The notes below the pieces were generated by a model. That model did not search any database. It was given only the letters and a program-made list of their open reading frames with translations, and was not told the DNA's origin. A stretch of 64,000 nt of DNA from Cryobacterium adonitolivorans. Its GTDB lineage: Bacteria; Actinomycetota; Actinomycetes; Actinomycetales; Microbacteriaceae. The stretch is taken from positions 1-64,000 of the forward strand of contig NZ_SOFL01000052.1 of NCBI RefSeq assembly GCF_004402695.1, written 5' to 3'. Of the stretch, positions 1-64,000 are shown one piece after another (the first letter of the stretch is position 1; each line of letters starts with the position of its first letter). The position numbers and the translations under genes are program-made.

Positions 1-167
1 AACTGCTCTGCTGGGCTGCTCATACCTTGATAATCGCACCGACCACCGACACTCCAGCCCCAGCAAAACCAGGTGTGGAAGAGTTCCCTGACCGGCCCCT
101 TGTGGAGGAGCGGCCGACCCTGGAACGGCGTCGGCGGTAGACGAACCGGCCACCGCACAGCCGCTGG

Positions 168-629
168 ATGCATCGCCCGGCCGTGGCTCGCTGCGATGGC
201 CCCATGGCCAACCGAGGGGGACTCAGTGCCGGCAACGCACGGTGGCGCATCGACGCGACCGACAGGTTCAGTGCTGACCGCGCTACCGGGCGTGAGCGGG
301 AGCTCCCCGCCGGCACCGATCTGATAGCCGTCACGGTCATGGTCGACCCGACGGGCACGGGGCCGGATGGCGTCCCCGATCTGTGCGCCGCACGGCTGGA
401 AGAATCCGGCGGCGGGAATGTGACCCGGAGCTGGACGAACACCGGGGGTGCGATCGACCTCGACGGAGCAGGGCCGTCGCTCACATCCTGCTCCTCAGAG
501 CTGAGCATCCCTTATTCTTTTGAGGCGGAGTTCGTCGTGCCCGCCGATGCGGGGGAGTCCTCGTCCCTCACCGTCGACATCTCCGTCCCGGAATTCCTGC
601 CCGAGTATGCCAGGTCCGCCCTGGACTGA
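168..629 (+). CDS. hypothetical protein, possibly the 3' part of a decayed exported-protein gene
   Basis: Function not recognised. The 153-residue frame has strong GC bias at the third codon position from about position 141 and reads as a beta-rich, Gly/Ser/Thr-rich polypeptide with two cysteines, ending in an acidic proline-containing tail (PEFLPEYARSALD). Such composition is typical of extracytoplasmic domains, but no signal peptide is present after either possible ATG (168 or 204). Upstream, a lipobox-like LLGCS is readable in another frame near positions 8-22, and a Pro/Ala-rich linker-like stretch in this frame ends at a TAG at 138-140. This could mean the gene is frameshifted or truncated at its 5' end. 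It may equally be a short intact orphan; start and integrity are uncertain. Confidence 0.42.
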   Translation: MHRPAVARCDGPMANRGGLSAGNARWRIDATDRFSADRATGRERELPAGTDLIAVTVMVDPTGTGPDGVPDLCAARLEESGGGNVTRSWTNTGGAIDLDGAGPSLTSCSSELSIPYSFEAEFVVPADAGESSSLTVDISVPEFLPEYARSALD

Positions 630-813
630 TCGGCCGGGGTCGCGTTACGAGGTCGTTGTGACAGGCTCCGCGTGGGACGTCCCGTGGTCGGCGCGGCATC
701 CCGGGACGCAGCACCAGGAACATTCCGATGAAGCTCGCCAGCCGGGCGAGGATGGTTACGGGCATGATGAGGAACGCGCCGAGGGCGTCCGTGGTCCCGA
801 CCAGTGCGGCCAC
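568..813 (-). CDS. possible remnant of a small membrane protein
   Basis: An 81-residue minus-strand frame with a GTG start, which can be extended upstream to about position 858. It contains one clearly hydrophobic stretch (ALGAFLIMPVTILARLASF, then IGMFLVL) followed by a basic tail rich in Arg and Pro, as at the C-terminal last membrane segment of a larger protein. The preceding minus-strand gene, the ABC ATPase, stops at 885, so there is no room for an N-terminal domain. No ribosome-binding site is obvious. It overlaps the plus-strand frame ending at 629, so at most one of the two is expressed there. Low confidence; it may be chance. Confidence 0.2.
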   Translation of the reverse strand: MAALVGTTDALGAFLIMPVTILARLASFIGMFLVLRPGMPRRPRDVPRGACHNDLVTRPRPISPGRTWHTRAGIPGRRCRR

Positions 814-884
814 CTCGAGGCGGCCGGCCGAAGCGTCGAGGTCACAATGGAGAACACAGGGCGCAGCGTAGGGTACCCGCGGGT

Positions 885-2675
885 TCAGGGCAGGCGCGGC
901 ACCGCCGCCAGTAGCGCTTGTGTGTACGGATGCGTGGGCGCCGTGAACACCTCGGTGGCGGTGCCGGTCTCGACGACCCGGCCGTCGTGCATCACGGCTA
1001 CCTGGTCGCTGACGTGCTGGATCACGCCGAGATCGTGGGAGATGAACAGCAGGCTCAGCTTCAACTCGCGCTGCAGCTCGTCGAGCAGATCGAGTACCTG
1101 CGCCTGCACACTCACATCCAGCGCCGAGACGGGCTCGTCGCAGATGAGCACTTGTGGCCGGGAGGCCAGCGCGCGGGCGATACCCACTCGCTGGCGTTGG
1201 CCACCGGAAAGGTCGGCGGGTCTGCGATCCAGCAGGGCGCCGGCCAGGCCGACACTGTCCAGCAACTCAGCGACCCTGGCTGCTCCGGCATTGCGTAGAG
1301 CGGCGCCGCCGCGGCCGGACCAGGAACGACTGGACCAGGAACGACCGGACCTGGGGCTCTCGGGTGCCGCACCGGCCACCGCGTGACGGAGGAGCTCGCG
1401 CACGCTCAACCGCGGGTCGAACGACGCGAGCACATCCTGGTACACGGCGCCGACCAGGGGCCGCATGGCCCGGCGGTCCCGCTCCGGCAGCACGCTCCAC
1501 GGCTCGCCGAGCAGGCGAACCTCGCCGGCGTCGGCTGCCGTGAGGGCCAGGACGAGCCTGGCGGTGGTGGTTTTGCCCGACCCGGACTCGCCCACGATGC
1601 CCAGGGTGCTCCCGCGCGGCACCCTGAAGGACACGTTGTCGACGGCGTGATGGACGGTGCCGTGTGGTCCTCGGAAGGTCTTGGCCAGACCAATGGCCTC
1701 CAGCGCGGCACTGTCGGCCTCGGGTGTCGAAGCCGCCGACGTCGCCGGAACCGCCGGACGCACTGGGGCGCTCTCGCGGTCGGAGACGCCTGCGCGCGGT
1801 GTCTGCCGAGTATCCATGGCCGGCGCGAGCCGCGAACCGCGCGGCCTGTCCACGGGAATCGCGGCCAGCATTCGCCGGGTCTCGGCGTGCCGGGGGTTCT
1901 GGAGCACCTCGGCCGTTGTACCGGTCTCGACGATACGGCCGTCGTGCATGACCGCGATCCGGTCCGCGATGCGACTCACCACGGCGAGGTCGTGACTGAT
2001 CAGCACGATGGCGGTGCCGCGGGCCTGCGCCTGCTCGAGGAGGTCGAGGACCTGGGCCTGCACGGTCACGTCGAGCGCTGTCGTGGGCTCGTCGGCCACC
2101 AGCAGCGGGGGATCGAGGGCGAGGGCGGCGGCGATCAGCGCCCGCTGGCGCTGGCCACCGGACAGCTCCCCGGAGCGCCGGCCGGCGTAGAGCTCCGGCT
2201 GGGACAGTCCGGCGGCGTCAAGGACCTCGAGCACCCGGCGGGTGCGTTCGGCCGAGTCGAGGCGGGTGTGCAGCCGCAGCGAGTCGCCTATTTCCCGAAC
2301 GATCGGGCGGAGCGGGTCGAGGGACGCGAGGGCGTCCTGCAGCACCAGGCCCACGTCCCGGCCGCGGCGGCGGCGCCAGGCCGTCTCCGAGAGCCCGAGC
2401 ACGGACTCCTCGGCGAGGCTGAGTTCGTCGGCGCTGACCCTGGCCCCGGCGCCGGCCAGTCCGAGGATGCTACGCGCGGTGACGCTCTTGCCCGAACCGG
2501 ATTCGCCGACGATGGCCAGGCATTCGCCGACGCTGACCTCGAACGAGACGCCGCGCACGGCGTCGTCGGCGGACGCATCGCCGAAACCCACCCGCAGGTT
2601 GCGCACCCGCAGGGCGACCGCAGGGTTCGGGCCGGCGGCGTTCGGGCCGGCGGCGAGGGAGCCTTTTGTGCTCAT
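885..2675 (-). CDS. ABC transporter, double ATPase subunit (dipeptide/nickel type, DppD-DppF fusion)
   Basis: A 596-residue protein with two complete nucleotide-binding domains, energising import of peptides, nickel or similar ligands through the two permeases encoded upstream. Domain 1 has Walker A GESGSGKS, signature [15 protein letters not shown] and Walker [13 protein letters not shown]. Domain 2 has [27 protein letters not shown] and [11 protein letters not shown]. The linker between them (about residues 285-330) is low-complexity. The start is the ATG at 2675, which overlaps the TGA of the preceding permease by four bases (ATGA), rather than a longer frame reaching 2816. Two short in-frame 15-bp duplications (2625-2654 and 1318-1347) expand the N-terminus (AAGPN twice) and a Ser/Arg-rich insert in domain 2. 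Last gene of a four-gene operon. The transported ligand cannot be read from the sequence. Confidence 0.93.
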
Positions 2676-3556
2676 GCGTGCCTCATCCGTCGTTCGATCG
2701 AGCGGCCGAGGGTCGTCGCGCACACGGCGGTCAGGACGATGAACAGGCCGGGGAAGAAGCTCATCCACCAGGCCGAGGTGATGTAGGTGCGGCCGGCCGA
2801 GAGCATGGCACCCCATTCGGCGGCCGGGGGCTGCGCGCCCAGCCCCAGGTAGCTCAGCGCGGCTGCCCAGACGATGGCTTGACCGATGCCGAGGGTGCCG
2901 AGAACGAGCAGCGGTGCCAGCGTATTGGGCAGGATGTGCCTGGCCAGGATCCGGCCGCGACCCAGGCCCTGCACCGTGGCCGCCTCCACGAACGCCGAGG
3001 AGCGCACCCGCAGCAGCTGGGCGCGGATGATGCGCGCGTAACCCGGTGCGGTGGAGAGCCCCACCGCGACGATGGCACTGCCGGGACCCGGACCGAACAC
3101 CAGGATGAACAGCAGGGCGAGCAGCAGCCCGGGGAACGCGAACAGCACCTCCAGGAATCTATTGACCGTGAAGTCCACGGCCGCGCCGAGGGTGCCGGCG
3201 ATGGTGCCGAGGACCGCGCCAAGGCCGAGCCCGATCAGGGTGGCCGTGAGGCCGATCAGGAGGGAATCCCTGGCGCCGTAGACAACGCGCGTATAGACGT
3301 CCCGGCCCGATTCGTCGGTGCCGAACCAGTGCGCCCACGACGGGGCGCCGAACGCGGCCAGCGGGTCGATGGCGAGCGGGTCGCCGGGGGCGAGCAGGCG
3401 CGGGGCGATCGCCGCGGTGAGCAGCAGCACGGCCACGAGCACGGCGGCGAGCTCCACGAACGTGACCCGCATCCTGCCGAGCCGGCCGCGCGCGGCTGTC
3501 GGGGAGCGGCCGGCACCGCGGCCGGTCGCCGACGCCTGAATCTCCAGCTCGCTCAC
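2672..3556 (-). CDS. ABC transporter permease (DppC/OppC type)
   Basis: A 294-residue inner-membrane permease of the BPD_transp_1 family. It has an N-terminal cytoplasmic segment, a first membrane helix (VELAAVLVAVLLLTAAIAP), the family motif HWFGTDESGRDVYTR, which is the hallmark of DppC/OppC proteins, and a block of further helices. The EAA-type coupling loop is EAATVQGLGRGRILARHILPN. It should pair with the DppB-like permease encoded immediately upstream. The start chosen is a GTG at 3556 overlapping the TGA of the upstream gene (GTGA). A longer frame running to 4450 is an antisense-like extension through the neighbour. Confidence 0.92.
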   Translation of the reverse strand: MSELEIQASATGRGAGRSPTAARGRLGRMRVTFVELAAVLVAVLLLTAAIAPRLLAPGDPLAIDPLAAFGAPSWAHWFGTDESGRDVYTRVVYGARDSLLIGLTATLIGLGLGAVLGTIAGTLGAAVDFTVNRFLEVLFAFPGLLLALLFILVFGPGPGSAIVAVGLSTAPGYARIIRAQLLRVRSSAFVEAATVQGLGRGRILARHILPNTLAPLLVLGTLGIGQAIVWAAALSYLGLGAQPPAAEWGAMLSAGRTYITSAWWMSFFPGLFIVLTAVCATTLGRSIERRMRHA

Positions 3557-4542
3557 GAGAGCGCTCCGTTCCCGTGTTCGGTGGGCCGCGGGTCGGCCAG
3601 GGCTGACGCCAGGTCGGTGACGATGGTCATCAGGATGTAGGCCAGGGCGACGACCATCACCACGCCGACCACCACCGGCACGTCGCGAACGGTGACGGCG
3701 TTGAGCAGTGTGCGGCCGAGTCCCGGCCTCGCGAAGATTGTCTCGACCACCACGGCGCCGCTGATCAGGGAGCCGAACGCCCATCCGGACAGGCTGATCG
3801 CGGGCAGGGCGGCGTGCCGCAGGGCGTGTCGCCAGAGCACCCCGCGATCGCTTTCCCCCCGAGCCCTGGCCGAGAGCACGAACGGTGATTCCAGGGCGGT
3901 GGTGAGGCTCTCCCGCATGACCTGACCGAGGAACCCGGCCAGGGGGATGGCCAGGGTGACGACGGGCAGCACCAGGCCGCGGGCATCCACCGTGCTGATC
4001 GGCGGCAGGACCCCCGCCCAGATGCTGAAGACGACGATGAGGGTGGTGGCCAGCCAGAAATGGGGCAGGGCCGCGGCGACGATCTCGAGGCCGGAGCCGA
4101 TCTGGGCGGCCAGGCGGCCGCGACCGGTGGACCAGGTGGCCAGGACGAGTGCGATCAGCCAGGCGACCGCGAGCGAGAGTACGGCCAGGACAAGGGTGCC
4201 GCCGAGCTGGCTGAGCACGAGCGGGCCGACATCCATGTTCAGCGCATAGGACCGGCCGAGGTCGCCGGTGGCCAGCCGACCCAGCTGCTGCAGGTATTGC
4301 ACCAGCAGCGGCTGGTCGAGGCCGTATTCGGCGCGCACCGCCGCGAGGGCCTCCGGCGAGGTCTGCGAGCCGGGACCGCCGAGGATGGCCTCGGCCGGGT
4401 CGCCGGGGATCAATCGCACGGCGAAGAACGTGACGGTGGCGACGGCCCACAGTACGAAGACCGCGCCGGCGATTCGCCGGACGAGACCTCGGAGCCGAGG
4501 CCGTACGCCCCGCCGGGCGGCTATCGTCAGCGGTTCAGCCAC
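3553..4542 (-). CDS. ABC transporter permease (DppB/OppB type)
   Basis: A 329-residue membrane permease, the usual length for the DppB family. It starts with a basic N-terminus followed by the first helix (AGAVFVLWAVATVTFFAVRLIPGDP); the segment FFAVRLIPGDPAEAILGG is characteristic of DppB/OppB proteins. A large periplasmic loop and five more helices follow. The EAA-type loop lies around LSARARGESDRGVLWRHALR. The start at 4542 overlaps the 3' end of the binding-protein gene by 16 bases, indicating translational coupling. Family assignment is secure; substrate is not. Confidence 0.92.
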   Translation of the reverse strand: MAEPLTIAARRGVRPRLRGLVRRIAGAVFVLWAVATVTFFAVRLIPGDPAEAILGGPGSQTSPEALAAVRAEYGLDQPLLVQYLQQLGRLATGDLGRSYALNMDVGPLVLSQLGGTLVLAVLSLAVAWLIALVLATWSTGRGRLAAQIGSGLEIVAAALPHFWLATTLIVVFSIWAGVLPPISTVDARGLVLPVVTLAIPLAGFLGQVMRESLTTALESPFVLSARARGESDRGVLWRHALRHAALPAISLSGWAFGSLISGAVVVETIFARPGLGRTLLNAVTVRDVPVVVGVVMVVALAYILMTIVTDLASALADPRPTEHGNGALS

Positions 4543-6191
4543 GCGTCGTAGAACGCCGGCGTCGACACCGTCGGAAGCGCGCGGGCGCCCTCGACCGCCG
4601 AGCCGAGCAGGAAGTGATTCTGCTGGTCGTAGAGCGGCAGGATGTAGTACCCGTTCAGGATCAACTCCTGGGCGTCTTCGTAGAGCGAAGCGCGCTGGTC
4701 GGCGTCGTTGGTCTGGTCCGCCTCGGTGAGCAGGGAGTCCAGTTCGGGGTTGTTCACCTGGGCGTGGTTGGCGAAGTAACCGCTGGGCGCCGGGGTGATG
4801 CCGTCGGCGTGAAACAGGATCCGAAGCACATCCGGGCCGATCTTGGTGTACGGCGCACTGACGGCGTCATACGCATTGCTGCCCAGAGCGGTGTACCAGC
4901 TGGAGAGGTCCAGCTTGGTCAGCTGAACGTCGAACCCGGTCTCCTTGGCCGTCGCCTGGATCTGCTCGAACAGGGACTGTTCGGCGGGGATGGACTGGTT
5001 GGTGCTCACGGGGAAGACGACGGTGAGTCGCACGCCGTCCTTGACGCGATAGCCGTCGGAGTCCTTCTGGGACCAGCCGGCGCCGTCGAGCAGCTCGGCG
5101 GCGGCGTCAGGGTCGTAGTCGAACAGGTCGGGCTCGGACACCCCGAGCGGTTCGACGCTGGACAGTGCGGAATAGGACCGCTCGGCACTGCCCTGGAACA
5201 GCGACGCAACGGCATCGTCGACATTGGCCGAACGGATGAACGCCTCACGCACCGCGGCGTCGTTGAACGGCGCCTTGCCGGAGTTCAGTTCGATGCGGTT
5301 GGAGGCGCCGGGTCGCGGGGCGTCGAGGTGCACAATGGTGTCGCTGGACTCCGCCTGGCTGATGGTGTCGGGCTGGGCGTTGTCGATCACGTCGACCTCG
5401 CCGGCCTGCAGGGCGGCGTAGCGGGAGGCCGAGTCCGGGATGAAGCGCCAGACGATGCTTTCCAGGTATGCCGGACCGGCGTGCTCGGCGTCGGCAGGAG
5501 GAGAGGTGTAGTCCTCGTTCCGCATCAGCGTGATGGCGTTCTGCTTCACCCAGGAGTCGACGATGAACGGGCCGGTGCCCACTGGCGCGGCGCAGTTCTC
5601 ATCCTGGCTGCGCGTCAGTGCGGTGGGGGATTCGATGGCGAGCCACGGCTGAGCGAGCGACTCGAGCAGCGCGCTGTCGGGCTGGGCCAGGGTGAAGCGC
5701 ACCACGGAGTCTGAGACCGCTTCGGTGCCGGTGACCTTGGCCAGGGCCAGGTACCCGGTCGATGAGCCGGTTTCCGGGTCCTGCAGATGGGCAATGTTGG
5801 CCTGCACCGCGGCGGCATCCAGCGGGGTGCCGTCGGTGAAGCTCACGTCGTCCTTCAGCGTGAATTCCCAGGAGAGTCCGTCGTCGCTGACGCTCCAGCT
5901 GTCCGCCAGCCAGGGGATGATGGTGCCGTCGGTGTCCAGCGAGACCAGCGACTCCAGGAACTGGGAGCTGACCAGGGCCTGCGGGTAGTTCCCGCCGACG
6001 TGGGGGTCCAGGCAGGTGGGCTCGGCGTCGCCGGACGCGTAGGTCAGGGTGCCGCCGGCGGCGGGCTCATCGCTGCGGTCGGGGGTCGCGGTCGTGCAGC
6101 CGGTGAGGGCGAGGCCGAGTGCAACAGCGCCGGCCAGGACGGCGAAGGTGGCGGAGCGCGGGGATGAGGGAACGATTCCCGGACGGGGCAT
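4527..6191 (-). CDS. ABC transporter substrate-binding lipoprotein (SBP_bac_5 family)
   Basis: A 554-residue extracellular solute-binding protein for the importer encoded downstream. The N-terminus is a lipoprotein signal: a basic start, a hydrophobic core and the lipobox LALTGC with the lipidated cysteine at residue 32. The mature part carries typical family-5 features, including GGTLTYASGDAEPTCLDPH near its start and SWEFTLKDDVSFTDGTPLDA, the common WTFxLRxxVxFSDGTPL-type motif. The ATG at 6191 is preferred over a frame extending to 6350, because the extension lacks a signal sequence and enters the divergent tetR gene. First gene of the operon; the 110-bp divergent spacer to tetR suggests local control by that repressor. 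Confidence 0.92.
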   Translation of the reverse strand: MPRPGIVPSSPRSATFAVLAGAVALGLALTGCTTATPDRSDEPAAGGTLTYASGDAEPTCLDPHVGGNYPQALVSSQFLESLVSLDTDGTIIPWLADSWSVSDDGLSWEFTLKDDVSFTDGTPLDAAAVQANIAHLQDPETGSSTGYLALAKVTGTEAVSDSVVRFTLAQPDSALLESLAQPWLAIESPTALTRSQDENCAAPVGTGPFIVDSWVKQNAITLMRNEDYTSPPADAEHAGPAYLESIVWRFIPDSASRYAALQAGEVDVIDNAQPDTISQAESSDTIVHLDAPRPGASNRIELNSGKAPFNDAAVREAFIRSANVDDAVASLFQGSAERSYSALSSVEPLGVSEPDLFDYDPDAAAELLDGAGWSQKDSDGYRVKDGVRLTVVFPVSTNQSIPAEQSLFEQIQATAKETGFDVQLTKLDLSSWYTALGSNAYDAVSAPYTKIGPDVLRILFHADGITPAPSGYFANHAQVNNPELDSLLTEADQTNDADQRASLYEDAQELILNGYYILPLYDQQNHFLLGSAVEGARALPTVSTPAFYDAWLNR

Positions 6192-6244
6192 GCGGCGGTC
6201 TCTTTTCACGAAGGCGGTGCGGGGGAAGCCTGCTGTGGCATTAT

Positions 6245-6257
6245 TGGACTCGGTCCA
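6245..6257. promoter_or_regulatory. candidate TetR operator in the divergent spacer
   Basis: A short inverted repeat TGGAC-TCG-GTCCA lies midway between the divergent tetR gene and the ABC operon. An 8-bp palindrome GACGCGTC follows at 6265-6272. Position and symmetry fit a local TetR-family site, but 5-bp arms can arise by chance, and no second copy was found to support it. Confidence 0.28.
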
Positions 6258-6300
6258 GAAAACAGACGCGTCGAGTCTCATCGTAGAACACAGGAGAGCC

Positions 6301-6915
6301 ATGTCGGATTCCCGTGCCCCCGGCCGTCCCCACGCATCGTCCCGGGCCATGCTCGAAGAGGCCGCAGCAGAGCTGTTCCTGGAGCAGACCTACGCCGGCA
6401 CCACGATCGGCGACATCGCCCGGCGGGCCGGGGTGAGTCGCAACACCTTCTTCAATTACTTCTCAGCCAAGAGCGATCTGCTCTGGGTGGATGTCGACGC
6501 GGGCCTGGCCGCGCTCCCCGCCTCGCTCGCCGGCTGCGACCGGGCCGCCCCGGTGACCGAATCGGTGCGGCAGGCCTTGCTGCGGGTGGCCGTGGGGTTC
6601 GGGCCCGGCCGGGTGCCCTGGGCCCTCACCCAGTACGAGCTGATGGCGACGAGCAGTGAACTCGAGGCATCCGCACTGGCCAGGTTTCTCGTGCAGGTCG
6701 GTCTCGTGCACGAGTTCGTCGGCGCCAGGCCGGGGCAGACCATCGAGGCGGACCTCGCCGGCCGGGCGTTCTCGAGTGCGGTGGTGGCGGCGGCGGTCGC
6801 GGCCGCGCGGGAGTGGGCCGCCGCGGGCGTGGGCCGCGGGGAGCTGGTCGGGTACGTTGACGCCGCGATCTCACCGGTGTGCGGGGGATTCCACCCCGTC
6901 CTCGACCTGGCCTGA
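6301..6915 (+). CDS. TetR/AcrR family transcriptional regulator
   Basis: A 204-residue one-domain regulator. Residues about 12-58 form the TetR_N helix-turn-helix with the motif TTIGDIARRAGVSRNTFFNYF, followed by KSDLLW. The C-terminal ligand domain is alanine-rich and not assignable to a subfamily. The start ATG at 6301 is preceded by AGGAGA at about 6291-6296. It is divergent from the oligopeptide-type ABC operon, with 109 bases between, which is the usual arrangement for a local repressor. A hairpin follows its stop codon. Confidence 0.9.
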   Translation: MSDSRAPGRPHASSRAMLEEAAAELFLEQTYAGTTIGDIARRAGVSRNTFFNYFSAKSDLLWVDVDAGLAALPASLAGCDRAAPVTESVRQALLRVAVGFGPGRVPWALTQYELMATSSELEASALARFLVQVGLVHEFVGARPGQTIEADLAGRAFSSAVVAAAVAAAREWAAAGVGRGELVGYVDAAISPVCGGFHPVLDLA

Positions 6916-6926
6916 CCCGGACCGGT

Positions 6927-6953
6927 TCAGGAACCGTCCGTGCGGATTCCTGA
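6927..6953 (+). terminator. hairpin downstream of tetR
   Basis: TCAGGAACCG pairs with CGGATTCCTGA around a six-base loop with one bulged T. It starts 12 bases after the tetR stop, but there is no long T-run. It probably ends tetR transcription ahead of the ileS leader. Confidence 0.5.
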
Positions 6954-6994
6954 CAAGATAGTATTAATCGACATTGATCCGGCTATCACCGGGG

Positions 6995-7198
6995 AGTTTT
7001 CGGAAGAACGTCGTGATCGTGCCCCGGCACGTGCCCGGCAAGTAAAGCCGAACGGGTCGGGCCCGTCACAGCCTTAGTTTGAGCGGTCGTTCGCCAACAC
7101 GGGAACGGCAAGCGAGGTGGTACCGCGCTTTGTCCTGTCGGGGCTGGCGTCCTCGTGGAATAGGCCAGCGGCTTTCACCCGCCTCGTCCAGGAGAAGC
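6995..7198 (+). promoter_or_regulatory. T-box riboswitch leader of ileS
   Basis: The leader contains the T-box core GAGGTGGTACCGCG (7114-7127), the near-invariant element that binds the uncharged tRNA acceptor end. It is followed by CCTCG at 7151-7155, which can pair with CGAGG at 7113-7117 to make the antiterminator/antisequestrator helix. An ATC triplet, the isoleucine specifier, occurs at 7016-7018 in a short stem-loop region; another at 6985-6987 is possible. There is no U-run terminator before the start codon, and the ribosome-binding site AGGAG lies at the very end. This points to translational rather than transcriptional control, as is known for actinobacterial ileS T-boxes. The exact stem I boundaries are not resolved here. 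Confidence 0.88.
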
Positions 7199-10100
7199 AT
7201 GACGTACCCGCAGCAGCCCACAGACAACGCGTTCGGCCTGCCCAGCCCCGATCCCGTCCGCGACGCAGCCGTCGTTCCCTCGCCGAGCTTCCCGCAGATC
7301 GAGGGCGAGGTGCTCGACTTCTGGGAGAAGGACGGCACGTTCCAGGCCTCAATCGACAACCGCGAGGGCGCGCCGGAGTGGGTCTTCTACGACGGCCCGC
7401 CGTTCGCCAACGGCCTGCCGCACTACGGCCACCTGCTCACCGGCTACGCCAAGGACCTGTTCCCGCGCTTCCAGACCATGCGCGGCAAGCAGGTTCACCG
7501 CCGGTTCGGCTGGGACACCCATGGTCTGCCGGCCGAGCTCGAGGCCGAGCGAAAGCTGGGCATCACCGACAAGAGCCAGATCGAAGAGATGGGCCTGGCC
7601 GCGTTCAACGCCGTCGCCCGGGAATCGGTGCTCGAGTACACCAAGGACTGGGAGAAGTACGTCACCCGCCAGGCCCGCTGGGTCGACTTCGAAAACGACT
7701 ACAAGACCCTCGACATCACCTTCATGGAGTCGGTGATCTGGGCGTTCAAGGAGCTGCACACCAAGGGACTCGCCTACGAGGGTTACCGGGTGCTGCCGTA
7801 CTGCTGGCGCGACCAGACCCCCCTGTCCAACCACGAACTGCGCATGGACGACGACGTCTACAAGATGCGCCAGGACCAGACGGTCACGGTCACCTTCCCG
7901 CTGGTCGGCGCCAAGGCCGAGACCCTCGGCCTCACCGCGGTGCGGGCCCTCGCCTGGACCACCACGCCGTGGACCCTGCCGACCAACCTCGCCCTGGCCG
8001 TCGGCCCGGACATCGAGTACGCCGTCGTTCCGGCCGGCCCGCACGGCACCCCGGATGCCGAGGTGCTGCGCGAGCAGGCCGGCCCGGCAGCCGGCAGCAC
8101 AGCTGGTGGCAGCACAGCTGGTGGCAGTACTGGTGGTAACGCCACCGAGGTGCTGGGCGCCGAGTACCTGCTGGCGATCGACCTCGTCGGCAGCTATGCC
8201 AAGGACCTGGGCTACGAGAGCGCCGCCGACGCGACGGTCGCGATCAGTCGCACCGTCACCGGCCGCGACCTCGAGGGCGTCTCCTACGACCGCCTGTTCG
8301 ACTACTACGCCGACGAGAGCGAGTGGGGCACTCAGAACGCCTGGCGCTTCGTGGTCGCCGACTACGTCACCACCTCTGACGGCACCGGCATCGTGCACCA
8401 GGCCCCCGCCTACGGCGAGGAGGACCAGACGGTCTGCCAGGCCTACGGCATCCCGGTCATCCTCTCGCTCGACGACGGCGGTAAGTTCCTGGCCGACGTG
8501 ACCGAGGTCGCCGGTCAGCTCTGGAGCGACGCGAACAAGCCGCTCACCCAGCTGATCAAGCAGCAGGGCCGGCTGCTGCGCCAGGCCAGCTACGAGCACT
8601 CATACCCGCACTGCTGGCGCTGCCGCAACCCGCTGATCTACAAGGCCGTGTCGAGCTGGTTCGTGCGGGTCACCGACTTCCGCGACCGCATGGTCGACCT
8701 CAACCAGGAGGTCAACTGGGTTCCGGAGAACGTCAAGGACGGCCAGTTCGGCAAGTGGATCGGCAACGCCCGCGACTGGTCGATCAGCCGCAACCGCTAC
8801 TGGGGCTCACCGATCCCGGTGTGGAAGAGCGACAACCCCGCCTACCCGCGCATCGACGTCTACGGTTCGCTCGACGAACTCGAAGCCGACTTCGGCGTGC
8901 GCCCCACCGACCTGCACCGCCCGTACATCGACGCGCTCACCCGGCCCAACCCCGACGACCCCACCGGGCAGTCCACCATGCGGCGCATCGAGGATGTCCT
9001 CGACGTCTGGTTCGACTCCGGCTCGATGCCGTTCGCGCAGGTGCACTATCCGTTCGAGAACCGGGAATGGTTCGACTCGCACAACCCGGCCGACTTCATC
9101 GTGGAGTACATCGGCCAGACCCGCGGCTGGTTCTACCTGCTGCACGTGCTCTCGACCGCCCTGTTCGACCGGCCCGCGTTCAAGAACGTCGTCAGTCACG
9201 GAATTGTGCTCGGCAACGACGGCCAGAAGATGAGCAAATCGCTGCGCAACTACCCCAACGTCAACGAGGTCTTCGACCGCGACGGCTCCGACGCCATGCG
9301 CTGGTTCCTGATGAGCTCCCCGGTGCTGCGCGGCGGCAACCTCATCGTCACCGAGGAGGGCATTCGCGAAGGCACCCGCCAAATGCTGCTCCCGCTGTGG
9401 AGCACCTGGTACTTCTTCTCGCTCTACGCCAACGCCTCCGGCTACACCGCGATCTGGCGCACCGACTCGACCGATGTGCTCGACCGCTACCTGCTGGCCA
9501 AGACCCGCGACCTCATCGAGGACGTCACCAGCGACCTCGAACGCCTGGACAGCACCCTCGCCGCCTCGCGCCTGCGCGACTTCGCGGATGTGCTGACCAA
9601 CTGGTACGTGCGCCGGTCCCGCGACAGGTTCTGGGCCGGCGTCACCGCCGACGGCACCGGAGCGGATGCCTTCGACACCCTGTACACGGTCCTCGAGACC
9701 GTGACCAGGGTGGCCGCCCCGCTACTGCCGCTGATCAGCGAACGCATCTGGCAGGGCCTGACCGGCGGACGCAGCGTGCACCTCACGGACTGGCCGGACG
9801 CCGCGGTCTTCCCCGCCGATACCGGCCTGGTCACGGCCATGGACCAGGTGCGCCTGGTCAGCTCCACCGTGCTGTCGCTGCGCAAGAAGGCCGGCCTGCG
9901 GGTGCGCCTTCCCCTGGCCAACCTCACCGTCGTCACCACGAACACCGCCGCCCTGGCCGGCTTCGAGGGCATCCTGCGCGACGAGTTGAACGTCAAGGCC
10001 GTCACCCTGGTCGAACAGGAGCCGGGCTCTGCCGAGAGCTACGGCATCACCTCCAAGCTCACCGTCAACGCCAGGGCCGCCGGCCCGCGCCTGGGCAAGC

Positions 10101-10669
10101 AGGTGCAACAGGTCATCAAGGCCGCCCGCACCGGCGACTGGTCCGAGACCGACGGTGTCGTCACCGCCGGCGGCATCGAATTGGCGGCGGGGGAGTACGA
10201 CCTGGAACTGCAGGCCGCCTCCACGGCCACGGACGTCGACTCGGTGCTGAACAGCTCGGCCCTCGCCCTGCTCGCCGGCGGCGGCTTCGTGCTGCTGGAG
10301 ACCACCACCACGCCCGAACTCGAGGCGGAGGGCCTGGCCCGCGACCTCATCCGCGCCGTGCAGGACACCCGCAAGTCGGCCGGATTCGAGGTCAGTGACC
10401 GTATCCGCCTCGACCTGGTCTTCTTCGCCGACACCGACGCCGCCACCTTCGCCCTGGCGACGGGGGTCGATGTGGCCGGCGAAACCCTCGCCACCCGCTT
10501 CCGCACCCATGCCGCCCCGGCCGATACAGCCGGCACCCCCTCCGAATGGCTGCCGGGCCTGACCGGCTCGATCGTGGAGCACTACGTGCGCTTCGAGGCC
10601 GACCACTACGCAAACCACGGACCGGTCATCGTTGCCGTCGCCCGCGAAAAAGGAACCATCAATGTCTGA
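7199..10669 (+). CDS. ileS: isoleucine--tRNA ligase
   Basis: A 1156-residue class I aminoacyl-tRNA synthetase that charges tRNA-Ile in the cytoplasm. The signature HYGH lies at residues 75-78 and KMSKS at 677-681. The CP1 editing domain lies between them, and the anticodon-binding domain follows. Length and layout fit the long, eukaryote-like type 2 IleRS. The start ATG at 7199 follows CCAGGAGAAGC; a frame opening at 7079 runs through the T-box leader and is rejected. Within the editing domain, residues 300-314 are a Gly/Ser/Thr-rich insert made by a 15-bp tandem repeat (8096-8140), an odd place for a repeat expansion. The stop overlaps the start of folC by eight bases. Confidence 0.97.
8096..8140 (+). 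repeat. 15-bp tandem repeat inside ileS
   Basis: Two identical 15-base units (AGCACAGCTGGTGGC) and a third degenerate unit encode [15 protein letters not shown] in the CP1 editing domain of IleRS. The reading frame is preserved. Confidence 0.9.
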
Positions 10670-12032
10670 CGACTACTACCCCGACGAATTCCGCGACGCC
10701 GGCGACGCCGTGCTCGCAGCGCTTCTCGAGAGGGTGGGCGAGGGCTCCCCCCAGCCGAGGCTGCAGGCCACCCGCCGCGCGGTCGAATTGCTGGGCGACC
10801 CGCAGAACTCGTACCCGATCATCCATGTGACCGGCACGAACGGTAAGACCAGCACCAGCCGCATCATCGAGAGCATCCTGCGCGCCTACGGGCTGCGCAC
10901 CGGGCTGCTGGTGAGCCCGCACCTCGTGCGGCTCAACGAGCGCATCGTGATCGACGGGCAGTCCATCACCGACGAGGCCCTGGCCGCGAACTGGGCCGAC
11001 ATCCAGCCCTACCTGCTCATGGTCGACGCCGAGCTGGCCACGGCCGGTGACGAGCCGCTCACCTTCTTCGAGGCCCTCACGGTTCTCGCCTTCGCGTGCT
11101 TCGCGGATGCGCCGGTCGATGTCGTCGTGCTCGAGGTCGGCATGGGCGGCGAATGGGACTCCACCAACGTCGCCGACGGTCAGGTGGCCGTGTTCACCCC
11201 GATCGCGCTGGACCACACGAGGCGGCTCGGCAGCACCATCGCCGAGATCGCCCGCACCAAGTCCGGCATCATCAAGCCCGCCGCGGCCGTCGTGACCGCC
11301 GCGCAGCTGCCGGAAGCCATGGCCGAGCTGAGCCGGGCAGCCGAGCTCACCGAGTCGACCGTGGTGGGTGAGGGAACCGAATTCGCGCTCCTCGCCAGCA
11401 AGGTGGCCGTCGGCGGACAGCTCATCTCCGTGCGCGGCATCGCCGGCACCTACTCCGAATTGTTCCTGCCGCTCTACGGAACCCACCAGGCCCAGAACGC
11501 AGCCGTGGCCATCGCCGCAGTCGAGTCGTTCCTCGGCGCGGGCAGCCAGGCCCTCGTCGAAGACATCCTGGTGGAAGGCCTCGCCACGGCGACCTCACCC
11601 GGCCGGCTGCAGTTGGTCGGCGTCGAGCCGACGGTGCTCGTCGACGCCGCGCACAACCCGCACGGGGCGCTCGCCCTGTCAGCGGCCCTGGACAGCTACT
11701 TCGACTTCGACGAGATCGTGGTCGTCGTCGGCATCCTCGCCGATAAGGACGCCGCGGGCATCATCGAGGCCCTGCGCCCCGCTGTCGCCCGATTCCACGT
11801 GACCCAGTCGCATTCCGAGCGGGCGATCCCGGTCGACGACCTGGCCGATCTCGTCGCTGAGCACGTCGGCGACGCCGACACCTTCAGGTTCGGCGACCTC
11901 GCCCAGGCCCTCGACGCAGCGCGCGGCTGGGCCCAGGACGCCCCCAAGCGTGCCGTGCTCGTCGCCGGGTCGATCACCCTCGTCGGCGACGCCGTGGCGT
12001 TGGCCGACGCGGGAGACTGGATGACCAAGTGA
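10662..12032 (+). CDS. folC: bifunctional folylpolyglutamate synthase / dihydrofolate synthase
   Basis: A 456-residue Mur-ligase-like enzyme that joins glutamate to dihydropteroate or to folates in the cytoplasm. The P-loop GTNGKT is at residues 58-63. The family motif [17 protein letters not shown] follows, and [10 protein letters not shown] marks the glutamate-ligase domain. The ATG at 10662 overlaps the ileS stop and is preceded by AAAGGAACC, which favours it over a frame start at 10632. The gene order ileS-folC-DUF4233-ndk with overlapping stops and starts indicates one translationally coupled operon under the ileS T-box leader. Confidence 0.95.
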
Positions 12033-12385
12033 GAAGCGGATCGGTGCGGCGCTCGCTCGCCTCGATCGTGCTCGGCTTCGAGCTGATCGTGGTGTTCCTG
12101 GCCACGCTGGTGATCTTCGGGCTGAGCGACCTGCCCGCCTGGGTCACCCTCGGCGGCGGAGCGCTGCTGTGCCTGATCATGGTCGCCACTCTCGGGTTGC
12201 TACGGTACAACTGGGCCTACACGATCGGCTGGGCCATCCAGGTCGTCATCGTCGCCACCGGATTCCTCAACCCGGCGATGTTCGTCGTCGGGGCATTGTT
12301 TGCCGGCATGTGGGTCTACTGCATGATCACCGGTTCACGCATAGACAGACAGAACCCAGACAGACCGAACAAGGAGAACTCATGA
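12029..12385 (+). CDS. DUF4233 family membrane protein
   Basis: A 118-residue protein with four predicted membrane helices (about residues 9-31, 36-57, 62-82 and 84-104) and a short basic, hydrophilic C-tail (RIDRQNPDRPNKENS). This is the length and position of the actinobacterial DUF4233 family, normally found between folC and ndk. Its function is unknown. A GTG start overlaps the folC stop (GTGA), and its own stop overlaps the ndk start (ATGA), so translation is coupled on both sides. Confidence 0.9.
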   Translation: MRSGSVRRSLASIVLGFELIVVFLATLVIFGLSDLPAWVTLGGGALLCLIMVATLGLLRYNWAYTIGWAIQVVIVATGFLNPAMFVVGALFAGMWVYCMITGSRIDRQNPDRPNKENS

Positions 12386-12801
12386 CTAACGTTCAGGAAA
12401 CACTCGTATTGGTCAAGCCCGACGGCGTGGCCCGCAATCTCTCCGGCGAGATACTCCGCCGGATCGAGGCAAAGGGGTACTCCCTCGTCGACATCAAGCT
12501 CGTGCAGGCCGAGCGCACACTCCTCGCCGAGCACTACGCCGAGCACGCCGGCAAGCCGTTCTTCGAGCCGCTCGTCGAGTTCATGGAAAGCGGGTCGATC
12601 CTGGCCCTGCGTGTCGCCGGCGACCGCGTCATCGAGGGCTTCCGCGCCCTGGCGGGCACCACCGACCCCACCACGGCAGCACCGGGAACCATTCGCGGCG
12701 ACCTCGGTCGGGACTGGGGCCTGAAGGTTCAGCAGAACCTCGTGCACGGTTCGGACTCGCCCGAGTCCGCGGCCCGCGAGCTGGCGCTCTGGTTCGCCTA
12801 G
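12382..12801 (+). CDS. ndk: nucleoside-diphosphate kinase
   Basis: A 139-residue enzyme that transfers the gamma-phosphate of ATP to other nucleoside diphosphates through a phosphohistidine. The active-site histidine is His122 in NLVHGSDS, and the N-terminal LVLVKPDGVARNL is the usual NDK motif. The length is normal for the family. The ATG at 12382 follows AAGGAGAACTC and overlaps the DUF4233 stop. A strong hairpin lies 20 bases after the stop. Confidence 0.97.
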   Translation: MTNVQETLVLVKPDGVARNLSGEILRRIEAKGYSLVDIKLVQAERTLLAEHYAEHAGKPFFEPLVEFMESGSILALRVAGDRVIEGFRALAGTTDPTTAAPGTIRGDLGRDWGLKVQQNLVHGSDSPESAARELALWFA

Positions 12802-12820
12802 ACCCCGCATCCCCTCCACG

Positions 12821-12877
12821 CGAGCCGTGAGAAAAGCCCCGAAAACTGGAAGTCTTCGGGGCTTTTCTCACGGCTCG
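12821..12877. terminator. bidirectional terminator between ndk and the VKOR gene
   Basis: A perfect 23-bp inverted repeat (arms 12821-12843 and 12855-12877) encloses an 11-base loop. The arms contain GAAAAGCCCC and GGGGCTTTTC, so each direction has an internal T-rich segment. It sits between two convergent stop codons (12801 and 12883). Confidence 0.9.
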
Positions 12878-12882
12878 CGGGC

Positions 12883-13482
12883 CTAGAGGCGGTGGAGGAA
12901 GTCCATTTGGAGCTGGGCGACCGTGGCGGCGATGAGGTAGCAGGCGATGGTGATCACGAAAATCCAGGAGTACGCGCCGGCCGCCATCCGTCGCATGCGG
13001 GCCGAACCCGGGATGATGCCGGTCTTGAGGTTGTACAGGGTCACGGCGAGGAACACGGGGATCGTCACGGCCCAGGTGACCATGCACCACGGGCACAGCA
13101 CGTCGAGGACGAAGAAGCTCTGACCCATGAGCCAGATGACGAAGGCAAGCGCCCCGGCGACCCCCAGGTTCAGGCCCAGCCAGAACCACCGCGCGAAGCG
13201 GGCGCCGGAGAGGATCGCGGCGCCGATGGTGATCACTACGCTCCAGCCGGTTACTCCGATCAGAGGGTTCGGGAAGCCGAACACCGCGCCCTGCCAGGAG
13301 CCGAGGTTGGTGCTGCAGCCCACCAGGACGCTGAAGTTGCAGGACAGCTGGGCGTTGGGATCTTCCAGCATCGCGAACTTGTCCAGGGTGAGCGCGAATG
13401 CCGCCGCGAACCCGATTGCCCCGGCGAGGATCAGGAAAACAGCGAGGCCGATCGGAGGCTTTTTTGAGGTGGTGAATGGCAC
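12883..13482 (-). CDS. vitamin K epoxide reductase family membrane protein
   Basis: A 199-residue protein with about five membrane helices. The redox centre CPWC (Cys130/Cys133) and a loop cysteine pair, Cys48 and Cys56, match bacterial VKOR proteins, which reoxidise a DsbA-like thioredoxin-fold partner using quinone. This supports disulfide formation in exported proteins. No DsbA gene is adjacent in this window. The gene is divergent from rne, and the 275 bases between carry the rne leader. Family assignment is firm; the physiological partner is unknown. Confidence 0.92.
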   Translation of the reverse strand: MPFTTSKKPPIGLAVFLILAGAIGFAAAFALTLDKFAMLEDPNAQLSCNFSVLVGCSTNLGSWQGAVFGFPNPLIGVTGWSVVITIGAAILSGARFARWFWLGLNLGVAGALAFVIWLMGQSFFVLDVLCPWCMVTWAVTIPVFLAVTLYNLKTGIIPGSARMRRMAAGAYSWIFVITIACYLIAATVAQLQMDFLHRL

Positions 13483-13529
13483 ATTCGGATTATGCCATGT
13501 GTCGCGTGCGCGTCCCTGAGAATGCGTGC

Positions 13530-13757
13530 GATAATCGAAACAGTCGTTTGAGCCGCGCTCAAACCGATGCCATAAGGCTTAATGGGCGGCATTCGCCCAG
13601 ATTCATTGGTCCTAGACCAAAGGTATTTGCAACCAGAGCCAAGAGCCGGTTGCGTAACGCAATAGGATTCGCGGGGTTTTCGCGCAAGCGAAAGGCCCGC
13701 ACGAGAGAGTAACCGAGTGGGTGGCGCGGTCACCCACAGCGGTCAAGGAGCGCACCA
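13530..13757 (+). promoter_or_regulatory. hairpin-rich 5' leader of rne, with candidate -10 box
   Basis: A GATAAT -10-like hexamer (13530-13535) would place a transcript start near 13542. A chain of perfect inverted repeats follows: 13546-13552/13558-13564 (7 bp), 13583-13588/13594-13599 (6 bp), 13606-13611/13615-13620 (6 bp), 13629-13634/13648-13653 (6 bp, competing with 13650-13654/13658-13662), 13678-13683/13688-13693 (6 bp with a GCAA tetraloop inside an outer 5-bp stem 13671-13675/13696-13700), and 13717-13723/13731-13737 (7 bp). The last ends eight bases before the ribosome-binding site AAGGAG (13745-13750). No Rfam family is recognised by eye. Confidence 0.6.
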
Positions 13758-16421
13758 GTGATGGTGGAAGACAACGACAACAAGAAGCGCAAGGGCCTGT
13801 TCGGCACTCGCAAGACAACCAGGAAGGCGGCACCGGCCAAGCAGCTCGAACCGATCGGTGAGACGCCTGGCGTACCCGCTCAGGGCGACCCGGCCGTGAC
13901 GCCGGAGTCACCGTCGGCTTCGGCCGACCAGTCGTCAGCAGCGTTGGCTACAGCAGCGTTGGCTGCCGCTGTGACGGACCAGCCGGTGGCATTCCCCGCC
14001 TTGCCGACACCGTTCGACGAGACCGTCGAGGTCGTTCGCCGGCCGACGACGTCACTGATCTTCCAGGCACCGGCGATCCTGCCGGCCCCGGTGAGGTCCG
14101 GCGGCCGCCAGCTCGACGACGAGGACGACGACCCCGAAGAAGGCTCGACGGTACGCCGGCGCGCCCGCCGCCGCACCGGCGAAGAGGGCCGCAGCGACGA
14201 CCCCGCGAACACCGTGGTGCGGGTGCGCACCCCCCGCGAACCCGAGCTGATCACCGAGCCCCAGCGCATCAAGGGCTCCACCCGCCTGGAGGCGAAGAAG
14301 CAGCGCCGCCGCGACGGCCGCGATGCCGGCCGCCGCCGCCCGGTCATCACGGAGGCCGAGTTCCTCGCCCGCCGCGAGTCGGTCGACCGCGCCATGGTCG
14401 TGCGTGCCAAGCACAACAAGATCCAGATCGGCGTTCTCGAAGACGGCGTACTCGTCGAGCACTACGTGGCCAAGAACCAGGATGCGTCGCTCATCGGCAA
14501 CGTCTACCTCGGCCGGGTTCAGAACGTGTTGCCGAGCATGGAAGCCGCCTTCGTCGACATCGGACGCGGCCGCAATGCCGTGCTCTACTCCGGTGAGGTC
14601 GACTGGGACGCCGCCGCGGTGAATTCCCCGGGGAGCAGCCAGACCCGCCGCATCGAGCTGGCCCTCAAGCCCGGCGACAAGGTGCTCGTGCAGGTCACCA
14701 AGGACCCGATCGGCCACAAGGGCGCCCGGCTCACCAGCCAGGTGTCGCTGCCGGGCCGGTACCTCGTCTACGTGCCCAACGGGTCGATGAACGGCATCAG
14801 CCGCAAGTTGCCCGACACCGAGCGCGCCAGGCTGAAGAAGATCCTCAAGGAGGTCCTGCCCGACAACGTGGGCGTCATCGTGCGCACCGCCGCCGAGGGC
14901 GCGACCGACGAACAGCTCACCCTCGACGTCAACCGACTCACCTCGCAGTGGGCCTCCATCGCCAAGCAGGTCGAAACGGTTTCCGGCCCGGCCCTGCTGC
15001 ACAGCGAGCCCGACCTGCTGATCAAGATCGTGCGTGACGTCTTCAATGAGGACTTCCACAAGATGGTCATTTCCGGCGACGACGCCCAGGAGGTCATCGA
15101 GTCCTACCTGCGCCAGGTGGCTCCCGACCTCGTCGAGCGCGTCCAGCGTTACGAGGGCGAACGCGACGCGTTCGACGAATACCGCATCTCCGAGCAGATC
15201 GAGAAGGCCCTGGACCGTAAGGTCTGGCTGCCGTCGGGCGGTTCGCTCGTGATCGACCGCACCGAGGCGATGACCGTTGTCGACGTCAACACCGGCAAGT
15301 TCGTCGGGTCTGGCGGAAACCTCGAAGAGACCGTCACCAAGAACAACCTGGAAGCGGCCGACGAGATCGTGCGCCAGCTGCGCCTGCGCGACATCGGCGG
15401 CATCATCGTGGTCGACTTCATCGACATGGTCCTGGAGTCCAACCGGGACCTGGTGCTCCGCCGCCTGGTCGAGTGCCTCAGCCGCGACCGCACCAAGCAC
15501 CAGGTGGCCGAGGTCACCTCGCTCGGGCTTGTGCAGATGACCCGGAAGAAGCTCGGCCTGGGCCTGCTGGAGTCGTTCAGCGAAAACTGCGAGGCATGCG
15601 CCGGACGTGGAATCGTCATCCACCACGACCCCGTTGTCAAGCACCGCCAGACCGCCCAGCCCGCTCAGCCCGCTCAGGAGCGTCGCCCCCGCAGCAAGTC
15701 CAACGGCAACGGCGGCTCTGGCCACGACAACGGCACCTCTGGCCAGCGTGGCAACGGCAACCAGCACTCGGGCCAGGCGCACGCCGCACCCGCGCAGACG
15801 GATGCCGCCAAGGCCGGCCACGGCACGCACGGAATCACCGAGGACGCCAAGCACGCCCTCGCGCTGATCGCCGCGCGCACAATCAGCCGGTCTTTGACCG
15901 GCTCGATCCCCGTGATCCCGCCGACAGAGACAGCTGCCCCGGCCGCTGTCCCGGCTGCCGAGGCCGCCGCCCCGACCGAGACCGAAAGCGTTGAGGCCGC
16001 ACCCGCGGCTCGTTCGACGTCCCGCGGCAACCGTTCGGGCGGCCGTTCGGGTGGCCGCAACGGCCAGACGACCGACAGCGCGCCCGCCGCGCAGCCCGAC
16101 GAGGCGGCCACCGCCCCGGCCACCATCGAGGCCGAGCCCGCCGCACCGGCGGTTCAGGAGTCGGTGCCGGTTCCGGAGGTCGAGCCGGCCGACTCTGTCG
16201 AGGGTGTCGCGATTCTGGACATCCCCGTGCAGAAGTCACCGCGCAGTCGCCGCCCGGTGAGCAAGCAGGTCACCGACCAGCTTCTGGATTCGGTGCTCGA
16301 CGCCCTGCCGGAGCCCAAGCAGCCCGGCCAGGGCCGGTCGCGCAGCCGCCGGGTCACCACGGCCGGAGGTCCGACCGCCACCGTGCAGCCGATCGTGGTT
16401 CCCACTCAGGACAACGCCTAA
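13758..16421 (+). CDS. rne: ribonuclease E/G family endoribonuclease
   Basis: An 887-residue protein that initiates mRNA decay and matures stable RNA. It has a disordered, charged N-terminal extension of about 220 residues, then an S1 domain (GNVYLGRVQNVLPSMEAAFVDIGRG) and the RNase H-like/DNase I-like catalytic core with VVDVNTGKFVG near residues 506-516. The Zn-link cysteines Cys611/Cys614 lie in CEACAGRG. A long Ala/Pro/Glu and Arg/Gly-rich C-tail (GNRSGGRSGGRNGQ) is expected to serve as an RNA/protein scaffold. Two starts are possible: GTG 13758 (seven bases after AAGGAG) and ATG 13761 (ten bases). Long low-complexity arms on both sides are usual for actinobacterial RNase E. Confidence 0.95.
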   Translation: MMVEDNDNKKRKGLFGTRKTTRKAAPAKQLEPIGETPGVPAQGDPAVTPESPSASADQSSAALATAALAAAVTDQPVAFPALPTPFDETVEVVRRPTTSLIFQAPAILPAPVRSGGRQLDDEDDDPEEGSTVRRRARRRTGEEGRSDDPANTVVRVRTPREPELITEPQRIKGSTRLEAKKQRRRDGRDAGRRRPVITEAEFLARRESVDRAMVVRAKHNKIQIGVLEDGVLVEHYVAKNQDASLIGNVYLGRVQNVLPSMEAAFVDIGRGRNAVLYSGEVDWDAAAVNSPGSSQTRRIELALKPGDKVLVQVTKDPIGHKGARLTSQVSLPGRYLVYVPNGSMNGISRKLPDTERARLKKILKEVLPDNVGVIVRTAAEGATDEQLTLDVNRLTSQWASIAKQVETVSGPALLHSEPDLLIKIVRDVFNEDFHKMVISGDDAQEVIESYLRQVAPDLVERVQRYEGERDAFDEYRISEQIEKALDRKVWLPSGGSLVIDRTEAMTVVDVNTGKFVGSGGNLEETVTKNNLEAADEIVRQLRLRDIGGIIVVDFIDMVLESNRDLVLRRLVECLSRDRTKHQVAEVTSLGLVQMTRKKLGLGLLESFSENCEACAGRGIVIHHDPVVKHRQTAQPAQPAQERRPRSKSNGNGGSGHDNGTSGQRGNGNQHSGQAHAAPAQTDAAKAGHGTHGITEDAKHALALIAARTISRSLTGSIPVIPPTETAAPAAVPAAEAAAPTETESVEAAPAARSTSRGNRSGGRSGGRNGQTTDSAPAAQPDEAATAPATIEAEPAAPAVQESVPVPEVEPADSVEGVAILDIPVQKSPRSRRPVSKQVTDQLLDSVLDALPEPKQPGQGRSRSRRVTTAGGPTATVQPIVVPTQDNA

Positions 16422-16445
16422 CGGTCGACGACCCTCATCGGCCCC

Positions 16446-16480
16446 ACAGCGGTGCCGCCCAGTCCGGGCGGCACCGCTGT
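16446..16480 (+). terminator. terminator after rne
   Basis: A perfect 15-bp inverted repeat (16446-16460 / 16466-16480) with loop AGTCC follows the rne stop by 24 bases. There is only a short T-containing tail (TTCTCGTCT). Confidence 0.75.
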
Positions 16481-16552
16481 TCTCGTCTGGGCCTCTCGTC
16501 TGGGCCTTCGGGCTTGACCGGGCTGGTCGCTGCACGCCGGTAAGATCGACGG

Positions 16553-17602
16553 ATGCGCAGGGATAGGGGGTCGGTGAGGCGCGCGCCCACCGGACTCATC
16601 CTCGGTGTTGCGCTGGTGGCCGCCGCGTTCGCGATCCGCGCCGCCAGCCCGGCGTTCGCCGGCTGGGGCGTCCCGGACCGCGCCCAGGACACCATCACCC
16701 TCGCCTTGAGCGTGATCATCGAATCCGCGCCATTCGTGTTCCTCGGCATCCTGCTGTCCACGGTGGTCCAGGTCTGGCTGCCGCACGGCTTCATCACCCG
16801 GTTCCTTCCCCGCCAACCCCTGCTTCGCCGGGCCTGCATCTCGCTGCTGGGCATGTTCTTCCCGGTCTGCGAATGCGGCAACGTGCCGCTGGCCCGCGGG
16901 TTCATGGTGGGCGGCTTCACGGTGCCGGAATCGATCACCTTCCTGCTCGCGGCCCCCATCCTGAACCCGATCACCATCATCACCACCCACCAGGCCTTCG
17001 GCTGGGGAGATGGGATCCTTCTCACCCGCATCGTTGCCGGATTCGTGATCGCGAACGTGATCGGCTGGCTCTTCAGCCGCCACCCGAACCCGGACAGCCT
17101 CCTCACGCGCACCTTCTCGGCTTCCTGCGCCGTGCCGGGCGTCTCCGGGCACGACAATGATCAGCATGAGGGACACAGCCACCCGCCCGGTGCCCGTCCG
17201 GGCCGCATCGAGCGTTCGGTGGACCTATTCACCCGCGAGACCGCGGTGATCATGCCCGCCCTGTTTCTCGGATCGCTGATCGCGGCGCTCACCCAGGTCT
17301 TCGTGCCGCGGTCGGTGCTGCTGGCGCTGGGCAGCAACCCGGTCTGGTCGGTGCTGGCCATGATGGCCCTGGCCTTCATCGTCGCGGTCTGCTCCAATGT
17401 CGACGCCTTCTTCGTGCTGTCGTTCGGCAGCACCTTCATGCCGGGCGGTATCGCCTCCTTCCTCACCTTCGGAGCCATGATCGACGTCAAGATGCTCGCG
17501 CTGATGCGCACCACCTTCACCACCCGCACCCTCGTGCAGATCACCGCCCTGGTGGCCCTGATGAGCGCGGCCGCTGGCCTGCTGGTGAACTATGTCGCCT
17601 AG
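16553..17602 (+). CDS. permease, DUF318/ArsP-like (UPF0718) family
   Basis: A 349-residue membrane protein made of two similar halves of about four helices each. The first half carries the family motif FFPVCECGNVPLARG (about residues 102-116); the second has VCSNVDAFFVLSFGSTF. The cytosolic linker between the halves is His-rich (GHDNDQHEGHSHPPG, about residues 199-213), suggesting metal binding. Members of the family include organoarsenical exporters and partners of TIGR03943 proteins; the substrate here is not determined. The gene overlaps the next one by 11 bases. The ribosome-binding site is weak, so the start (ATG 16553) is probable rather than certain. Confidence 0.88.
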   Translation: MRRDRGSVRRAPTGLILGVALVAAAFAIRAASPAFAGWGVPDRAQDTITLALSVIIESAPFVFLGILLSTVVQVWLPHGFITRFLPRQPLLRRACISLLGMFFPVCECGNVPLARGFMVGGFTVPESITFLLAAPILNPITIITTHQAFGWGDGILLTRIVAGFVIANVIGWLFSRHPNPDSLLTRTFSASCAVPGVSGHDNDQHEGHSHPPGARPGRIERSVDLFTRETAVIMPALFLGSLIAALTQVFVPRSVLLALGSNPVWSVLAMMALAFIVAVCSNVDAFFVLSFGSTFMPGGIASFLTFGAMIDVKMLALMRTTFTTRTLVQITALVALMSAAAGLLVNYVA

Positions 17603-18431
17603 AGCCGTATCGCGTGGCACCACCCCACGTAAGACGCCGCGCACCGACGGGCTTTCCCGCTACCTCGCCGAGCGTTGGCGCGGCATCGGACTGAGCCTGG
17701 TAGTCGTGGTGGCCACCCTCTGGCTCGGCGCCACCGGGCAGCTCGGGTTGTACATCCACCCGCGTTACTTCATCTTCACGACGGTGATGGCCGGGCTCGG
17801 ACTCGTCTTCGTCGTCGCGAGTTTCGCGTTTCGCACCCGGCCGGCCGACGAGTCCCGGCCGGCCGGCCGTCCGACCGGCGACCGCACGACCGCCGGGCGC
17901 CGGGCCCTCGCGCTCGGCGGAAGCGCCGCGCTGCTCACCTTCGCCGCCGTCGCGGTTCTGGGCCTGCCGCCGGCCACCCTGACCAGCGCCACAGCCATCC
18001 AACGCGAGGTCAACTCCGGCGGGCTGGACAGCGAGGCAGCCGCCGAGGAGGCGGCCGACCTGGTGGGCACCGGCGATTACGACCGCCTGAGCGTGAAGGA
18101 ATGGGTGTCGCTCCTGGCCCAGTCCGAGGACCCCGCCCTCTACGCGGACAAGACGGCCAGCATCACCGGCTTTGTGCTGCCGGACGCCGCAGACCCCGAC
18201 AACGTCTTTTACGTGGCCAGGTTCGTGGTCACCTGCTGCGCCGTGGACGCCCAGCCCATCGGAGTGGCCGTGTACCAGCCGGGCTGGCAGGCCAGCTACG
18301 ACACCGACGACTGGGTACAGGTGAGCGGCACGTTCATGAGCAACCCGAGCTCCCGATCCGCCGACAGCCTCGCCGTGCTGCCCACTACCATCGAGCCCGT
18401 CGACCAGCCGAGCGACCCATATGTCTACTGA
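17592..18431 (+). CDS. TIGR03943 family (DUF1980) putative permease subunit
   Basis: A 279-residue protein: a basic N-terminus, membrane helices at about residues 31-52, 58-80 and 110-130, and an extracytoplasmic domain of about 140 residues. That domain contains VARFVVTCCAVDAQPIGV and DDWVQVSGTF, an OB-like fold typical of this family. TIGR03943 proteins are encoded next to DUF318 permeases and are thought to act with them as a two-part membrane complex, as is the case here with overlapping genes. Its own 3' end overlaps the next gene by 11 bases (18421-18431), so all three genes are coupled. Confidence 0.88.
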   Translation: MSPRAVSRGTTPRKTPRTDGLSRYLAERWRGIGLSLVVVVATLWLGATGQLGLYIHPRYFIFTTVMAGLGLVFVVASFAFRTRPADESRPAGRPTGDRTTAGRRALALGGSAALLTFAAVAVLGLPPATLTSATAIQREVNSGGLDSEAAAEEAADLVGTGDYDRLSVKEWVSLLAQSEDPALYADKTASITGFVLPDAADPDNVFYVARFVVTCCAVDAQPIGVAVYQPGWQASYDTDDWVQVSGTFMSNPSSRSADSLAVLPTTIEPVDQPSDPYVY

Positions 18432-19932
18432 GCTGGGATCTTCAGGCCCGACGACACCCGAGCCGGCACCCGCAGCCGCGACCCGGCGGTTCCGCCGTAC
18501 CCTCGCGGTCCTGCTCACCGGCCTGACCGTGCTGTGCCTGGCGCTCGTGGCTGTCAACGTGTTCAACGGGCCCCGTCTGACCGGTTCACACGTGGACGCG
18601 AGCGCGGTCGTCACGGCGGCCAACCAGCGGCTGGTGCTCGACACGAACCAGCAGCTCGCCGACGTCGGCGCGGACCAGGTCACCGTCAGTCCCGCCGTCG
18701 TGGTGGACGTGCAGACCAGGAACGACTCCATCGTGATCGTCTTTCCCCAGCCGCTCGCCTACGACACCGAGTACACGGTGGCGGTGATCGACGTCACCGG
18801 CCCGTTCGCGGACAGGTCGAGCGACCTGGCCGTCACCTTCCACACCGACGAAGCACCGTTCTACCTGCTCAGCCGGTCCCCGGCCCAGCCCGGTGAGTCG
18901 ACCAAGGCGCCGGACCGGATTGTGCGCACAACCGTGGGATCGGCCGAGACCAGCGTCGCGTTCAGCGCCCCGTACATCCAGTCGTTCGTTCCCGTTGGTG
19001 AGGAACTCGTGGTGGTCGCCCTCGCCGACGACCTCAGCAACACGCTCAGCCTGGTGGACCGCGACGGCCGCGCCGCGGAACTCACCCTGCCCGGCACGGG
19101 GACGGTGCACGATCTGCAGGCCTCCTCGTCCTCGAGCACCGTCGGCTTCCGCTTCAGCAGCGCCCCTGGGGCGGCCGGGCACGTCTACGACAACACCCTG
19201 TTCCTGCTCGACCTCACCCGCGGCACCGTCGATACGGTGGCCGGTCTCGATGGCGAGCCCGTGCAGGCCATCGCCTGGGGTTTCATGGCCAACCGTGCCG
19301 AGGTCGTGGCGCAACTCTTCGACACCACCCTGCTCCTGATCGACCCCCGCGTGGACGGCGTAGCCGTGCCCGATGACACCGTGCCCGATGACACCGTGCC
19401 CGATGACGCGGTGCCCGATGACGCCGTGCCCATCCCGATCGGCCAGTTCCCCAACCTCAACGCGTTCGCCCCCGACGGGTTGCGCATTGCCGTGTCCGAT
19501 CAGGACAACCAGTACATCCTCGACCTTTCCACGGGTGCCGAAGCGGCGATCGTGAGGGATGTCGCCGGCACCACGCCATACACCGCTGAACTGCGCTTCC
19601 TCACCGGGGGAGAGGGGTACGTGCAGAGGGTCGCCGAATTCGACCAGGCGACCGGGCGGGTGCGGCAAACGCTCATCCTCGTCACGGGCGACCCGGCCGC
19701 CCCGACGACCCGACCGGTCTACGAACCGGTGCTGCCGAACGAGACCATCGTGGGATTCACCATCTCACCCAACGACCAGTACCTGGCGATCCAGACCGTG
19801 CCGAACGGTCAAACCCAGGTGACGGATGGCTACCCCGTCGACCCGCAGGCAACCACGGCGACGACACTCTTCGTGGAGCTCGCGACCGGGGCCATCAGCC
19901 GGAGCATCGTGGGCATCGACGCTACCTGGTGA
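18421..19932 (+). CDS. membrane-anchored protein, Ig-like plus beta-propeller-like region
   Basis: A 503-residue protein of unknown function. A short cytosolic, Pro/Ala-rich N-terminus leads to one membrane helix (about residues 29-47), then a Big_5-like Ig domain containing FPQPLAYDTEYTVAVIDVTG. The remainder has repeated beta-strand blocks reminiscent of a seven-bladed propeller (for example NAFAPDGLRIAVSDQDNQYILDL and GFTISPNDQYLAIQT). A 15-bp tandem repeat inserts VPDDT/VPDDA four times near residues 316-335. It is translationally coupled to the permease pair, so it may be an extracytoplasmic accessory or sensor of that system; this is inference from context. Confidence 0.72.
   Translation: MSTELGSSGPTTPEPAPAAATRRFRRTLAVLLTGLTVLCLALVAVNVFNGPRLTGSHVDASAVVTAANQRLVLDTNQQLADVGADQVTVSPAVVVDVQTRNDSIVIVFPQPLAYDTEYTVAVIDVTGPFADRSSDLAVTFHTDEAPFYLLSRSPAQPGESTKAPDRIVRTTVGSAETSVAFSAPYIQSFVPVGEELVVVALADDLSNTLSLVDRDGRAAELTLPGTGTVHDLQASSSSSTVGFRFSSAPGAAGHVYDNTLFLLDLTRGTVDTVAGLDGEPVQAIAWGFMANRAEVVAQLFDTTLLLIDPRVDGVAVPDDTVPDDTVPDDAVPDDAVPIPIGQFPNLNAFAPDGLRIAVSDQDNQYILDLSTGAEAAIVRDVAGTTPYTAELRFLTGGEGYVQRVAEFDQATGRVRQTLILVTGDPAAPTTRPVYEPVLPNETIVGFTISPNDQYLAIQTVPNGQTQVTDGYPVDPQATTATTLFVELATGAISRSIVGIDATW
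19366..19425 (+). repeat. 15-bp tandem repeat (four units)
   Basis: Four 15-base units of GTGCCCGATGACACC or near variants encode VPDDT, VPDDT, VPDDA, VPDDA. A fifth partial unit (GTGCCCATC) follows. The reading frame is maintained. Confidence 0.95.
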
Positions 19933-19938
19933 GGAACG

Positions 19939-20202
19939 TCAGCGGTCCTTGCCGCGGACGCGCAGCCCGCTCGCCCGCAGCCGGGTGACCAGTCCGCGGA
20001 AGTCGACGGGCTCCGCTCCGGCCGCCACCAGGGCGTCGTAGCGTTCCAGGGGCACGTCGTAGTGGTCCAGATCGAATCCGCGCCGGGGGATGCCCTGGGC
20101 GGCCGCGAAGGCGTGCAACTCCTCGAGCGAGGAGTCGCTGACCAGGTGCGACCAGAGCGTGCCGTGCGCCGGCCAGGCCGGCTGGTCGATCAGTATGCCC
20201 AT
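19939..20202 (-). CDS. DUF4031 domain-containing protein
   Basis: An 87-residue protein beginning MGILIDQPAWPAHGTLWSHLVSD, the typical opening of DUF4031 proteins, with the conserved segment GFDLDHYDVPLERYDALVAAGA. It contains several conserved His/Asp residues, but no biochemical function is known to me. The ATG at 20202 is chosen because it gives the family N-terminus; the frame continues much further upstream only as an antisense shadow of rplU. It converges on the propeller-protein gene with just six bases between stop codons. Confidence 0.82.
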   Translation of the reverse strand: MGILIDQPAWPAHGTLWSHLVSDSSLEELHAFAAAQGIPRRGFDLDHYDVPLERYDALVAAGAEPVDFRGLVTRLRASGLRVRGKDR

Positions 20203-20290
20203 GCTGAAAGTGTATGGACAATCCCGGCCCTCAGCGTGGACCTCGGCGGCACCCTCGAACCGAAGGCGCGACACGCCCTCTCGAGATGGT

Positions 20291-20319
20291 TTGACCGGGG
20301 CAATCCGATCCGCTAAAGT
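20291..20319 (+). promoter_or_regulatory. promoter of the rplU operon
   Basis: TTGACC (20291-20296) and TAAAGT (20314-20319) are spaced by exactly 17 bases. This is the best sigma-70/SigA-type match in the window, on the correct strand, 145 bases before rplU. The resulting leader of about 135 nt contains small inverted repeats (for example ACATG/CATGT) but no recognised riboswitch. Confidence 0.8.
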
Positions 20320-20463
20320 CGAGTGTTGGTGTGCGAAGGACTCTGTCCACGTAGCGCCCAAGGTTTTCTGAAGTGACATGGTCCGACTTGGTTCATGTGC
20401 ACTCGGTAACTTTCCATCATAGGAATCGGAGCCCCCGGGGTTCCCCAGAGATAGGTACGTAAA

Positions 20464-20772
20464 GTGGTTTACGCAGTTGTGCGCGCCGGTGGGCGGCAGG
20501 AGAAGGTAGAGGTCGGGACCATCGTAACGATGGACCGAATCAAGGCTGACAAGGACGGCAACGTCGAGCTGGCCGCCGTGCTTCTCGTCGACGGCGACAA
20601 GATCACCTCTGACTCGACGTCGCTGGCCAACGTCAAGGTCACCGCCGAGGTCCTCAACGACCTTCGCGGCCCGAAGATCGTCATCCAGAAGTTCAAGAAC
20701 AAGACCGGTTACAAGAAGCGTCAGGGGCACCGTCAGGAGCTCACTCGCGTTCAGGTCACCGGCATCGCCTAG
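20464..20772 (+). CDS. rplU: 50S ribosomal protein L21
   Basis: A 102-residue protein of the large ribosomal subunit that binds 23S rRNA. It begins with the family motif [17 protein letters not shown] and ends with the usual basic segment KKRQGHRQ followed by [12 protein letters not shown] start at 20464, with AGGTACGTAAA upstream. It forms the standard rplU-rpmA pair with an 18-base gap. Confidence 0.97.
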
Positions 20773-20790
20773 GCCCGAGGAGAATAACAA

Positions 20791-21048
20791 ATGGCACACA
20801 AAAAAGGTGCGAGTTCCACTCGCAACGGTCGTGACTCCAACGCACAGCGCCTCGGCGTGAAGCGCTTCGGTGGTCAGGTTGTCGGCGCGGGCGAGATCAT
20901 CGTCCGTCAGCGTGGCACCCACTTCCACCCCGGCGTGAACGTCGGCCGTGGCGGCGACGACACTCTCTTCGCCCTCGAAGCCGGCTCGGTCGAGTTCGGT
21001 GCCAAGGGTGGCCGTAAGGTCGTCAACATCGTGGTGGCTGCCGCTTAG
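20791..21048 (+). CDS. rpmA: 50S ribosomal protein L27
   Basis: An 85-residue basic protein located near the peptidyl-transferase centre. The N-terminus [20 protein letters not shown] is the typical non-cleaved bacterial L27 start; there is no Firmicutes-like pre-sequence. The ribosome-binding site GAGGAGA lies at 20776-20782. A strong hairpin with a UUCG loop follows before obgE. Confidence 0.98.
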
Positions 21049-21068
21049 GCATCCACACAGCTTTTCAG

Positions 21069-21107
21069 CATGAGGGCGGGCTTCGGCTCGTCCTCATGTT
21101 TGTTTGT
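21069..21107 (+). terminator. intrinsic terminator/attenuator between rpmA and obgE
   Basis: A 13-bp stem (21069-21081 / 21086-21098, two G-T wobbles) is capped by a C(TTCG)G tetraloop and followed by TTTGTTTGT. It lies 21 bases after the rpmA stop, so it can reduce read-through into obgE and set the ratio of ribosomal proteins to the GTPase. Confidence 0.82.
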
Positions 21108-21132
21108 ATCGCCACCTGAAAGGGGCATTCCC

Positions 21133-22716
21133 ATGGCCACGTTCGTTGACCAAGTCACGCTGCACCTGCGAGCGGGCAACGGAGGAAACGGTTGTGTCTC
21201 GGTCAAACGCGAGAAGTTCAAGCCTCTCGCCGGCCCCGATGGCGGAAACGGCGGCAACGGTGGCGACATCGTGCTCGTGGCCGACCCGCAGGTGACGACA
21301 CTGCTCGCGTTCCACCGTTCACCGCACCGCAGCTCCGCGAACGGCGGCCCCGGCATGGGTGACCACCGCAATGGGTACGGCAGCGACATCATCGAGCTGT
21401 CGGTGCCGCTGGGCACCGTTGTCAAGGACGCAGAGGGCAACGAGCTCGCCGACATGACGGAGCCCGGCTACCGCATCGTCGTCGCCGCGGGCGGCCAGGG
21501 CGGCCTCGGCAACGCCGCGCTCGCCTCCACCAAGCGCAAGGCCCCGGGATTCGCGCTGCTCGGCACCTACGGCTTCGAGGGCGATGTCTACCTCGAACTG
21601 AAGACCGTGGCGGATATCGCGCTCGTCGGATACCCCTCGGCCGGCAAGTCCAGCCTGATCGCCGCCATCTCGGCGGCCCGGCCCAAGATCGCCGACTACC
21701 CCTTCACCACTCTGCAGCCCAACCTCGGCGTCGTGGATGCCGGTGAGGTGCGCTACACCGTCGCCGACGTGCCCGGCCTCATCGAGGGCGCCAGCGAGGG
21801 TAAGGGACTCGGCCTCGAATTCCTGCGCCACGTCGAGCGCTGCACCGCACTGCTTCACGTGCTCGACTGCGCCACCCTCGACCCCGGCCGCGACCCGATC
21901 AGCGACCTCGACATCATCCTCGGCGAACTCGCCGCGTACCCGGTGCCCGAGGGCCAGACGCCCCTGCTCGAGCGTCCCCAGCTAATCGCGCTGAACAAGA
22001 TCGACGTTCCGGAGGGCCGCGAGCTCGCCGCCTTCGTGAAGGCCGAGCTCGAGGAGCGCGGCTACCGTGTCTTCGAGATCTCCACGGTCAGCCACGAGGG
22101 ACTTCGCCAGCTGAACTTCGCCCTGGCCGAGACCGTCGAAGCCGGCCGGATCACCAGCGCCGAAGCCGCGGCGCTTAAGCCGCGCATCGTCATCCGCCCC
22201 AAGCCCGTCGACGACAGCGGCTTCATCGTGCGCGTCGAAGGTGGCTCGTTCGGCAACATCTTCCGCATCCTCGGCGCCAAGCCCGAACGCTGGGTGCAGC
22301 AGACCGACTTCAAGAACGACGAGGCCGTCGGCTTCCTCGCCGACAGGCTGGCCAAGCTCGGGACAGAGGACGAACTGTTCAAGGCCGGCGCGGTCGCCGG
22401 TTCGACCGTCGTCATCGGCCCGGGCGACGGCATGATCTTTGACTGGGAGCCCACCCTCACCTCTACCGCCGAGCTGATCACCGCCCCTCGTGGCACGGAC
22501 AGCCGTATGGACGACTCCAAGCGCCGCACCAGCAACGAGCGTCGCGAGGAATACCTCAAGCGCATGGACGCCAAGTCCGCCGCGCGCGCCGAGCTCATCC
22601 GTGAGCGCGAGGCCGGCATGTGGTCCACCGGCGAAGAGGAGTACAACGCCGGCGAAGGCGTAGTCACCGAGAACAACGCCGCACGCCGGCGACTCAAGGA
22701 GGGAGACTCCGAATGA
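21133..22716 (+). CDS. obgE: GTPase Obg/CgtA
   Basis: A 527-residue ribosome-assembly GTPase. The N-terminal Obg fold is glycine-rich ([30 protein letters not shown]). The G domain has G1 [10 protein letters not shown] (about residue 167), G3 DVPGLIEGA and G4 NKID. An OCT domain (about residues 350-435) contains [18 protein letters not shown], and a charged C-terminal tail follows, as usual in Actinobacteria. The ATG at 21133 is preceded by GAAAGGGGC and gives the canonical [15 protein letters not shown] start; a frame opening at 21070 lies inside the terminator. The stop overlaps the next gene (ATGA). Confidence 0.97.
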
Positions 22717-23519
22717 GCTCCCACGAGCGGGCCCGGATCCCCACAGCGCGGCGAGTCGTTGTGAAGGTCGGGTCGTCATCGATTACGGGTGACAACGTCG
22801 ATCAGATCGGCCCGCTGATTGAGACGCTGGCGAAGCTACATGACCGCGGCGCCGAAGTCGTCCTGGTATCCTCCGGCGCGGTCCCCAGCGGGATGCGTCA
22901 CCTGGGCATGGAGGACCGACCGACGGATCTGGCCACCAAGCAGGCCGCGGCATCCGTCGGGCAGAATGTGCTCGCTGCCATCTATCAGAAGACTCTCGAC
23001 CGGCATGGCATCTCCGCCGGACAGGTGCTGCTCACTGAGGGAGATCTCCTCAACGAGCCGCACCGCAGCAACACACGCCGGGCGGTGAACCGTCTCCTCG
23101 ACCTGCGCATCCTGCCGATCGTGAACGAGAACGACACCGTGGCCACCTACGGCCTGAGGTTCGGCGACAACGACCGGCTCGCGGCGATGCTGTCCGTACT
23201 GATCCGGGCCGACCTGCTGGTGTTGCTGAGCGACGTTGATGCCCTGTACACCAAGCCGCCGCACCTGCCGGGTGCCGAGCGGATCGACGACATCGGCTTC
23301 GACCAGGACCTCGTCGGCATGGAGTTCGGCGGAAGCAACGGGCCAGGCGTCGGCACCGGTGGAGCGAGCACCAAGGTCACGGCGGCCCGCCTGGCGGCGT
23401 CCGCAGGAACCGCCGTGCTCGTCACCGCTGCCGGATTGGCGGGGCCCGCCCTCCGCGGCGAACACGTCGGCACCTGGTTCGAACCCGCGCCGATGGCACC
23501 GGGACGGGCGCTGCTGTGA
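22713..23519 (+). CDS. proB: glutamate 5-kinase, first of two tandem copies
   Basis: A 268-residue amino-acid kinase (no PUA domain) that phosphorylates glutamate in the first step of proline synthesis. Conserved elements present are [49 protein letters not shown] and the ATP-binding GTGGASTK. The segment after NENDTVAT reads YGLRFGDND, whereas most G5Ks, and the second copy here, have a Glu-Ile pair (xEIRFGDND). The consequence of that change is uncertain. The start at 22713 overlaps the obgE stop. A gap of 52 bases separates it from the second copy. Confidence 0.9.
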
Positions 23520-23571
23520 CCCGGCCAGCCGTCGCCGCAGCCGGGCTGAGTATGCCTTGGTGCGTGTGTGA

Positions 23572-24381
23572 ATGAGCGTCCTGACCAGGGACGGGGTGTC
23601 CGGTGCCCCACGCATCGTGGTAAAGGTGGGCTCCTCCTCGATTAGCGGCGCCAACGCCGGCCAGATACCGCGGTTGGTCGATGCCCTCGCGGGCGCCCAC
23701 GGCCGTGGCACCGAGGTGGTCCTGGTGTCCTCCGGAGCCATCGCCACCGGGATGCCGTACCTGCAGCTCGACGAGCGTCCCACCGATCTGGCCACCCAGC
23801 AGGCCGCGGCCTCCGTGGGTCAGAATCTGCTCGTGTTTCGCTACCAGGAGAGCCTGGACCGTTACGACATCGTCGCCGGGCAGGTTCTGCTGACCGCGGG
23901 GGACCTGGAGAATCCTTCCCACCGAAGCAATGCCCGACGGGCAATGGACCGTCTCCTGGGGCTGCGTATCCTGCCGATCGTCAACGAGAACGACACCGTC
24001 GCCACTCACGAGATCCGGTTCGGTGACAACGACAGGCTCGCCGCCCTCGTCGCCACCCTTGTCAGGGCCGACCTGCTCGTGCTGCTCAGCGACGTGGATG
24101 CGCTCTACACCCGGCCTCCACACCTGCCCGGCGCCGAACGGATCGAGCGTGTTGCCCTCGGCGACACCCTTCCCGGCGTCGTATTCGGCTCCTCCCGGTC
24201 CGGGGTGGGAACGGGCGGCGCCGGCACCAAGGTGTCCGCCGCCCGGATCGCCGCTGAGGCCGGAACCGCGGTCCTGGTGACGTCGACGGCGCTGGTCGCC
24301 GAGGCCCTCCGCGGCGACCGGATCGGCACCTGGTTCGAGCCCGCCGACCCGGCAAGCGTGCGGCGGCCTGCCTTAGGCTGA
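23572..24381 (+). CDS. proB: glutamate 5-kinase, second tandem copy
   Basis: A 269-residue paralogue of the preceding gene with the same domain layout and no PUA domain. All canonical motifs are intact: [49 protein letters not shown] and GTGGAGTK. Long identical runs with copy 1 (for example [13 protein letters not shown] and [10 protein letters not shown]) show a tandem duplication with substantial divergence, roughly 60 percent identity by eye. It lies four bases before proA, the position of the ordinary actinobacterial proB, and is the better candidate for the standard biosynthetic enzyme. Copy 1 may have altered glutamate binding or feedback control (inference). Confidence 0.9.
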   Translation: MSVLTRDGVSGAPRIVVKVGSSSISGANAGQIPRLVDALAGAHGRGTEVVLVSSGAIATGMPYLQLDERPTDLATQQAAASVGQNLLVFRYQESLDRYDIVAGQVLLTAGDLENPSHRSNARRAMDRLLGLRILPIVNENDTVATHEIRFGDNDRLAALVATLVRADLLVLLSDVDALYTRPPHLPGAERIERVALGDTLPGVVFGSSRSGVGTGGAGTKVSAARIAAEAGTAVLVTSTALVAEALRGDRIGTWFEPADPASVRRPALG

Positions 24382-24385
24382 GGGC

Positions 24386-25699
24386 ATGTCGCAGTCCCCT
24401 CCAGCCTCCGTCCTGCCCGGTTCCGCTCCCGACGCCGCCGGCGTCCCGTTCGACGGCTCCTTCACGGCCCTGCTCGACGCGGGCCGTGCGGCCTCCCTCG
24501 CGCTGGCGTCCGCGCCGACGCAGGTGAAGAACCAAGCGCTCCGCGGAGTCGCCGTGGCGTTGCGCGAGAACGTGGCGGAGATCGTCGCCGCCAATGCCCT
24601 CGACCTGGCCGCCGGAGCCCGGAACGGCCTCACCGCCGGCCTTCTCGACCGGCTGAGCCTGGACGATGCGCGCATCCGGTCTCTGGCCGACGCTGTCGAC
24701 GAGATAGAAGCGCTGACCGACCCGGTCGGCCAGGTCGTGCGCGGCAGCAGCCTGGCCAACGGCGTCAAGATCAGCCAGGTTCGCGTACCGTTCGGCGTCG
24801 TCGGGGTCATCTACGAGGCACGTCCGAACGTGACCGTGGACATCGCCGCGCTGGCACTCAAGAGCGGGAATGCCGCCGTACTGCGAGGCGGCTCCGCCGC
24901 CGAGAACTCGAACCGGGTGCTCGTCGCCCTGATCCAGGGGGCCCTGGTCGCCGCCGGCCTGCCGGGGGAGTCCGTGCAGACCATCGACCCGTTCGGACGG
25001 GCCGGGGCGACGGCGCTGATGCAGGCCCGCGGCCAGGTCGACGTGCTGATCCCGCGCGGCAGCGCCGGGCTGATCCAGGCCGTCGTTTCCGAGTCGACGG
25101 TGCCCGTGATCGAAACCGGGGCCGGTGTCGTGCACATCTTCCTGGACGCCTCCGCCAACGAGCAGTGGTCAGCGGACATCGTGCATAACGCCAAGGTGCA
25201 ACGGCCCAGCGTCTGCAACGCCGTAGAGACCGTCCTCGTGCATGAGCAGGCCGCCAGCCGGGTGCTGCCCGGGGTGCTGGCGAAGCTCGCCGGCGCGGGC
25301 GTCACCATCCACGGCGATGCCGCGGTCCGAGCTCTGTACCCGGCGGCCGTTCCCGCGACCGACGAGGACTGGGCAACCGAATACATGAGCCTGGACGTGT
25401 CTGTCGCCGTGGTGGCCGACCTCGACGCCGCGATCGCCCATATCCGTCGGTATTCGACCGGGCACACCGAATCGATCATCACCAACGACATCGTCAACGC
25501 GGAGCGCTTCCTCAACGAGGTCGACTCGGCCGCGGTGATGGTCAACGCGTCCACCCGGTTCACCGACGGCGGCGAGTTCGGGTTCGGCGCCGAGGTCGGG
25601 ATCTCCACCCAGAAGCTGCACGCTCGCGGACCGATGGGCTTGCCGGAGCTCACCAGCACCAAGTGGATCGTGCGCGGCACCGGCCAGATCCGCGTCTAG
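24386..25699 (+). CDS. proA: gamma-glutamyl phosphate reductase
   Basis: A 437-residue NADPH-dependent enzyme of the aldehyde-dehydrogenase superfamily that reduces glutamyl-5-phosphate to the semialdehyde. Signature segments are VPFGVVGVIYEARPNVTVD, the catalytic cysteine in QRPSVCNAVETVLVH, and TEYMSLDVSVAVV. The N-terminus carries about 20 extra Pro/Ala-rich residues compared with E. coli ProA. It is in tandem with both proB copies, giving the first two steps of proline synthesis. The start ATG at 24386 follows GAGGGC. Confidence 0.96.
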   Translation: MSQSPPASVLPGSAPDAAGVPFDGSFTALLDAGRAASLALASAPTQVKNQALRGVAVALRENVAEIVAANALDLAAGARNGLTAGLLDRLSLDDARIRSLADAVDEIEALTDPVGQVVRGSSLANGVKISQVRVPFGVVGVIYEARPNVTVDIAALALKSGNAAVLRGGSAAENSNRVLVALIQGALVAAGLPGESVQTIDPFGRAGATALMQARGQVDVLIPRGSAGLIQAVVSESTVPVIETGAGVVHIFLDASANEQWSADIVHNAKVQRPSVCNAVETVLVHEQAASRVLPGVLAKLAGAGVTIHGDAAVRALYPAAVPATDEDWATEYMSLDVSVAVVADLDAAIAHIRRYSTGHTESIITNDIVNAERFLNEVDSAAVMVNASTRFTDGGEFGFGAEVGISTQKLHARGPMGLPELTSTKWIVRGTGQIRV

Positions 25700-25805
25700 G
25701 GCCGGTGCCGCTCGCCAGCGCGGGCGGATGGTCCCGCTAGACTGGTCGCGGTACCGCTGCCGCCCGCCCATGCAGCGCGAAAGAGTAATCCTGAACGGAG
25801 ATTCC

Positions 25806-26012
25806 ATGTTGTTCGTGACCGCTGTCCTTGCTGAGGTCGAGCACACTCAGCTGCCCGTCGCGACCTGGGTCTACGGCCTCGTGGCGCTCATCGTGTTCGC
25901 CGCCCTCGGGTTCGTCGTCTGGAGCTTCCGCGACGTCGCGAACCGTCACAGCGCCAAGGCCAATGCCTACGCCGCCGCCCACGGTGGCGCAGCCAGCCAC
26001 GGCGGCCACTGA
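25806..26012 (+). CDS. small single-pass membrane protein
   Basis: A 68-residue protein with one membrane helix (about residues 21-43, [20 protein letters not shown]) and a cytosolic tail ending in Ala/His/Gly-rich sequence ([12 protein letters not shown]). ATG 25806 is preceded by CGGAGATTCC. Small membrane proteins of this kind occur between proA and nadD in related Actinobacteria, but no function is known. It ends 13 bases before nadD. Confidence 0.75.
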
Positions 26013-26025
26013 CAATCGGCGCATT

Positions 26026-26619
26026 GTGACCCGGAACCGCCCGCGCATCGGAGTGATGGGCGGCACCTTTGACCCCATCCATCACGGGCACCTCGTCGCA
26101 GCGAGCGAGGTCGCCCAGAGCTTCGACCTCGACGAAGTCATCTTCGTGCCTACCGGGCAGCCGTGGCAGAAGGCTGACGTGACGCGGGCCGAACACCGTT
26201 ACCTGATGACCGTCATCGCCACGGCATCCAACCCCCGCTTCACCGTCAGCCGCGTCGACGTCGACCGCACCGGGCCAACCTTCACGATCGACACCCTCCG
26301 AGACCTGCACGCCGAACGCCCGGACGCAGAGCTGTTCTTCATCACAGGCGCCGACGCGATCACCCAAATCCTGGGCTGGAAAGATGCCGCCGAACTGTGG
26401 AAACTGGCCCACTTCGTGGCTGTGAGTCGCCCGGGACACGACCTGAGCATTTCAGGATTACCTAACCAGGACGTAAGCTTGCTGGAGGTTCCGGCTCTGG
26501 CGATCTCGTCTACTGACTGCCGGGCACGCGTGAACCGGGGATTCCCGGTCTGGTACTTGGTCCCCGATGGGGTTGTCCAGTACATCTCAAAGCACCATCT
26601 GTATCGGAGTGTGGCATGA
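26026..26619 (+). CDS. nadD: nicotinate-nucleotide adenylyltransferase
   Basis: A 197-residue enzyme that adenylates nicotinate mononucleotide in NAD synthesis. The nucleotidyltransferase motif [12 protein letters not shown] is near the N-terminus, FFITGADAI is in the middle, and the C-terminal motif is [10 protein letters not shown], a variant of the usual ISST.IR. A GTG start at 26026 gives the usual short lead before the first strand ([11 protein letters not shown]). The stop overlaps the next gene by four bases. Confidence 0.95.
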
Positions 26620-27593
26620 CGTTGGGTAACAGCCCGCAGCCACTGACGCGACGACAGTTGCGCGAGTTGGCTCGGGAGCACGAGCCGTCGACCGGTGAGA
26701 CGGATTCTGCACAGGAGACCTCCACCGGCGACATCGTCCTGCCCGCCGATGCCTCCGCGGTCGCCGACGCGCCTGCCGGTCCGGTTCAGACTGATCCGGT
26801 TCAGGCCCATCCGGTTCAGGCCCATCCTGTTCAGGCCGAGCCGCACCACTCCCGACACACCACTCCGGCCGACACCGACGCCGGTCGTACCCTCACCCGT
26901 CGCGAGCTTCGAGCCCTGCAGGCCGCGTCGTCCGCTAGTGCCGCCGAGGATGTCTCGGTCCATGAGCAGGTCGCACCTTCCCCGGTCGCTCCGTCCCCGG
27001 TGGCTTCGTCCCCGGTCTCCGCACCCCGCTCGGGCTCCGACGACGAGACGAAGCGTTCTGACGGTGCGGCCGCGGTCAACGCCCTGCACCCGCCGGTCGG
27101 TCACTGGTCGGTGGACCGTGAAGACGACAGTCACATCGAAACCATCGGGCGCCGCGATGACGCGACCTTCGACGACCTCGTGGGCCGCGGCGTCGGTGCC
27201 GGCGGAATGCCCACGACCACCAATGCACTGATCCTTCCGTCCATCCCGCGTCAGGGACCCGGCGGCCCCATCACCAGCACCGGCGAGATCATGATCACGG
27301 GTTCGATCGACCTGCCGCGAAGCCTGGGCGCCACCGGTCAGCACCCCAACCTCTTCGACTCGTCGGAGATGGACCGCATGCTCGACCAACTCGACGAGGG
27401 CGGCCACCACAACGATGTGGCACCCGTGAGCGCCAGCCGCGCCGTGAGCACCCACACCTCCACCAGGGGTGTGATGACGCCGCCTCGCAAACGCGGCGCC
27501 TCCCTGCCGACGGTTCTCGCGATCACCGCTGCGGTGCTCGCCATCGGAGTACTGTCGCTCTTTGTCCTCGGCTACGCCTTCAATATCTACTAA
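26616..27593 (+). CDS. hypothetical membrane protein with LTRRxLR motifs
   Basis: A 325-residue protein of unknown function. It has two copies of a basic motif ([14 protein letters not shown] near residue 9 and [13 protein letters not shown] near residue 91), separated and followed by disordered Pro/Ala/Ser-rich sequence. A moderately conserved central region contains [21 protein letters not shown], and one C-terminal membrane helix (about residues 298-320) leaves almost no external tail. The disordered part contains four PVQ(T/A)x units from a 15-bp repeat and three SPVA units. It is coupled to nadD by ATGA overlap and lies before rsfS. The topology suggests a cytosolic, tail-anchored protein. 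Confidence 0.75.
26781..26840 (+). repeat. 15-bp tandem repeat (four units)
   Basis: Units CCGGTTCAGACTGAT, CCGGTTCAGGCCCAT (twice) and CCTGTTCAGGCCGAG encode [20 protein letters not shown] in the disordered part of the gene. Confidence 0.95.
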
Positions 27594-27633
27594 TGCCATC
27601 CTCTTCGCTCTTACTAACTCAGGGATTCAATCG

Positions 27634-28089
27634 ATGACCGCTTCTGCCCACGCTCTCGAGCTCCTCAAGGTGGCCGCCGCCGCCGCCGACTCGAAAGCGG
27701 GGGAGGATCTCGTTGCCATTGACGTTTCCAACCCGTTGCCGTTGGCCGACATCTTCCTCATTGTCACGGGACGCTCCGAACGCAACGTCGTCGCGATCGC
27801 CGGCGAAATCGAGGACAAGCTGATCGAAGCCGGCTACAAGCCGCTTCGCCGCGAGGGACGCGCCGAGGGGCGCTGGATCCTCGTCGACTTCGGCGACCTC
27901 GTCGTGCACGTCTTCCACGAGGAGGAGCGCGTCTACTACTCGCTCGAGCGCCTGTGGAAGGACTGCCCGGTCATCCCGATCGACCAGGCCAGCGCGCGCG
28001 CCATCGACGAGTCCGACGAGTCTTCTGCAGACCGCTCGTCCAACGGCTCGGATGTCGAATCCATCGTGGAAATTGACGCCGCGGAGTAG
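27634..28089 (+). CDS. rsfS: ribosome silencing factor
   Basis: A 151-residue protein of the RsfS/Iojap family, which binds L14 on the 50S subunit and blocks subunit joining in poor conditions. Core motifs are VAIDVSNPLPLADIFLIVTG, LRREGRAEGRWILVDFGD and VVHVFHEEERVYYSLERLW. An acidic, serine-rich C-terminal tail of about 35 residues extends beyond the core. The ATG at 27634 after CAGGGATTC gives the family N-terminus (MTASAHALELLK); a frame start at 27562 is rejected. nadD and rsfS normally occur together; here one gene separates them. Confidence 0.95.
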   Translation: MTASAHALELLKVAAAAADSKAGEDLVAIDVSNPLPLADIFLIVTGRSERNVVAIAGEIEDKLIEAGYKPLRREGRAEGRWILVDFGDLVVHVFHEEERVYYSLERLWKDCPVIPIDQASARAIDESDESSADRSSNGSDVESIVEIDAAE

Positions 28090-28162
28090 CGTTTGGTTCA
28101 CGAGCACTCAAAACATGTAGTAACCTAATGAAGTTGTTTCGGAGGAATTCGAAACAAAGTCT

Positions 28163-28238
28163 GGGTCCGTGGCGCAGCTGGTAGCGCACCTGCATGGCAT
28201 GCAGGGGGTCAGGGGTTCGAATCCCCTCGGATCCACCA
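28163..28238 (+). tRNA. tRNA-Ala (anticodon GGC)
   Basis: A 76-nt cloverleaf. The acceptor stem GGGTCCG pairs with CGGATCC (one G-U); a D arm follows; the anticodon stem CCTGC/GCAGG holds the loop ATGGCAT with anticodon GGC; the T arm is AGGGG-TTCGAAT-CCCCT; and the CCA end is encoded. It sits 73 bases after rsfS and is followed by a strong terminator. Confidence 0.97.
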
Positions 28239-28246
28239 AGCAGAAG

Positions 28247-28284
28247 AAAAACCCCCGATGACAGTCGTCATCGGGGGTTTTTTG
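28247..28284 (+). terminator. intrinsic terminator after tRNA-Ala
   Basis: A 16-bp perfect stem (28247-28262 / 28267-28282) with an AGTC loop. The right arm ends in a run of seven Ts. It is A-rich on the left arm, so it works in both directions, also for the convergent pspA unit. Confidence 0.95.
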
Positions 28285-28395
28285 CTGCCTTGCCGCTCCG
28301 GGGAGAACAACTTCGAAACATTCTCGTGGCACTATGTGCTGGATATTTTGGTTGATATTTCTAGACCGGGTTGTCGGCGGATTCCCTCGCCGGCC

Positions 28396-29175
28396 TCAGG
28401 GGGTGTCGGGACCGTTCCCGATACTGAGCCATGCGTCCGGCCCGGTTCCCCGCGACCCGGCCGGCCGGCCCTGCCGTGACGCCCTGGCGTCCTTCATTGC
28501 CCGCAGCTGCCGCTCAACGTCCGCCGAGGTCGCACCGGCAGACAGTTGCCGCTCGAGGTCGGCATCCGGTGGGGCGGTGAGATCGGTGAGGGCTCCGCTG
28601 GCGAGCAGTTCGTCCGTGGCGGCGGCGCGGGCCTGCATCTGGGCGATGCGGTCTTTGGCCCGGTCGAGGCTGACGCCGACCTCGCTCATCTGGGAGCCGA
28701 GGCCGGCCGCGGCCTCGTTGGCCTTCACCTGCGCCTGGGAGGCGGCATAGCTGGCCTTGATGCTCTCCTTCTCGGTGCGGAACGCGGCGACCCTCTCCGC
28801 GAGACGCCGTTCGTTGTCCTGCAGCTGTCCCTGCTGCTTCTGCAGGAGGGTGTACTGGTCACGGAGGGCAGCCACCTGGCCCTCGAGCAGGGAGCGACGC
28901 TCCAGCGCCGTCCTGGCCAGGTCTTCGCGGCCCTGGTTCAGGGCCGACTCGGCCTGGTCGGCCAGCCGTTGGTGGCGGGCACCCATCTCCTGGCCCTGCA
29001 ACTCGAGCCGTTTCTTCGCGGTCGCAACCTCGGCCAGGCCCAACCTCACGTCCTGCAGCATCCGCACCAGCTGCTCGTAGCTGTCGTCGAGGGCTTCGCG
29101 GGGGTCCTCGAGCCGGTCCAGGGTGCGGGATGCCTTGCTGCGGAAGATGACGCGCAGCCGGTTGGTGAAGGTCAT
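28396..29175 (-). CDS. pspA: PspA/IM30 family protein
   Basis: A 259-residue, almost entirely alpha-helical protein of the ESCRT-III-related PspA/Vipp1 family, which coats and stabilises stressed inner membrane. The N-terminus contains LRVIFRSKASRTLDRLEDPREALDD, the usual helix-1/helix-2 junction. Long coiled coils span about residues 25-190, and a Pro/Gly-rich tail ends the protein. It is the second gene of a two-gene operon with an upstream membrane protein (ATGA overlap at 29172-29175). Confidence 0.9.
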   Translation of the reverse strand: MTFTNRLRVIFRSKASRTLDRLEDPREALDDSYEQLVRMLQDVRLGLAEVATAKKRLELQGQEMGARHQRLADQAESALNQGREDLARTALERRSLLEGQVAALRDQYTLLQKQQGQLQDNERRLAERVAAFRTEKESIKASYAASQAQVKANEAAAGLGSQMSEVGVSLDRAKDRIAQMQARAAATDELLASGALTDLTAPPDADLERQLSAGATSADVERQLRAMKDARASRQGRPAGSRGTGPDAWLSIGNGPDTP

Positions 29176-29825
29176 GGGGTGCTCCTCTTGTCAAAGCGGT
29201 GCGCCGAGGTCCGCGGCAGCGCGATCAGGTAACCCGACCTGTCCGGCCCCGGAGCGGGCAACCCGTCGAGCAGGGTGAGGGCGTGCAACTCCGCCACTCC
29301 GGCGGCCACCGCGGCGATCTCACGGTCGACGTCAGCGCCGAGCGTCGTGAGCGTGTCATCGGTGCGAACGCCGAGACCGGCCGCAACGACGGACCGCACC
29401 CGTCGCACCAAGTCGGTTATCTGGTCCACGCGGCGAGCCGCCACCGGGAGAGCCTCCGCGAGCGCGACCGGATCCCGCTCGGTGGCCAACAGCAACAACT
29501 GCGACTCCACTCTGGCCCCCTCGTCCCGCAACCGGCCCAGGAGCCTCTGCAGGTCACCGCGAGGGCCTCCGCTCTGCGCCGTGACGTCGACGGCGGCCTG
29601 TCCGCTGGCGAGGGACTCCCTCAGCCGCAACCGCAGCCGGAGAATCTCGTGTTGCGGGCCGATACTCACCCGAGTGCGAACACGCAGCACGGCACCGTTG
29701 AGCGCCCTGCTGCGACGCATCCGCCGGTACAGCACCCGCACGATAACGACGAACGTCACGGTGGACACGACCATTATCGCCGCGAGGGCGAGCAGAACCT
29801 CCGCGAGGACGCTCACGTCGACCAC
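29172..29825 (-). CDS. membrane-anchored coiled-coil protein encoded with pspA
   Basis: A 217-residue protein with one N-terminal membrane helix (about residues 8-31), an Arg-rich juxtamembrane segment (VLYRRMRRSRALNG) and an alpha-helical cytosolic part rich in Leu, Arg and Asp. No known domain is recognised. Translational coupling to pspA suggests it recruits or regulates PspA at the membrane, the role played by PspB/C-like proteins elsewhere; that is inference from context. The start at 29825 has a purine-rich sequence upstream but no strong Shine-Dalgarno. Confidence 0.75.
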   Translation of the reverse strand: MVDVSVLAEVLLALAAIMVVSTVTFVVIVRVLYRRMRRSRALNGAVLRVRTRVSIGPQHEILRLRLRLRESLASGQAAVDVTAQSGGPRGDLQRLLGRLRDEGARVESQLLLLATERDPVALAEALPVAARRVDQITDLVRRVRSVVAAGLGVRTDDTLTTLGADVDREIAAVAAGVAELHALTLLDGLPAPGPDRSGYLIALPRTSAHRFDKRSTP

Positions 29826-30060
29826 CCGCCTCGTCCGGTCGTCACCGGCGGCTTCGATAAGACGTACAGGGCCATGTGTCCACCTTCATCCCAGGGCTCG
29901 TGCGTCGCCGTCCCAGTCGACGGCACGCTCTATCGGGCAAAATACGCTCATTAGCGTGGAGTTGTCAGGGAAATACCCGGTTCTTCTCCAAACGCACCGC
30001 ACCCTGTCGATCGGACCGGGTAGGACCATCGACTCTGGGTCCCGGCTCTACGATGGGGAG

Positions 30061-30411
30061 GTGAATGAGACACTGCCGCCGTGCCCGGAATGCTCCAGCG
30101 ATCTGACCTACGAAATGGGGGCGCTGCTGGTCTGCCCACTGTGCGGGCACGAGTGGGCGGCAGAGGCCCCGGCAGCCGGTGAGCCGGCGCAGGATGCCGC
30201 CATCACCGACGCCTACGGCAGCGTGCTGGCCGACGGCGACTCCGTGACCATCATCAAGGACCTCAAGCTCAAGGGCAGCTCCACCGTCATCAAGGTCGGC
30301 ACCAAGGTGCGCGGTATCCGCCTGCGCCAGGGCGTGGGCGACCACGACATCGAATGCCGAATCGAGGGCGTGAGCATGCAGCTCAAGTCCGGAGTCGTCA
30401 AGAAGGCATAG
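30061..30411 (+). CDS. YjdM/PhnA-like zinc ribbon protein
   Basis: A 116-residue protein with an N-terminal zinc ribbon (CPECSSDL then CPLCGHEW) and a C-terminal small beta-barrel domain containing GDSVTIIKDLKLKGSSTVIKVGTKV. This matches the YjdM family, named historically PhnA although it is not required for phosphonate use in E. coli. GTG start at 30061 directly after GGGGAG. The gene ends inside a tandem repeat that copies its last codons (30394-30455). The function is unproven. Confidence 0.88.
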   Translation: MNETLPPCPECSSDLTYEMGALLVCPLCGHEWAAEAPAAGEPAQDAAITDAYGSVLADGDSVTIIKDLKLKGSSTVIKVGTKVRGIRLRQGVGDHDIECRIEGVSMQLKSGVVKKA

Positions 30412-30455
30412 TCGTCAAGAAGGCATGGTCAAGACGGCATAGTCAAGAAGGCAGA
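30394..30455 (+). repeat. tandem repeat across the stop codon of the yjdM-like gene
   Basis: Units GTCGTCAAGAAGGCATA and GTCGTCAAGAAGGCATG (17 bases) are followed by two 14-base variants (GTCAAGACGGCATA, GTCAAGAAGGCAGA). The first unit holds the terminal VVKKA codons and the TAG stop; the others lie downstream. Confidence 0.92.
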
Positions 30456-30554
30456 GTCCCTCCGCAGGCAGAGTCGCCGCGCCCTCGTCACGCCCGCGTC
30501 AAGGGGGTCAGCAATCCACCCCCCGACCGGGGGTCTCGGATTACACTCCCCGAC

Positions 30555-31070
30555 ATGACCGAGCAGCAGCCATACACCGTGGTGCGGGCCTTCCCAGGCT
30601 TCGATGTTCGCCGCTATCCGGACCGAGTCCTCGTGCAGGTGCAGGTCGACGGGGACTTCACGCGAGCGGCCAGCCGCGGCTTCCGGCCGATTCAGGACTA
30701 CCTCGACGGCAACAACAGGTCCGCCGCGACAATCCCCATGGCGCCTCCGGTGCTGCAGGAGCAGACGGGGGAGTCCGGGCACCTGATCAGCGTCGCGCTG
30801 CCGGGCGAGTCGGACCTCGACCGTGTGCCAGTGCCGCTCGACGAAACACTGAGGATCCTCGTCGTACCGGCCCATGAGGCCGCCGTCCTGCGTTTCGGCG
30901 GCGGCTGGAGCACGAAGAGATTCACCGACCGTGGCCGTGCGCTGCTCGGTTCGCTGACGGCCGCTGATCTTCTGCCGGACGGACCGGTCTACTTCGCTCG
31001 GTTCGACCCGCCGTTCCGGCCCGGGCTCCTGGGTCGCAATGAGGCATTGGTGCGAGTGACCTCGGCCTGA
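30555..31070 (+). CDS. SOUL family haem-binding protein
   Basis: A 171-residue protein of the SOUL/HBP family. Characteristic segments are YTVVRAFPGFDVRRYPDRVLVQV near the N-terminus, a central IPMAPPVLQ, and the late motif YFARFDPPFRPGLLGRNEALVRV. Proteins of this family bind haem or porphyrins weakly. Bacterial members are cytosolic, and their role is not settled. The start ATG at 30555 has only a weak ribosome-binding site; a frame extending to 30354 passes through the repeat and is rejected. Confidence 0.87.
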   Translation: MTEQQPYTVVRAFPGFDVRRYPDRVLVQVQVDGDFTRAASRGFRPIQDYLDGNNRSAATIPMAPPVLQEQTGESGHLISVALPGESDLDRVPVPLDETLRILVVPAHEAAVLRFGGGWSTKRFTDRGRALLGSLTAADLLPDGPVYFARFDPPFRPGLLGRNEALVRVTSA

Positions 31071-31090
31071 GAGTCGTCGATAATGGCTGG

Positions 31091-31513
31091 GTGCCTCCTC
31101 CAGAACCCGCCGCTCAATCAGAACGGCCACCATCCGCGGCCGTGCGCTGTCCGTGCGGCAGCGGCAACAGCTACGACGACTGCTGCGGGCGCCTGCACCG
31201 GGGCGACGCCAGGGCCGCCACGGCCGAGCAGCTCATGCGATCGCGGTACTCGGCCTTCGCGGTCGGCGATGCCGGCTACCTCCTGCGCACCTGGCACCCG
31301 CGCACCCGGCCCGGCTCCCTCCGGCTGGAGCCGTCGGAGCGATGGATGCGGCTGGAGATCGACCGGACCGTGCAGGGCTCCCTCTTTGACACTGAGGGCA
31401 TCGTGGAATTCACCGCACATTCGCGCCAGGACGGCCGGCGGGCGCAGCAACACGAAATCAGCAGATTCGAGAAGGTGTCCGGCACCTGGCTGTACCTGGA
31501 CGCGGCCGACTGA
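31091..31513 (+). CDS. YchJ-like (UPF0225) protein with SEC-C zinc motif
   Basis: A 140-residue protein. The N-terminal metal-binding motif CPCGSGNSYDDCCG is a SEC-C-type zinc knuckle. The YchJ core follows, with AEQLMRSRYSAFAVGDAGYLLRTWHP near residues 45-70 and a domain ending in GTWLYLDAAD. The biochemical role is unknown. GTG start at 31091, 20 bases after the SOUL gene, so probably one unit. It converges on the PLP-enzyme gene; a 7-bp inverted repeat TGACGCG/CGCGTCA contains both stop codons. Confidence 0.88.
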   Translation: MPPPEPAAQSERPPSAAVRCPCGSGNSYDDCCGRLHRGDARAATAEQLMRSRYSAFAVGDAGYLLRTWHPRTRPGSLRLEPSERWMRLEIDRTVQGSLFDTEGIVEFTAHSRQDGRRAQQHEISRFEKVSGTWLYLDAAD

Positions 31514-31543
31514 CGCGACGGATCGGCCTGGTTTCCGGGCGCG

Positions 31544-32746
31544 TCATGCGAACGTCTCGTCCAGGGCGGCCGAGAGATCACCGATCAGGTCCCCGGCGTC
31601 TTCCAGGCCCACCGAGAGGCGCAGGTGACCGAGCCGCTGGAACTCCTCAGGGTAGTGGGCGGCCCGCGGTCCGGCGCCCGATACGTGCACGATGAGGCTC
31701 TCGTCGTGGCCGAGCGAGACCGCGGACGTGATCACCCGCAGCGCGGCCACGAACCGGTTCTGCGTCGCGGGGTCTCCGTCAACCGCGAAGGCGAGCATTC
31801 CGCCGAAGCCGTGTCGAAACTGCCGGACTGCCGCGTCGTGCTGGGGGTGGCCGGGCAGACCCGGGTATGCCACGTACGCCACCCGGGGATCGGCGGCGAG
31901 GAATTCCGCGACCCGTTGGGCGGACTCGGTGTGTTGGCGGATCCGCAGCGGCAGGGTGACGGAGCCGCGCACGATCAGCCAGGCGTTGAACGGGCTGATC
32001 ACCCCGCCCACGTCAACCATTGCCTCCGACTTGATGCGTTGGATCAGCTCGCGTGAGCCGATGACGGCACCGCCCATGGCGTCGCCGTGGCCGTTGATGT
32101 ACTTGGTGAGGGAATGAACCACCAGGTCTGCCCCGAGCTCGAGGGGGCGCAGCACCGGCGGCGGAGTGAAGGTGGAGTCCACCGAGAGGAGCACGCCGGC
32201 CGCACGGGTGATGACCGCCACAGCAGCGATGTCGGTGACCCTGGTCGTGGGGTTGGCGATGGCCTCGACGTGCACCAGCCGGGTCTCCGGCCGGATCGCC
32301 GCCGCCACCGCGACCGGGTCGCTGGTGTCGACGAAGGTCGCCAGGATGCCGTACTTCTCGGGGAGCAGCTCCCTGAAGAGCTTGAAGGTGGCCTCGTAGG
32401 CGACGTCGGACACCACCACATGGTCACCGGTGCGCAGGAAGGTGAAGAACACGGCGTGCAGGGCGGCCACCCCGCTGGCCAGGGCGACGGCGTCCTCGCC
32501 GCGATCGAGCAGGGCAAGCTTCTGCTGCAGGCCCAACTGGTTGACCCCGCTGTTGCGCGTGTAGAGCGGCACATCGGTGCCCGACCAGCTGATCGACGAC
32601 GGATCCTCCGGCAGCGCATACGAGTTCGCCATCACGATTGGGGTGCGCACCGCGCCGGTGCCAGAGTCGATGTCATTGCCGGCGTGCACGGCCTGGCTGA
32701 ACGCGGCGAGGGTCTGCGGCACATGCTTGTCGGGGCGAGGCGTCAT
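31544..32746 (-). CDS. PLP-dependent Cys/Met metabolism enzyme (cystathionine gamma-synthase / methionine gamma-lyase type)
   Basis: A 400-residue fold-type I enzyme of the transsulfuration family. The Schiff-base lysine lies in VVHSLTKYINGHGDAMGG. The active-site tyrosine/arginine segment is YTRNSGVNQLGLQQKLALLD, and the phosphate-binding segment is ASGVAALHAVFF. The exact reaction (synthase versus lyase) cannot be decided by eye. The start ATG at 32746 is chosen over 32779. It is a monocistronic gene divergent from the ABC-F gene, with about 100 bases between. Confidence 0.9.
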   Translation of the reverse strand: MTPRPDKHVPQTLAAFSQAVHAGNDIDSGTGAVRTPIVMANSYALPEDPSSISWSGTDVPLYTRNSGVNQLGLQQKLALLDRGEDAVALASGVAALHAVFFTFLRTGDHVVVSDVAYEATFKLFRELLPEKYGILATFVDTSDPVAVAAAIRPETRLVHVEAIANPTTRVTDIAAVAVITRAAGVLLSVDSTFTPPPVLRPLELGADLVVHSLTKYINGHGDAMGGAVIGSRELIQRIKSEAMVDVGGVISPFNAWLIVRGSVTLPLRIRQHTESAQRVAEFLAADPRVAYVAYPGLPGHPQHDAAVRQFRHGFGGMLAFAVDGDPATQNRFVAALRVITSAVSLGHDESLIVHVSGAGPRAAHYPEEFQRLGHLRLSVGLEDAGDLIGDLSAALDETFA

Positions 32747-32848
32747 GAGCCCAGCGTAGGCGCAGCCGCCAGAGTGCAACCGGGCGATGACGCTTCGCTA
32801 CACCGGTGCCGTTCGGCTGGGAAGCTGTCCAGATGGGAAACTGGACCC

Positions 32849-34534
<1,686 letters not shown>

Positions 34535-34555
34535 AGGTGGTGTCATGGACGCGGA

Positions 34556-34586
34556 CGGCGCCGGGACAGGGGGCAGGCCGGCGCCG
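34556..34586 (+). terminator. hairpin between the ABC-F gene and the FAD oxidoreductase gene
   Basis: A perfect 9-bp stem CGGCGCCGG / CCGGCGCCG with a 13-base loop. It starts 22 bases after the ABC-F stop and has no T-run, so efficiency is uncertain. Confidence 0.5.
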
Positions 34587-34621
34587 GTAAACCCGTCGTC
34601 GACAAAACCGGAGGAAGCCCG

Positions 34622-36058
34622 ATGAACTCCCCGTCTGACCCACACTCAAACCCCACCCACCGTTCCCTGCTTTCCTCGCTGCGCACCCGCATCTCGGGCG
34701 AACTGATCGATCGCTCCGACCCCCGCTACGACGACGCCAGGCGGGTCTGGAACGGCATGATCGACCGACGGCCGATCGCCGTGGTGCGGGCCGGTTCGGT
34801 CGCCGACATCGCACCCACGCTCGCCCTGGCCTCCCAACAGGGCCTGCCGCTCGCCGTGCGCGGCGGCGGCCACAACGTCGCCGGCAACGGCACCGTCGAC
34901 GACGGCCTCGTTCTGGACCTCTCCGGACTCAACGGAGTCGAGGTGGACGCCGAGGCCCGCACGGTGCGGGTGGCGGCCGGCGCGAGCCTCGCCCAGGTCG
35001 ACCGCGCCACCGAACGGGCCAACCTGGCCGTGCCGATCGGGGTGGTCTCGAACACCGGCATCGCCGGACTGACGCTGGGCGGCGGGGTGGGGTGGCTCAC
35101 GAGGGCGTACGGGCTCACCGTCGACAACTTCGTCTCGGCCGAGGTCGTGACCGTGGCCGGGCACCTGGTCACGGCGAGCCGGACCGAGAACCCGGAACTG
35201 TTCTGGGGGCTTCGCGGCGGCGGCGGGAATTTCGGTGTCGTCACCGAGTTCACCTTCCGGGCACACCCGATTCCCGCGTTGCCGTTCACCGGCACTTTCG
35301 TCTATCCGGCGCCTCACTGGGAGTCCGCCCTCACGGCCTACGAGGTGTGGACACGGGACCTGCCGGACGAACTGACCAGCGTGCTGACCTTCACGGTGCC
35401 ACCGCCTCTGATGGGGCTCGGCTCGGATCCCCTGCTGCTGCTGGGGTTCACCTGGGCGACCGACGACACCGCCAGGGCGGAGCGGGTCGTGGACCGGCTG
35501 CGCCGCGCCGCGCCGCCCGCGATGGAGGCCACCGAACCCGTCAGCTGGCCGGCCTGGCAGTCCTCCGTCGACGCGATCTTCCCCAAGGGAGTTCGCGGCT
35601 ACTGGCGCAACACCTCCTTCGACAGCCTGGATACCGAGGTGATCGCCGCCCTGATCCGCAGGGGCACCGAGCAGACCTGGATCGGCACCGGGTTTGACAT
35701 CCACCACTTGGGCGGCGCCTTCGGACGCGTGCCGGAGGATGCGACGCCATTCCCCAGCCGCGCCGCCCGGTTCTGGCTGAACATCTACGGATTCTGGGCC
35801 GAACCCGACGACGACCTCACCCGGACGGCCTTCATCCGCGACTTCGGCGCCGAGGTGGAGCCCCTGGGCTCCGGCGGCCGGTACGTGAACTTCCTCGGCG
35901 AGGAACGCGACGCCGACCCCGTGCAGCAGGCAGAGCAGGTCTACGGCGCGTCCAAATTGGAACGCCTGGGACTCCTCAAGCGCGAGTACGACCCGCAGAA
36001 TCTGCTTCGGCAGAACCACAACATCCTGCCGGCAGTCGTGTCCGGCGACACAGCCTGA
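34622..36058 (+). CDS. FAD-binding oxidoreductase, berberine-bridge/PCMH type
   Basis: A 478-residue flavoprotein. The FAD_binding_4 domain has LPLAVRGGGHNVAGNG, where the histidine is the usual covalent FAD link, and GIAGLTLGGGVGWLTRAYGLTVDN. A central substrate domain follows, and the C-terminal BBE motif is YDPQNLLRQNHNI. The second covalent Cys found in bicovalent family members is replaced, because the stretch before the GGG loop reads PIGVVSNTGIAG. One covalent bond is therefore expected. The substrate is unknown (sugars, alcohols or aromatics in relatives). It lies alone between the ABC-F gene and a luciferase-like gene. Confidence 0.9.
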   Translation: MNSPSDPHSNPTHRSLLSSLRTRISGELIDRSDPRYDDARRVWNGMIDRRPIAVVRAGSVADIAPTLALASQQGLPLAVRGGGHNVAGNGTVDDGLVLDLSGLNGVEVDAEARTVRVAAGASLAQVDRATERANLAVPIGVVSNTGIAGLTLGGGVGWLTRAYGLTVDNFVSAEVVTVAGHLVTASRTENPELFWGLRGGGGNFGVVTEFTFRAHPIPALPFTGTFVYPAPHWESALTAYEVWTRDLPDELTSVLTFTVPPPLMGLGSDPLLLLGFTWATDDTARAERVVDRLRRAAPPAMEATEPVSWPAWQSSVDAIFPKGVRGYWRNTSFDSLDTEVIAALIRRGTEQTWIGTGFDIHHLGGAFGRVPEDATPFPSRAARFWLNIYGFWAEPDDDLTRTAFIRDFGAEVEPLGSGGRYVNFLGEERDADPVQQAEQVYGASKLERLGLLKREYDPQNLLRQNHNILPAVVSGDTA

Positions 36059-36100
36059 TCGGGCCGGAATAGTCACGAGCCCCGTCCGGTTGGAGACTAG

Positions 36101-36115
36101 TATGCGTATGCATAC
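36101..36115. promoter_or_regulatory. candidate operator of the luciferase-like gene
   Basis: The sequence TATGCGTATGCATAC contains a perfect 10-bp palindrome GTATGCATAC (36106-36115), 25 bases before the start codon. Twelve of its first 14 bases recur as TATGCGCTTGCATA at 45883-45896, upstream of the YceI gene. A TAGTAT -10-like hexamer (36098-36103) overlaps its left edge. Confidence 0.5.
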
Positions 36116-36139
36116 AAACTGATCGGAAGGGCGCACCAC

Positions 36140-37174
36140 ATGGCACCGAAACTGGAACTGGGTCTCGACACGTTCGGCGACGTCACCTACGCCGCGGATG
36201 GCAGCCTGCTCAGCCACGCCCAGGTGCTGCGCAACGTCGTCGCAGAGGCCGTACTCGCCGACCAGGTGGGCCTGAGCTTCTTCGGCATCGGCGAACACCA
36301 CCGCGAGGACTTCGCCGTCTCCGCCCCCGAGGTGGTGCTGGCCGCCATCGCCGGCCAGACCAGCACCATCAAGCTCGGGTCCGCGGTCACCGTGTTGAGC
36401 TCCGACGATCCCGTGCGCGTCTTCCAGCGCTTCGCCACCCTCGACGCCGTCTCCAATGGCCGCGCGGAGGTCATCCTCGGTCGAGGTTCGTTCACCGAGT
36501 CCTTCCCGCTGTTCGGCCTGGACCTCAGCGACTACGAGCAGCTGTTCGAGGAAAAGCTCGAACTCTTCGCCGAACTCCTCAAGGAGGCGCCGGTGACCTG
36601 GACCGGCAGCACCCGCGGCGCGCTGACCGAACAACGGGTGTTCCCGTCCACCGAATCCGGCTCCATCCGCACCTGGATCGGCGTGGGCGGCAGCCCGCAG
36701 TCCGTGGTGCGTGCCGCCCACTACGGCCTCCCGCTGATGCTCGCCATCATCGGCGGTGAGCCGCTCGCGTTCGCCCAGTTCACCGACCTCTACCACCGTG
36801 CGCTCGACCAGTTCGGCAAGGACCCGCAGCCCATCGGCGAGCACTCACCCGGCTACATCGCCGCGACCGACGACCAGGCGCGCGAAGAAATGTGGCCGCA
36901 CTACCGCGCCATGCAGGACCGCATCGGCCGCGAGCGCGGCTGGGGCCCGGCCACCAGGGCCCGGTTCGAGCAGGATGCCGGCCCCGACGGAGCCCTGTTC
37001 GTGGGCTCGCCGCACACCGTCGCGACCAAGATCGCCAAAACGGCCGCGGGGCTTTCGCTGTCCCGCTTCGACCTCAAGTACAGCCTGGGCACCCTCTCGC
37101 ACGAGAAGCTGATGACCAGTATCGAGCTCTATGGCACCGAAGTGGCCCCTCTGGTGCACGAAATCATGGCCTAA
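36140..37174 (+). CDS. LLM-class flavin-dependent oxidoreductase
   Basis: A 344-residue luciferase-like monooxygenase (F420 or FMN type; the cofactor cannot be decided by eye). Typical elements are GLSFFGIGEHHREDFAVSAP, which is characteristic of the bacterial-luciferase branch, and the loops IKLGSAVTVLSSDDPVRVFQ and RAEVILGRGSF. The start ATG at 36140 follows ATCGGAAGGGC. Monocistronic. The upstream palindrome suggests control by a MarR- or PadR-like regulator encoded elsewhere (inference). Confidence 0.9.
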   Translation: MAPKLELGLDTFGDVTYAADGSLLSHAQVLRNVVAEAVLADQVGLSFFGIGEHHREDFAVSAPEVVLAAIAGQTSTIKLGSAVTVLSSDDPVRVFQRFATLDAVSNGRAEVILGRGSFTESFPLFGLDLSDYEQLFEEKLELFAELLKEAPVTWTGSTRGALTEQRVFPSTESGSIRTWIGVGGSPQSVVRAAHYGLPLMLAIIGGEPLAFAQFTDLYHRALDQFGKDPQPIGEHSPGYIAATDDQAREEMWPHYRAMQDRIGRERGWGPATRARFEQDAGPDGALFVGSPHTVATKIAKTAAGLSLSRFDLKYSLGTLSHEKLMTSIELYGTEVAPLVHEIMA

Positions 37175-37279
37175 CGGGACTTTCGCGCGCCGCGGACGAG
37201 GTAGCGTAAATATGTGGGCCCGGCTCGGGCAAACCACCCACCTCATCCTTTCGTTCTTACCTTCCTCGAGGAGTACACC

Positions 37280-39508
<2,229 letters not shown>

Positions 39509-39513
39509 CCGAC

Positions 39514-41859
39514 ATGAGCATCCCCGTATCCACCTATCGCCTGCAGATCACGTCGGCCTTCGATCTGGATGCGGCGGCCGGAGTGCTGGACTACGTCAGC
39601 CGGCTCGGCGCCGACTGGCTCTACCTCTCACCGCTGCTCACGGCGGAGGAGGGCTCCGACCACGGCTACGACGTGATCGACCACGGCAGCATCGACCCGG
39701 CCCGCGGCGGGCCCGAGGCGCTCGCCCGCTTGTCGGAGCGAGTGGCCGCGGCCGGCCGCGGGATCCTGGTGGACATCGTGCCCAACCACGTGGGCGTCAA
39801 CACACCGCACAGCAACGCCTGGTGGTGGGAGCTGCTTCGTGAGGGGCAGGGCTCGCGCTACGCCGAGGCCTTCGACGTGGACTGGCCCGCGGGCAACGGT
39901 CGGCTCCTGCTGCCGGTGCTCGGCGACGGCGAGACCGAACTGGACCGGCTCACGGTGGTGGGCGACGAACTGCACTACTACGACAACCGGTTCCCGATCG
40001 CTCCCGGCACCGCGAACGACGGCGCCCCCGCCGCCGTCGTGCACGACCGGCAGCACTACGAACTGGTCAACTGGCGCCGGGCGGACGCCGACCTGAACTA
40101 CCGCCGCTTCTTCGCCGTGAACACCCTCGCCGGCGTGCGCGTCGAGGTGCCCTGGGTCTTCGACGAATCCCACCGCGAGATCCTGCGCTGGGTGCACACC
40201 GGCCAGGTGCAGGGCCTGCGGGTCGACCACCCGGACGGCCTCGCGGACCCGGCCGGCTACCTCGACAGGCTGCACGCTGCCATGCCCGACGGCTACCTGC
40301 TGGTGGAGAAGATCCTGGAGGGCCGCGAGCAGCTGCCCAGCAGCTGGTCGACCGACGGCACGACCGGCTATGACGCCCTCGCCGATTTCGACAGGGTCCT
40401 CGTCGACCCAGCCGGCCAGGACGCTCTGGACGCCCTCGAGGCCACACTGCAGGACGGTGCCGTGTCCTGGGCCGAGCTGGTCTACACCTCTAAGCGCGCC
40501 ATCGCCGACGGCATCCTGCAGAGCGAGGTGCGCCGCCTCGACCGCCTGATCCCCGAGGTGGCCGATTCCGCCGACGCCCTCGCGGAACTGATCGCCTGGT
40601 TCCCGGTCTACCGCTCCTACCTGCCTGTCGGCCGGCCCGAGCTCGATACCGCCGTGCGGCTGGCCCGGCAGCGCCGCCCCGACCTCGACGCCACCATCAC
40701 CGCTCTGCTCCCGTACCTCACCGACCCGACGCACCCCGCGGCCGTTCGCTTCCAACAGACCTCGGGGATGGTCATGGCCAAGGGCGTCGAAGACACCGCC
40801 TATTACCGCTACAGCCGGCTCACCTCCCTCAACGAGGTCGGCGCAGACCCGAGCGAGTTCGCGGTGTCTGTCGACGAGTTCCACCGCCGCCAGCAGACGC
40901 GGCTCGCGGTTGCGCCCGCCTCACAGACCACGCTGTCGACCCACGACACCAAGCGCGGCGAAGACGTGCGAGCCCGGATCTCGGTACTCGCCGAGATCCC
41001 GGACGAGTGGGCCGGCCTGCTTGCCGAGCTGCGCGCCCTGGCCCCGCTCGGTGATGCCCCGTTCGAAAACCTGCTCTGGCAGGCCATCGTGGGCTCCTGG
41101 CCCGCCTCCACCGACCGTCTCATCGGCTACGCCGAGAAGGCGTCAAGGGAAGCGAACCTCTCGACCACCTGGACCGCGCCGAACGAAGACTTCGAAGACC
41201 GCATGCGCGCCCTGGTGAGGGCATTGGCCGACGACGGACCCCTGGCCCGCACCGTCGCCTCCTTCGTCGACCGGGTTGAACAGGCCGGCTGGAGCAACTC
41301 GCTCTCCCTCAAGCTCATCCAGCTCACCGCACCCGGCGTGCCCGACGTCTACCAGGGCAGCGAACTCTGGGAGATGTCACTCGTCGACCCCGACAACCGC
41401 CGCCCGGTGGACTACACCGTGCGCCGGGACTTCCTGGACCGCGTCCAGGCGGGCTGGCTGCCCCCCATCGACGAGACCGGTGCCGCCAAACTGCTCGTCA
41501 CCACGAGCGCCCTGCGTCTCCGGCGCGACCGGCCGGAGCTGTTCGGCCGGCACGCGCCCGTCGAGGCCTTCGGCCCGGCCGCCGCACACGTGGTGGCCTA
41601 CGATCGCGGCGGCGCGGTGACCGTGGCCACCCGGCTGCCGGTCGCGCTCGCCCGCACCGGCTGGGGCGACACCACGATCATGCTCGCCGGGCACGACTGG
41701 CAGGACGCGCTCACCGGCGCCCGCTTCGACGGCGGCCAGGTGCGCCTGGCCGACTTGCTGTCGCGCTACCCGGTGGCGCTGCTGATCCCCGCATCCGCCG
41801 CCGAATCGCCGCCGCATCCGCCGCACCTGTCGCTATCGAGGAGGTCACCCCGTGCCTAA
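39514..41859 (+). CDS. treY: malto-oligosyltrehalose synthase
   Basis: A 781-residue GH13 enzyme that converts the reducing-end alpha-1,4 linkage of maltodextrin into an alpha,alpha-1,1 linkage. Typical TreY segments are [22 protein letters not shown] at the N-terminus, [42 protein letters not shown] and the late [13 protein letters not shown]. It starts five bases after glgX and its last codons overlap treZ by eight bases, so the three genes form one operon making trehalose from glycogen. Confidence 0.96.
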
Positions 41860-43609
41860 GGACAACACAGCCGTTCAGATCGACGTGTGGGCGCCGGCCG
41901 CCGGGACCGTCCAGCTGGTGTCCGCAGACGGCACCGCGCCGATGACCAGCGGCGACGCGGGCTGGTGGCACGGCACCCTGGCGGGCGCCCCCGACGGTGT
42001 CGACTACGGCTTCCTGGTGGACGGCACCGGCCCGTTCCCCGACCCGCGGTCCCGCCGCCAGCCGCACGGCGTGCACGATCTCTCCCGCACCTTCGACCCG
42101 GCCGCGCACGCCTGGCAGGACGACGGGTGGACCGGCCGCCAGCTGGCCGGCGCCACCATCTACGAGCTGCACATCGGCACCTTCACCCCCGAGGGCACCC
42201 TCGAGGCCGCGGCCGGCAGGCTCGACCACCTCGTGTCGCTCGGTGTCGACTTCGTCGAGCTGCTGCCGGTGAACGGTTTCAACGGCACGCACAACTGGGG
42301 CTATGACGGCGTGCTTTGGTACGCCGTGCACGAGGGCTACGGCGGCCCGGCGGCCTACCAGCGTTTCGTCGACGCCTGCCACGCGGCCGGCATCGGCGTC
42401 ATCCAGGACGTCGTGCACAACCACCTGGGCCCCAGCGGCAACTACCTGCCCAATTTCGGCCCCTACCTCAGCGACGCCGAGGGCAACACCTGGGGCGCCT
42501 CGGTCAACCTAGACGGCCAGGACTCCGACGAGGTGCGCCGGTACATCATCGACAGCGCGTTGATGTGGCTGCGTGACTACCACGTCGACGGACTGCGCCT
42601 GGACGCCGTGCACGCGCTCAAGGACCACTCCGCCGTGCACCTGCTCGAACAGCTCGCCGGTGAGGTCGCGGTGCTCAGCGCCTCCGTCGGGCGCCCGCTC
42701 ACCCTCATCGCCGAATCCGACCTCAACGACCCGTTGCTCATCACTCCCCGTGAAGCGAACGGCTACGGACTTGACGCTCAGTGGAGCGACGACTTCCACC
42801 ACGCCGTTCACGTCGCCCTCACCGGTGAGACCGCGGGCTACTACGCCGACTTCGCCCCGCTCGGCGCCCTGGCGAAGGTACTCACCCGCGGCTTCTTCCA
42901 CGACGGCACCCAATCCACCTTCCGCGGCCGCCACCATGGCCGCCCGGTCGACACCGAACGGATGCCGGCCTGGCGCCTCGTCGTGGCCTCGCAGAATCAC
43001 GACCAGATCGGCAACCGAGCCATCGGCGACAGGCTCAGCGCCCAGCTCGACACCGGCCAGCTGGGCATCGCCGCCGCACTCACGCTGCTCGGCCCGTTCA
43101 CCCCGATGCTGTTCATGGGCGAAGAATGGGGCGCACACACTCCGTGGCAGTTCTTCACCTCGCACCCGGAACCCGAACTCGGCCTGGCCACCGCAGAGGG
43201 CCGGATCGGCGAGTTCGCCCGCATGGGTTGGGACCCGGCCGTGGTGCCCGACCCCCAGGACCCGGCCACCTTCGAGAGGTCCAAACTGGATTGGTCCGAG
43301 CTGCAGCGGGGCGATTCCGGTCGTCTCCTGGCGTTCTACCGTGACCTCGCGAGTCTGCGGCGCCGGCTCGCCGACCTGACCGACCCACGGTTCGCGCGTG
43401 TCGCGGTGGCCTTCGACGAAGCGGCTGGCTGGCTGCGGCTGTCCCGCGGCGAGACCGAGATCGTGATCAACCTCTCAACGAGCGCACAGTCCGTGCCGGT
43501 CACGGGGCATAGCGTCCTGCTCGCCTTCGCCAACAATGCCGACGCGAGCCTCCGGCTGGACGCCGGTCAAGTGCTGCTGCCGCCGCACTCGGTCGCGGTG
43601 CTTGGCTAG
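41852..43609 (+). CDS. treZ: malto-oligosyltrehalose trehalohydrolase
   Basis: A 585-residue GH13 enzyme that releases free trehalose from the TreY product. It has an N-terminal beta-sandwich domain, then the catalytic barrel with [27 protein letters not shown] (nucleophile Asp), LIAESDLND (acid/base Glu) and [11 protein letters not shown]. The GTG start at 41852 is inside the end of treY. Downstream lies a 13-bp intergenic tandem repeat rather than a clear terminator. Confidence 0.96.
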
Positions 43610-43630
43610 CACCACCCGGCAGCGCCACGA

Positions 43631-43682
43631 GACAGCTCCACCAGACAGCTCCACCAGACGGCTCCACCAGACAGCTCCACGT
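43631..43682. repeat. 13-bp intergenic tandem repeat (four units)
   Basis: Units GACAGCTCCACCA, GACAGCTCCACCA, GACGGCTCCACCA and GACAGCTCCACGT lie just after treZ. The unit length is not a multiple of three, in keeping with non-coding DNA. Confidence 0.92.
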
Positions 43683-43712
43683 GCCGGTTCCACTGACCAT
43701 CGAGGAGGACCA

Positions 43713-44258
43713 ATGGGCCACTTTCTTTCCCCGGAGACGGCGGCCGCGCTGGCCCGGCTGTCGGCGCTGGACGCCGACGCGGCGGCGCCGCCGCTCGAAC
43801 GGATGCGCGCCATTCGTGCCGTGCTGCACCACCTCGATGCCGACCCCGCCGCCCTGGCGAGCGTGCGCGACGCCCTGGCCGACGGGGCGGGCTGGCCCGA
43901 GATCGCGGATGCCGCCGGGCTCAAGCCCACCGCGGCCAAGTGGCGCTGGCAGGGCACCGACGACGACATCGCGGCCCGACTGGATGCCGGCCGCAAGCGC
44001 AGCGCGCGGCCCAGCAGCGTTCCGACCGACCTGCCCGGGCACTCGGTGGCCGAGGCGGCTGCACTGCTCGGAGTCAGCGTGCAGGCGGTGTATCTGCAGG
44101 TGAGCAGGGGTAAGCTGATCAGCCGCACCGTCGAGCTGGCGGATGGCCGCAGCTATAAACGCGTCTTCCTGCCCGGGGACGCGCTACCCTCGACGACAGA
44201 ACCCCCCCTCAACAACACCCCCCCCACAACGACAACGCCCACAACGACAGAGCCTTGA
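43713..44258 (+). CDS. helix-turn-helix domain protein downstream of treZ
   Basis: A 181-residue protein with two predicted HTH segments: GAGWPEIADAAGLKPTAAKWRW (about residues 58-79) and SVAEAAALLGVSVQAVYLQV (about residues 111-130). The second resembles a MerR/excisionase-like HTH_17 domain. The C-tail is Thr/Pro-rich low-complexity sequence (TTTTPTTTEP). ATG 43713 follows CGAGGAGGACCA. No regulatory target is known; the position after the trehalose operon suggests a role there, but that is only context. Confidence 0.75.
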   Translation: MGHFLSPETAAALARLSALDADAAAPPLERMRAIRAVLHHLDADPAALASVRDALADGAGWPEIADAAGLKPTAAKWRWQGTDDDIAARLDAGRKRSARPSSVPTDLPGHSVAEAAALLGVSVQAVYLQVSRGKLISRTVELADGRSYKRVFLPGDALPSTTEPPLNNTPPTTTTPTTTEP

Positions 44259-44297
44259 GACATCACCCGGCTACCGAAACCCACCCACGGAGTGACC

Positions 44298-44867
44298 ATG
44301 ACCGATCAGAGCTATGACCCGTTCGACCGCACGTTCCCCCTCGACACCTCGACCACCACGGAACGCCTGCCGATGCCGGGCACCGCACCGGCAACCGAAC
44401 CGGTAACCGACGGGCCCGGTGGCACTGCGGAATCCTCGACCCCAGCCGCGGCCAAACCCCGCAGCCGCACCCTGCTCTCCGATCTCAGGACCGGACCGGC
44501 GCAGCGGGCGGCGCTGGTCGTGCTCGTGGGCATCGCCGTTCTGGCGATCGCCTTCATCATCATGATCTTCGTGAACGTCTCCAACGAGAGCATCATCGCC
44601 CTCGCCGTCATCGCCACGCCGATCGCCTCAATGGTGGCGGCGTACTACGCCGTCACCCTGAGCATCCAGCAGGTCACCACCGAGCGCGCCGACAAGGAGA
44701 AGGCCCTCGCCAAGCTCGCTGCCGTCGAGGCCGGGGCCCGTGAGACCGAGGTGTGGGCATCCCAGATGGAGTCCGGGCTTCGCGTCGCAGTGGCCAAGCT
44801 CGATGGCGCTGGCGTATCCACCGTCGCGGTGACCCGTGCGGCCGGCACTCCGGACGACTTCTTCTAG
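44298..44867 (+). CDS. hypothetical membrane protein with two helices
   Basis: A 189-residue protein. The first 70 residues are disordered and Pro/Thr-rich, two membrane helices follow (about residues 73-96 and 101-122), and then a helical, Lys/Glu-rich cytosolic coiled coil (about residues 125-160) ends in an acidic/aromatic DDFF tail. No family recognised. ATG 44298 is five bases after ACGGAG, which is better placed than GTG 44292. The next gene is convergent, and a 14-bp tandem repeat lies between. Confidence 0.7.
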   Translation: MTDQSYDPFDRTFPLDTSTTTERLPMPGTAPATEPVTDGPGGTAESSTPAAAKPRSRTLLSDLRTGPAQRAALVVLVGIAVLAIAFIIMIFVNVSNESIIALAVIATPIASMVAAYYAVTLSIQQVTTERADKEKALAKLAAVEAGARETEVWASQMESGLRVAVAKLDGAGVSTVAVTRAAGTPDDFF

Positions 44868-44873
44868 GCCGAG

Positions 44874-44915
44874 TGCCAGTCGACGCGTGCCGGTCGACGC
44901 GTGCCGGTCAACGCC
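44874..44915. repeat. 14-bp tandem repeat (three units)
   Basis: Units GTGCCAGTCGACGC, GTGCCGGTCGACGC and GTGCCGGTCAACGC lie between two convergent genes. The last unit contains the stop codon of the DUF2236 gene (44908-44910). Confidence 0.9.
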
Positions 44916-45768
44916 TTTCGGGGCCGTCAGGTTCCACCGCCGCACGTTCCTCGGCCGCCAGGGCCCGGCCGGCCCGCAGATAGTGACGCATCGGGGCCTG
45001 CCGCAGCCGCGTCGGCAATCGGGGATAGACCAGCCGCACGACGCCGATCACGGCGGTGTACCGGCGCTGTCGACCGGTGGACCAGGTCAGGCCGAAGAGC
45101 GCTCGTTCGTCCGGCTGCAGGAGCCCCGTCGTGACCAGGCGCGCCAGCGGCATCGCCAGGCGCAGCCAGACCGGTCCGGTTTTCGGGTGCAGTAGTTGCC
45201 TGGCCACCGATCGGGTCGTCTCGTCCGTGGACAGCCCGGTCGTCGCGCGGCTCCAGTACGCCGCGAAAGCCGCCCGGTCAGCCGGCCACAGCCCTGGCGG
45301 CACCTGCAGTGCCGCGCCCAGCACTCCATAGTCCCGGTAGACGGTCTCGGCGTCGGCATCGGGGAGTGGTCCGTAGACCAGCTCGTGCATGCGGGTCGCG
45401 GACTCGTACAGGGTGGCGGCCACCCAGAGCTGCAACTGCGGATCGAAGGCGTTGTACGCCGGTGTGCTGAGGGTCTGCGCACCGTGCACCGGACGATGGG
45501 CCAGGGAGACCCGGCGCACGGCCGCGGCCCGGTCGATGGGCGTGCCGCAGGTGACGGCGTACACGTAGGACAGCGTCCCACTCAGGCGGCTCAACGGTCT
45601 GGCCGCAAAGTCGCTGTGTCTGGCGACACCGTGCCCGACGGCGGGGTTCGCGAGCTGCAGCAGGATCGCCCGGCCCCCGGCGAGAACCAGAACGCTCTCG
45701 GGGGCCAGATGGCGGATGCCCAGTGCCGGACTGGACAGCGCCGGACGGGACAGGGAGGCGGTCGGCAT
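44908..45768 (-). CDS. oxygenase MpaB family protein (DUF2236)
   Basis: A 286-residue protein of the MpaB/latex-clearing-protein-like DUF2236 family, members of which are haem-dependent or haem-binding. Recognisable segments are ILLQLANPAVGHGVARHSDF, DPQLQLWVAATLYESATRMHEL and LPTRLRQAPMRHYLRAGRAL. The histidines in the first segment and around MHEL are candidate ligands. The ATG at 45768 is chosen; the frame opens earlier only within the YceI promoter region. Divergent from the YceI gene. The substrate is unknown. Confidence 0.85.
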   Translation of the reverse strand: MPTASLSRPALSSPALGIRHLAPESVLVLAGGRAILLQLANPAVGHGVARHSDFAARPLSRLSGTLSYVYAVTCGTPIDRAAAVRRVSLAHRPVHGAQTLSTPAYNAFDPQLQLWVAATLYESATRMHELVYGPLPDADAETVYRDYGVLGAALQVPPGLWPADRAAFAAYWSRATTGLSTDETTRSVARQLLHPKTGPVWLRLAMPLARLVTTGLLQPDERALFGLTWSTGRQRRYTAVIGVVRLVYPRLPTRLRQAPMRHYLRAGRALAAEERAAVEPDGPERR

Positions 45769-45882
45769 CGTGGAATCCTTTCGACAGGCAGAGCCTACTT
45801 CCCCCGCCACCGAGTCCGGTTCGCCGGACGTTCCTGAACCGTTCACATCTTTTGCGGACAGCGATGGAATATCCTGGGGTCC

Positions 45883-45896
45883 TATGCGCTTGCATA
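45883..45896. promoter_or_regulatory. candidate operator upstream of the YceI gene
   Basis: TATGCGCTTGCATA is an inverted repeat (TATGC-GCTT-GCATA) 48 bases before the YceI start. It differs from the site at 36101-36114 at only two central positions, suggesting a common regulator. Confidence 0.5.
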
Positions 45897-45943
45897 TACC
45901 TGAGGGCAGCGAATCCACCGCCCCCATCGACTTGAGGAGCACG

Positions 45944-46504
45944 ATGAGCGACATCACCATGACCACCATCCCCGGCTACAAAGCAGGAACCTGGACTATC
46001 GACCCCACCCACAGCGTGGTCGGCTTCAGCATCCGTCACATCATGATCAGCAAGGTCAAAGGCACGTTCGAGACCTTCAACGCCACCTTCGTCACCACCG
46101 AGAACCCCCTCGAGACCAGTGTCACGGCGTCCGCCGTGGTCGCGTCCATCAACACCAACGAGGCCAACCGCGACGGTCACCTGCGCAACGGCGACTTCTT
46201 CGACGCCGAGACCTACCCGACCATCGACTTCGTGTCGACCGGCGTGCGCGTCGTCAAGGGCGACTACCTCGTCGACGGCAACCTCACCATCAAGGGTGTC
46301 ACCAAGCCCGTCACCTTCGACTTCGAGTTCGGTGGCTTCGGCGGCGACCCCTACGGCAACTACAAGTTCGGCGCAACGGCCACGACCGAGGTCGCCCGCG
46401 CAGACTTCGGCCTCTCGTACAACGCGGCCCTCGAGACCGGCGGCATGCTGCTGGGCGACAAGGTCACCATCACCCTCGAACTGCAGGGCGCCCTCCAGGC
46501 CTAA
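45944..46504 (+). CDS. YceI family protein
   Basis: A 186-residue lipocalin-like beta-barrel of the YceI family, whose members bind isoprenoids such as polyprenol or quinone precursors. It includes GTWTIDPTHSVVGFSIRHIM, RNGDFFDAETYPTIDFVSTGV and VDGNLTIKGVTKPVTFDFEF. No signal peptide is visible, so this one is cytosolic, like many actinobacterial members. The start ATG at 45944 is preceded by GAGGAG; a second ATG is five codons in. A terminator hairpin follows. Confidence 0.92.
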   Translation: MSDITMTTIPGYKAGTWTIDPTHSVVGFSIRHIMISKVKGTFETFNATFVTTENPLETSVTASAVVASINTNEANRDGHLRNGDFFDAETYPTIDFVSTGVRVVKGDYLVDGNLTIKGVTKPVTFDFEFGGFGGDPYGNYKFGATATTEVARADFGLSYNAALETGGMLLGDKVTITLELQGALQA

Positions 46505-46521
46505 GCACTCGGCATCACGCG

Positions 46522-46549
46522 ACGGGGATCCCACCAGTGGGGTCCCCGT
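46522..46549. terminator. bidirectional terminator between the YceI and TMEM175-like genes
   Basis: An 11-bp stem (46522-46532 / 46539-46549) with one G-T wobble and loop ACCAGT lies between two convergent stop codons. Confidence 0.65.
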
Positions 46550-46577
46550 TGTGGTGTCTCTGCGTGCAGTTCCTGGG

Positions 46578-47270
46578 TCAGCCGGCCGCCGCTTCGTCCG
46601 GCGTGGGCCTCAGCACCCCGGCGCGTCGCAATACCAGGGCGATGAGCGGATCAAGGGCGAACAGGAAGAACGCAGGGGAACCGACCAGGGTGGCCAGCAG
46701 CACGACGGCGAACGCTTGCGCGAGCGCGCTGACGTTGTACACCCTGGCGTTGTGCACCGCGGCGGCGGATGCGCCCTCCCCGAGCCGACGGCGGGGAGAA
46801 CTGGCGTGGAACCACTGCCAGGTGCTGAAGAGCAGTATCACGAAGAAATTCAGTGGCAACAGTATGCGGCCCAGCAGGAACCGACTGAGTTCGTCGTTGA
46901 GGCTCGTCGTGAACGGAACCAGGACCACGCCGAGGAGGCGGAAATTGTTGAGCCAGATGATGGTGGTGTCCACGCGGGGGATGAACTCGAACTGACGTAC
47001 GTGGATGAGCCACAGCAGGCTGAGCAGCAGAAAGCTGATGACCACGTTCAGGACGCTCGGCACCAACGCGCTGATCTGGTGCAGGAACTCGGCGTTCGAC
47101 GTCACGACGCCGATGCTGTCCACGGAGACGTTCAGCACCAGCAGCGTCGCGGCTATGGCGAACACGCCGTCCGTGTACGATTCCAGGCGCCGGGTGGACA
47201 GAACCGTCCGCCGGGGAGATGCCCCGCCCGCCGGCTTGCCCTGGGGCGCGGGCTCGGGGCTGCTCGACAT
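46578..47270 (-). CDS. TMEM175/DUF1211 family membrane protein (putative potassium channel)
   Basis: A 230-residue protein with about six membrane helices. The family motif after the N-terminus is RLESYTDGVFAIAATLLVLNV, where TMEM175 proteins usually read RxxxFSDGVxAIxxTLL; here the F-S pair is Y-T, a conservative change near the pore. Bacterial TMEM175 proteins form leak-like potassium channels as tetramers. The gene is convergent with yceI and lies nine bases after the stop codon of the FUSC-like gene, so the two are probably co-transcribed. Confidence 0.87.
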   Translation of the reverse strand: MSSSPEPAPQGKPAGGASPRRTVLSTRRLESYTDGVFAIAATLLVLNVSVDSIGVVTSNAEFLHQISALVPSVLNVVISFLLLSLLWLIHVRQFEFIPRVDTTIIWLNNFRLLGVVLVPFTTSLNDELSRFLLGRILLPLNFFVILLFSTWQWFHASSPRRRLGEGASAAAVHNARVYNVSALAQAFAVVLLATLVGSPAFFLFALDPLIALVLRRAGVLRPTPDEAAAG

Positions 47271-47279
47271 GCGGGCAGC

Positions 47280-48320
47280 CTACTCGCCGGTGATCTCCTC
47301 GCGCACCCGTCGCAGGTCCTCCATCAGGGCGCCGATCAGGATCCAGTGCTGGGGATGCGGGGTCATGATCATCAGGGGCGCCGTCAGGGCGGGTGGCTCG
47401 AACGCCGGAGCCGCGCTAGCCGGCCCCCCGTCCGACGGCACGGTGAGCAACCGCAGATCATGGGCGGCTCGTTCCAGTTCGATGGCGAAGGCCTGCACGG
47501 TGGGCTCGAGGTGCAGGGAATCGTCGTAGTGGTCGCGCAGCGCCCTCGTCATACCCAGCGCCCTGGTGACCAGGGGGACCAGGCGGGCGTAGAGGTCGGT
47601 GTCGGCGTCGAGAACCTCCCGGTGCCTGGCCTGGCGGGGGTTGAGGGTCAGGCTCTCCTCCGCCTGGCTGATGGCGCGTTCGGCCTTGGCCAGCATCGGC
47701 CGGAGCAGTCGCGCCTGGATCATCAGGGTTTCCAGGTCGGCGTACTTCTGCGGACTCAGCAGTGCGGTGGCCACCCGGTCGAAGGTCGCGGCCACCTCCA
47801 GCGTGAGCCGGGTCACCGCGTCGTGCGCGGGCGTGAGCAGCACGGGCGGAACGATCAACGCGTTGACAATGACAGCGATCGCGGCGCCCAGGATCGTCTC
47901 GATGATGCGGTCCCTGGCATAGGTCGGGGTCGCGGCGCCCAACACGAGCACGAGCATCGCGCTGATCGGAATCTGATTGGCCGATCCCGGGGACAGCTTC
48001 AGGGCCCAGGCCAGCAGGATGCAGAGCACGATCGCCGCCAGCACGATCCAGCTGGACTGGCCGAACACCAGCCCGATGGCGAGGGCGACCAGGACCCCGC
48101 CCACCACGCCGAGGCTGCGTTCCAGGGCCCGTCCGAGGGACTGGTTGACGCTGGGCTGCACGACGAAGATCGCCGCCATCGCGGCGAAGATGGGCAGTTC
48201 GCCGGGCAGGAGCCACATCGAAATGACCCAAGCCAGGACCACGGCGACTGAGGTCTTGAGGGTCTGCAGCAGCGGGATCCGTCTGGACACTCGCAGGTTG
48301 GCCGTTATTCGCACTGTCAT
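47280..48320 (-). CDS. FUSC family (aromatic acid exporter-like) membrane protein
   Basis: A 346-residue protein with an N-terminal set of about six helices containing FAAMAAIFVVQPSVNQSLGRALERSLG, the FUSC-family signature, followed by a cytosolic helical region with many Glu/Arg (residues about 160-310) and a Pro-rich end. Relatives export aromatic acids or similar compounds. The start ATG at 48320 is used; the frame extends 11 codons upstream without a good ribosome site. It is next to the TMEM175-like gene and 51 bases from the AlkZ-like gene, all on the same strand. Confidence 0.85.
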   Translation of the reverse strand: MTVRITANLRVSRRIPLLQTLKTSVAVVLAWVISMWLLPGELPIFAAMAAIFVVQPSVNQSLGRALERSLGVVGGVLVALAIGLVFGQSSWIVLAAIVLCILLAWALKLSPGSANQIPISAMLVLVLGAATPTYARDRIIETILGAAIAVIVNALIVPPVLLTPAHDAVTRLTLEVAATFDRVATALLSPQKYADLETLMIQARLLRPMLAKAERAISQAEESLTLNPRQARHREVLDADTDLYARLVPLVTRALGMTRALRDHYDDSLHLEPTVQAFAIELERAAHDLRLLTVPSDGGPASAAPAFEPPALTAPLMIMTPHPQHWILIGALMEDLRRVREEITGE

Positions 48321-48371
48321 AGGGTACAAGGCCCGCGGGACCGGCCGGATCACCGGGCGAGGCCCGCGATA

Positions 48372-49505
48372 CTACGGTGCGGGCGGCGCGGTCGGCGGGG
48401 CCGGAAGCACCTGCACCGGGCGGCCGAGGAAGCGCGCGTAGTCGTGCAGGGCCCGCTCGGTGCTCGTCTCCGAGTCTGCGGGCTGCGGGGAGAACGGCTC
48501 GGGGTGGACCGTGATCGCCCGGGGCTGCCAGTCACGGCGCCAGGTGCCGAAGATGCGTCCACCGCGAACCAGGATGGGGAGGAAGATGCCGTTCTTGCCC
48601 GGGACGACCCTGGTCAGATTCTCGGGCTCGATCGCGAAGCTGCGGTCCCGATAGCCGAGCAGGTACTCATCGAAGCCGGGAAGGGCCAGCACGGCGGTCG
48701 GACCACGCCCCGGTGCGGCACGGCCAAGCGGGCCCAGGTCGGAGCGCTGAGGGAGCAGATGGCGCACGCCGTCGACGTCGAGCGCGTCGAGCTGTCCTCC
48801 CGCAACGGCCAGGGCGGTCTTGGCGTCGGCCATGGTGAGCTGGGACCACCAGGCGAAGTCGGTCAGTGGGGCCGGCCCGTGCCCGGCCAGGTACCGCAGC
48901 AGGAATTCGCCGAGTGCCTGGTCGCGTTCCAGCAGCCGGGGCCGGGGGACCCATTCCGACAGCAGGACGAGCATCTGCTGGGAGTCGAGCTGCCGGCCCC
49001 AGCAGAGCGTTCCCGACTGGGCCAGGTGCCAGATGAGGTGATAGCCCCGCTGGCCGTCTGTGCTGATCCCGTGGCTCTCCAGCAGCGCCAGGAAGCCTGC
49101 CCTGGTGAGCTCCCGTCCGCCGCTCAGCGCATCCTCGACCACGGTGCGGGCGTGTTCGATGGTGGCTTCGTCCAGGCCCAGGTCGCGGCGCCTGGTTGCC
49201 GCTCCCGCCCAGAGCCTGGCGGTGGTGAGCCCGAGCATCCAGGCCAGGTCGGGAGCTGGCACCAGGTGCAGGGTTCCCCGCATCGGCCAGGAGCGCACGA
49301 TCCGGCCGGAATCGATCAGCCCGTCGACGTCGGCGGAGGTGCTTCCGGGTGCCCGCACGGCAACGGCCCATTTCGCCCACCGGAGGTCCTGCGCCTGCAC
49401 GGCCAGCATCCGGTCCACGACGAGGGCGGGATCGGTGATCGACCCGGTCAGCGCCTGGCTGGCCAGGCGACGCCGGGTGATGTCGGAGCGGGAGGCGCGG
49501 GTCAT
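48372..49505 (-). CDS. winged-helix protein of the AlkZ/YcaQ DNA glycosylase family
   Basis: A 377-residue HTH_42 (PF06224) protein. The catalytic-type motif is LAVQAQDLRWAKWAVAVR near residue 33; the QxQ pair corresponds to the QPhiQ motif of AlkZ-type glycosylases, which excise bulky or cross-linked alkyl-purines. The segment VRSWPMRGTLHLVPAPDL is also conserved in the family. The C-terminal domain holds LPGFDEYLLGYRDRS. Family membership is clear; actual DNA-repair activity and substrate range are not proven. It reads away from sepH on the same strand, with about 70 bases between that contain a short repeat. Confidence 0.85.
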   Translation of the reverse strand: MTRASRSDITRRRLASQALTGSITDPALVVDRMLAVQAQDLRWAKWAVAVRAPGSTSADVDGLIDSGRIVRSWPMRGTLHLVPAPDLAWMLGLTTARLWAGAATRRRDLGLDEATIEHARTVVEDALSGGRELTRAGFLALLESHGISTDGQRGYHLIWHLAQSGTLCWGRQLDSQQMLVLLSEWVPRPRLLERDQALGEFLLRYLAGHGPAPLTDFAWWSQLTMADAKTALAVAGGQLDALDVDGVRHLLPQRSDLGPLGRAAPGRGPTAVLALPGFDEYLLGYRDRSFAIEPENLTRVVPGKNGIFLPILVRGGRIFGTWRRDWQPRAITVHPEPFSPQPADSETSTERALHDYARFLGRPVQVLPAPPTAPPAP

Positions 49506-49577
49506 GGAACCGCAGCCTATGACAAGTCAGGGTGACGCGTCAGGGGACCCCTCAGGGTGACCTGTCGGTCTGACGGA

Positions 49578-50693
49578 TCAGGCCAGGTCGTCGTCGGTGC
49601 GAGCGCCGAAGACGATCTCGTCCCAGCTGGGCATCGACGCTCGGCCGCGGCGACCGGTCTGACCGGTGCGCGGTTGTCCCGTCGCGGCCTGAGTGGCCCA
49701 TACATTACGGGTCTCCTCGGGAGGTGCGGCGGCCGGCTCGGCGGTCGGGGTCACCTCGTTCACCAGGCGGATACCGGACTCGGCCGGTGCCCGCTCGGCG
49801 CGGCGCGTGTCAGCCACGGACGTGGCGTGCGTTTCGGTCTCCCCGGCGGCCGCCTCGCGTTCGCCGCGGCGGCGGCGCAGCGACTCGAGCAGGTCCGCGG
49901 TCTCGCTCAGGCTCTGCGGCGGTTCGGCCGCACGCTTGATGGCGGCCTTGGAGACGGCCTCGGTGGTTCCGGCCGAGCGGGCGTACGGAACCGGATCGTG
50001 CAGCGGAGCCGTGTCGTTGAGGATGTCGTCGGCCAGGGACTCCTTGAAAGTGAAGGCGCCGCTGTCGAAGCGGCTCACGTCGGCCAGGCTGGTCTCGGCG
50101 CCGACGGCGCGCAGCCGGGGGATGAGGGCACCCTTGAGCTCTCCCTGCTGGGAGAGCGCGATGGCTTCACTGCCGATCGGCGACAGGGTGTTCTTCTTCG
50201 GCTCGAAGCCCCACCGGGCGTCATGGTCGATGTCGTCCGCCGTGAAGGCGAGCTTGACGATCCACCCCGCGCCGGGTTCCTTCCAGCTGGCCCAGCGTTC
50301 GTTGGACGCACCGAGCGACGCGAGGCGTTCCCGGATGACGCTGCCGAAGTTGGCCTGCTCGTCGATGGGATCGGGATCGATCGCGGTGTGCACTGGCACG
50401 CTCAAGGCGCTCGACACGATGTACTCGCGTTCGGCGACCACCGGTCCCTCGAAGCGCTTGACGAAGTCCAGCGACGCACCGGTCACTGCCGCGACGTCCT
50501 CCGCGGACATGCCGGAACGAATGTGCGCCTGCACCTCCCTGGGCGACAACTTGGGTCGAACGGACGTATCCGTTTGGGTTTGGCGAAGCCGGGACTGGAG
50601 AACCGCATCGATGGGGATCCGAAAACGATCGCCCTCCTCTGACGCTGCAAGCAGCGCGCCGTTCTCGACTCCGATAACTTTCAAATCCTGCAT
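49578..50693 (-). CDS. sepH: septation protein SepH
   Basis: A 371-residue actinobacterial cell-division protein that stimulates FtsZ assembly. The N-terminal DUF3071 domain begins MQDLKVIGVENGALLAASEE. An HTH lies at LSPREVQAHIRSGMSAEDVAA, followed by the conserved VKRFEGPVVAEREYI, and WKEPGAGWIVKLAFTADD. The C-terminal half is disordered, with a conserved end (RASMPSWDEIVFGARTDDDLA), the usual SepH tail. The start ATG at 50693 gives the family N-terminus. Divergent from the DUF4193 gene. Confidence 0.95.
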   Translation of the reverse strand: MQDLKVIGVENGALLAASEEGDRFRIPIDAVLQSRLRQTQTDTSVRPKLSPREVQAHIRSGMSAEDVAAVTGASLDFVKRFEGPVVAEREYIVSSALSVPVHTAIDPDPIDEQANFGSVIRERLASLGASNERWASWKEPGAGWIVKLAFTADDIDHDARWGFEPKKNTLSPIGSEAIALSQQGELKGALIPRLRAVGAETSLADVSRFDSGAFTFKESLADDILNDTAPLHDPVPYARSAGTTEAVSKAAIKRAAEPPQSLSETADLLESLRRRRGEREAAAGETETHATSVADTRRAERAPAESGIRLVNEVTPTAEPAAAPPEETRNVWATQAATGQPRTGQTGRRGRASMPSWDEIVFGARTDDDLA

Positions 50694-50791
50694 GGCGAAA
50701 GCCCTCTCGCGATTACTGATGGCCCAACCCTGCCATGCATAGTGCTCATTTCCGGGGAATACTGCGGGCGTGCCGGAAGTTGCTCCCAATG

Positions 50792-50808
50792 CCAACCTGA
50801 AAGGTTGG
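50792..50808 (+). promoter_or_regulatory. hairpin in the sepH/DUF4193 divergent spacer
   Basis: CCAACCT-GAA-AGGTTGG is a perfect 7-bp inverted repeat in the 196-base spacer between two divergent, constitutively important genes. It may be an operator or part of a leader hairpin. Apart from it, the spacer shows only AT-richer promoter-like sequence before each gene. Confidence 0.4.
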
Positions 50809-50889
50809 TGATTGGTTTGCTATTCCGCACGGATTGTTGCAAACTATGGCCGCCGATTTCGTTTATCGGCGTTAATGAAATGGATGGGT

Positions 50890-51183
50890 ATGGCAACCGA
50901 TTACGACGCACCGCGAAAGACCGAAGACGACTCAGAGTCGATCGAGGCCCTCAAGGAGCGTGTACCCGACAAGATGTCTGGTGTCGTTGATGTTGACGAC
51001 TCCGACAACCCCGGTGGCTTCGACCTCCCGGGCGCCGATCTGTCCGACCTCGACCTCGACGTCGTCGTCCTGCCTCCGCAGGCCGACGAGTTCACCTGCG
51101 TGGAGTGCTTCCTCGTGAAGCACCGTTCGCAGATGTCGCACGAGACCAAGCTCGGCCCGGTCTGCCTGGAGTGCGACGCCTAA
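50890..51183 (+). CDS. DUF4193 family protein (small zinc-ribbon-like)
   Basis: A 97-residue acidic protein, conserved next to sepH and dut in Actinobacteria. The N-terminal part is Asp/Glu-rich (MATDYDAPRKTEDDSES). The C-terminal part carries two CxxC pairs (FTCVECFLV and VCLECDA) in a zinc-ribbon-like arrangement, with the segment KHRSQMSHE between. The function is unknown. The start ATG at 50890 gives the family N-terminus; ATG 50884 is also possible. A terminator follows immediately, inside the next convergent gene. Confidence 0.9.
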   Translation: MATDYDAPRKTEDDSESIEALKERVPDKMSGVVDVDDSDNPGGFDLPGADLSDLDLDVVVLPPQADEFTCVECFLVKHRSQMSHETKLGPVCLECDA

Positions 51184-51189
51184 GCGCGC

Positions 51190-51645
51190 TTAGTTACTTG
51201 ATGCTGGCCGTCGCGATCCATTGATCGCGGCGGCCATTTTCTGTGGCCGGCGACTGGACACCAGCCAGTACGGCGCCGGATCGGTTGGGTCCGTCAGCGG
51301 GATGCGCACCACGGGTGCGATCCAGCCGCGGATCAGCAGCCACGCGCGGGCATCCAGCTTCTGGCCACGTTCGAGCGTGGCGTCCGCTCCCTCGACGGGC
51401 ACGGCCTCACCGAGCAGGCGCGTCTCGATGCGCGCCCGGCCGGCGGTGAGGACACCGCCGGCCACCGTAACAGTCGGCGACGCCAGTACCAACAGCAGGG
51501 CGCTGCCGAGGTAGAGGCCGGCCCCGGTCAGGATCCCCGCCAGCACCGAGATCGGCAGGAAGACCAGGAGGCTCGCGGGGATCACAAGCGCAATGATGAT
51601 GAAGAGCCACGGGGATGGCCAGAGTTTTTCGCGATAATCAGGCAT
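51190..51645 (-). CDS. DUF3093 family membrane protein
   Basis: A 151-residue protein with two membrane helices (about residues 11-31 and 36-58) and a C-terminal cytosolic domain containing ARIETRLLGEAVPVEGADA and the conserved LLIRGWIAPVVRIPLTDPTDPAPYWLVSSRRP. This is the usual DUF3093 layout in the actinobacterial dut region. Function unknown. Its last codons contain the terminator of the convergent DUF4193 gene. Divergent from dut, with 38 bases between starts. Confidence 0.9.
   Translation of the reverse strand: MPDYREKLWPSPWLFIIIALVIPASLLVFLPISVLAGILTGAGLYLGSALLLVLASPTVTVAGGVLTAGRARIETRLLGEAVPVEGADATLERGQKLDARAWLLIRGWIAPVVRIPLTDPTDPAPYWLVSSRRPQKMAAAINGSRRPASSN
51205..51240 (+). terminator. 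terminator of the DUF4193 gene, inside the DUF3093 gene
   Basis: A 14-bp stem (51205-51218 / 51223-51236) with one G-T wobble and loop CATT, followed by TTTT. It lies 21 bases after the DUF4193 stop but within the last codons of the DUF3093 gene, where the same DNA encodes MAAAINGSR. Confidence 0.8.
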
Positions 51646-51683
51646 GGGTCTATTCGACCAGATAACTGCACTACCCTCGACAC

Positions 51684-52196
51684 GTGGCTGAAAGCGTCGA
51701 AGTCCTGATTACCGCGTCCGTTCTCCCGACCTACGCCCATCCGGGTGACGCCGGAGCCGACCTGCATGCCTCAGAGGCGCTGGTCCTGGCGGCCGGCGAA
51801 CGGGCACTCGTCGGAACCGGTGTGTCGATAGCGTTGCCGGACGGATACGCGGCGTTCGTGGTCCCGCGCAGCGGCCTGGCGGTCAAACACGGAATCACCG
51901 TCGTGAATTCGCCGGGAACCGTCGACGCCGGCTACCGGGGCGAGGTCAAGGTCTGCCTGATCAACACCGACCCTGTCACGCCGTTCCCCATCAACGTGGG
52001 CGATCGCATCGCCCAACTCATTGTTGTGCCGGTGGCGCGGGCGGTCTTCGTGCCCGTCGAACGACTGCCCGGCAGCACGCGGGGGGAGGGTGGCTTCGGC
52101 TCGACCGGCATCGCGCCGGGCGCCGCGCCAGACCTCGCCCCCCACACCGAAACGTCCGCCCCGACGGACGCCCACCGAAGCGGAGAAACCCTGTGA
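51684..52196 (+). CDS. dut: deoxyuridine 5'-triphosphate nucleotidohydrolase
   Basis: A 170-residue homotrimeric dUTPase that removes dUTP and supplies dUMP. All five family motifs are present: GDAGADL, PRSGLAVKHGI, GTVDAGYRGEV, GDRIAQLIV and the C-terminal RGEGGFGSTG. A Pro/Ala/Thr-rich tail of about 30 residues extends past motif 5, longer than in E. coli. GTG start at 51684. Its stop overlaps the GTG of the next gene. Confidence 0.96.
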   Translation: MAESVEVLITASVLPTYAHPGDAGADLHASEALVLAAGERALVGTGVSIALPDGYAAFVVPRSGLAVKHGITVVNSPGTVDAGYRGEVKVCLINTDPVTPFPINVGDRIAQLIVVPVARAVFVPVERLPGSTRGEGGFGSTGIAPGAAPDLAPHTETSAPTDAHRSGETL

Positions 52197-52876
52197 GTGA
52201 CAACGTGAATCCCGACACGCGCTCGACCACCGACGGCCCGGCCGGCACCGAGCTCAACGGAACCGAGCAGCAGGTCCCCGACATGCACGCCAAGTCCGCA
52301 CCCGTCGACCGAGACGTGGACGGCCCCCTCGACGAGTCGGAAGCGAACCCGGTGCGCCCATACGTCGACCTCGGCGGGGTGAAGATCCTTCCCCGCGAGG
52401 GCCTGCACCTTCGGCTCGAGATCGAAGAGGGCAGCAAGCGCGTCGTCGCCATCGGCCTGGACTACGCCGGATCGACCCTTCAGGTGCAGCCCTTCGCTGC
52501 ACCGCGCTCGAGCGGCCTGTGGCAGGAGATCCGCAGCCAGATCGCCGACCAGATCGCCAAGCAGGGTGGCTCGACCACTCCACGCGAAGGCCCCTTCGGC
52601 CCGGAACTCGTCGCCGAGATCCCCGTCGCCGCCGGCCAGGGACCCGCCGGCACCACCCGGCTGGCCCGCTTCATCGGCGTGGACGGCCCGCGCTGGTTCC
52701 TGCGCGGCGTTATCGCCGGCGAGGGCGCCATCAACCCCGAAGCCGCAGCACAGATCGAAGACCTGTTCCGCAGCATCGTCGTGGTGCGCGGTTCCGCCCC
52801 GATGCCGCCGCGCGACCTCATCCCGCTGCGGATGCCGGCCTCTCCGGCCGGCAAGCCCGAACCCACCGGCGCCTGA
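52193..52876 (+). CDS. DUF3710 domain-containing protein
   Basis: A 227-residue soluble protein with a disordered N-terminus (about 50 residues) followed by the DUF3710 domain, which includes YVDLGGVKILPREGLHLRLE, VQPFAAPRSSGLWQEIRSQI and RWFLRGVIAGEGAINPEA. Actinobacterial gene, always near dut; function unknown. The GTG start overlaps the dut stop (GTGA). Confidence 0.92.
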   Translation: MSDNVNPDTRSTTDGPAGTELNGTEQQVPDMHAKSAPVDRDVDGPLDESEANPVRPYVDLGGVKILPREGLHLRLEIEEGSKRVVAIGLDYAGSTLQVQPFAAPRSSGLWQEIRSQIADQIAKQGGSTTPREGPFGPELVAEIPVAAGQGPAGTTRLARFIGVDGPRWFLRGVIAGEGAINPEAAAQIEDLFRSIVVVRGSAPMPPRDLIPLRMPASPAGKPEPTGA

Positions 52877-52907
52877 TTCGTCAGGTGCTCTCACCGAAAG
52901 TCACCTG

Positions 52908-53690
52908 ATGACGGATTCCCTTTCCGTGCCAGACCCCGAACCGCGTAAGTCGTCCGACGGCACCAGCAGCACCGACAGCAGCAACAGCGCACCAGAGCCC
53001 GCCGGCGCCCTCGCCGACGGCATGGCGGCCGCCGCCCGGCGTGCGGGGTTCAGTCCGGCCGCCGACGGGGAACCCATCAGCGGCCACGCGCTACTGGCGG
53101 CCATGGGAGGCATCCGCGGCCTCGTCGAGGCCGTCCTGCCCGGCCTGGTGTTCCTGGTCACCTACACACTGACCCGTGACCTGATTCCCTCCCTGATCGC
53201 TCCGGTGCTCATCGGGGTGATCTTCTTCGCGCTCCGGCTGGCGCGCAAGCAGACCGTCACCCAGGCCGTCGGCGGACTCGTCGGCATCGGGCTCAGCGCC
53301 GTGCTCGCCCTGCTCACCGGACGCGCCGAAGACTTCTACCTCCCGGGTTTCTGGACCAACGGAGTCTACGGCGCGGCCCTGCTGGTCTCCGCCCTCGTCG
53401 GCTGGCCGCTGCTCGGCGTGGCGGTCGGCTTCCTGATGGGGGAGCAGCTCGCCTGGCGGTCCGACCGGTCCAAACGACGGGTCCTGACGATCCTGACGCT
53501 CATGTGGGCAGGGCTGTTCATCCTCCGCCTGGCCGTGCAGCTTCCCCTGTACTACTCCGGCAACGTCGAGTGGCTGGGCGCGACCAAACTGCTCATGGGC
53601 ATCCCGCTGTATGCGCCGCTCCTCGTGGTCTCCTGGCTGATGGTGCGTTCGGTATACGCGGCCACAGCCACCGAACGGCCGGTGTTATAG
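52908..53690 (+). CDS. DUF3159 domain-containing membrane protein
   Basis: A 260-residue protein with a Ser/Asp-rich cytosolic N-terminus (about 65 residues) and six predicted membrane helices. It includes the DUF3159 opening [23 protein letters not shown] and the central [31 protein letters not shown]. Function unknown; the dut-DUF3710-DUF3159 order is a standard actinobacterial arrangement. ATG 52908 overlaps a TGA and lies 31 bases after DUF3710. Confidence 0.92.
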
Positions 53691-53691
53691 T

Positions 53692-53709
53692 TATCTCGAC
53701 GTCAAGATA
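53692..53709. promoter_or_regulatory. 18-bp near-palindrome upstream of acn
   Basis: TATCTCGAC-GTCAAGATA is an 18-bp inverted repeat with one mismatch (TATCTTGAC would be perfect). It starts two bases after the DUF3159 stop and lies about 103 bases before the aconitase start codon. Its size and AT-rich ends fit a dimeric repressor or activator site for acn. Confidence 0.55.
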
Positions 53710-53811
53710 GTTTGCAGTAAGGCTACCCTTGCTGGCAGAACCCGGCGTCAGTTGGTCAGGATTGAGGATTGCGGACGGTTTCCCGTCGGTTTCCACGAAG
53801 GAGAGGGCATC

Positions 53812-56631
53812 GTGTCTGCTGTTAATAGTTTTGGAGCTCGGGACACCCTGCGCGTCGGTTCGACGGACTACGAAGTCTTTCGCCTGGACGCCGTCAAGGG
53901 ATTCGAGAAGCTGCCGTTCAGCCTCAAGGTGCTGCTGGAGAACCTCCTCCGCACCGAAGACGGCGCCAACATCACCGCGGATCACATTCGCGCACTGGGC
54001 GCGTGGGTTCCCACCGCCGATCCCGACACCGAGATCCAGTTCACTCCCGCTCGCGTGATCATGCAAGACTTCACCGGCGTGCCGTGCATCGTCGACCTCG
54101 CCACCATGCGTGAGGCCGTCGCCGACCTCGGCGGCGACCCCAACAAGATCAACCCGCTCGCCCCGGCAGAACTCGTCATCGACCACTCGGTCGTCGCCGA
54201 CCTGTTCGGCAGCGAGAACGCCCTCGAGCGCAACGTCGAGATCGAGTACGAGCGCAACGGTGAGCGCTACCAGTTCCTCCGCTGGGGCCAGACCGCGTTC
54301 GACGACTTTAAGGTCGTCCCGCCGGGAACCGGAATCGTGCACCAGGTCAACATCGAGTACCTGGCGCGGGTCACCTTCACCCGCGAGGTAAACGGCATCC
54401 TTCGCGCCTACCCGGACACCTGCGTCGGCACCGACTCGCACACCACCATGGTCAACGGCCTCGGCGTTCTCGGCTGGGGTGTAGGCGGTATCGAAGCCGA
54501 GGCCGCCATGCTCGGCCAGCCCGTGTCGATGCTCATCCCCAAGGTCGTCGGCTTCAAGCTCAACGGCTCCATCCCCACCGGCGTCACGGCAACGGATGTT
54601 GTGCTCACCATCACCCAGATCCTCCGCAAGCACGGCGTGGTCGGCAAATTCGTCGAATTCTACGGCGAGGGCGTCGCCCAGGTCCCGCTGGCCAACCGCG
54701 CCACCATCGGCAACATGAGCCCCGAGTTCGGCTCGACGGCGGCCATGTTCCCGATCGACGACGTCACCCTCGGATACTTGCGCCTCACCGGCCGCAGCGA
54801 GGACCAGGTCGCGCTCGTCGAGGCGTACTCGAAACTGCAGGGCCTGTGGCACGACCCCGCCCAGGAGCCCAACTTCAGTGAGTACCTGGAGCTGGACCTC
54901 GGCACCGTCGTGCCGTCGATCGCCGGGCCCAAGCGCCCGCAGGACCGGGTCGAGCTCAGCAACGCCAAGACCCAGTTCGAAATCGACCTGCAGAATTACG
55001 CCACTCACGACCTGTCTATGGTGGACGCGGCCGTCGAGGCGTCCTTCCCGGCGTCTGACCCGATCGGTTTCACCGCGCAGGACGAACAGAGCGCGCACCA
55101 GATCTCCCACCAGCACGTGAGCCACGCTCCCGTCTCGGTGTCGAGCCCGGTGCCGATCACCACGGCTGACGGCGCCAGCTACACGCTCGATCACGGCGCA
55201 GTGGCCGTTGCAGCCATCACCTCCTGCACCAACACCTCGAACCCCTCCGTCATGCTCGCCGCCGGCCTGCTGGCACGGAATGCCGTGAAGAAGGGCCTGA
55301 AGTCCAAGCCCTGGGTCAAGACCACCCTGGCGCCCGGCTCGAAGGTCGTCACGGACTACTACGCGAAGGCCGGCCTCACCGATGACCTCGAGGCCCTCGG
55401 TTTCTACACCGTCGGCTACGGCTGCACGGTCTGCATCGGCAACACCGGTCCGCTTATCGACGAGGTTTCGGCCGCGATCAACGACAACGACCTCGCGGTC
55501 ACCGCGGTGCTCTCCGGTAACCGCAACTTCGAGGGCCGGATCAGCCCGGACGTGAAGATGAACTACCTGGCCAGCCCTCCGCTGGTGATCGCGTACGCCC
55601 TGGCCGGCTCGATGAACTTCGACTTCGACACGGATTCCCTCGGCAAGGACACCGAAGGCAACGATGTCTTCCTCAAGGACATCTGGCCGGACTCCGCCGA
55701 GGTGCAGTCCACTATTGACAGCTCGATCGACACGGCCATGTTCACCAAAGAATACGGCGAGGTCTTCGAAGGCGACGAGCGCTGGCGTGCACTGCCGACG
55801 CCGGACAGCGAGGTCTTCGAGTGGGACCCCAAGTCCACCTATGTACGGAAGCCCCCGTACTTCGACGGCATGACGCTGGAGACCACGCCGGTCTCCGACA
55901 TCGTCGACGCCAGGGTCCTCGCCAAGCTCGGCGACTCGGTCACCACCGACCACATCAGCCCGGCCGGCAACATCAAGGCCGACAGCCCGGCCGGTGCGTA
56001 CCTGATGGAGCACGGCGTCGACCGCACGGACTTCAACTCCTACGGTTCGCGCCGGGGAAACCACGAGATCATGATCCGGGGCACATTCGCCAACATCCGG
56101 CTGCGCAACCAGCTGCTGGACGGCGTTGAGGGTGGCTACACCCGCGACTTCACCAAGCCGGATGCGCCGCAGTCGTTCATCTACGACGCCAGCCAGAACT
56201 ATCAGGCCGCCGGCACTCCGCTGGTGATCTTCGGTGGCAAGGAGTACGGCTCCGGCTCGTCACGAGACTGGGCCGCCAAGGGCACCAGCCTGCTGGGGGT
56301 CAAGGCCGTCATCACCGAGAGTTTCGAGCGCATCCACCGCTCGAACCTGATCGGTATGGGCGTGGTCCCGTTGCAGTTCCCGGCCGGTGAATCCTGGTCG
56401 ACCCTGGGCCTGGACGGCACCGAAAGCGTGTCGATCAGCGGCCTGGAAGAACTCAACGCCGGCAGCACCCCGAAGACTGTGCACGTCGTCGCAACGCCGA
56501 CGGCGCACTCGGCCGCGGGCAAGCCCGTCGTCGAGTTCGACGCCGTGGTGCGCATCGACACCCCGGGCGAGGCCGACTACTACCGCAACGGCGGCATCCT
56601 GCAGTACGTGCTGCGCTCCCTGGTCGGATAG
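53812..56631 (+). CDS. acnA: aconitate hydratase
   Basis: A 939-residue [4Fe-4S] enzyme of the TCA cycle, AcnA/IRP type. The three cluster-binding cysteines are Cys472 (SCTNTSNPS), Cys538 and Cys541 ([10 protein letters not shown]). Other family motifs are [21 protein letters not shown] and, in the C-terminal swivel domain, [17 protein letters not shown]. An insert of about 60 residues lies before SCTNT (around residues 410-455), as in other actinobacterial aconitases. The GTG start at 53812 is preceded by AAGGAGAGGGCATC. The upstream 120 bases carry a near-palindrome and an iron-box-like sequence. Confidence 0.96.
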
Positions 56632-56741
56632 CTTCACAGACTGGCAAGACAGCTGGCGCGTAGACTCGGTTCATTCGATCTGCGCGCCAGTTCATTCTCT
56701 CCACGTGACGCGAAGCACTCAGAACGCGAAAGGTAGTGCCC

Positions 56742-58778
56742 ATGACCCTTCTGGAGACGATCCACGGTCCCCGGGACCTCGACGGTCTCACGAAGGACCA
56801 GCTGGAAGAGCTGGCGGCGGAGGTCCGTGCCTTCCTGGTGGCGGAGATCTCGAAGACCGGTGGGCACCTGGGCCCCAACCTCGGCGTGGTCGAAATGACC
56901 ATTGCCATCCACCGGATCTTCGATTCGCCGCGGGACGCCATCGTCTTCGACACCGGCCACCAGTCCTACGTGCACAAGATGCTCACCGGGCGGCAGGACT
57001 TCAGCCGGCTGCGCCAGTCCGACGGCCTGGCCGGCTACCCGCAGCGCAGCGAATCCGAGCACGATATCGTCGAGAGCTCGCACGCCTCCAGCTCGCTGTC
57101 CTGGGCCGACGGGATCTCCCGGGCCTTTGAGATGACCGGTCAGAGCGACCGTCACGTCATCGCCGTCGTCGGCGACGGCTCGCTCACCGGCGGCATGACC
57201 TGGGAAGCGCTCAACAACATCAGCGACGACAACAATCGCCGCCTGATCATTGTGATCAACGACAACGGCCGCTCGTACGCACCCACCATCGGCGGCATGG
57301 CGAGGTTCCTCAACACGGTGCGACTGCGCCGCAGCTACCGGGCCGCCTACCTCTCCAGCCGGGAGGCCTTCGACCACATGGGCGCGCCGGCCCGCGCCAT
57401 CTTCCGCGGTGTGCGGGGCGGCCTGCACGGCTTCCTCAGCCGGTTCTCCAACAACGAGGCGCTGTACTCCAACCTCGACATCAAGTACATCGGCCCGGTC
57501 GACGGCCACGACATGGAGGCCATGCTCGAGGCGCTGCGCCAGGCCAAGGACTACGGGTCTCCCGTGATCGTGCACACCATCACCCAGAAGGGCAAGGGCT
57601 ACGACCCCGCAGTGCAGGACGTCGCCGACCAGTTCCACGCCGTCGGTGTCATCGACCCCGAGACCGGTGAACCCACCGAATCCGCGGGAGCCCCGTCCTG
57701 GACCTCGGTCTTCGCGGACGAACTGCTGAGCCTGGCCACCGACAACCCCAAGCTGGTGGCGATCACCGCGGCCATGCTGCGGCCCACCGGCCTGCACAAG
57801 ATGGCCGAATGGTTCCCCGAGCGGGTGCACGACGTCGGCATCGCCGAACAGCACGCGGTGACCAGCGCCGCCGGGCTCGCGTTCGGTGGTCTGCACCCCG
57901 TCGTCGCCCTCTACGCCACCTTCATCAACCGGGCATTCGACCAGGTCCTGATGGATGTCGCCCTGCACCGGGCCGGCGTCACGTTCGTGCTGGACCGGGC
58001 CGGGGTCACGGGGCCGGACGGCCCCAGCCACCACGGCATGTGGGATCTCGCGATCCTGCAGGTCATCCCGCACATTCGGCTCGCCGCACCGCGGGACTCC
58101 ACCCGCCTGCGTGAAGAACTCGCCGAGGCTGTCCTCGTCGATGACGCCCCCACCGTGCTGCGATTCCCCAAGGGCAGCACCGGTGTCGAATTCGACGCCC
58201 TGGAGCGTCTGTCCGACGGCGTCGACGTGCTCCTGCGCAGCAGCCAGCAGGACGTGCTGATCGTCACAGTCGGTCCGATGGCCGGCATGGGCCTCGAGGT
58301 CGCGGAACGGCTCGCCGCCCAGGGCATCGGCGCGACGGTCGTCGATCCGCGCTGGGTGGTCCCGGTGCCCAAAAGCATCATCGAGCTCGCCGCCCAGCAC
58401 CGCATCGTGGTGAGCATCGAGGATGGTATCCGGGTGGGTGGCATCGGCACCCGCATCCGCCAGGACCTGCGCGAGGCCGGCGTCGACACCGCCGTCACAG
58501 AGCTGGGCCTGCCCGACGAGTTCCTCGACCACGGCACCCGCGCCGAGATCCTCGAACGGGTCGGCCTGACGCCGCAGCACATCGCCCGCGACGTCGTCGC
58601 GATGGTCCTCGGCAGTAAGCTGCCGCACGCCCGCGCCCTGCCGGCCGACGCCGGCCGCACCAAAACAGTTCGCACCGAAACCGGCCGCGCTGAAATTGGC
58701 AGCACTGAAACAGGCCGCACTGAGACAGGCAGCACTGAGACAGGCAGCGTTCCCCTGCAGCGCGCGCCCCGCGACTAA
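56742..58778 (+). CDS. dxs: 1-deoxy-D-xylulose-5-phosphate synthase
   Basis: A 678-residue thiamine-diphosphate enzyme that condenses pyruvate and glyceraldehyde-3-phosphate in the MEP isoprenoid pathway. Motifs are FDTGHQSYVHKMLTGR (TPP-binding His), GDGSLTGGMTWEALNN, DIKYIGPVDGHDMEAM and DVGIAEQHAVTSAAGLA. The last 40 residues are an unusual Thr/Glu/Gly-rich extension (TETGR/TETGS units) made by a 15-bp tandem repeat. ATG 56742 is eight bases after AAAGG; GTG 56736 is too close. Expressed downstream of acn, with a spacer of about 110 bases. Confidence 0.96.
   Translation: MTLLETIHGPRDLDGLTKDQLEELAAEVRAFLVAEISKTGGHLGPNLGVVEMTIAIHRIFDSPRDAIVFDTGHQSYVHKMLTGRQDFSRLRQSDGLAGYPQRSESEHDIVESSHASSSLSWADGISRAFEMTGQSDRHVIAVVGDGSLTGGMTWEALNNISDDNNRRLIIVINDNGRSYAPTIGGMARFLNTVRLRRSYRAAYLSSREAFDHMGAPARAIFRGVRGGLHGFLSRFSNNEALYSNLDIKYIGPVDGHDMEAMLEALRQAKDYGSPVIVHTITQKGKGYDPAVQDVADQFHAVGVIDPETGEPTESAGAPSWTSVFADELLSLATDNPKLVAITAAMLRPTGLHKMAEWFPERVHDVGIAEQHAVTSAAGLAFGGLHPVVALYATFINRAFDQVLMDVALHRAGVTFVLDRAGVTGPDGPSHHGMWDLAILQVIPHIRLAAPRDSTRLREELAEAVLVDDAPTVLRFPKGSTGVEFDALERLSDGVDVLLRSSQQDVLIVTVGPMAGMGLEVAERLAAQGIGATVVDPRWVVPVPKSIIELAAQHRIVVSIEDGIRVGGIGTRIRQDLREAGVDTAVTELGLPDEFLDHGTRAEILERVGLTPQHIARDVVAMVLGSKLPHARALPADAGRTKTVRTETGRAEIGSTETGRTETGSTETGSVPLQRAPRD
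58657..58746 (+). repeat. 15-bp tandem repeat at the 3' end of dxs (six degenerate units)
   Basis: Units include GCACCGAAACCGGCC, GCACTGAAACAGGCC and GCACTGAGACAGGCA (the last twice in a row). They encode a Thr-Glu-Thr-Gly-Arg/Ser tail that is absent from ordinary DXS enzymes. Confidence 0.93.
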
Positions 58779-58801
58779 CCGGCACCGGTCAGCCCAGGCG
58801 C

Positions 58802-58832
58802 TTGACTTAGAGTGCACTCTTGGTTTTAGGGT
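58802..58832 (+). promoter_or_regulatory. MerR-type promoter and operator of the merR-AKR gene
   Basis: The -35 box TTGACT (58802-58807) and the -10 box TAGGGT (58827-58832) are separated by 19 bases, the long spacing typical of MerR-activated promoters. The spacer holds a perfect 12-bp palindrome AGAGTGCACTCT (58809-58820). The -10 box ends six bases before the ATG at 58839, so the transcript should be leaderless or nearly so. Confidence 0.85.
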
Positions 58833-58838
58833 TTCAGC

Positions 58839-60184
<1,346 letters not shown>

Positions 60185-60197
<13 letters not shown>

Positions 60198-60259
60198 TAG
60201 CTGAACCGGTAGGCGCCGAACCGGTAGGCGCCGCACCGGTACCCACCGAAACGGAACCC
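60185..60259. repeat. 15-bp tandem repeat across the stop codon of the merR-AKR gene
   Basis: Five units: GCTGAACCGGTAGTA, GCTGAACCGGTAGGC, GCCGAACCGGTAGGC, GCCGCACCGGTACCC and ACCGAAACGGAACCC. The first contains the last codons and the TAG stop (60195-60197). Confidence 0.93.
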
Positions 60260-60268
60260 ACCCAGGAT

Positions 60269-60330
60269 CTGTTGCCGAAACGGACAATTGTGGCCGGCAC
60301 ACCGGCCACAATTGTCCGCACGGGCAACAG
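60269..60330. terminator. large bidirectional hairpin between the merR-AKR gene and fadB
   Basis: A perfect 17-bp core stem (60281-60297 / 60302-60318) with loop CACA is flanked by an outer 8-bp stem CTGTTGCC / GGCAACAG (60269-60276 / 60323-60330). It lies between convergent stop codons at 60197 and 60348. There is no T-run. Confidence 0.8.
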
Positions 60331-60347
60331 TTGCGTTCCCCGGCCCC

Positions 60348-62540
60348 TTAGCTCAGCACGGAGGTGCTGTCGGCAGGCGCCGCGGAGCCAACCCCACGCA
60401 CCATCGGGGTGTGGAAGGTGCCGCCGAAAACTCGCTCGCTGGCGCCGACCCTGTCGAGGTACGGGGTGATGCCGCCCATCTGGAACGGCCAGCCCGCGCC
60501 GAGGAGCATGCACAAGTCGATGTCTTCCGGCGCGTGCACCACGTCGTCATCGAGCATCCGCTTGATCTCATCGGCCAGGCCGTCCTCCACCCTGCGCAGG
60601 ATCTGCTCCGCTGTGACCGGCGTCGTGCCGCCCGCCACGATCTTCACGGCGCCCTTGTCGAAGCCGGTGATCTTGCCGCTCGAGTTGCGGTCGAGGATCT
60701 TGCCGTGCTCGGCCAGCCGGTGCAGGTTGGTGCTCTCGAAGAACCGGTCGGGGAATGCGGCGTGGTGGGTGTCCAGCACGTGCGCGCCGACCTTGAGGCC
60801 GACAAGCTCGAGCAGTTCGAACGGTGTCATCGGCAGGCCGAACGACGCCAGGGCGCCGTTGACGACCTCGAACGGGGTGCCGGTGTCGACGGCGTGCATG
60901 GCCTCGCCGAGCAGCTTGGCCAGCACCCGGTTGACCACGAAGCCGGGGGTGTCGCGGGTGATGACGGCGTTCTTGCGCAGCTTGGCTGCGATCACCATCG
61001 CGGTCGAGAGGGTGGCCTCGTCGGTCGCGGGGGTGTTCACGACCTCGATGAGCGGCATCACGGCGACGGGGTTGAAGAAGTGGAAACCGACCAGCCGCTC
61101 GGGGTGGGTCAGCTTCGCGCCGATCTGTTCCACCGACAGCGACGAGGTGTTGGTGGCCAGCACGGCGGTGGGGGAGATGTGCTTCTCGATCTCGGCGAAG
61201 ACGTCCTGTTTCACACCGAGCTCCTCGAAGACCGCTTCGATGACCCAATCGGCGTCGGCGAAGTCGGCCTTGTCGGTGGTGCCTGTCACCAGGGCACGCA
61301 GCCGGTTCGCTTCGTCGGAGCTGATCCGGCCCTTGTCCTGCAGGGTCTGGATCTCATCGTGGATGTACGCCACGCCCTTGTCGACCCTGGCCTGGTCGAG
61401 GTCGGTGATGACCACTGGTACCCGCAACCGCCTTACGAACAGCAAGGCGAACTGGCTGGCCATCAGCCCGGCGCCGATGACGCCGACCTTGCCGATGGGA
61501 CGGGCGAGGGCCTTGTCCGGTGCTCCCGCCGGGCGTTTGGCGCGTTTCTGCACCAGGTTGAACGAGTAGATGCTCGCGGGCAGCTGGTCGCCGCAGATCA
61601 GGTCGGCGAGGACCTCGTCTTCCCTGGCGAACGCTTCGGCCTTGGTCCCGGTGCGGGCCGCCTTGATCAGGTCCAGCGCGGCGTACGGCGACGCGGCGAC
61701 GGTGCCGATGCGGGACTCGAGCATCTTGCGGGCGATGCCGACGGCGGCATCCCACTTGACCAGGCGCTCGATCTTGCCGGGCGCGTTGGGCCGGCTCACG
61801 GTGATGCTGCCGGCGATGACGCCGTCGGCCCACCGGATCGACTCCTCCAGGAAGCTCACCGACCTGAACATGGTGTCGGCGATGCCCAGCTTGAGCGCAT
61901 CAGCACCGGTCAGGGTGCGGTTGTTCTTCAGCGGGTTCTCGACGATCACCTTGAGCGCGTTCTCGATGCCGATCAGGTTGGGCAGCAGGTAGGACCCGCC
62001 CCAGCCGGGGATCAGGCCGAGGAAGACTTCGGGCAGCGCGATGGCCGCTACGGTCTCGTCGACCGTGCGGTAATCGGCGTTCAGGGCCACCTCGAGGCCG
62101 CCGCCCAGGGCGAGGCCGTTGATGAACACGAACGACGGCACCCCCAGGGTGCTCAGCTTGCCCAGGGCGAAGTGACCGAGCTGGGCGAGCAGCTTGCCCA
62201 CCTCGCGGGAGGGGATCTCGCCGACCTTGCTGAGGTCGGCCCCGGCCGCGAGGATGAACGGCTTACCCGTCACGGCCACGCCGTGGATTTCGCCTCGTCC
62301 GGCGCGAGCGGTGAGTTCGTCCAGAACGGCGCTGAACTCCAGGAGCGTGACGGGTCCGAGGGTATTGGGCCGGGTGTGGTCCCGCCCGTTATCGAGCGTC
62401 AGGAGGGCCAGGGTGCGTCCGCCGGACAGCGGGATATCCCGAACGAGCGAGTGGGTGACCACTTCGTCGCCGGACACCACGACGAGCGGCGAGAAGTCCA
62501 GGGTGGCGTAATCGATCGGGGTGTTGGTCTTGTCGGTCAT
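60348..62540 (-). CDS. fadB: 3-hydroxyacyl-CoA dehydrogenase / enoyl-CoA hydratase (FadB-type)
   Basis: A 730-residue bifunctional beta-oxidation enzyme. The N-terminal crotonase domain has NGLALGGGLEVALNADYR and LPEVFLGLIPGWGGSYLLPNL, with the two conserved glutamates. The Rossmann NAD-binding motif is KVGVIGAGLMASQFALLF. The dehydrogenase catalytic His is in LVGFHFFNPVAVMPLIEV. The C-terminal region includes DTPGFVVNRVLAKLLGE. ATG 62540 overlaps the fadA TGA by four bases, so fadA-fadB form a coupled unit that gives the multienzyme complex for fatty-acid degradation. Confidence 0.95.
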   Translation of the reverse strand: MTDKTNTPIDYATLDFSPLVVVSGDEVVTHSLVRDIPLSGGRTLALLTLDNGRDHTRPNTLGPVTLLEFSAVLDELTARAGRGEIHGVAVTGKPFILAAGADLSKVGEIPSREVGKLLAQLGHFALGKLSTLGVPSFVFINGLALGGGLEVALNADYRTVDETVAAIALPEVFLGLIPGWGGSYLLPNLIGIENALKVIVENPLKNNRTLTGADALKLGIADTMFRSVSFLEESIRWADGVIAGSITVSRPNAPGKIERLVKWDAAVGIARKMLESRIGTVAASPYAALDLIKAARTGTKAEAFAREDEVLADLICGDQLPASIYSFNLVQKRAKRPAGAPDKALARPIGKVGVIGAGLMASQFALLFVRRLRVPVVITDLDQARVDKGVAYIHDEIQTLQDKGRISSDEANRLRALVTGTTDKADFADADWVIEAVFEELGVKQDVFAEIEKHISPTAVLATNTSSLSVEQIGAKLTHPERLVGFHFFNPVAVMPLIEVVNTPATDEATLSTAMVIAAKLRKNAVITRDTPGFVVNRVLAKLLGEAMHAVDTGTPFEVVNGALASFGLPMTPFELLELVGLKVGAHVLDTHHAAFPDRFFESTNLHRLAEHGKILDRNSSGKITGFDKGAVKIVAGGTTPVTAEQILRRVEDGLADEIKRMLDDDVVHAPEDIDLCMLLGAGWPFQMGGITPYLDRVGASERVFGGTFHTPMVRGVGSAAPADSTSVLS

Positions 62541-63742
62541 CGCTTGGCTGCCTTCTTGTTGAAGTGCGGGTTCTCCCAAATCACGGTGCCACCCTGGCCG
62601 AGGCCGATGCACATGGCGGTGATGCCGTAACGCACCTCGGGGTGTTCGGCGAACTGGCTGGCGAGCTGGTTCATCAGGCGTACGCCCGACGACGCGAGCG
62701 GATGGCCGATGGCGATGGCTCCGCCGTACTCATTGACGCGAGGATCGTCGTCGTCGATGCCGAAGTGGTCCAGGAAGGAGATCACCTGCACCGCGAACGC
62801 CTCGTTGAGCTCGAAGAGGCCGATGTCGGTGATCGACAGGCCGGCTTTGCGCAGCGCCTTCTCGGTCGAGGGCACGGGCCCCAGGCCCATCACCTCTGGT
62901 TCGACACCGGCGAAGGCGAAGCTCACGAGCTTCATCTTCACGCTGAGGCCGAGCTCCTTGGCGGTGGCGCCGCTGGCCAGGAGGCAGGCGGTGGCACCGT
63001 CGTTCAAGCCGGACGCGTTGCCGGCCGTGATGCGGCCATGCGGACGGAACGGCGTTTTCAGGCCGGCGAGGCCCTCGAGGGTGGTCTCGGGGCGCGGCGC
63101 TTCGTCCCGGGTTGCCAAGCCCCAGCCGGCGGCGCTGCGGGTGGCGACGGACACCAGGTCCGGCTGGATCTTGCCGGCCTGGTACGCGGCCGCGACCTTC
63201 TGCTGGCTGCGCAGGGCATACCGGTCTGAGCGGTCCTTGGTGTACTCGGGGAACCGGTCGTGGATGCGTTCTGCCGTCGCGCCCATGTTGAGGGCATCCT
63301 CGCTGACCAGGCGTTCGCTGAGGAAGCGGGGGTTCGGGTCGACCCCGGCACCCATCGGGTGGCGACCCATGTGTTCGACACCGCCGGCGATGGCGAGATC
63401 GTAAGCGCCGAAGCCGATCGCCGCTCCCATGGTGGTGACCGAGGTCATCGCCCCCGCGCACATGCGGTCGATGGCGAAGCCCGGCACGGTGACGGGCAGG
63501 CCGGCCAGCAGGGCCGCCGTGCGGCCGAGGGTCAGCCCCTGGTCGCCGGCCTGGGTGGTCGCCGCGATGGCGACATCATCGATGCGTTCGCCAGGCACCG
63601 TCGGGTTGCGCTCCATCAATCCGGTGATCGCCTTGACGACCAGGTCGTCGGCCCGGGTATTCCAGTACATACCCTTCTCGCCGGCACGACCGAACGGGGT
63701 ACGAACCCCGTCCACGAAGACGACTTCAGTTCTCTCGGCCAC
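62537..63742 (-). CDS. fadA: acetyl-CoA C-acyltransferase (thiolase)
   Basis: A 401-residue thiolase that cleaves 3-ketoacyl-CoA in beta-oxidation. Catalytic residues are Cys95 (DRMCAGA), His347 (AIAIGHPLASSG) and Cys378 (AMCIGLGQGG). The start chosen is the GTG at 63742, which directly follows GGAGGCAAA; the frame could extend to a TTG at 63760, but this would put the Shine-Dalgarno inside the gene. First gene of the fadA-fadB pair, read in the same direction as rnd, with 77 bases between them. Confidence 0.95.
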   Translation of the reverse strand: MAERTEVVFVDGVRTPFGRAGEKGMYWNTRADDLVVKAITGLMERNPTVPGERIDDVAIAATTQAGDQGLTLGRTAALLAGLPVTVPGFAIDRMCAGAMTSVTTMGAAIGFGAYDLAIAGGVEHMGRHPMGAGVDPNPRFLSERLVSEDALNMGATAERIHDRFPEYTKDRSDRYALRSQQKVAAAYQAGKIQPDLVSVATRSAAGWGLATRDEAPRPETTLEGLAGLKTPFRPHGRITAGNASGLNDGATACLLASGATAKELGLSVKMKLVSFAFAGVEPEVMGLGPVPSTEKALRKAGLSITDIGLFELNEAFAVQVISFLDHFGIDDDDPRVNEYGGAIAIGHPLASSGVRLMNQLASQFAEHPEVRYGITAMCIGLGQGGTVIWENPHFNKKAAKR

Positions 63743-63819
63743 TTTGCCTCCATCACTCAAAACAGGTATCGCACGATCCTAGGGTGACGGATTAACCGGT
63801 GTGAATCCTTTGACTGTTC

Positions 63820-64000
63820 CTACGAATCAGCGTCCGAGGACATGGACGCGCTTTGGTGGACTTCCACAAAGACATCAGCGATTAGTTGTGCGGTGGCCTC
63901 AATCTGCCAGGTTCGCGCGCCGAGCTCGGCGAGGGCCTCGCCGACGGCATCGGCACCGGCAGGCTCCGGCGGCTGCCACGCCACCCGGCGCAGGTGGTCG
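63820..64000 (-). CDS. rnd: ribonuclease D, C-terminal part (cut by the window end)
   Basis: The last 59 codons of a minus-strand gene whose start lies beyond position 64000. The translated end has RRVAWQPPE, then ALAELGARTWQIEATAQLIADVF. This matches the C-terminal end of actinobacterial RNase D-like (3'-5' exonuclease plus HRDC) proteins, which are usually encoded next to fadA/fadB. The assignment rests on this short segment and on gene context. Confidence 0.7.
   Translation of the reverse strand, partial: DHLRRVAWQPPEPAGADAVGEALAELGARTWQIEATAQLIADVFVEVHQSASMSSDADS

Follow-up and report, generated by a model that had tools for sequence, protein, structure and literature searches.

We have identified a conserved, structured 5' untranslated region (5' UTR) of rne, the gene for an RNase E/G family protein, in Cryobacterium adonitolivorans. 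The leader spans about 215 nt between rne and a divergent VKOR gene, in a window of 64,000 nt (the whole stretch of DNA that was analysed), and comparison with related genomes shows that its hairpins are conserved. A loop-loop (kissing) contact between the first and last hairpins is strongly supported by the same comparison. The leader is hypothesized to act as a kissing ring that would place rne under RNase E feedback, analogous to the rne5 element but not a member of that family, a reading to which we assign a probability of about 0.5. A wider form of this proposal is put forward tentatively, with the odds somewhat against it: that the ring is common to the order, is opened by RNase E at RR|CUU (the bar marks the cut), is a sensor unrelated to rne5 and had its 5' half born in the end of a TIGR03936 gene.

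RNase E is the main RNA-cutting enzyme, and the lifetimes of mycobacterial mRNAs are set by it, as is probably also the case for other Actinobacteria. In the literature that we searched, no description was found of how Actinobacteria control the level of this enzyme. A covarying leader with a defined tertiary contact provides exact loop mutations and an exact candidate cut site, which opens a direct way to test for RNase E feedback in bacteria other than Proteobacteria and cyanobacteria. If the proposal is true, RNA would have solved the task of rne5 a second time and independently, through a sensor of enzyme activity that has no relation to rne5, and the leader could serve directly as a post-transcriptional control part when genes are expressed in actinobacteria.

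A conserved structured 5' UTR of rne

The initial annotation had described at least six perfect inverted repeats upstream of rne. All six are present (within 13546-13564, 13583-13599, 13606-13620, 13629-13653, 13650-13662 and 13717-13737), together with a seventh, imperfect repeat at 13671-13700 that is 85% complementary. The last hairpin had been placed just before the ribosome-binding site, and H7 does end one nucleotide 5' of the Shine-Dalgarno sequence. The GNRA tetraloop fared less well: GCAA is present at 13684-13687, but relatives in the genus alignment carry other loops at the same place. The region from 13530 to 13780 folds to -101.2 kcal/mol, compared with a mean of -77.2 kcal/mol (sd 5.0) for 200 dinucleotide shuffles, none of which was as good (z -4.82). 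The features of the locus are as follows, with pairing percentages given as cells of the alignment in which the pair is formed.

12883-13482, complement: VKOR gene (PF07884)
13527-13535, plus: extended -10 TGCGATAAT of rne, predicted promoter role; GATAATC lies upstream in 57/57 genus leaders
13543-13568, plus: H1, putative first hairpin of the transcript; inner stem 13546-13552/13558-13564, loop CCGCG at 13553-13557; 88.4% paired, double-sided changes at 5/10 pairs (41 genus rows)
13553-13557, plus: CCGCG, predicted 5' half of the kissing contact, complementary to 13725-13729; invariant in 41/41 genus rows, with CCGCG in 57/57 leaders
13576-13580, plus: GGCUU, candidate RNase E cleavage motif RR|CNU, predicted cut before C 13578
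13583-13599, plus: H3 (UGGGCG...CGCCCA); 97.6% paired, double-sided changes at 2/5 pairs (41 genus rows)
13606-13620, plus: H4 (UUGGUC...GACCAA); 97.6% paired, double-sided changes at 1/6 pairs (41 genus rows)
13629-13653, plus: H5, helix GCAACC/GGUUGC around the conserved CAGAGCC..AGCCG; 100% paired in the genus, double-sided changes at 1/6 pairs (41 genus rows) and at all 6 (61 Microbacteriaceae rows)
13671-13700, plus: H6, variable in sequence; 85.8% paired, double-sided changes at 7/11 pairs (41 genus rows)
13703-13711, plus: conserved unpaired GAGAGAGUA between H6 and H7, columns nearly invariant
13712-13743, plus: H7, last hairpin; stem 13717-13723/13731-13737, outer ACCG/CGGU, loop GCGCGGU at 13724-13730; 93.9% paired, double-sided changes at 2/11 pairs (41 genus rows) and at all 9 modelled pairs (61 Microbacteriaceae rows)
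13725-13729, plus: CGCGG, predicted 3' half of the kissing contact; CGCGG near the leader end in 57/57 genus leaders
13745-13750, plus: Shine-Dalgarno AAGGAG, invariant columns in the genus alignment
13761-16421, plus: rne, RNase E/G family protein, start ATG (PF10150, E 4.4e-103), conserved across the genus

Leader DNA was matched in all 57 genus genomes, including the window's own, with lengths of 222 to 386 nt and a patchy identity in which conserved blocks (the -10; GAGCCGCGCTC; GGTCnnAnGACC; CAGAGCC...AGCCGGTTGC; GAGAGAGTA; TGGCGCGGTC; CGGTCAAGGAG) alternate with variable blocks and insertions. A regular expression for this anatomy matched 24/57 leaders and was used for reading alone. The genus alignment comprised 41 leaders; of the other 16, 13 have long inserts and three are near-duplicates. 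The structure placed on it, drawn on the window's own sequence, has seven helices and 54 pairs, loop-loop pairs included. It is formed in 93.3% of 2196 cells, against 90.1% when the 3' letters were shuffled and 30-41% when the partners were slid. Double-sided changes occur at 18/54 pairs, compared with 11.4 in shuffles (0/500). RNAalifold predicted most of the same hairpins, with 48 pairs, 14 of which have double-sided changes.

The hairpins have compensatory changes among the genus leaders, and those of the 3' domain have them among the Microbacteriaceae as well. A covariance model that covers H5-H6-H7 together with the ribosome-binding site was run on 73 Microbacteriaceae loci, one per genus. 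It found 60 of these in addition to the window, five of them with E above 1e-4 and 18 also belonging to the training set. Across the resulting 61 rows, double-sided changes occur at 20/21 pairs, in 201 double-change cells as against 51 in shuffles, and the covariation score is 0.426 (0.146 shuffled; at most 0.060 slid). Having been fitted to the structure, this alignment leans toward it, but the margin over the controls is large. In the whole genome of the window the model has the rne leader as its sole match. Among 49 loci of other families no credible match was found (best E 0.066), and therefore only the arrangement is common beyond the Microbacteriaceae, while the central part of the leader is not.

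Because the extended -10 TGCGATAAT lies at 13527-13535, transcription of rne probably starts near 13541-13543, just 5' of H1, and therefore every hairpin would be retained in the transcript. A loose -10 pattern occurs 165-410 nt 5' of rne in 93/100 Microbacteriaceae loci, 85 of which have the strict form TG.GATA[AC]T, and the form TG.[GC]ATA[AC]T occurs in 32/40 loci of the order. A sigma-70 scan that also demanded a -35 found no promoter at the rne leader. The ATG at 13761 is kept as the start codon in 57/57 genus genomes, and the preceding codon (13758) is GTG in 40/57 and GTA, GAG, GCA or GCG in the remaining 17. The longest rne open reading frame opens at GTG 13758, one codon before the conserved start, and automatic annotation may begin rne one codon too early. 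VKOR and rne share a short intergenic region (13480-13536). Within it, most genus members also keep the GGATTATG block (13487-13494), a possible promoter of VKOR on the opposite strand.

A probable loop-loop contact between the first and last hairpins

The loops of H1, CCGCG(C), and H7, (G)CGCGG, can form five to seven pairs. Within the genus these pairs never vary and offer conservation only, with no covariation signal. Farther afield, two hairpins with complementary loops recur and compensatory loop changes are seen in relatives. Both words, CCGCG and CGCGG, occur in 37/66 other Microbacteriaceae genera. Automatically chosen loop pairs include GCCGCGC with GCGCGGC or GCGCGGU in 28 Microbacteriaceae genera, and single genera have ACCGCGU/GCGCGGU, GCCACAC/GUGUGGC and GUCGCC/GGCGGC. 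In other families of the order the pairs include CCACACC/GGUGUGG, CGUACC/GGUGCG, CCAUACC/GGUAUGG, CCACAUU/AAUGUGG, CGCCGCA/UGCGGCG, CCAUACCUGC/GUGGGUAUGG and GUCCACACC/GGUGUGGAC. For several leaders, L181, L276 and L287 among them, the loop pair judged by eye differs from the automatic choice.

In order to evaluate these matches statistically, a mispairing test was used in which true H1/H7 apex partners were compared with permuted partners. Two stems close to the 5' end and two close to the ribosome-binding site, the strongest in each case, were chosen blind to pairing between the two ends, and the choice of stems was the same for true and permuted partners. The tests included the 66 of 73 one-per-genus Microbacteriaceae loci that have the loose -10, and an order set of 32 usable loci out of 40 fetched (87 of 89 genomes searched had a match). 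Three of these 66 belong to a group of five among the 93 loose-pattern loci (L139, L166, L195, L225 and L237) in which the start codon used is unlike the conserved one and the 3' segment is probably misplaced; the three stayed in.

No permutation was as good as the true partners for all 98 leaders (0/5000, z -8.4) or for the 66 Microbacteriaceae genera (0/5000), and a single one was for the 32 leaders of other families (1/5000). With one leader per family (13 families), the median p was 0.002 and p was below 0.05 in 95.5% of 200 draws. An apex helix of at least six pairs is available to 24/32 order leaders and 38/66 Microbacteriaceae genera; among mispairs the figures are 515/1756 between the two sets and 486/914 between families of the order set. 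The H1 apex also fits the 3' hairpins better than it fits the leader's own middle in 27/32 order leaders and 57/65 Microbacteriaceae. For the 23 of 32 order leaders classed as having a non-coding H1, 35/10000 permutations were as good; the remaining class, nine order leaders classed as having a coding H1, seven of them by an individual frame check and two (L269 and L283) without one, gave no significant result (1359/10000).

The test was likewise not significant for the 28/66 Microbacteriaceae genera without CCGCG in the H1 apex (753/5000). An earlier apex picker chose wrong hairpins in many Microbacteriaceae and was replaced by the two best stems per end. With it, 0/5000 permutations were as good for the order set and 0/5000 for all 98 leaders, 657/5000 for the 66 Microbacteriaceae genera and 4487/5000 for 38 non-canonical members, the last in the wrong direction. 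A simpler approach, which looked for helices of any kind joining the first 60 nt to the last 60 nt, was swamped by chance helices in GC-rich sequence and was dropped. By eye, several lineages (e.g. L148, L160/L218/L220, L173 and L211) have no matching loops, and therefore loss or rebuilding of the contact has probably occurred repeatedly.

Proposed RNase E feedback and competing explanations

The candidate cut site of the window's leader, GGCUU, belongs to a motif that is enriched at all three levels of comparison. RRCUU, where R is a purine, occurs in 52/57 genus leaders (shuffled mean 20.7), in 53/66 Microbacteriaceae genera (23.5) and in 30/32 order leaders (9.9); it lies within the first 90 nt in 51/66 of the Microbacteriaceae genera but in 8/32 of the order leaders. 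By eye, the five genus leaders that have no RRCUU keep RN|CNU. Mycobacterial RNase E cuts before C, its mapped cellular sites are mostly RR|CNU, and the four sites mapped in vitro are RN|CNU (PMC10641625). The same source places the transcription start of M. smegmatis rne 236 nt 5' of the start codon and reports that an rne message with a replaced promoter and 5' UTR outlived the native one; in the accessible portion of that paper its authors draw no conclusion on autoregulation from this. M. smegmatis is outside the leaders compared here. Because the message with the replaced promoter and 5' UTR lived longer, there is indirect support for the view that an actinobacterial rne leader may shorten the life of its own message. 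RNase sensing by the leader, as the initial annotation had suggested, is plausible, since the enriched RR|CUU fits the mycobacterial RN|CNU preference and the M. smegmatis half-life result points the same way.

Under the feedback reading, transcription would start just 5' of the strong hairpin H1, several hairpins would come after it, and H7 would end directly at the ribosome-binding site. Pairing of the H1 and H7 loops would probably hold the leader as a closed ring, with its 5' end beside the ribosome-binding site. Plentiful RNase E would cut RR|CUU sites in the leader and sever H1 from H7; this would open the ring and expose a 5'-monophosphate end, and the rne message would decay or be less translated. 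With RNase E busy elsewhere, the ring would persist and more enzyme would be made. We favour the opening of the ring by RNase E as the feedback step because of the conserved order of parts: a 5' hairpin, a cut motif, middle hairpins, a hairpin at the ribosome-binding site and a contact between the first and last loops.

A constitutive structural leader, in which the hairpins and the ring would shield the 5' end and leave the ribosome-binding site free but would sense neither RNase E nor anything else, is rather unlikely, yet it would produce the same conservation and covariation. It would also suit H7 as an insulator of the Shine-Dalgarno sequence and the fact that no intrinsic-terminator-like site was found in the leader (intrinsic attenuation was rejected on this ground). 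The length of the leader and its conserved unpaired GAGAGAGUA, CAGAGCC and RRCUU, however, appear to exceed the needs of a protective hairpin, and the lower stability of the native M. smegmatis rne transcript relative to the one with a replaced promoter and 5' UTR (PMC10641625) also speaks against protection as the sole role.

The leader could alternatively be an aptamer for a target other than RNase E: it might bind a metabolite, as a riboswitch, or a different RNA-binding protein, for example a partner in the degradosome. Riboswitches, too, are long leaders of many helices in which unpaired blocks are highly conserved and a tertiary contact is present. We nevertheless consider this improbable: the 3'-domain model matches the rne leader alone in the window's genome, the one genome searched, and no Rfam family matches the leader region (13480-13800) at E up to 10.

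Still less probable, at long odds, is a two-state switch. In one version the 3' arm of H1 would pair either within H1 and with H7 or with the ribosome-binding site (13555-13560/13748-13753); the lowest-energy nested fold of the window's leader indeed has no H1 and pairs its 3' arm with the ribosome-binding site instead, and 97.2% of the corresponding cells pair in the 41 genus leaders. Against this, the pairing has no double change, and the match of 5' segments to the ribosome-binding site of the same leader is no better than to those of other leaders (4854/5000 for the 66 Microbacteriaceae genera, 2242/5000 for the 32 order leaders). Closure of the site by H1 was rejected on both counts as a general mechanism; such a switch is not a conserved feature, and in Cryobacterium it might still operate. 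In the other version, which the initial annotation had favoured, 13650-13662 replaces 13629-13653. The former is paired in only 50.2% of cells in the 41 genus leaders, a value that 440/500 shuffles reach, and the latter in 100%, and the switch was rejected.

Finally, chance hairpins in GC-rich DNA, where chance helices are many, or conservation through overlapping genes or promoters, as might be expected where the H1 of some other families lies within the TIGR03936 3' end and is also under protein constraint, can be set aside as hardly credible, given the shuffle and slide controls, the compensatory changes that largely refute it, the mispairing result in the 23 leaders classed as non-coding, and a genome for the window in which no TIGR03936 gene was found.

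Known systems, origin of the 5' half and variant leaders

With Rfam 15 at gathering score, the sole match in the whole window was a tRNA at 28163-28235, far from rne, and 20 related loci had no match of any family. Membership in any Rfam family, rne5 and rne-II included, was rejected on the basis of these absent covariance-model matches. Among the systems closest in kind are RF00040, which we take to be the rne5 element of Escherichia coli and its relatives, and the Actino-pnp motif, an actinobacterial leader of an RNase gene (pnp) used for autoregulation.

The rne5 element is a structured rne 5' UTR through which RNase E exerts negative feedback in cis (PMC10989929, PMC3997798). Both it and the present leader lie in the 5' UTR of rne, as far as transcription can be predicted here, and the negative feedback described there is proposed here. 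The Cryobacterium leader differs in its hairpins, its phylum and its loop-loop contact as well as in the lack of a covariance-model match, and its enzyme, if mycobacteria are a guide, cuts before C. The rne-II motif (RF01756) of Pseudomonadales (PMC2864571) is likewise a structured RNA candidate named for rne and derived from comparative genomics, but it gives no match here, belongs to another taxon and has no known homology to this leader. In Synechocystis sp. PCC 6803, RNase E cuts its own rne 5' UTR and is proposed thereby to limit its own expression; the site is a stretch of six U within AU-rich sequence, and transcription also terminates prematurely (PMC10989929). The longest U run in 13536-13757, by contrast, is four, there is no terminator-like site and the candidate site is RR|CUU. 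Leaders of pnp are cut by RNase III (PMC3848588, PMC4681348). The likeness to Actino-pnp and pnp leaders is that the leader of an RNase gene is used for autoregulation; the gene and enzyme differ (pnp, RNase III), and the leader described here has no match in the Rfam searches.

The initial annotation knew of no actinobacterial counterpart, which agrees with both the Rfam result and the literature. No actinobacterial rne leader structure was described in the literature searched, which included few subscription papers and no bioRxiv preprints, or in the accessible parts of PMC3997798, PMC10126417, PMC3848588, PMC4681348, PMC10641625 and PMC2864571. A self-regulating rne leader is thus already known in kind, from E. 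coli and by indication from Synechocystis; what is new, within the literature and databases searched, is the RNA described here, together with its architecture and the phylum in which it occurs.

Several other families have a TIGR03936 (DUF2344) gene in front of rne, with the -10-like element and H1 contained in its last part, and the upstream frame is open through both. Overlap with the 3' end of an upstream open frame is seen in L055, L056, L057, L062, L066, L072, L268, L272-L274, L279, L280 and L285. Differences among 13 leaders fall by codon position as 281/202/764, and the one member scanned (L268) scores 184.1 bits for TIGR03936, against a cut-off of 71.9. We infer that the 5' half of the leader may have arisen in or under the TIGR03936 gene and stayed after the gene was lost. 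A leaderless upstream open reading frame (MVVRHTTPAVRPDDVL...) had also been considered and was rejected, since the frame continues upstream as the 3' end of the TIGR03936/DUF2344 gene. The corresponding DNA of L271 and L281 has the look of a degraded relic of the upstream frame.

Leaders also vary in their inserts and neighbouring elements. Tandem, diverged copies of a ACAGAGCUUAAUGAGU-like unit occur between H1 and H3 in six Cryobacterium relatives (L124-L127, L129 and L130) and stretch their leaders to 285-386 nt, with seven copies in L130 by a rough pattern; these units may be repeated candidate RNase E sites. In Nocardia, Rhodococcus and Gordonia loci (L051, L058, L063, L065, L071, L073, L074, L079 and L080), all Mycobacteriales, a different and strongly conserved inverted element, of the type GCCCCCGCGTCGGCCGCGTC...GACGCGCCCGGGGGCCCGAGGAG, lies directly 5' of rne and adjoins its ribosome-binding site. 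Within the order, a CGACUUCCGUCG-like hairpin carrying RRCUU recurs in the 3' half of the leader in many of L268-L307.
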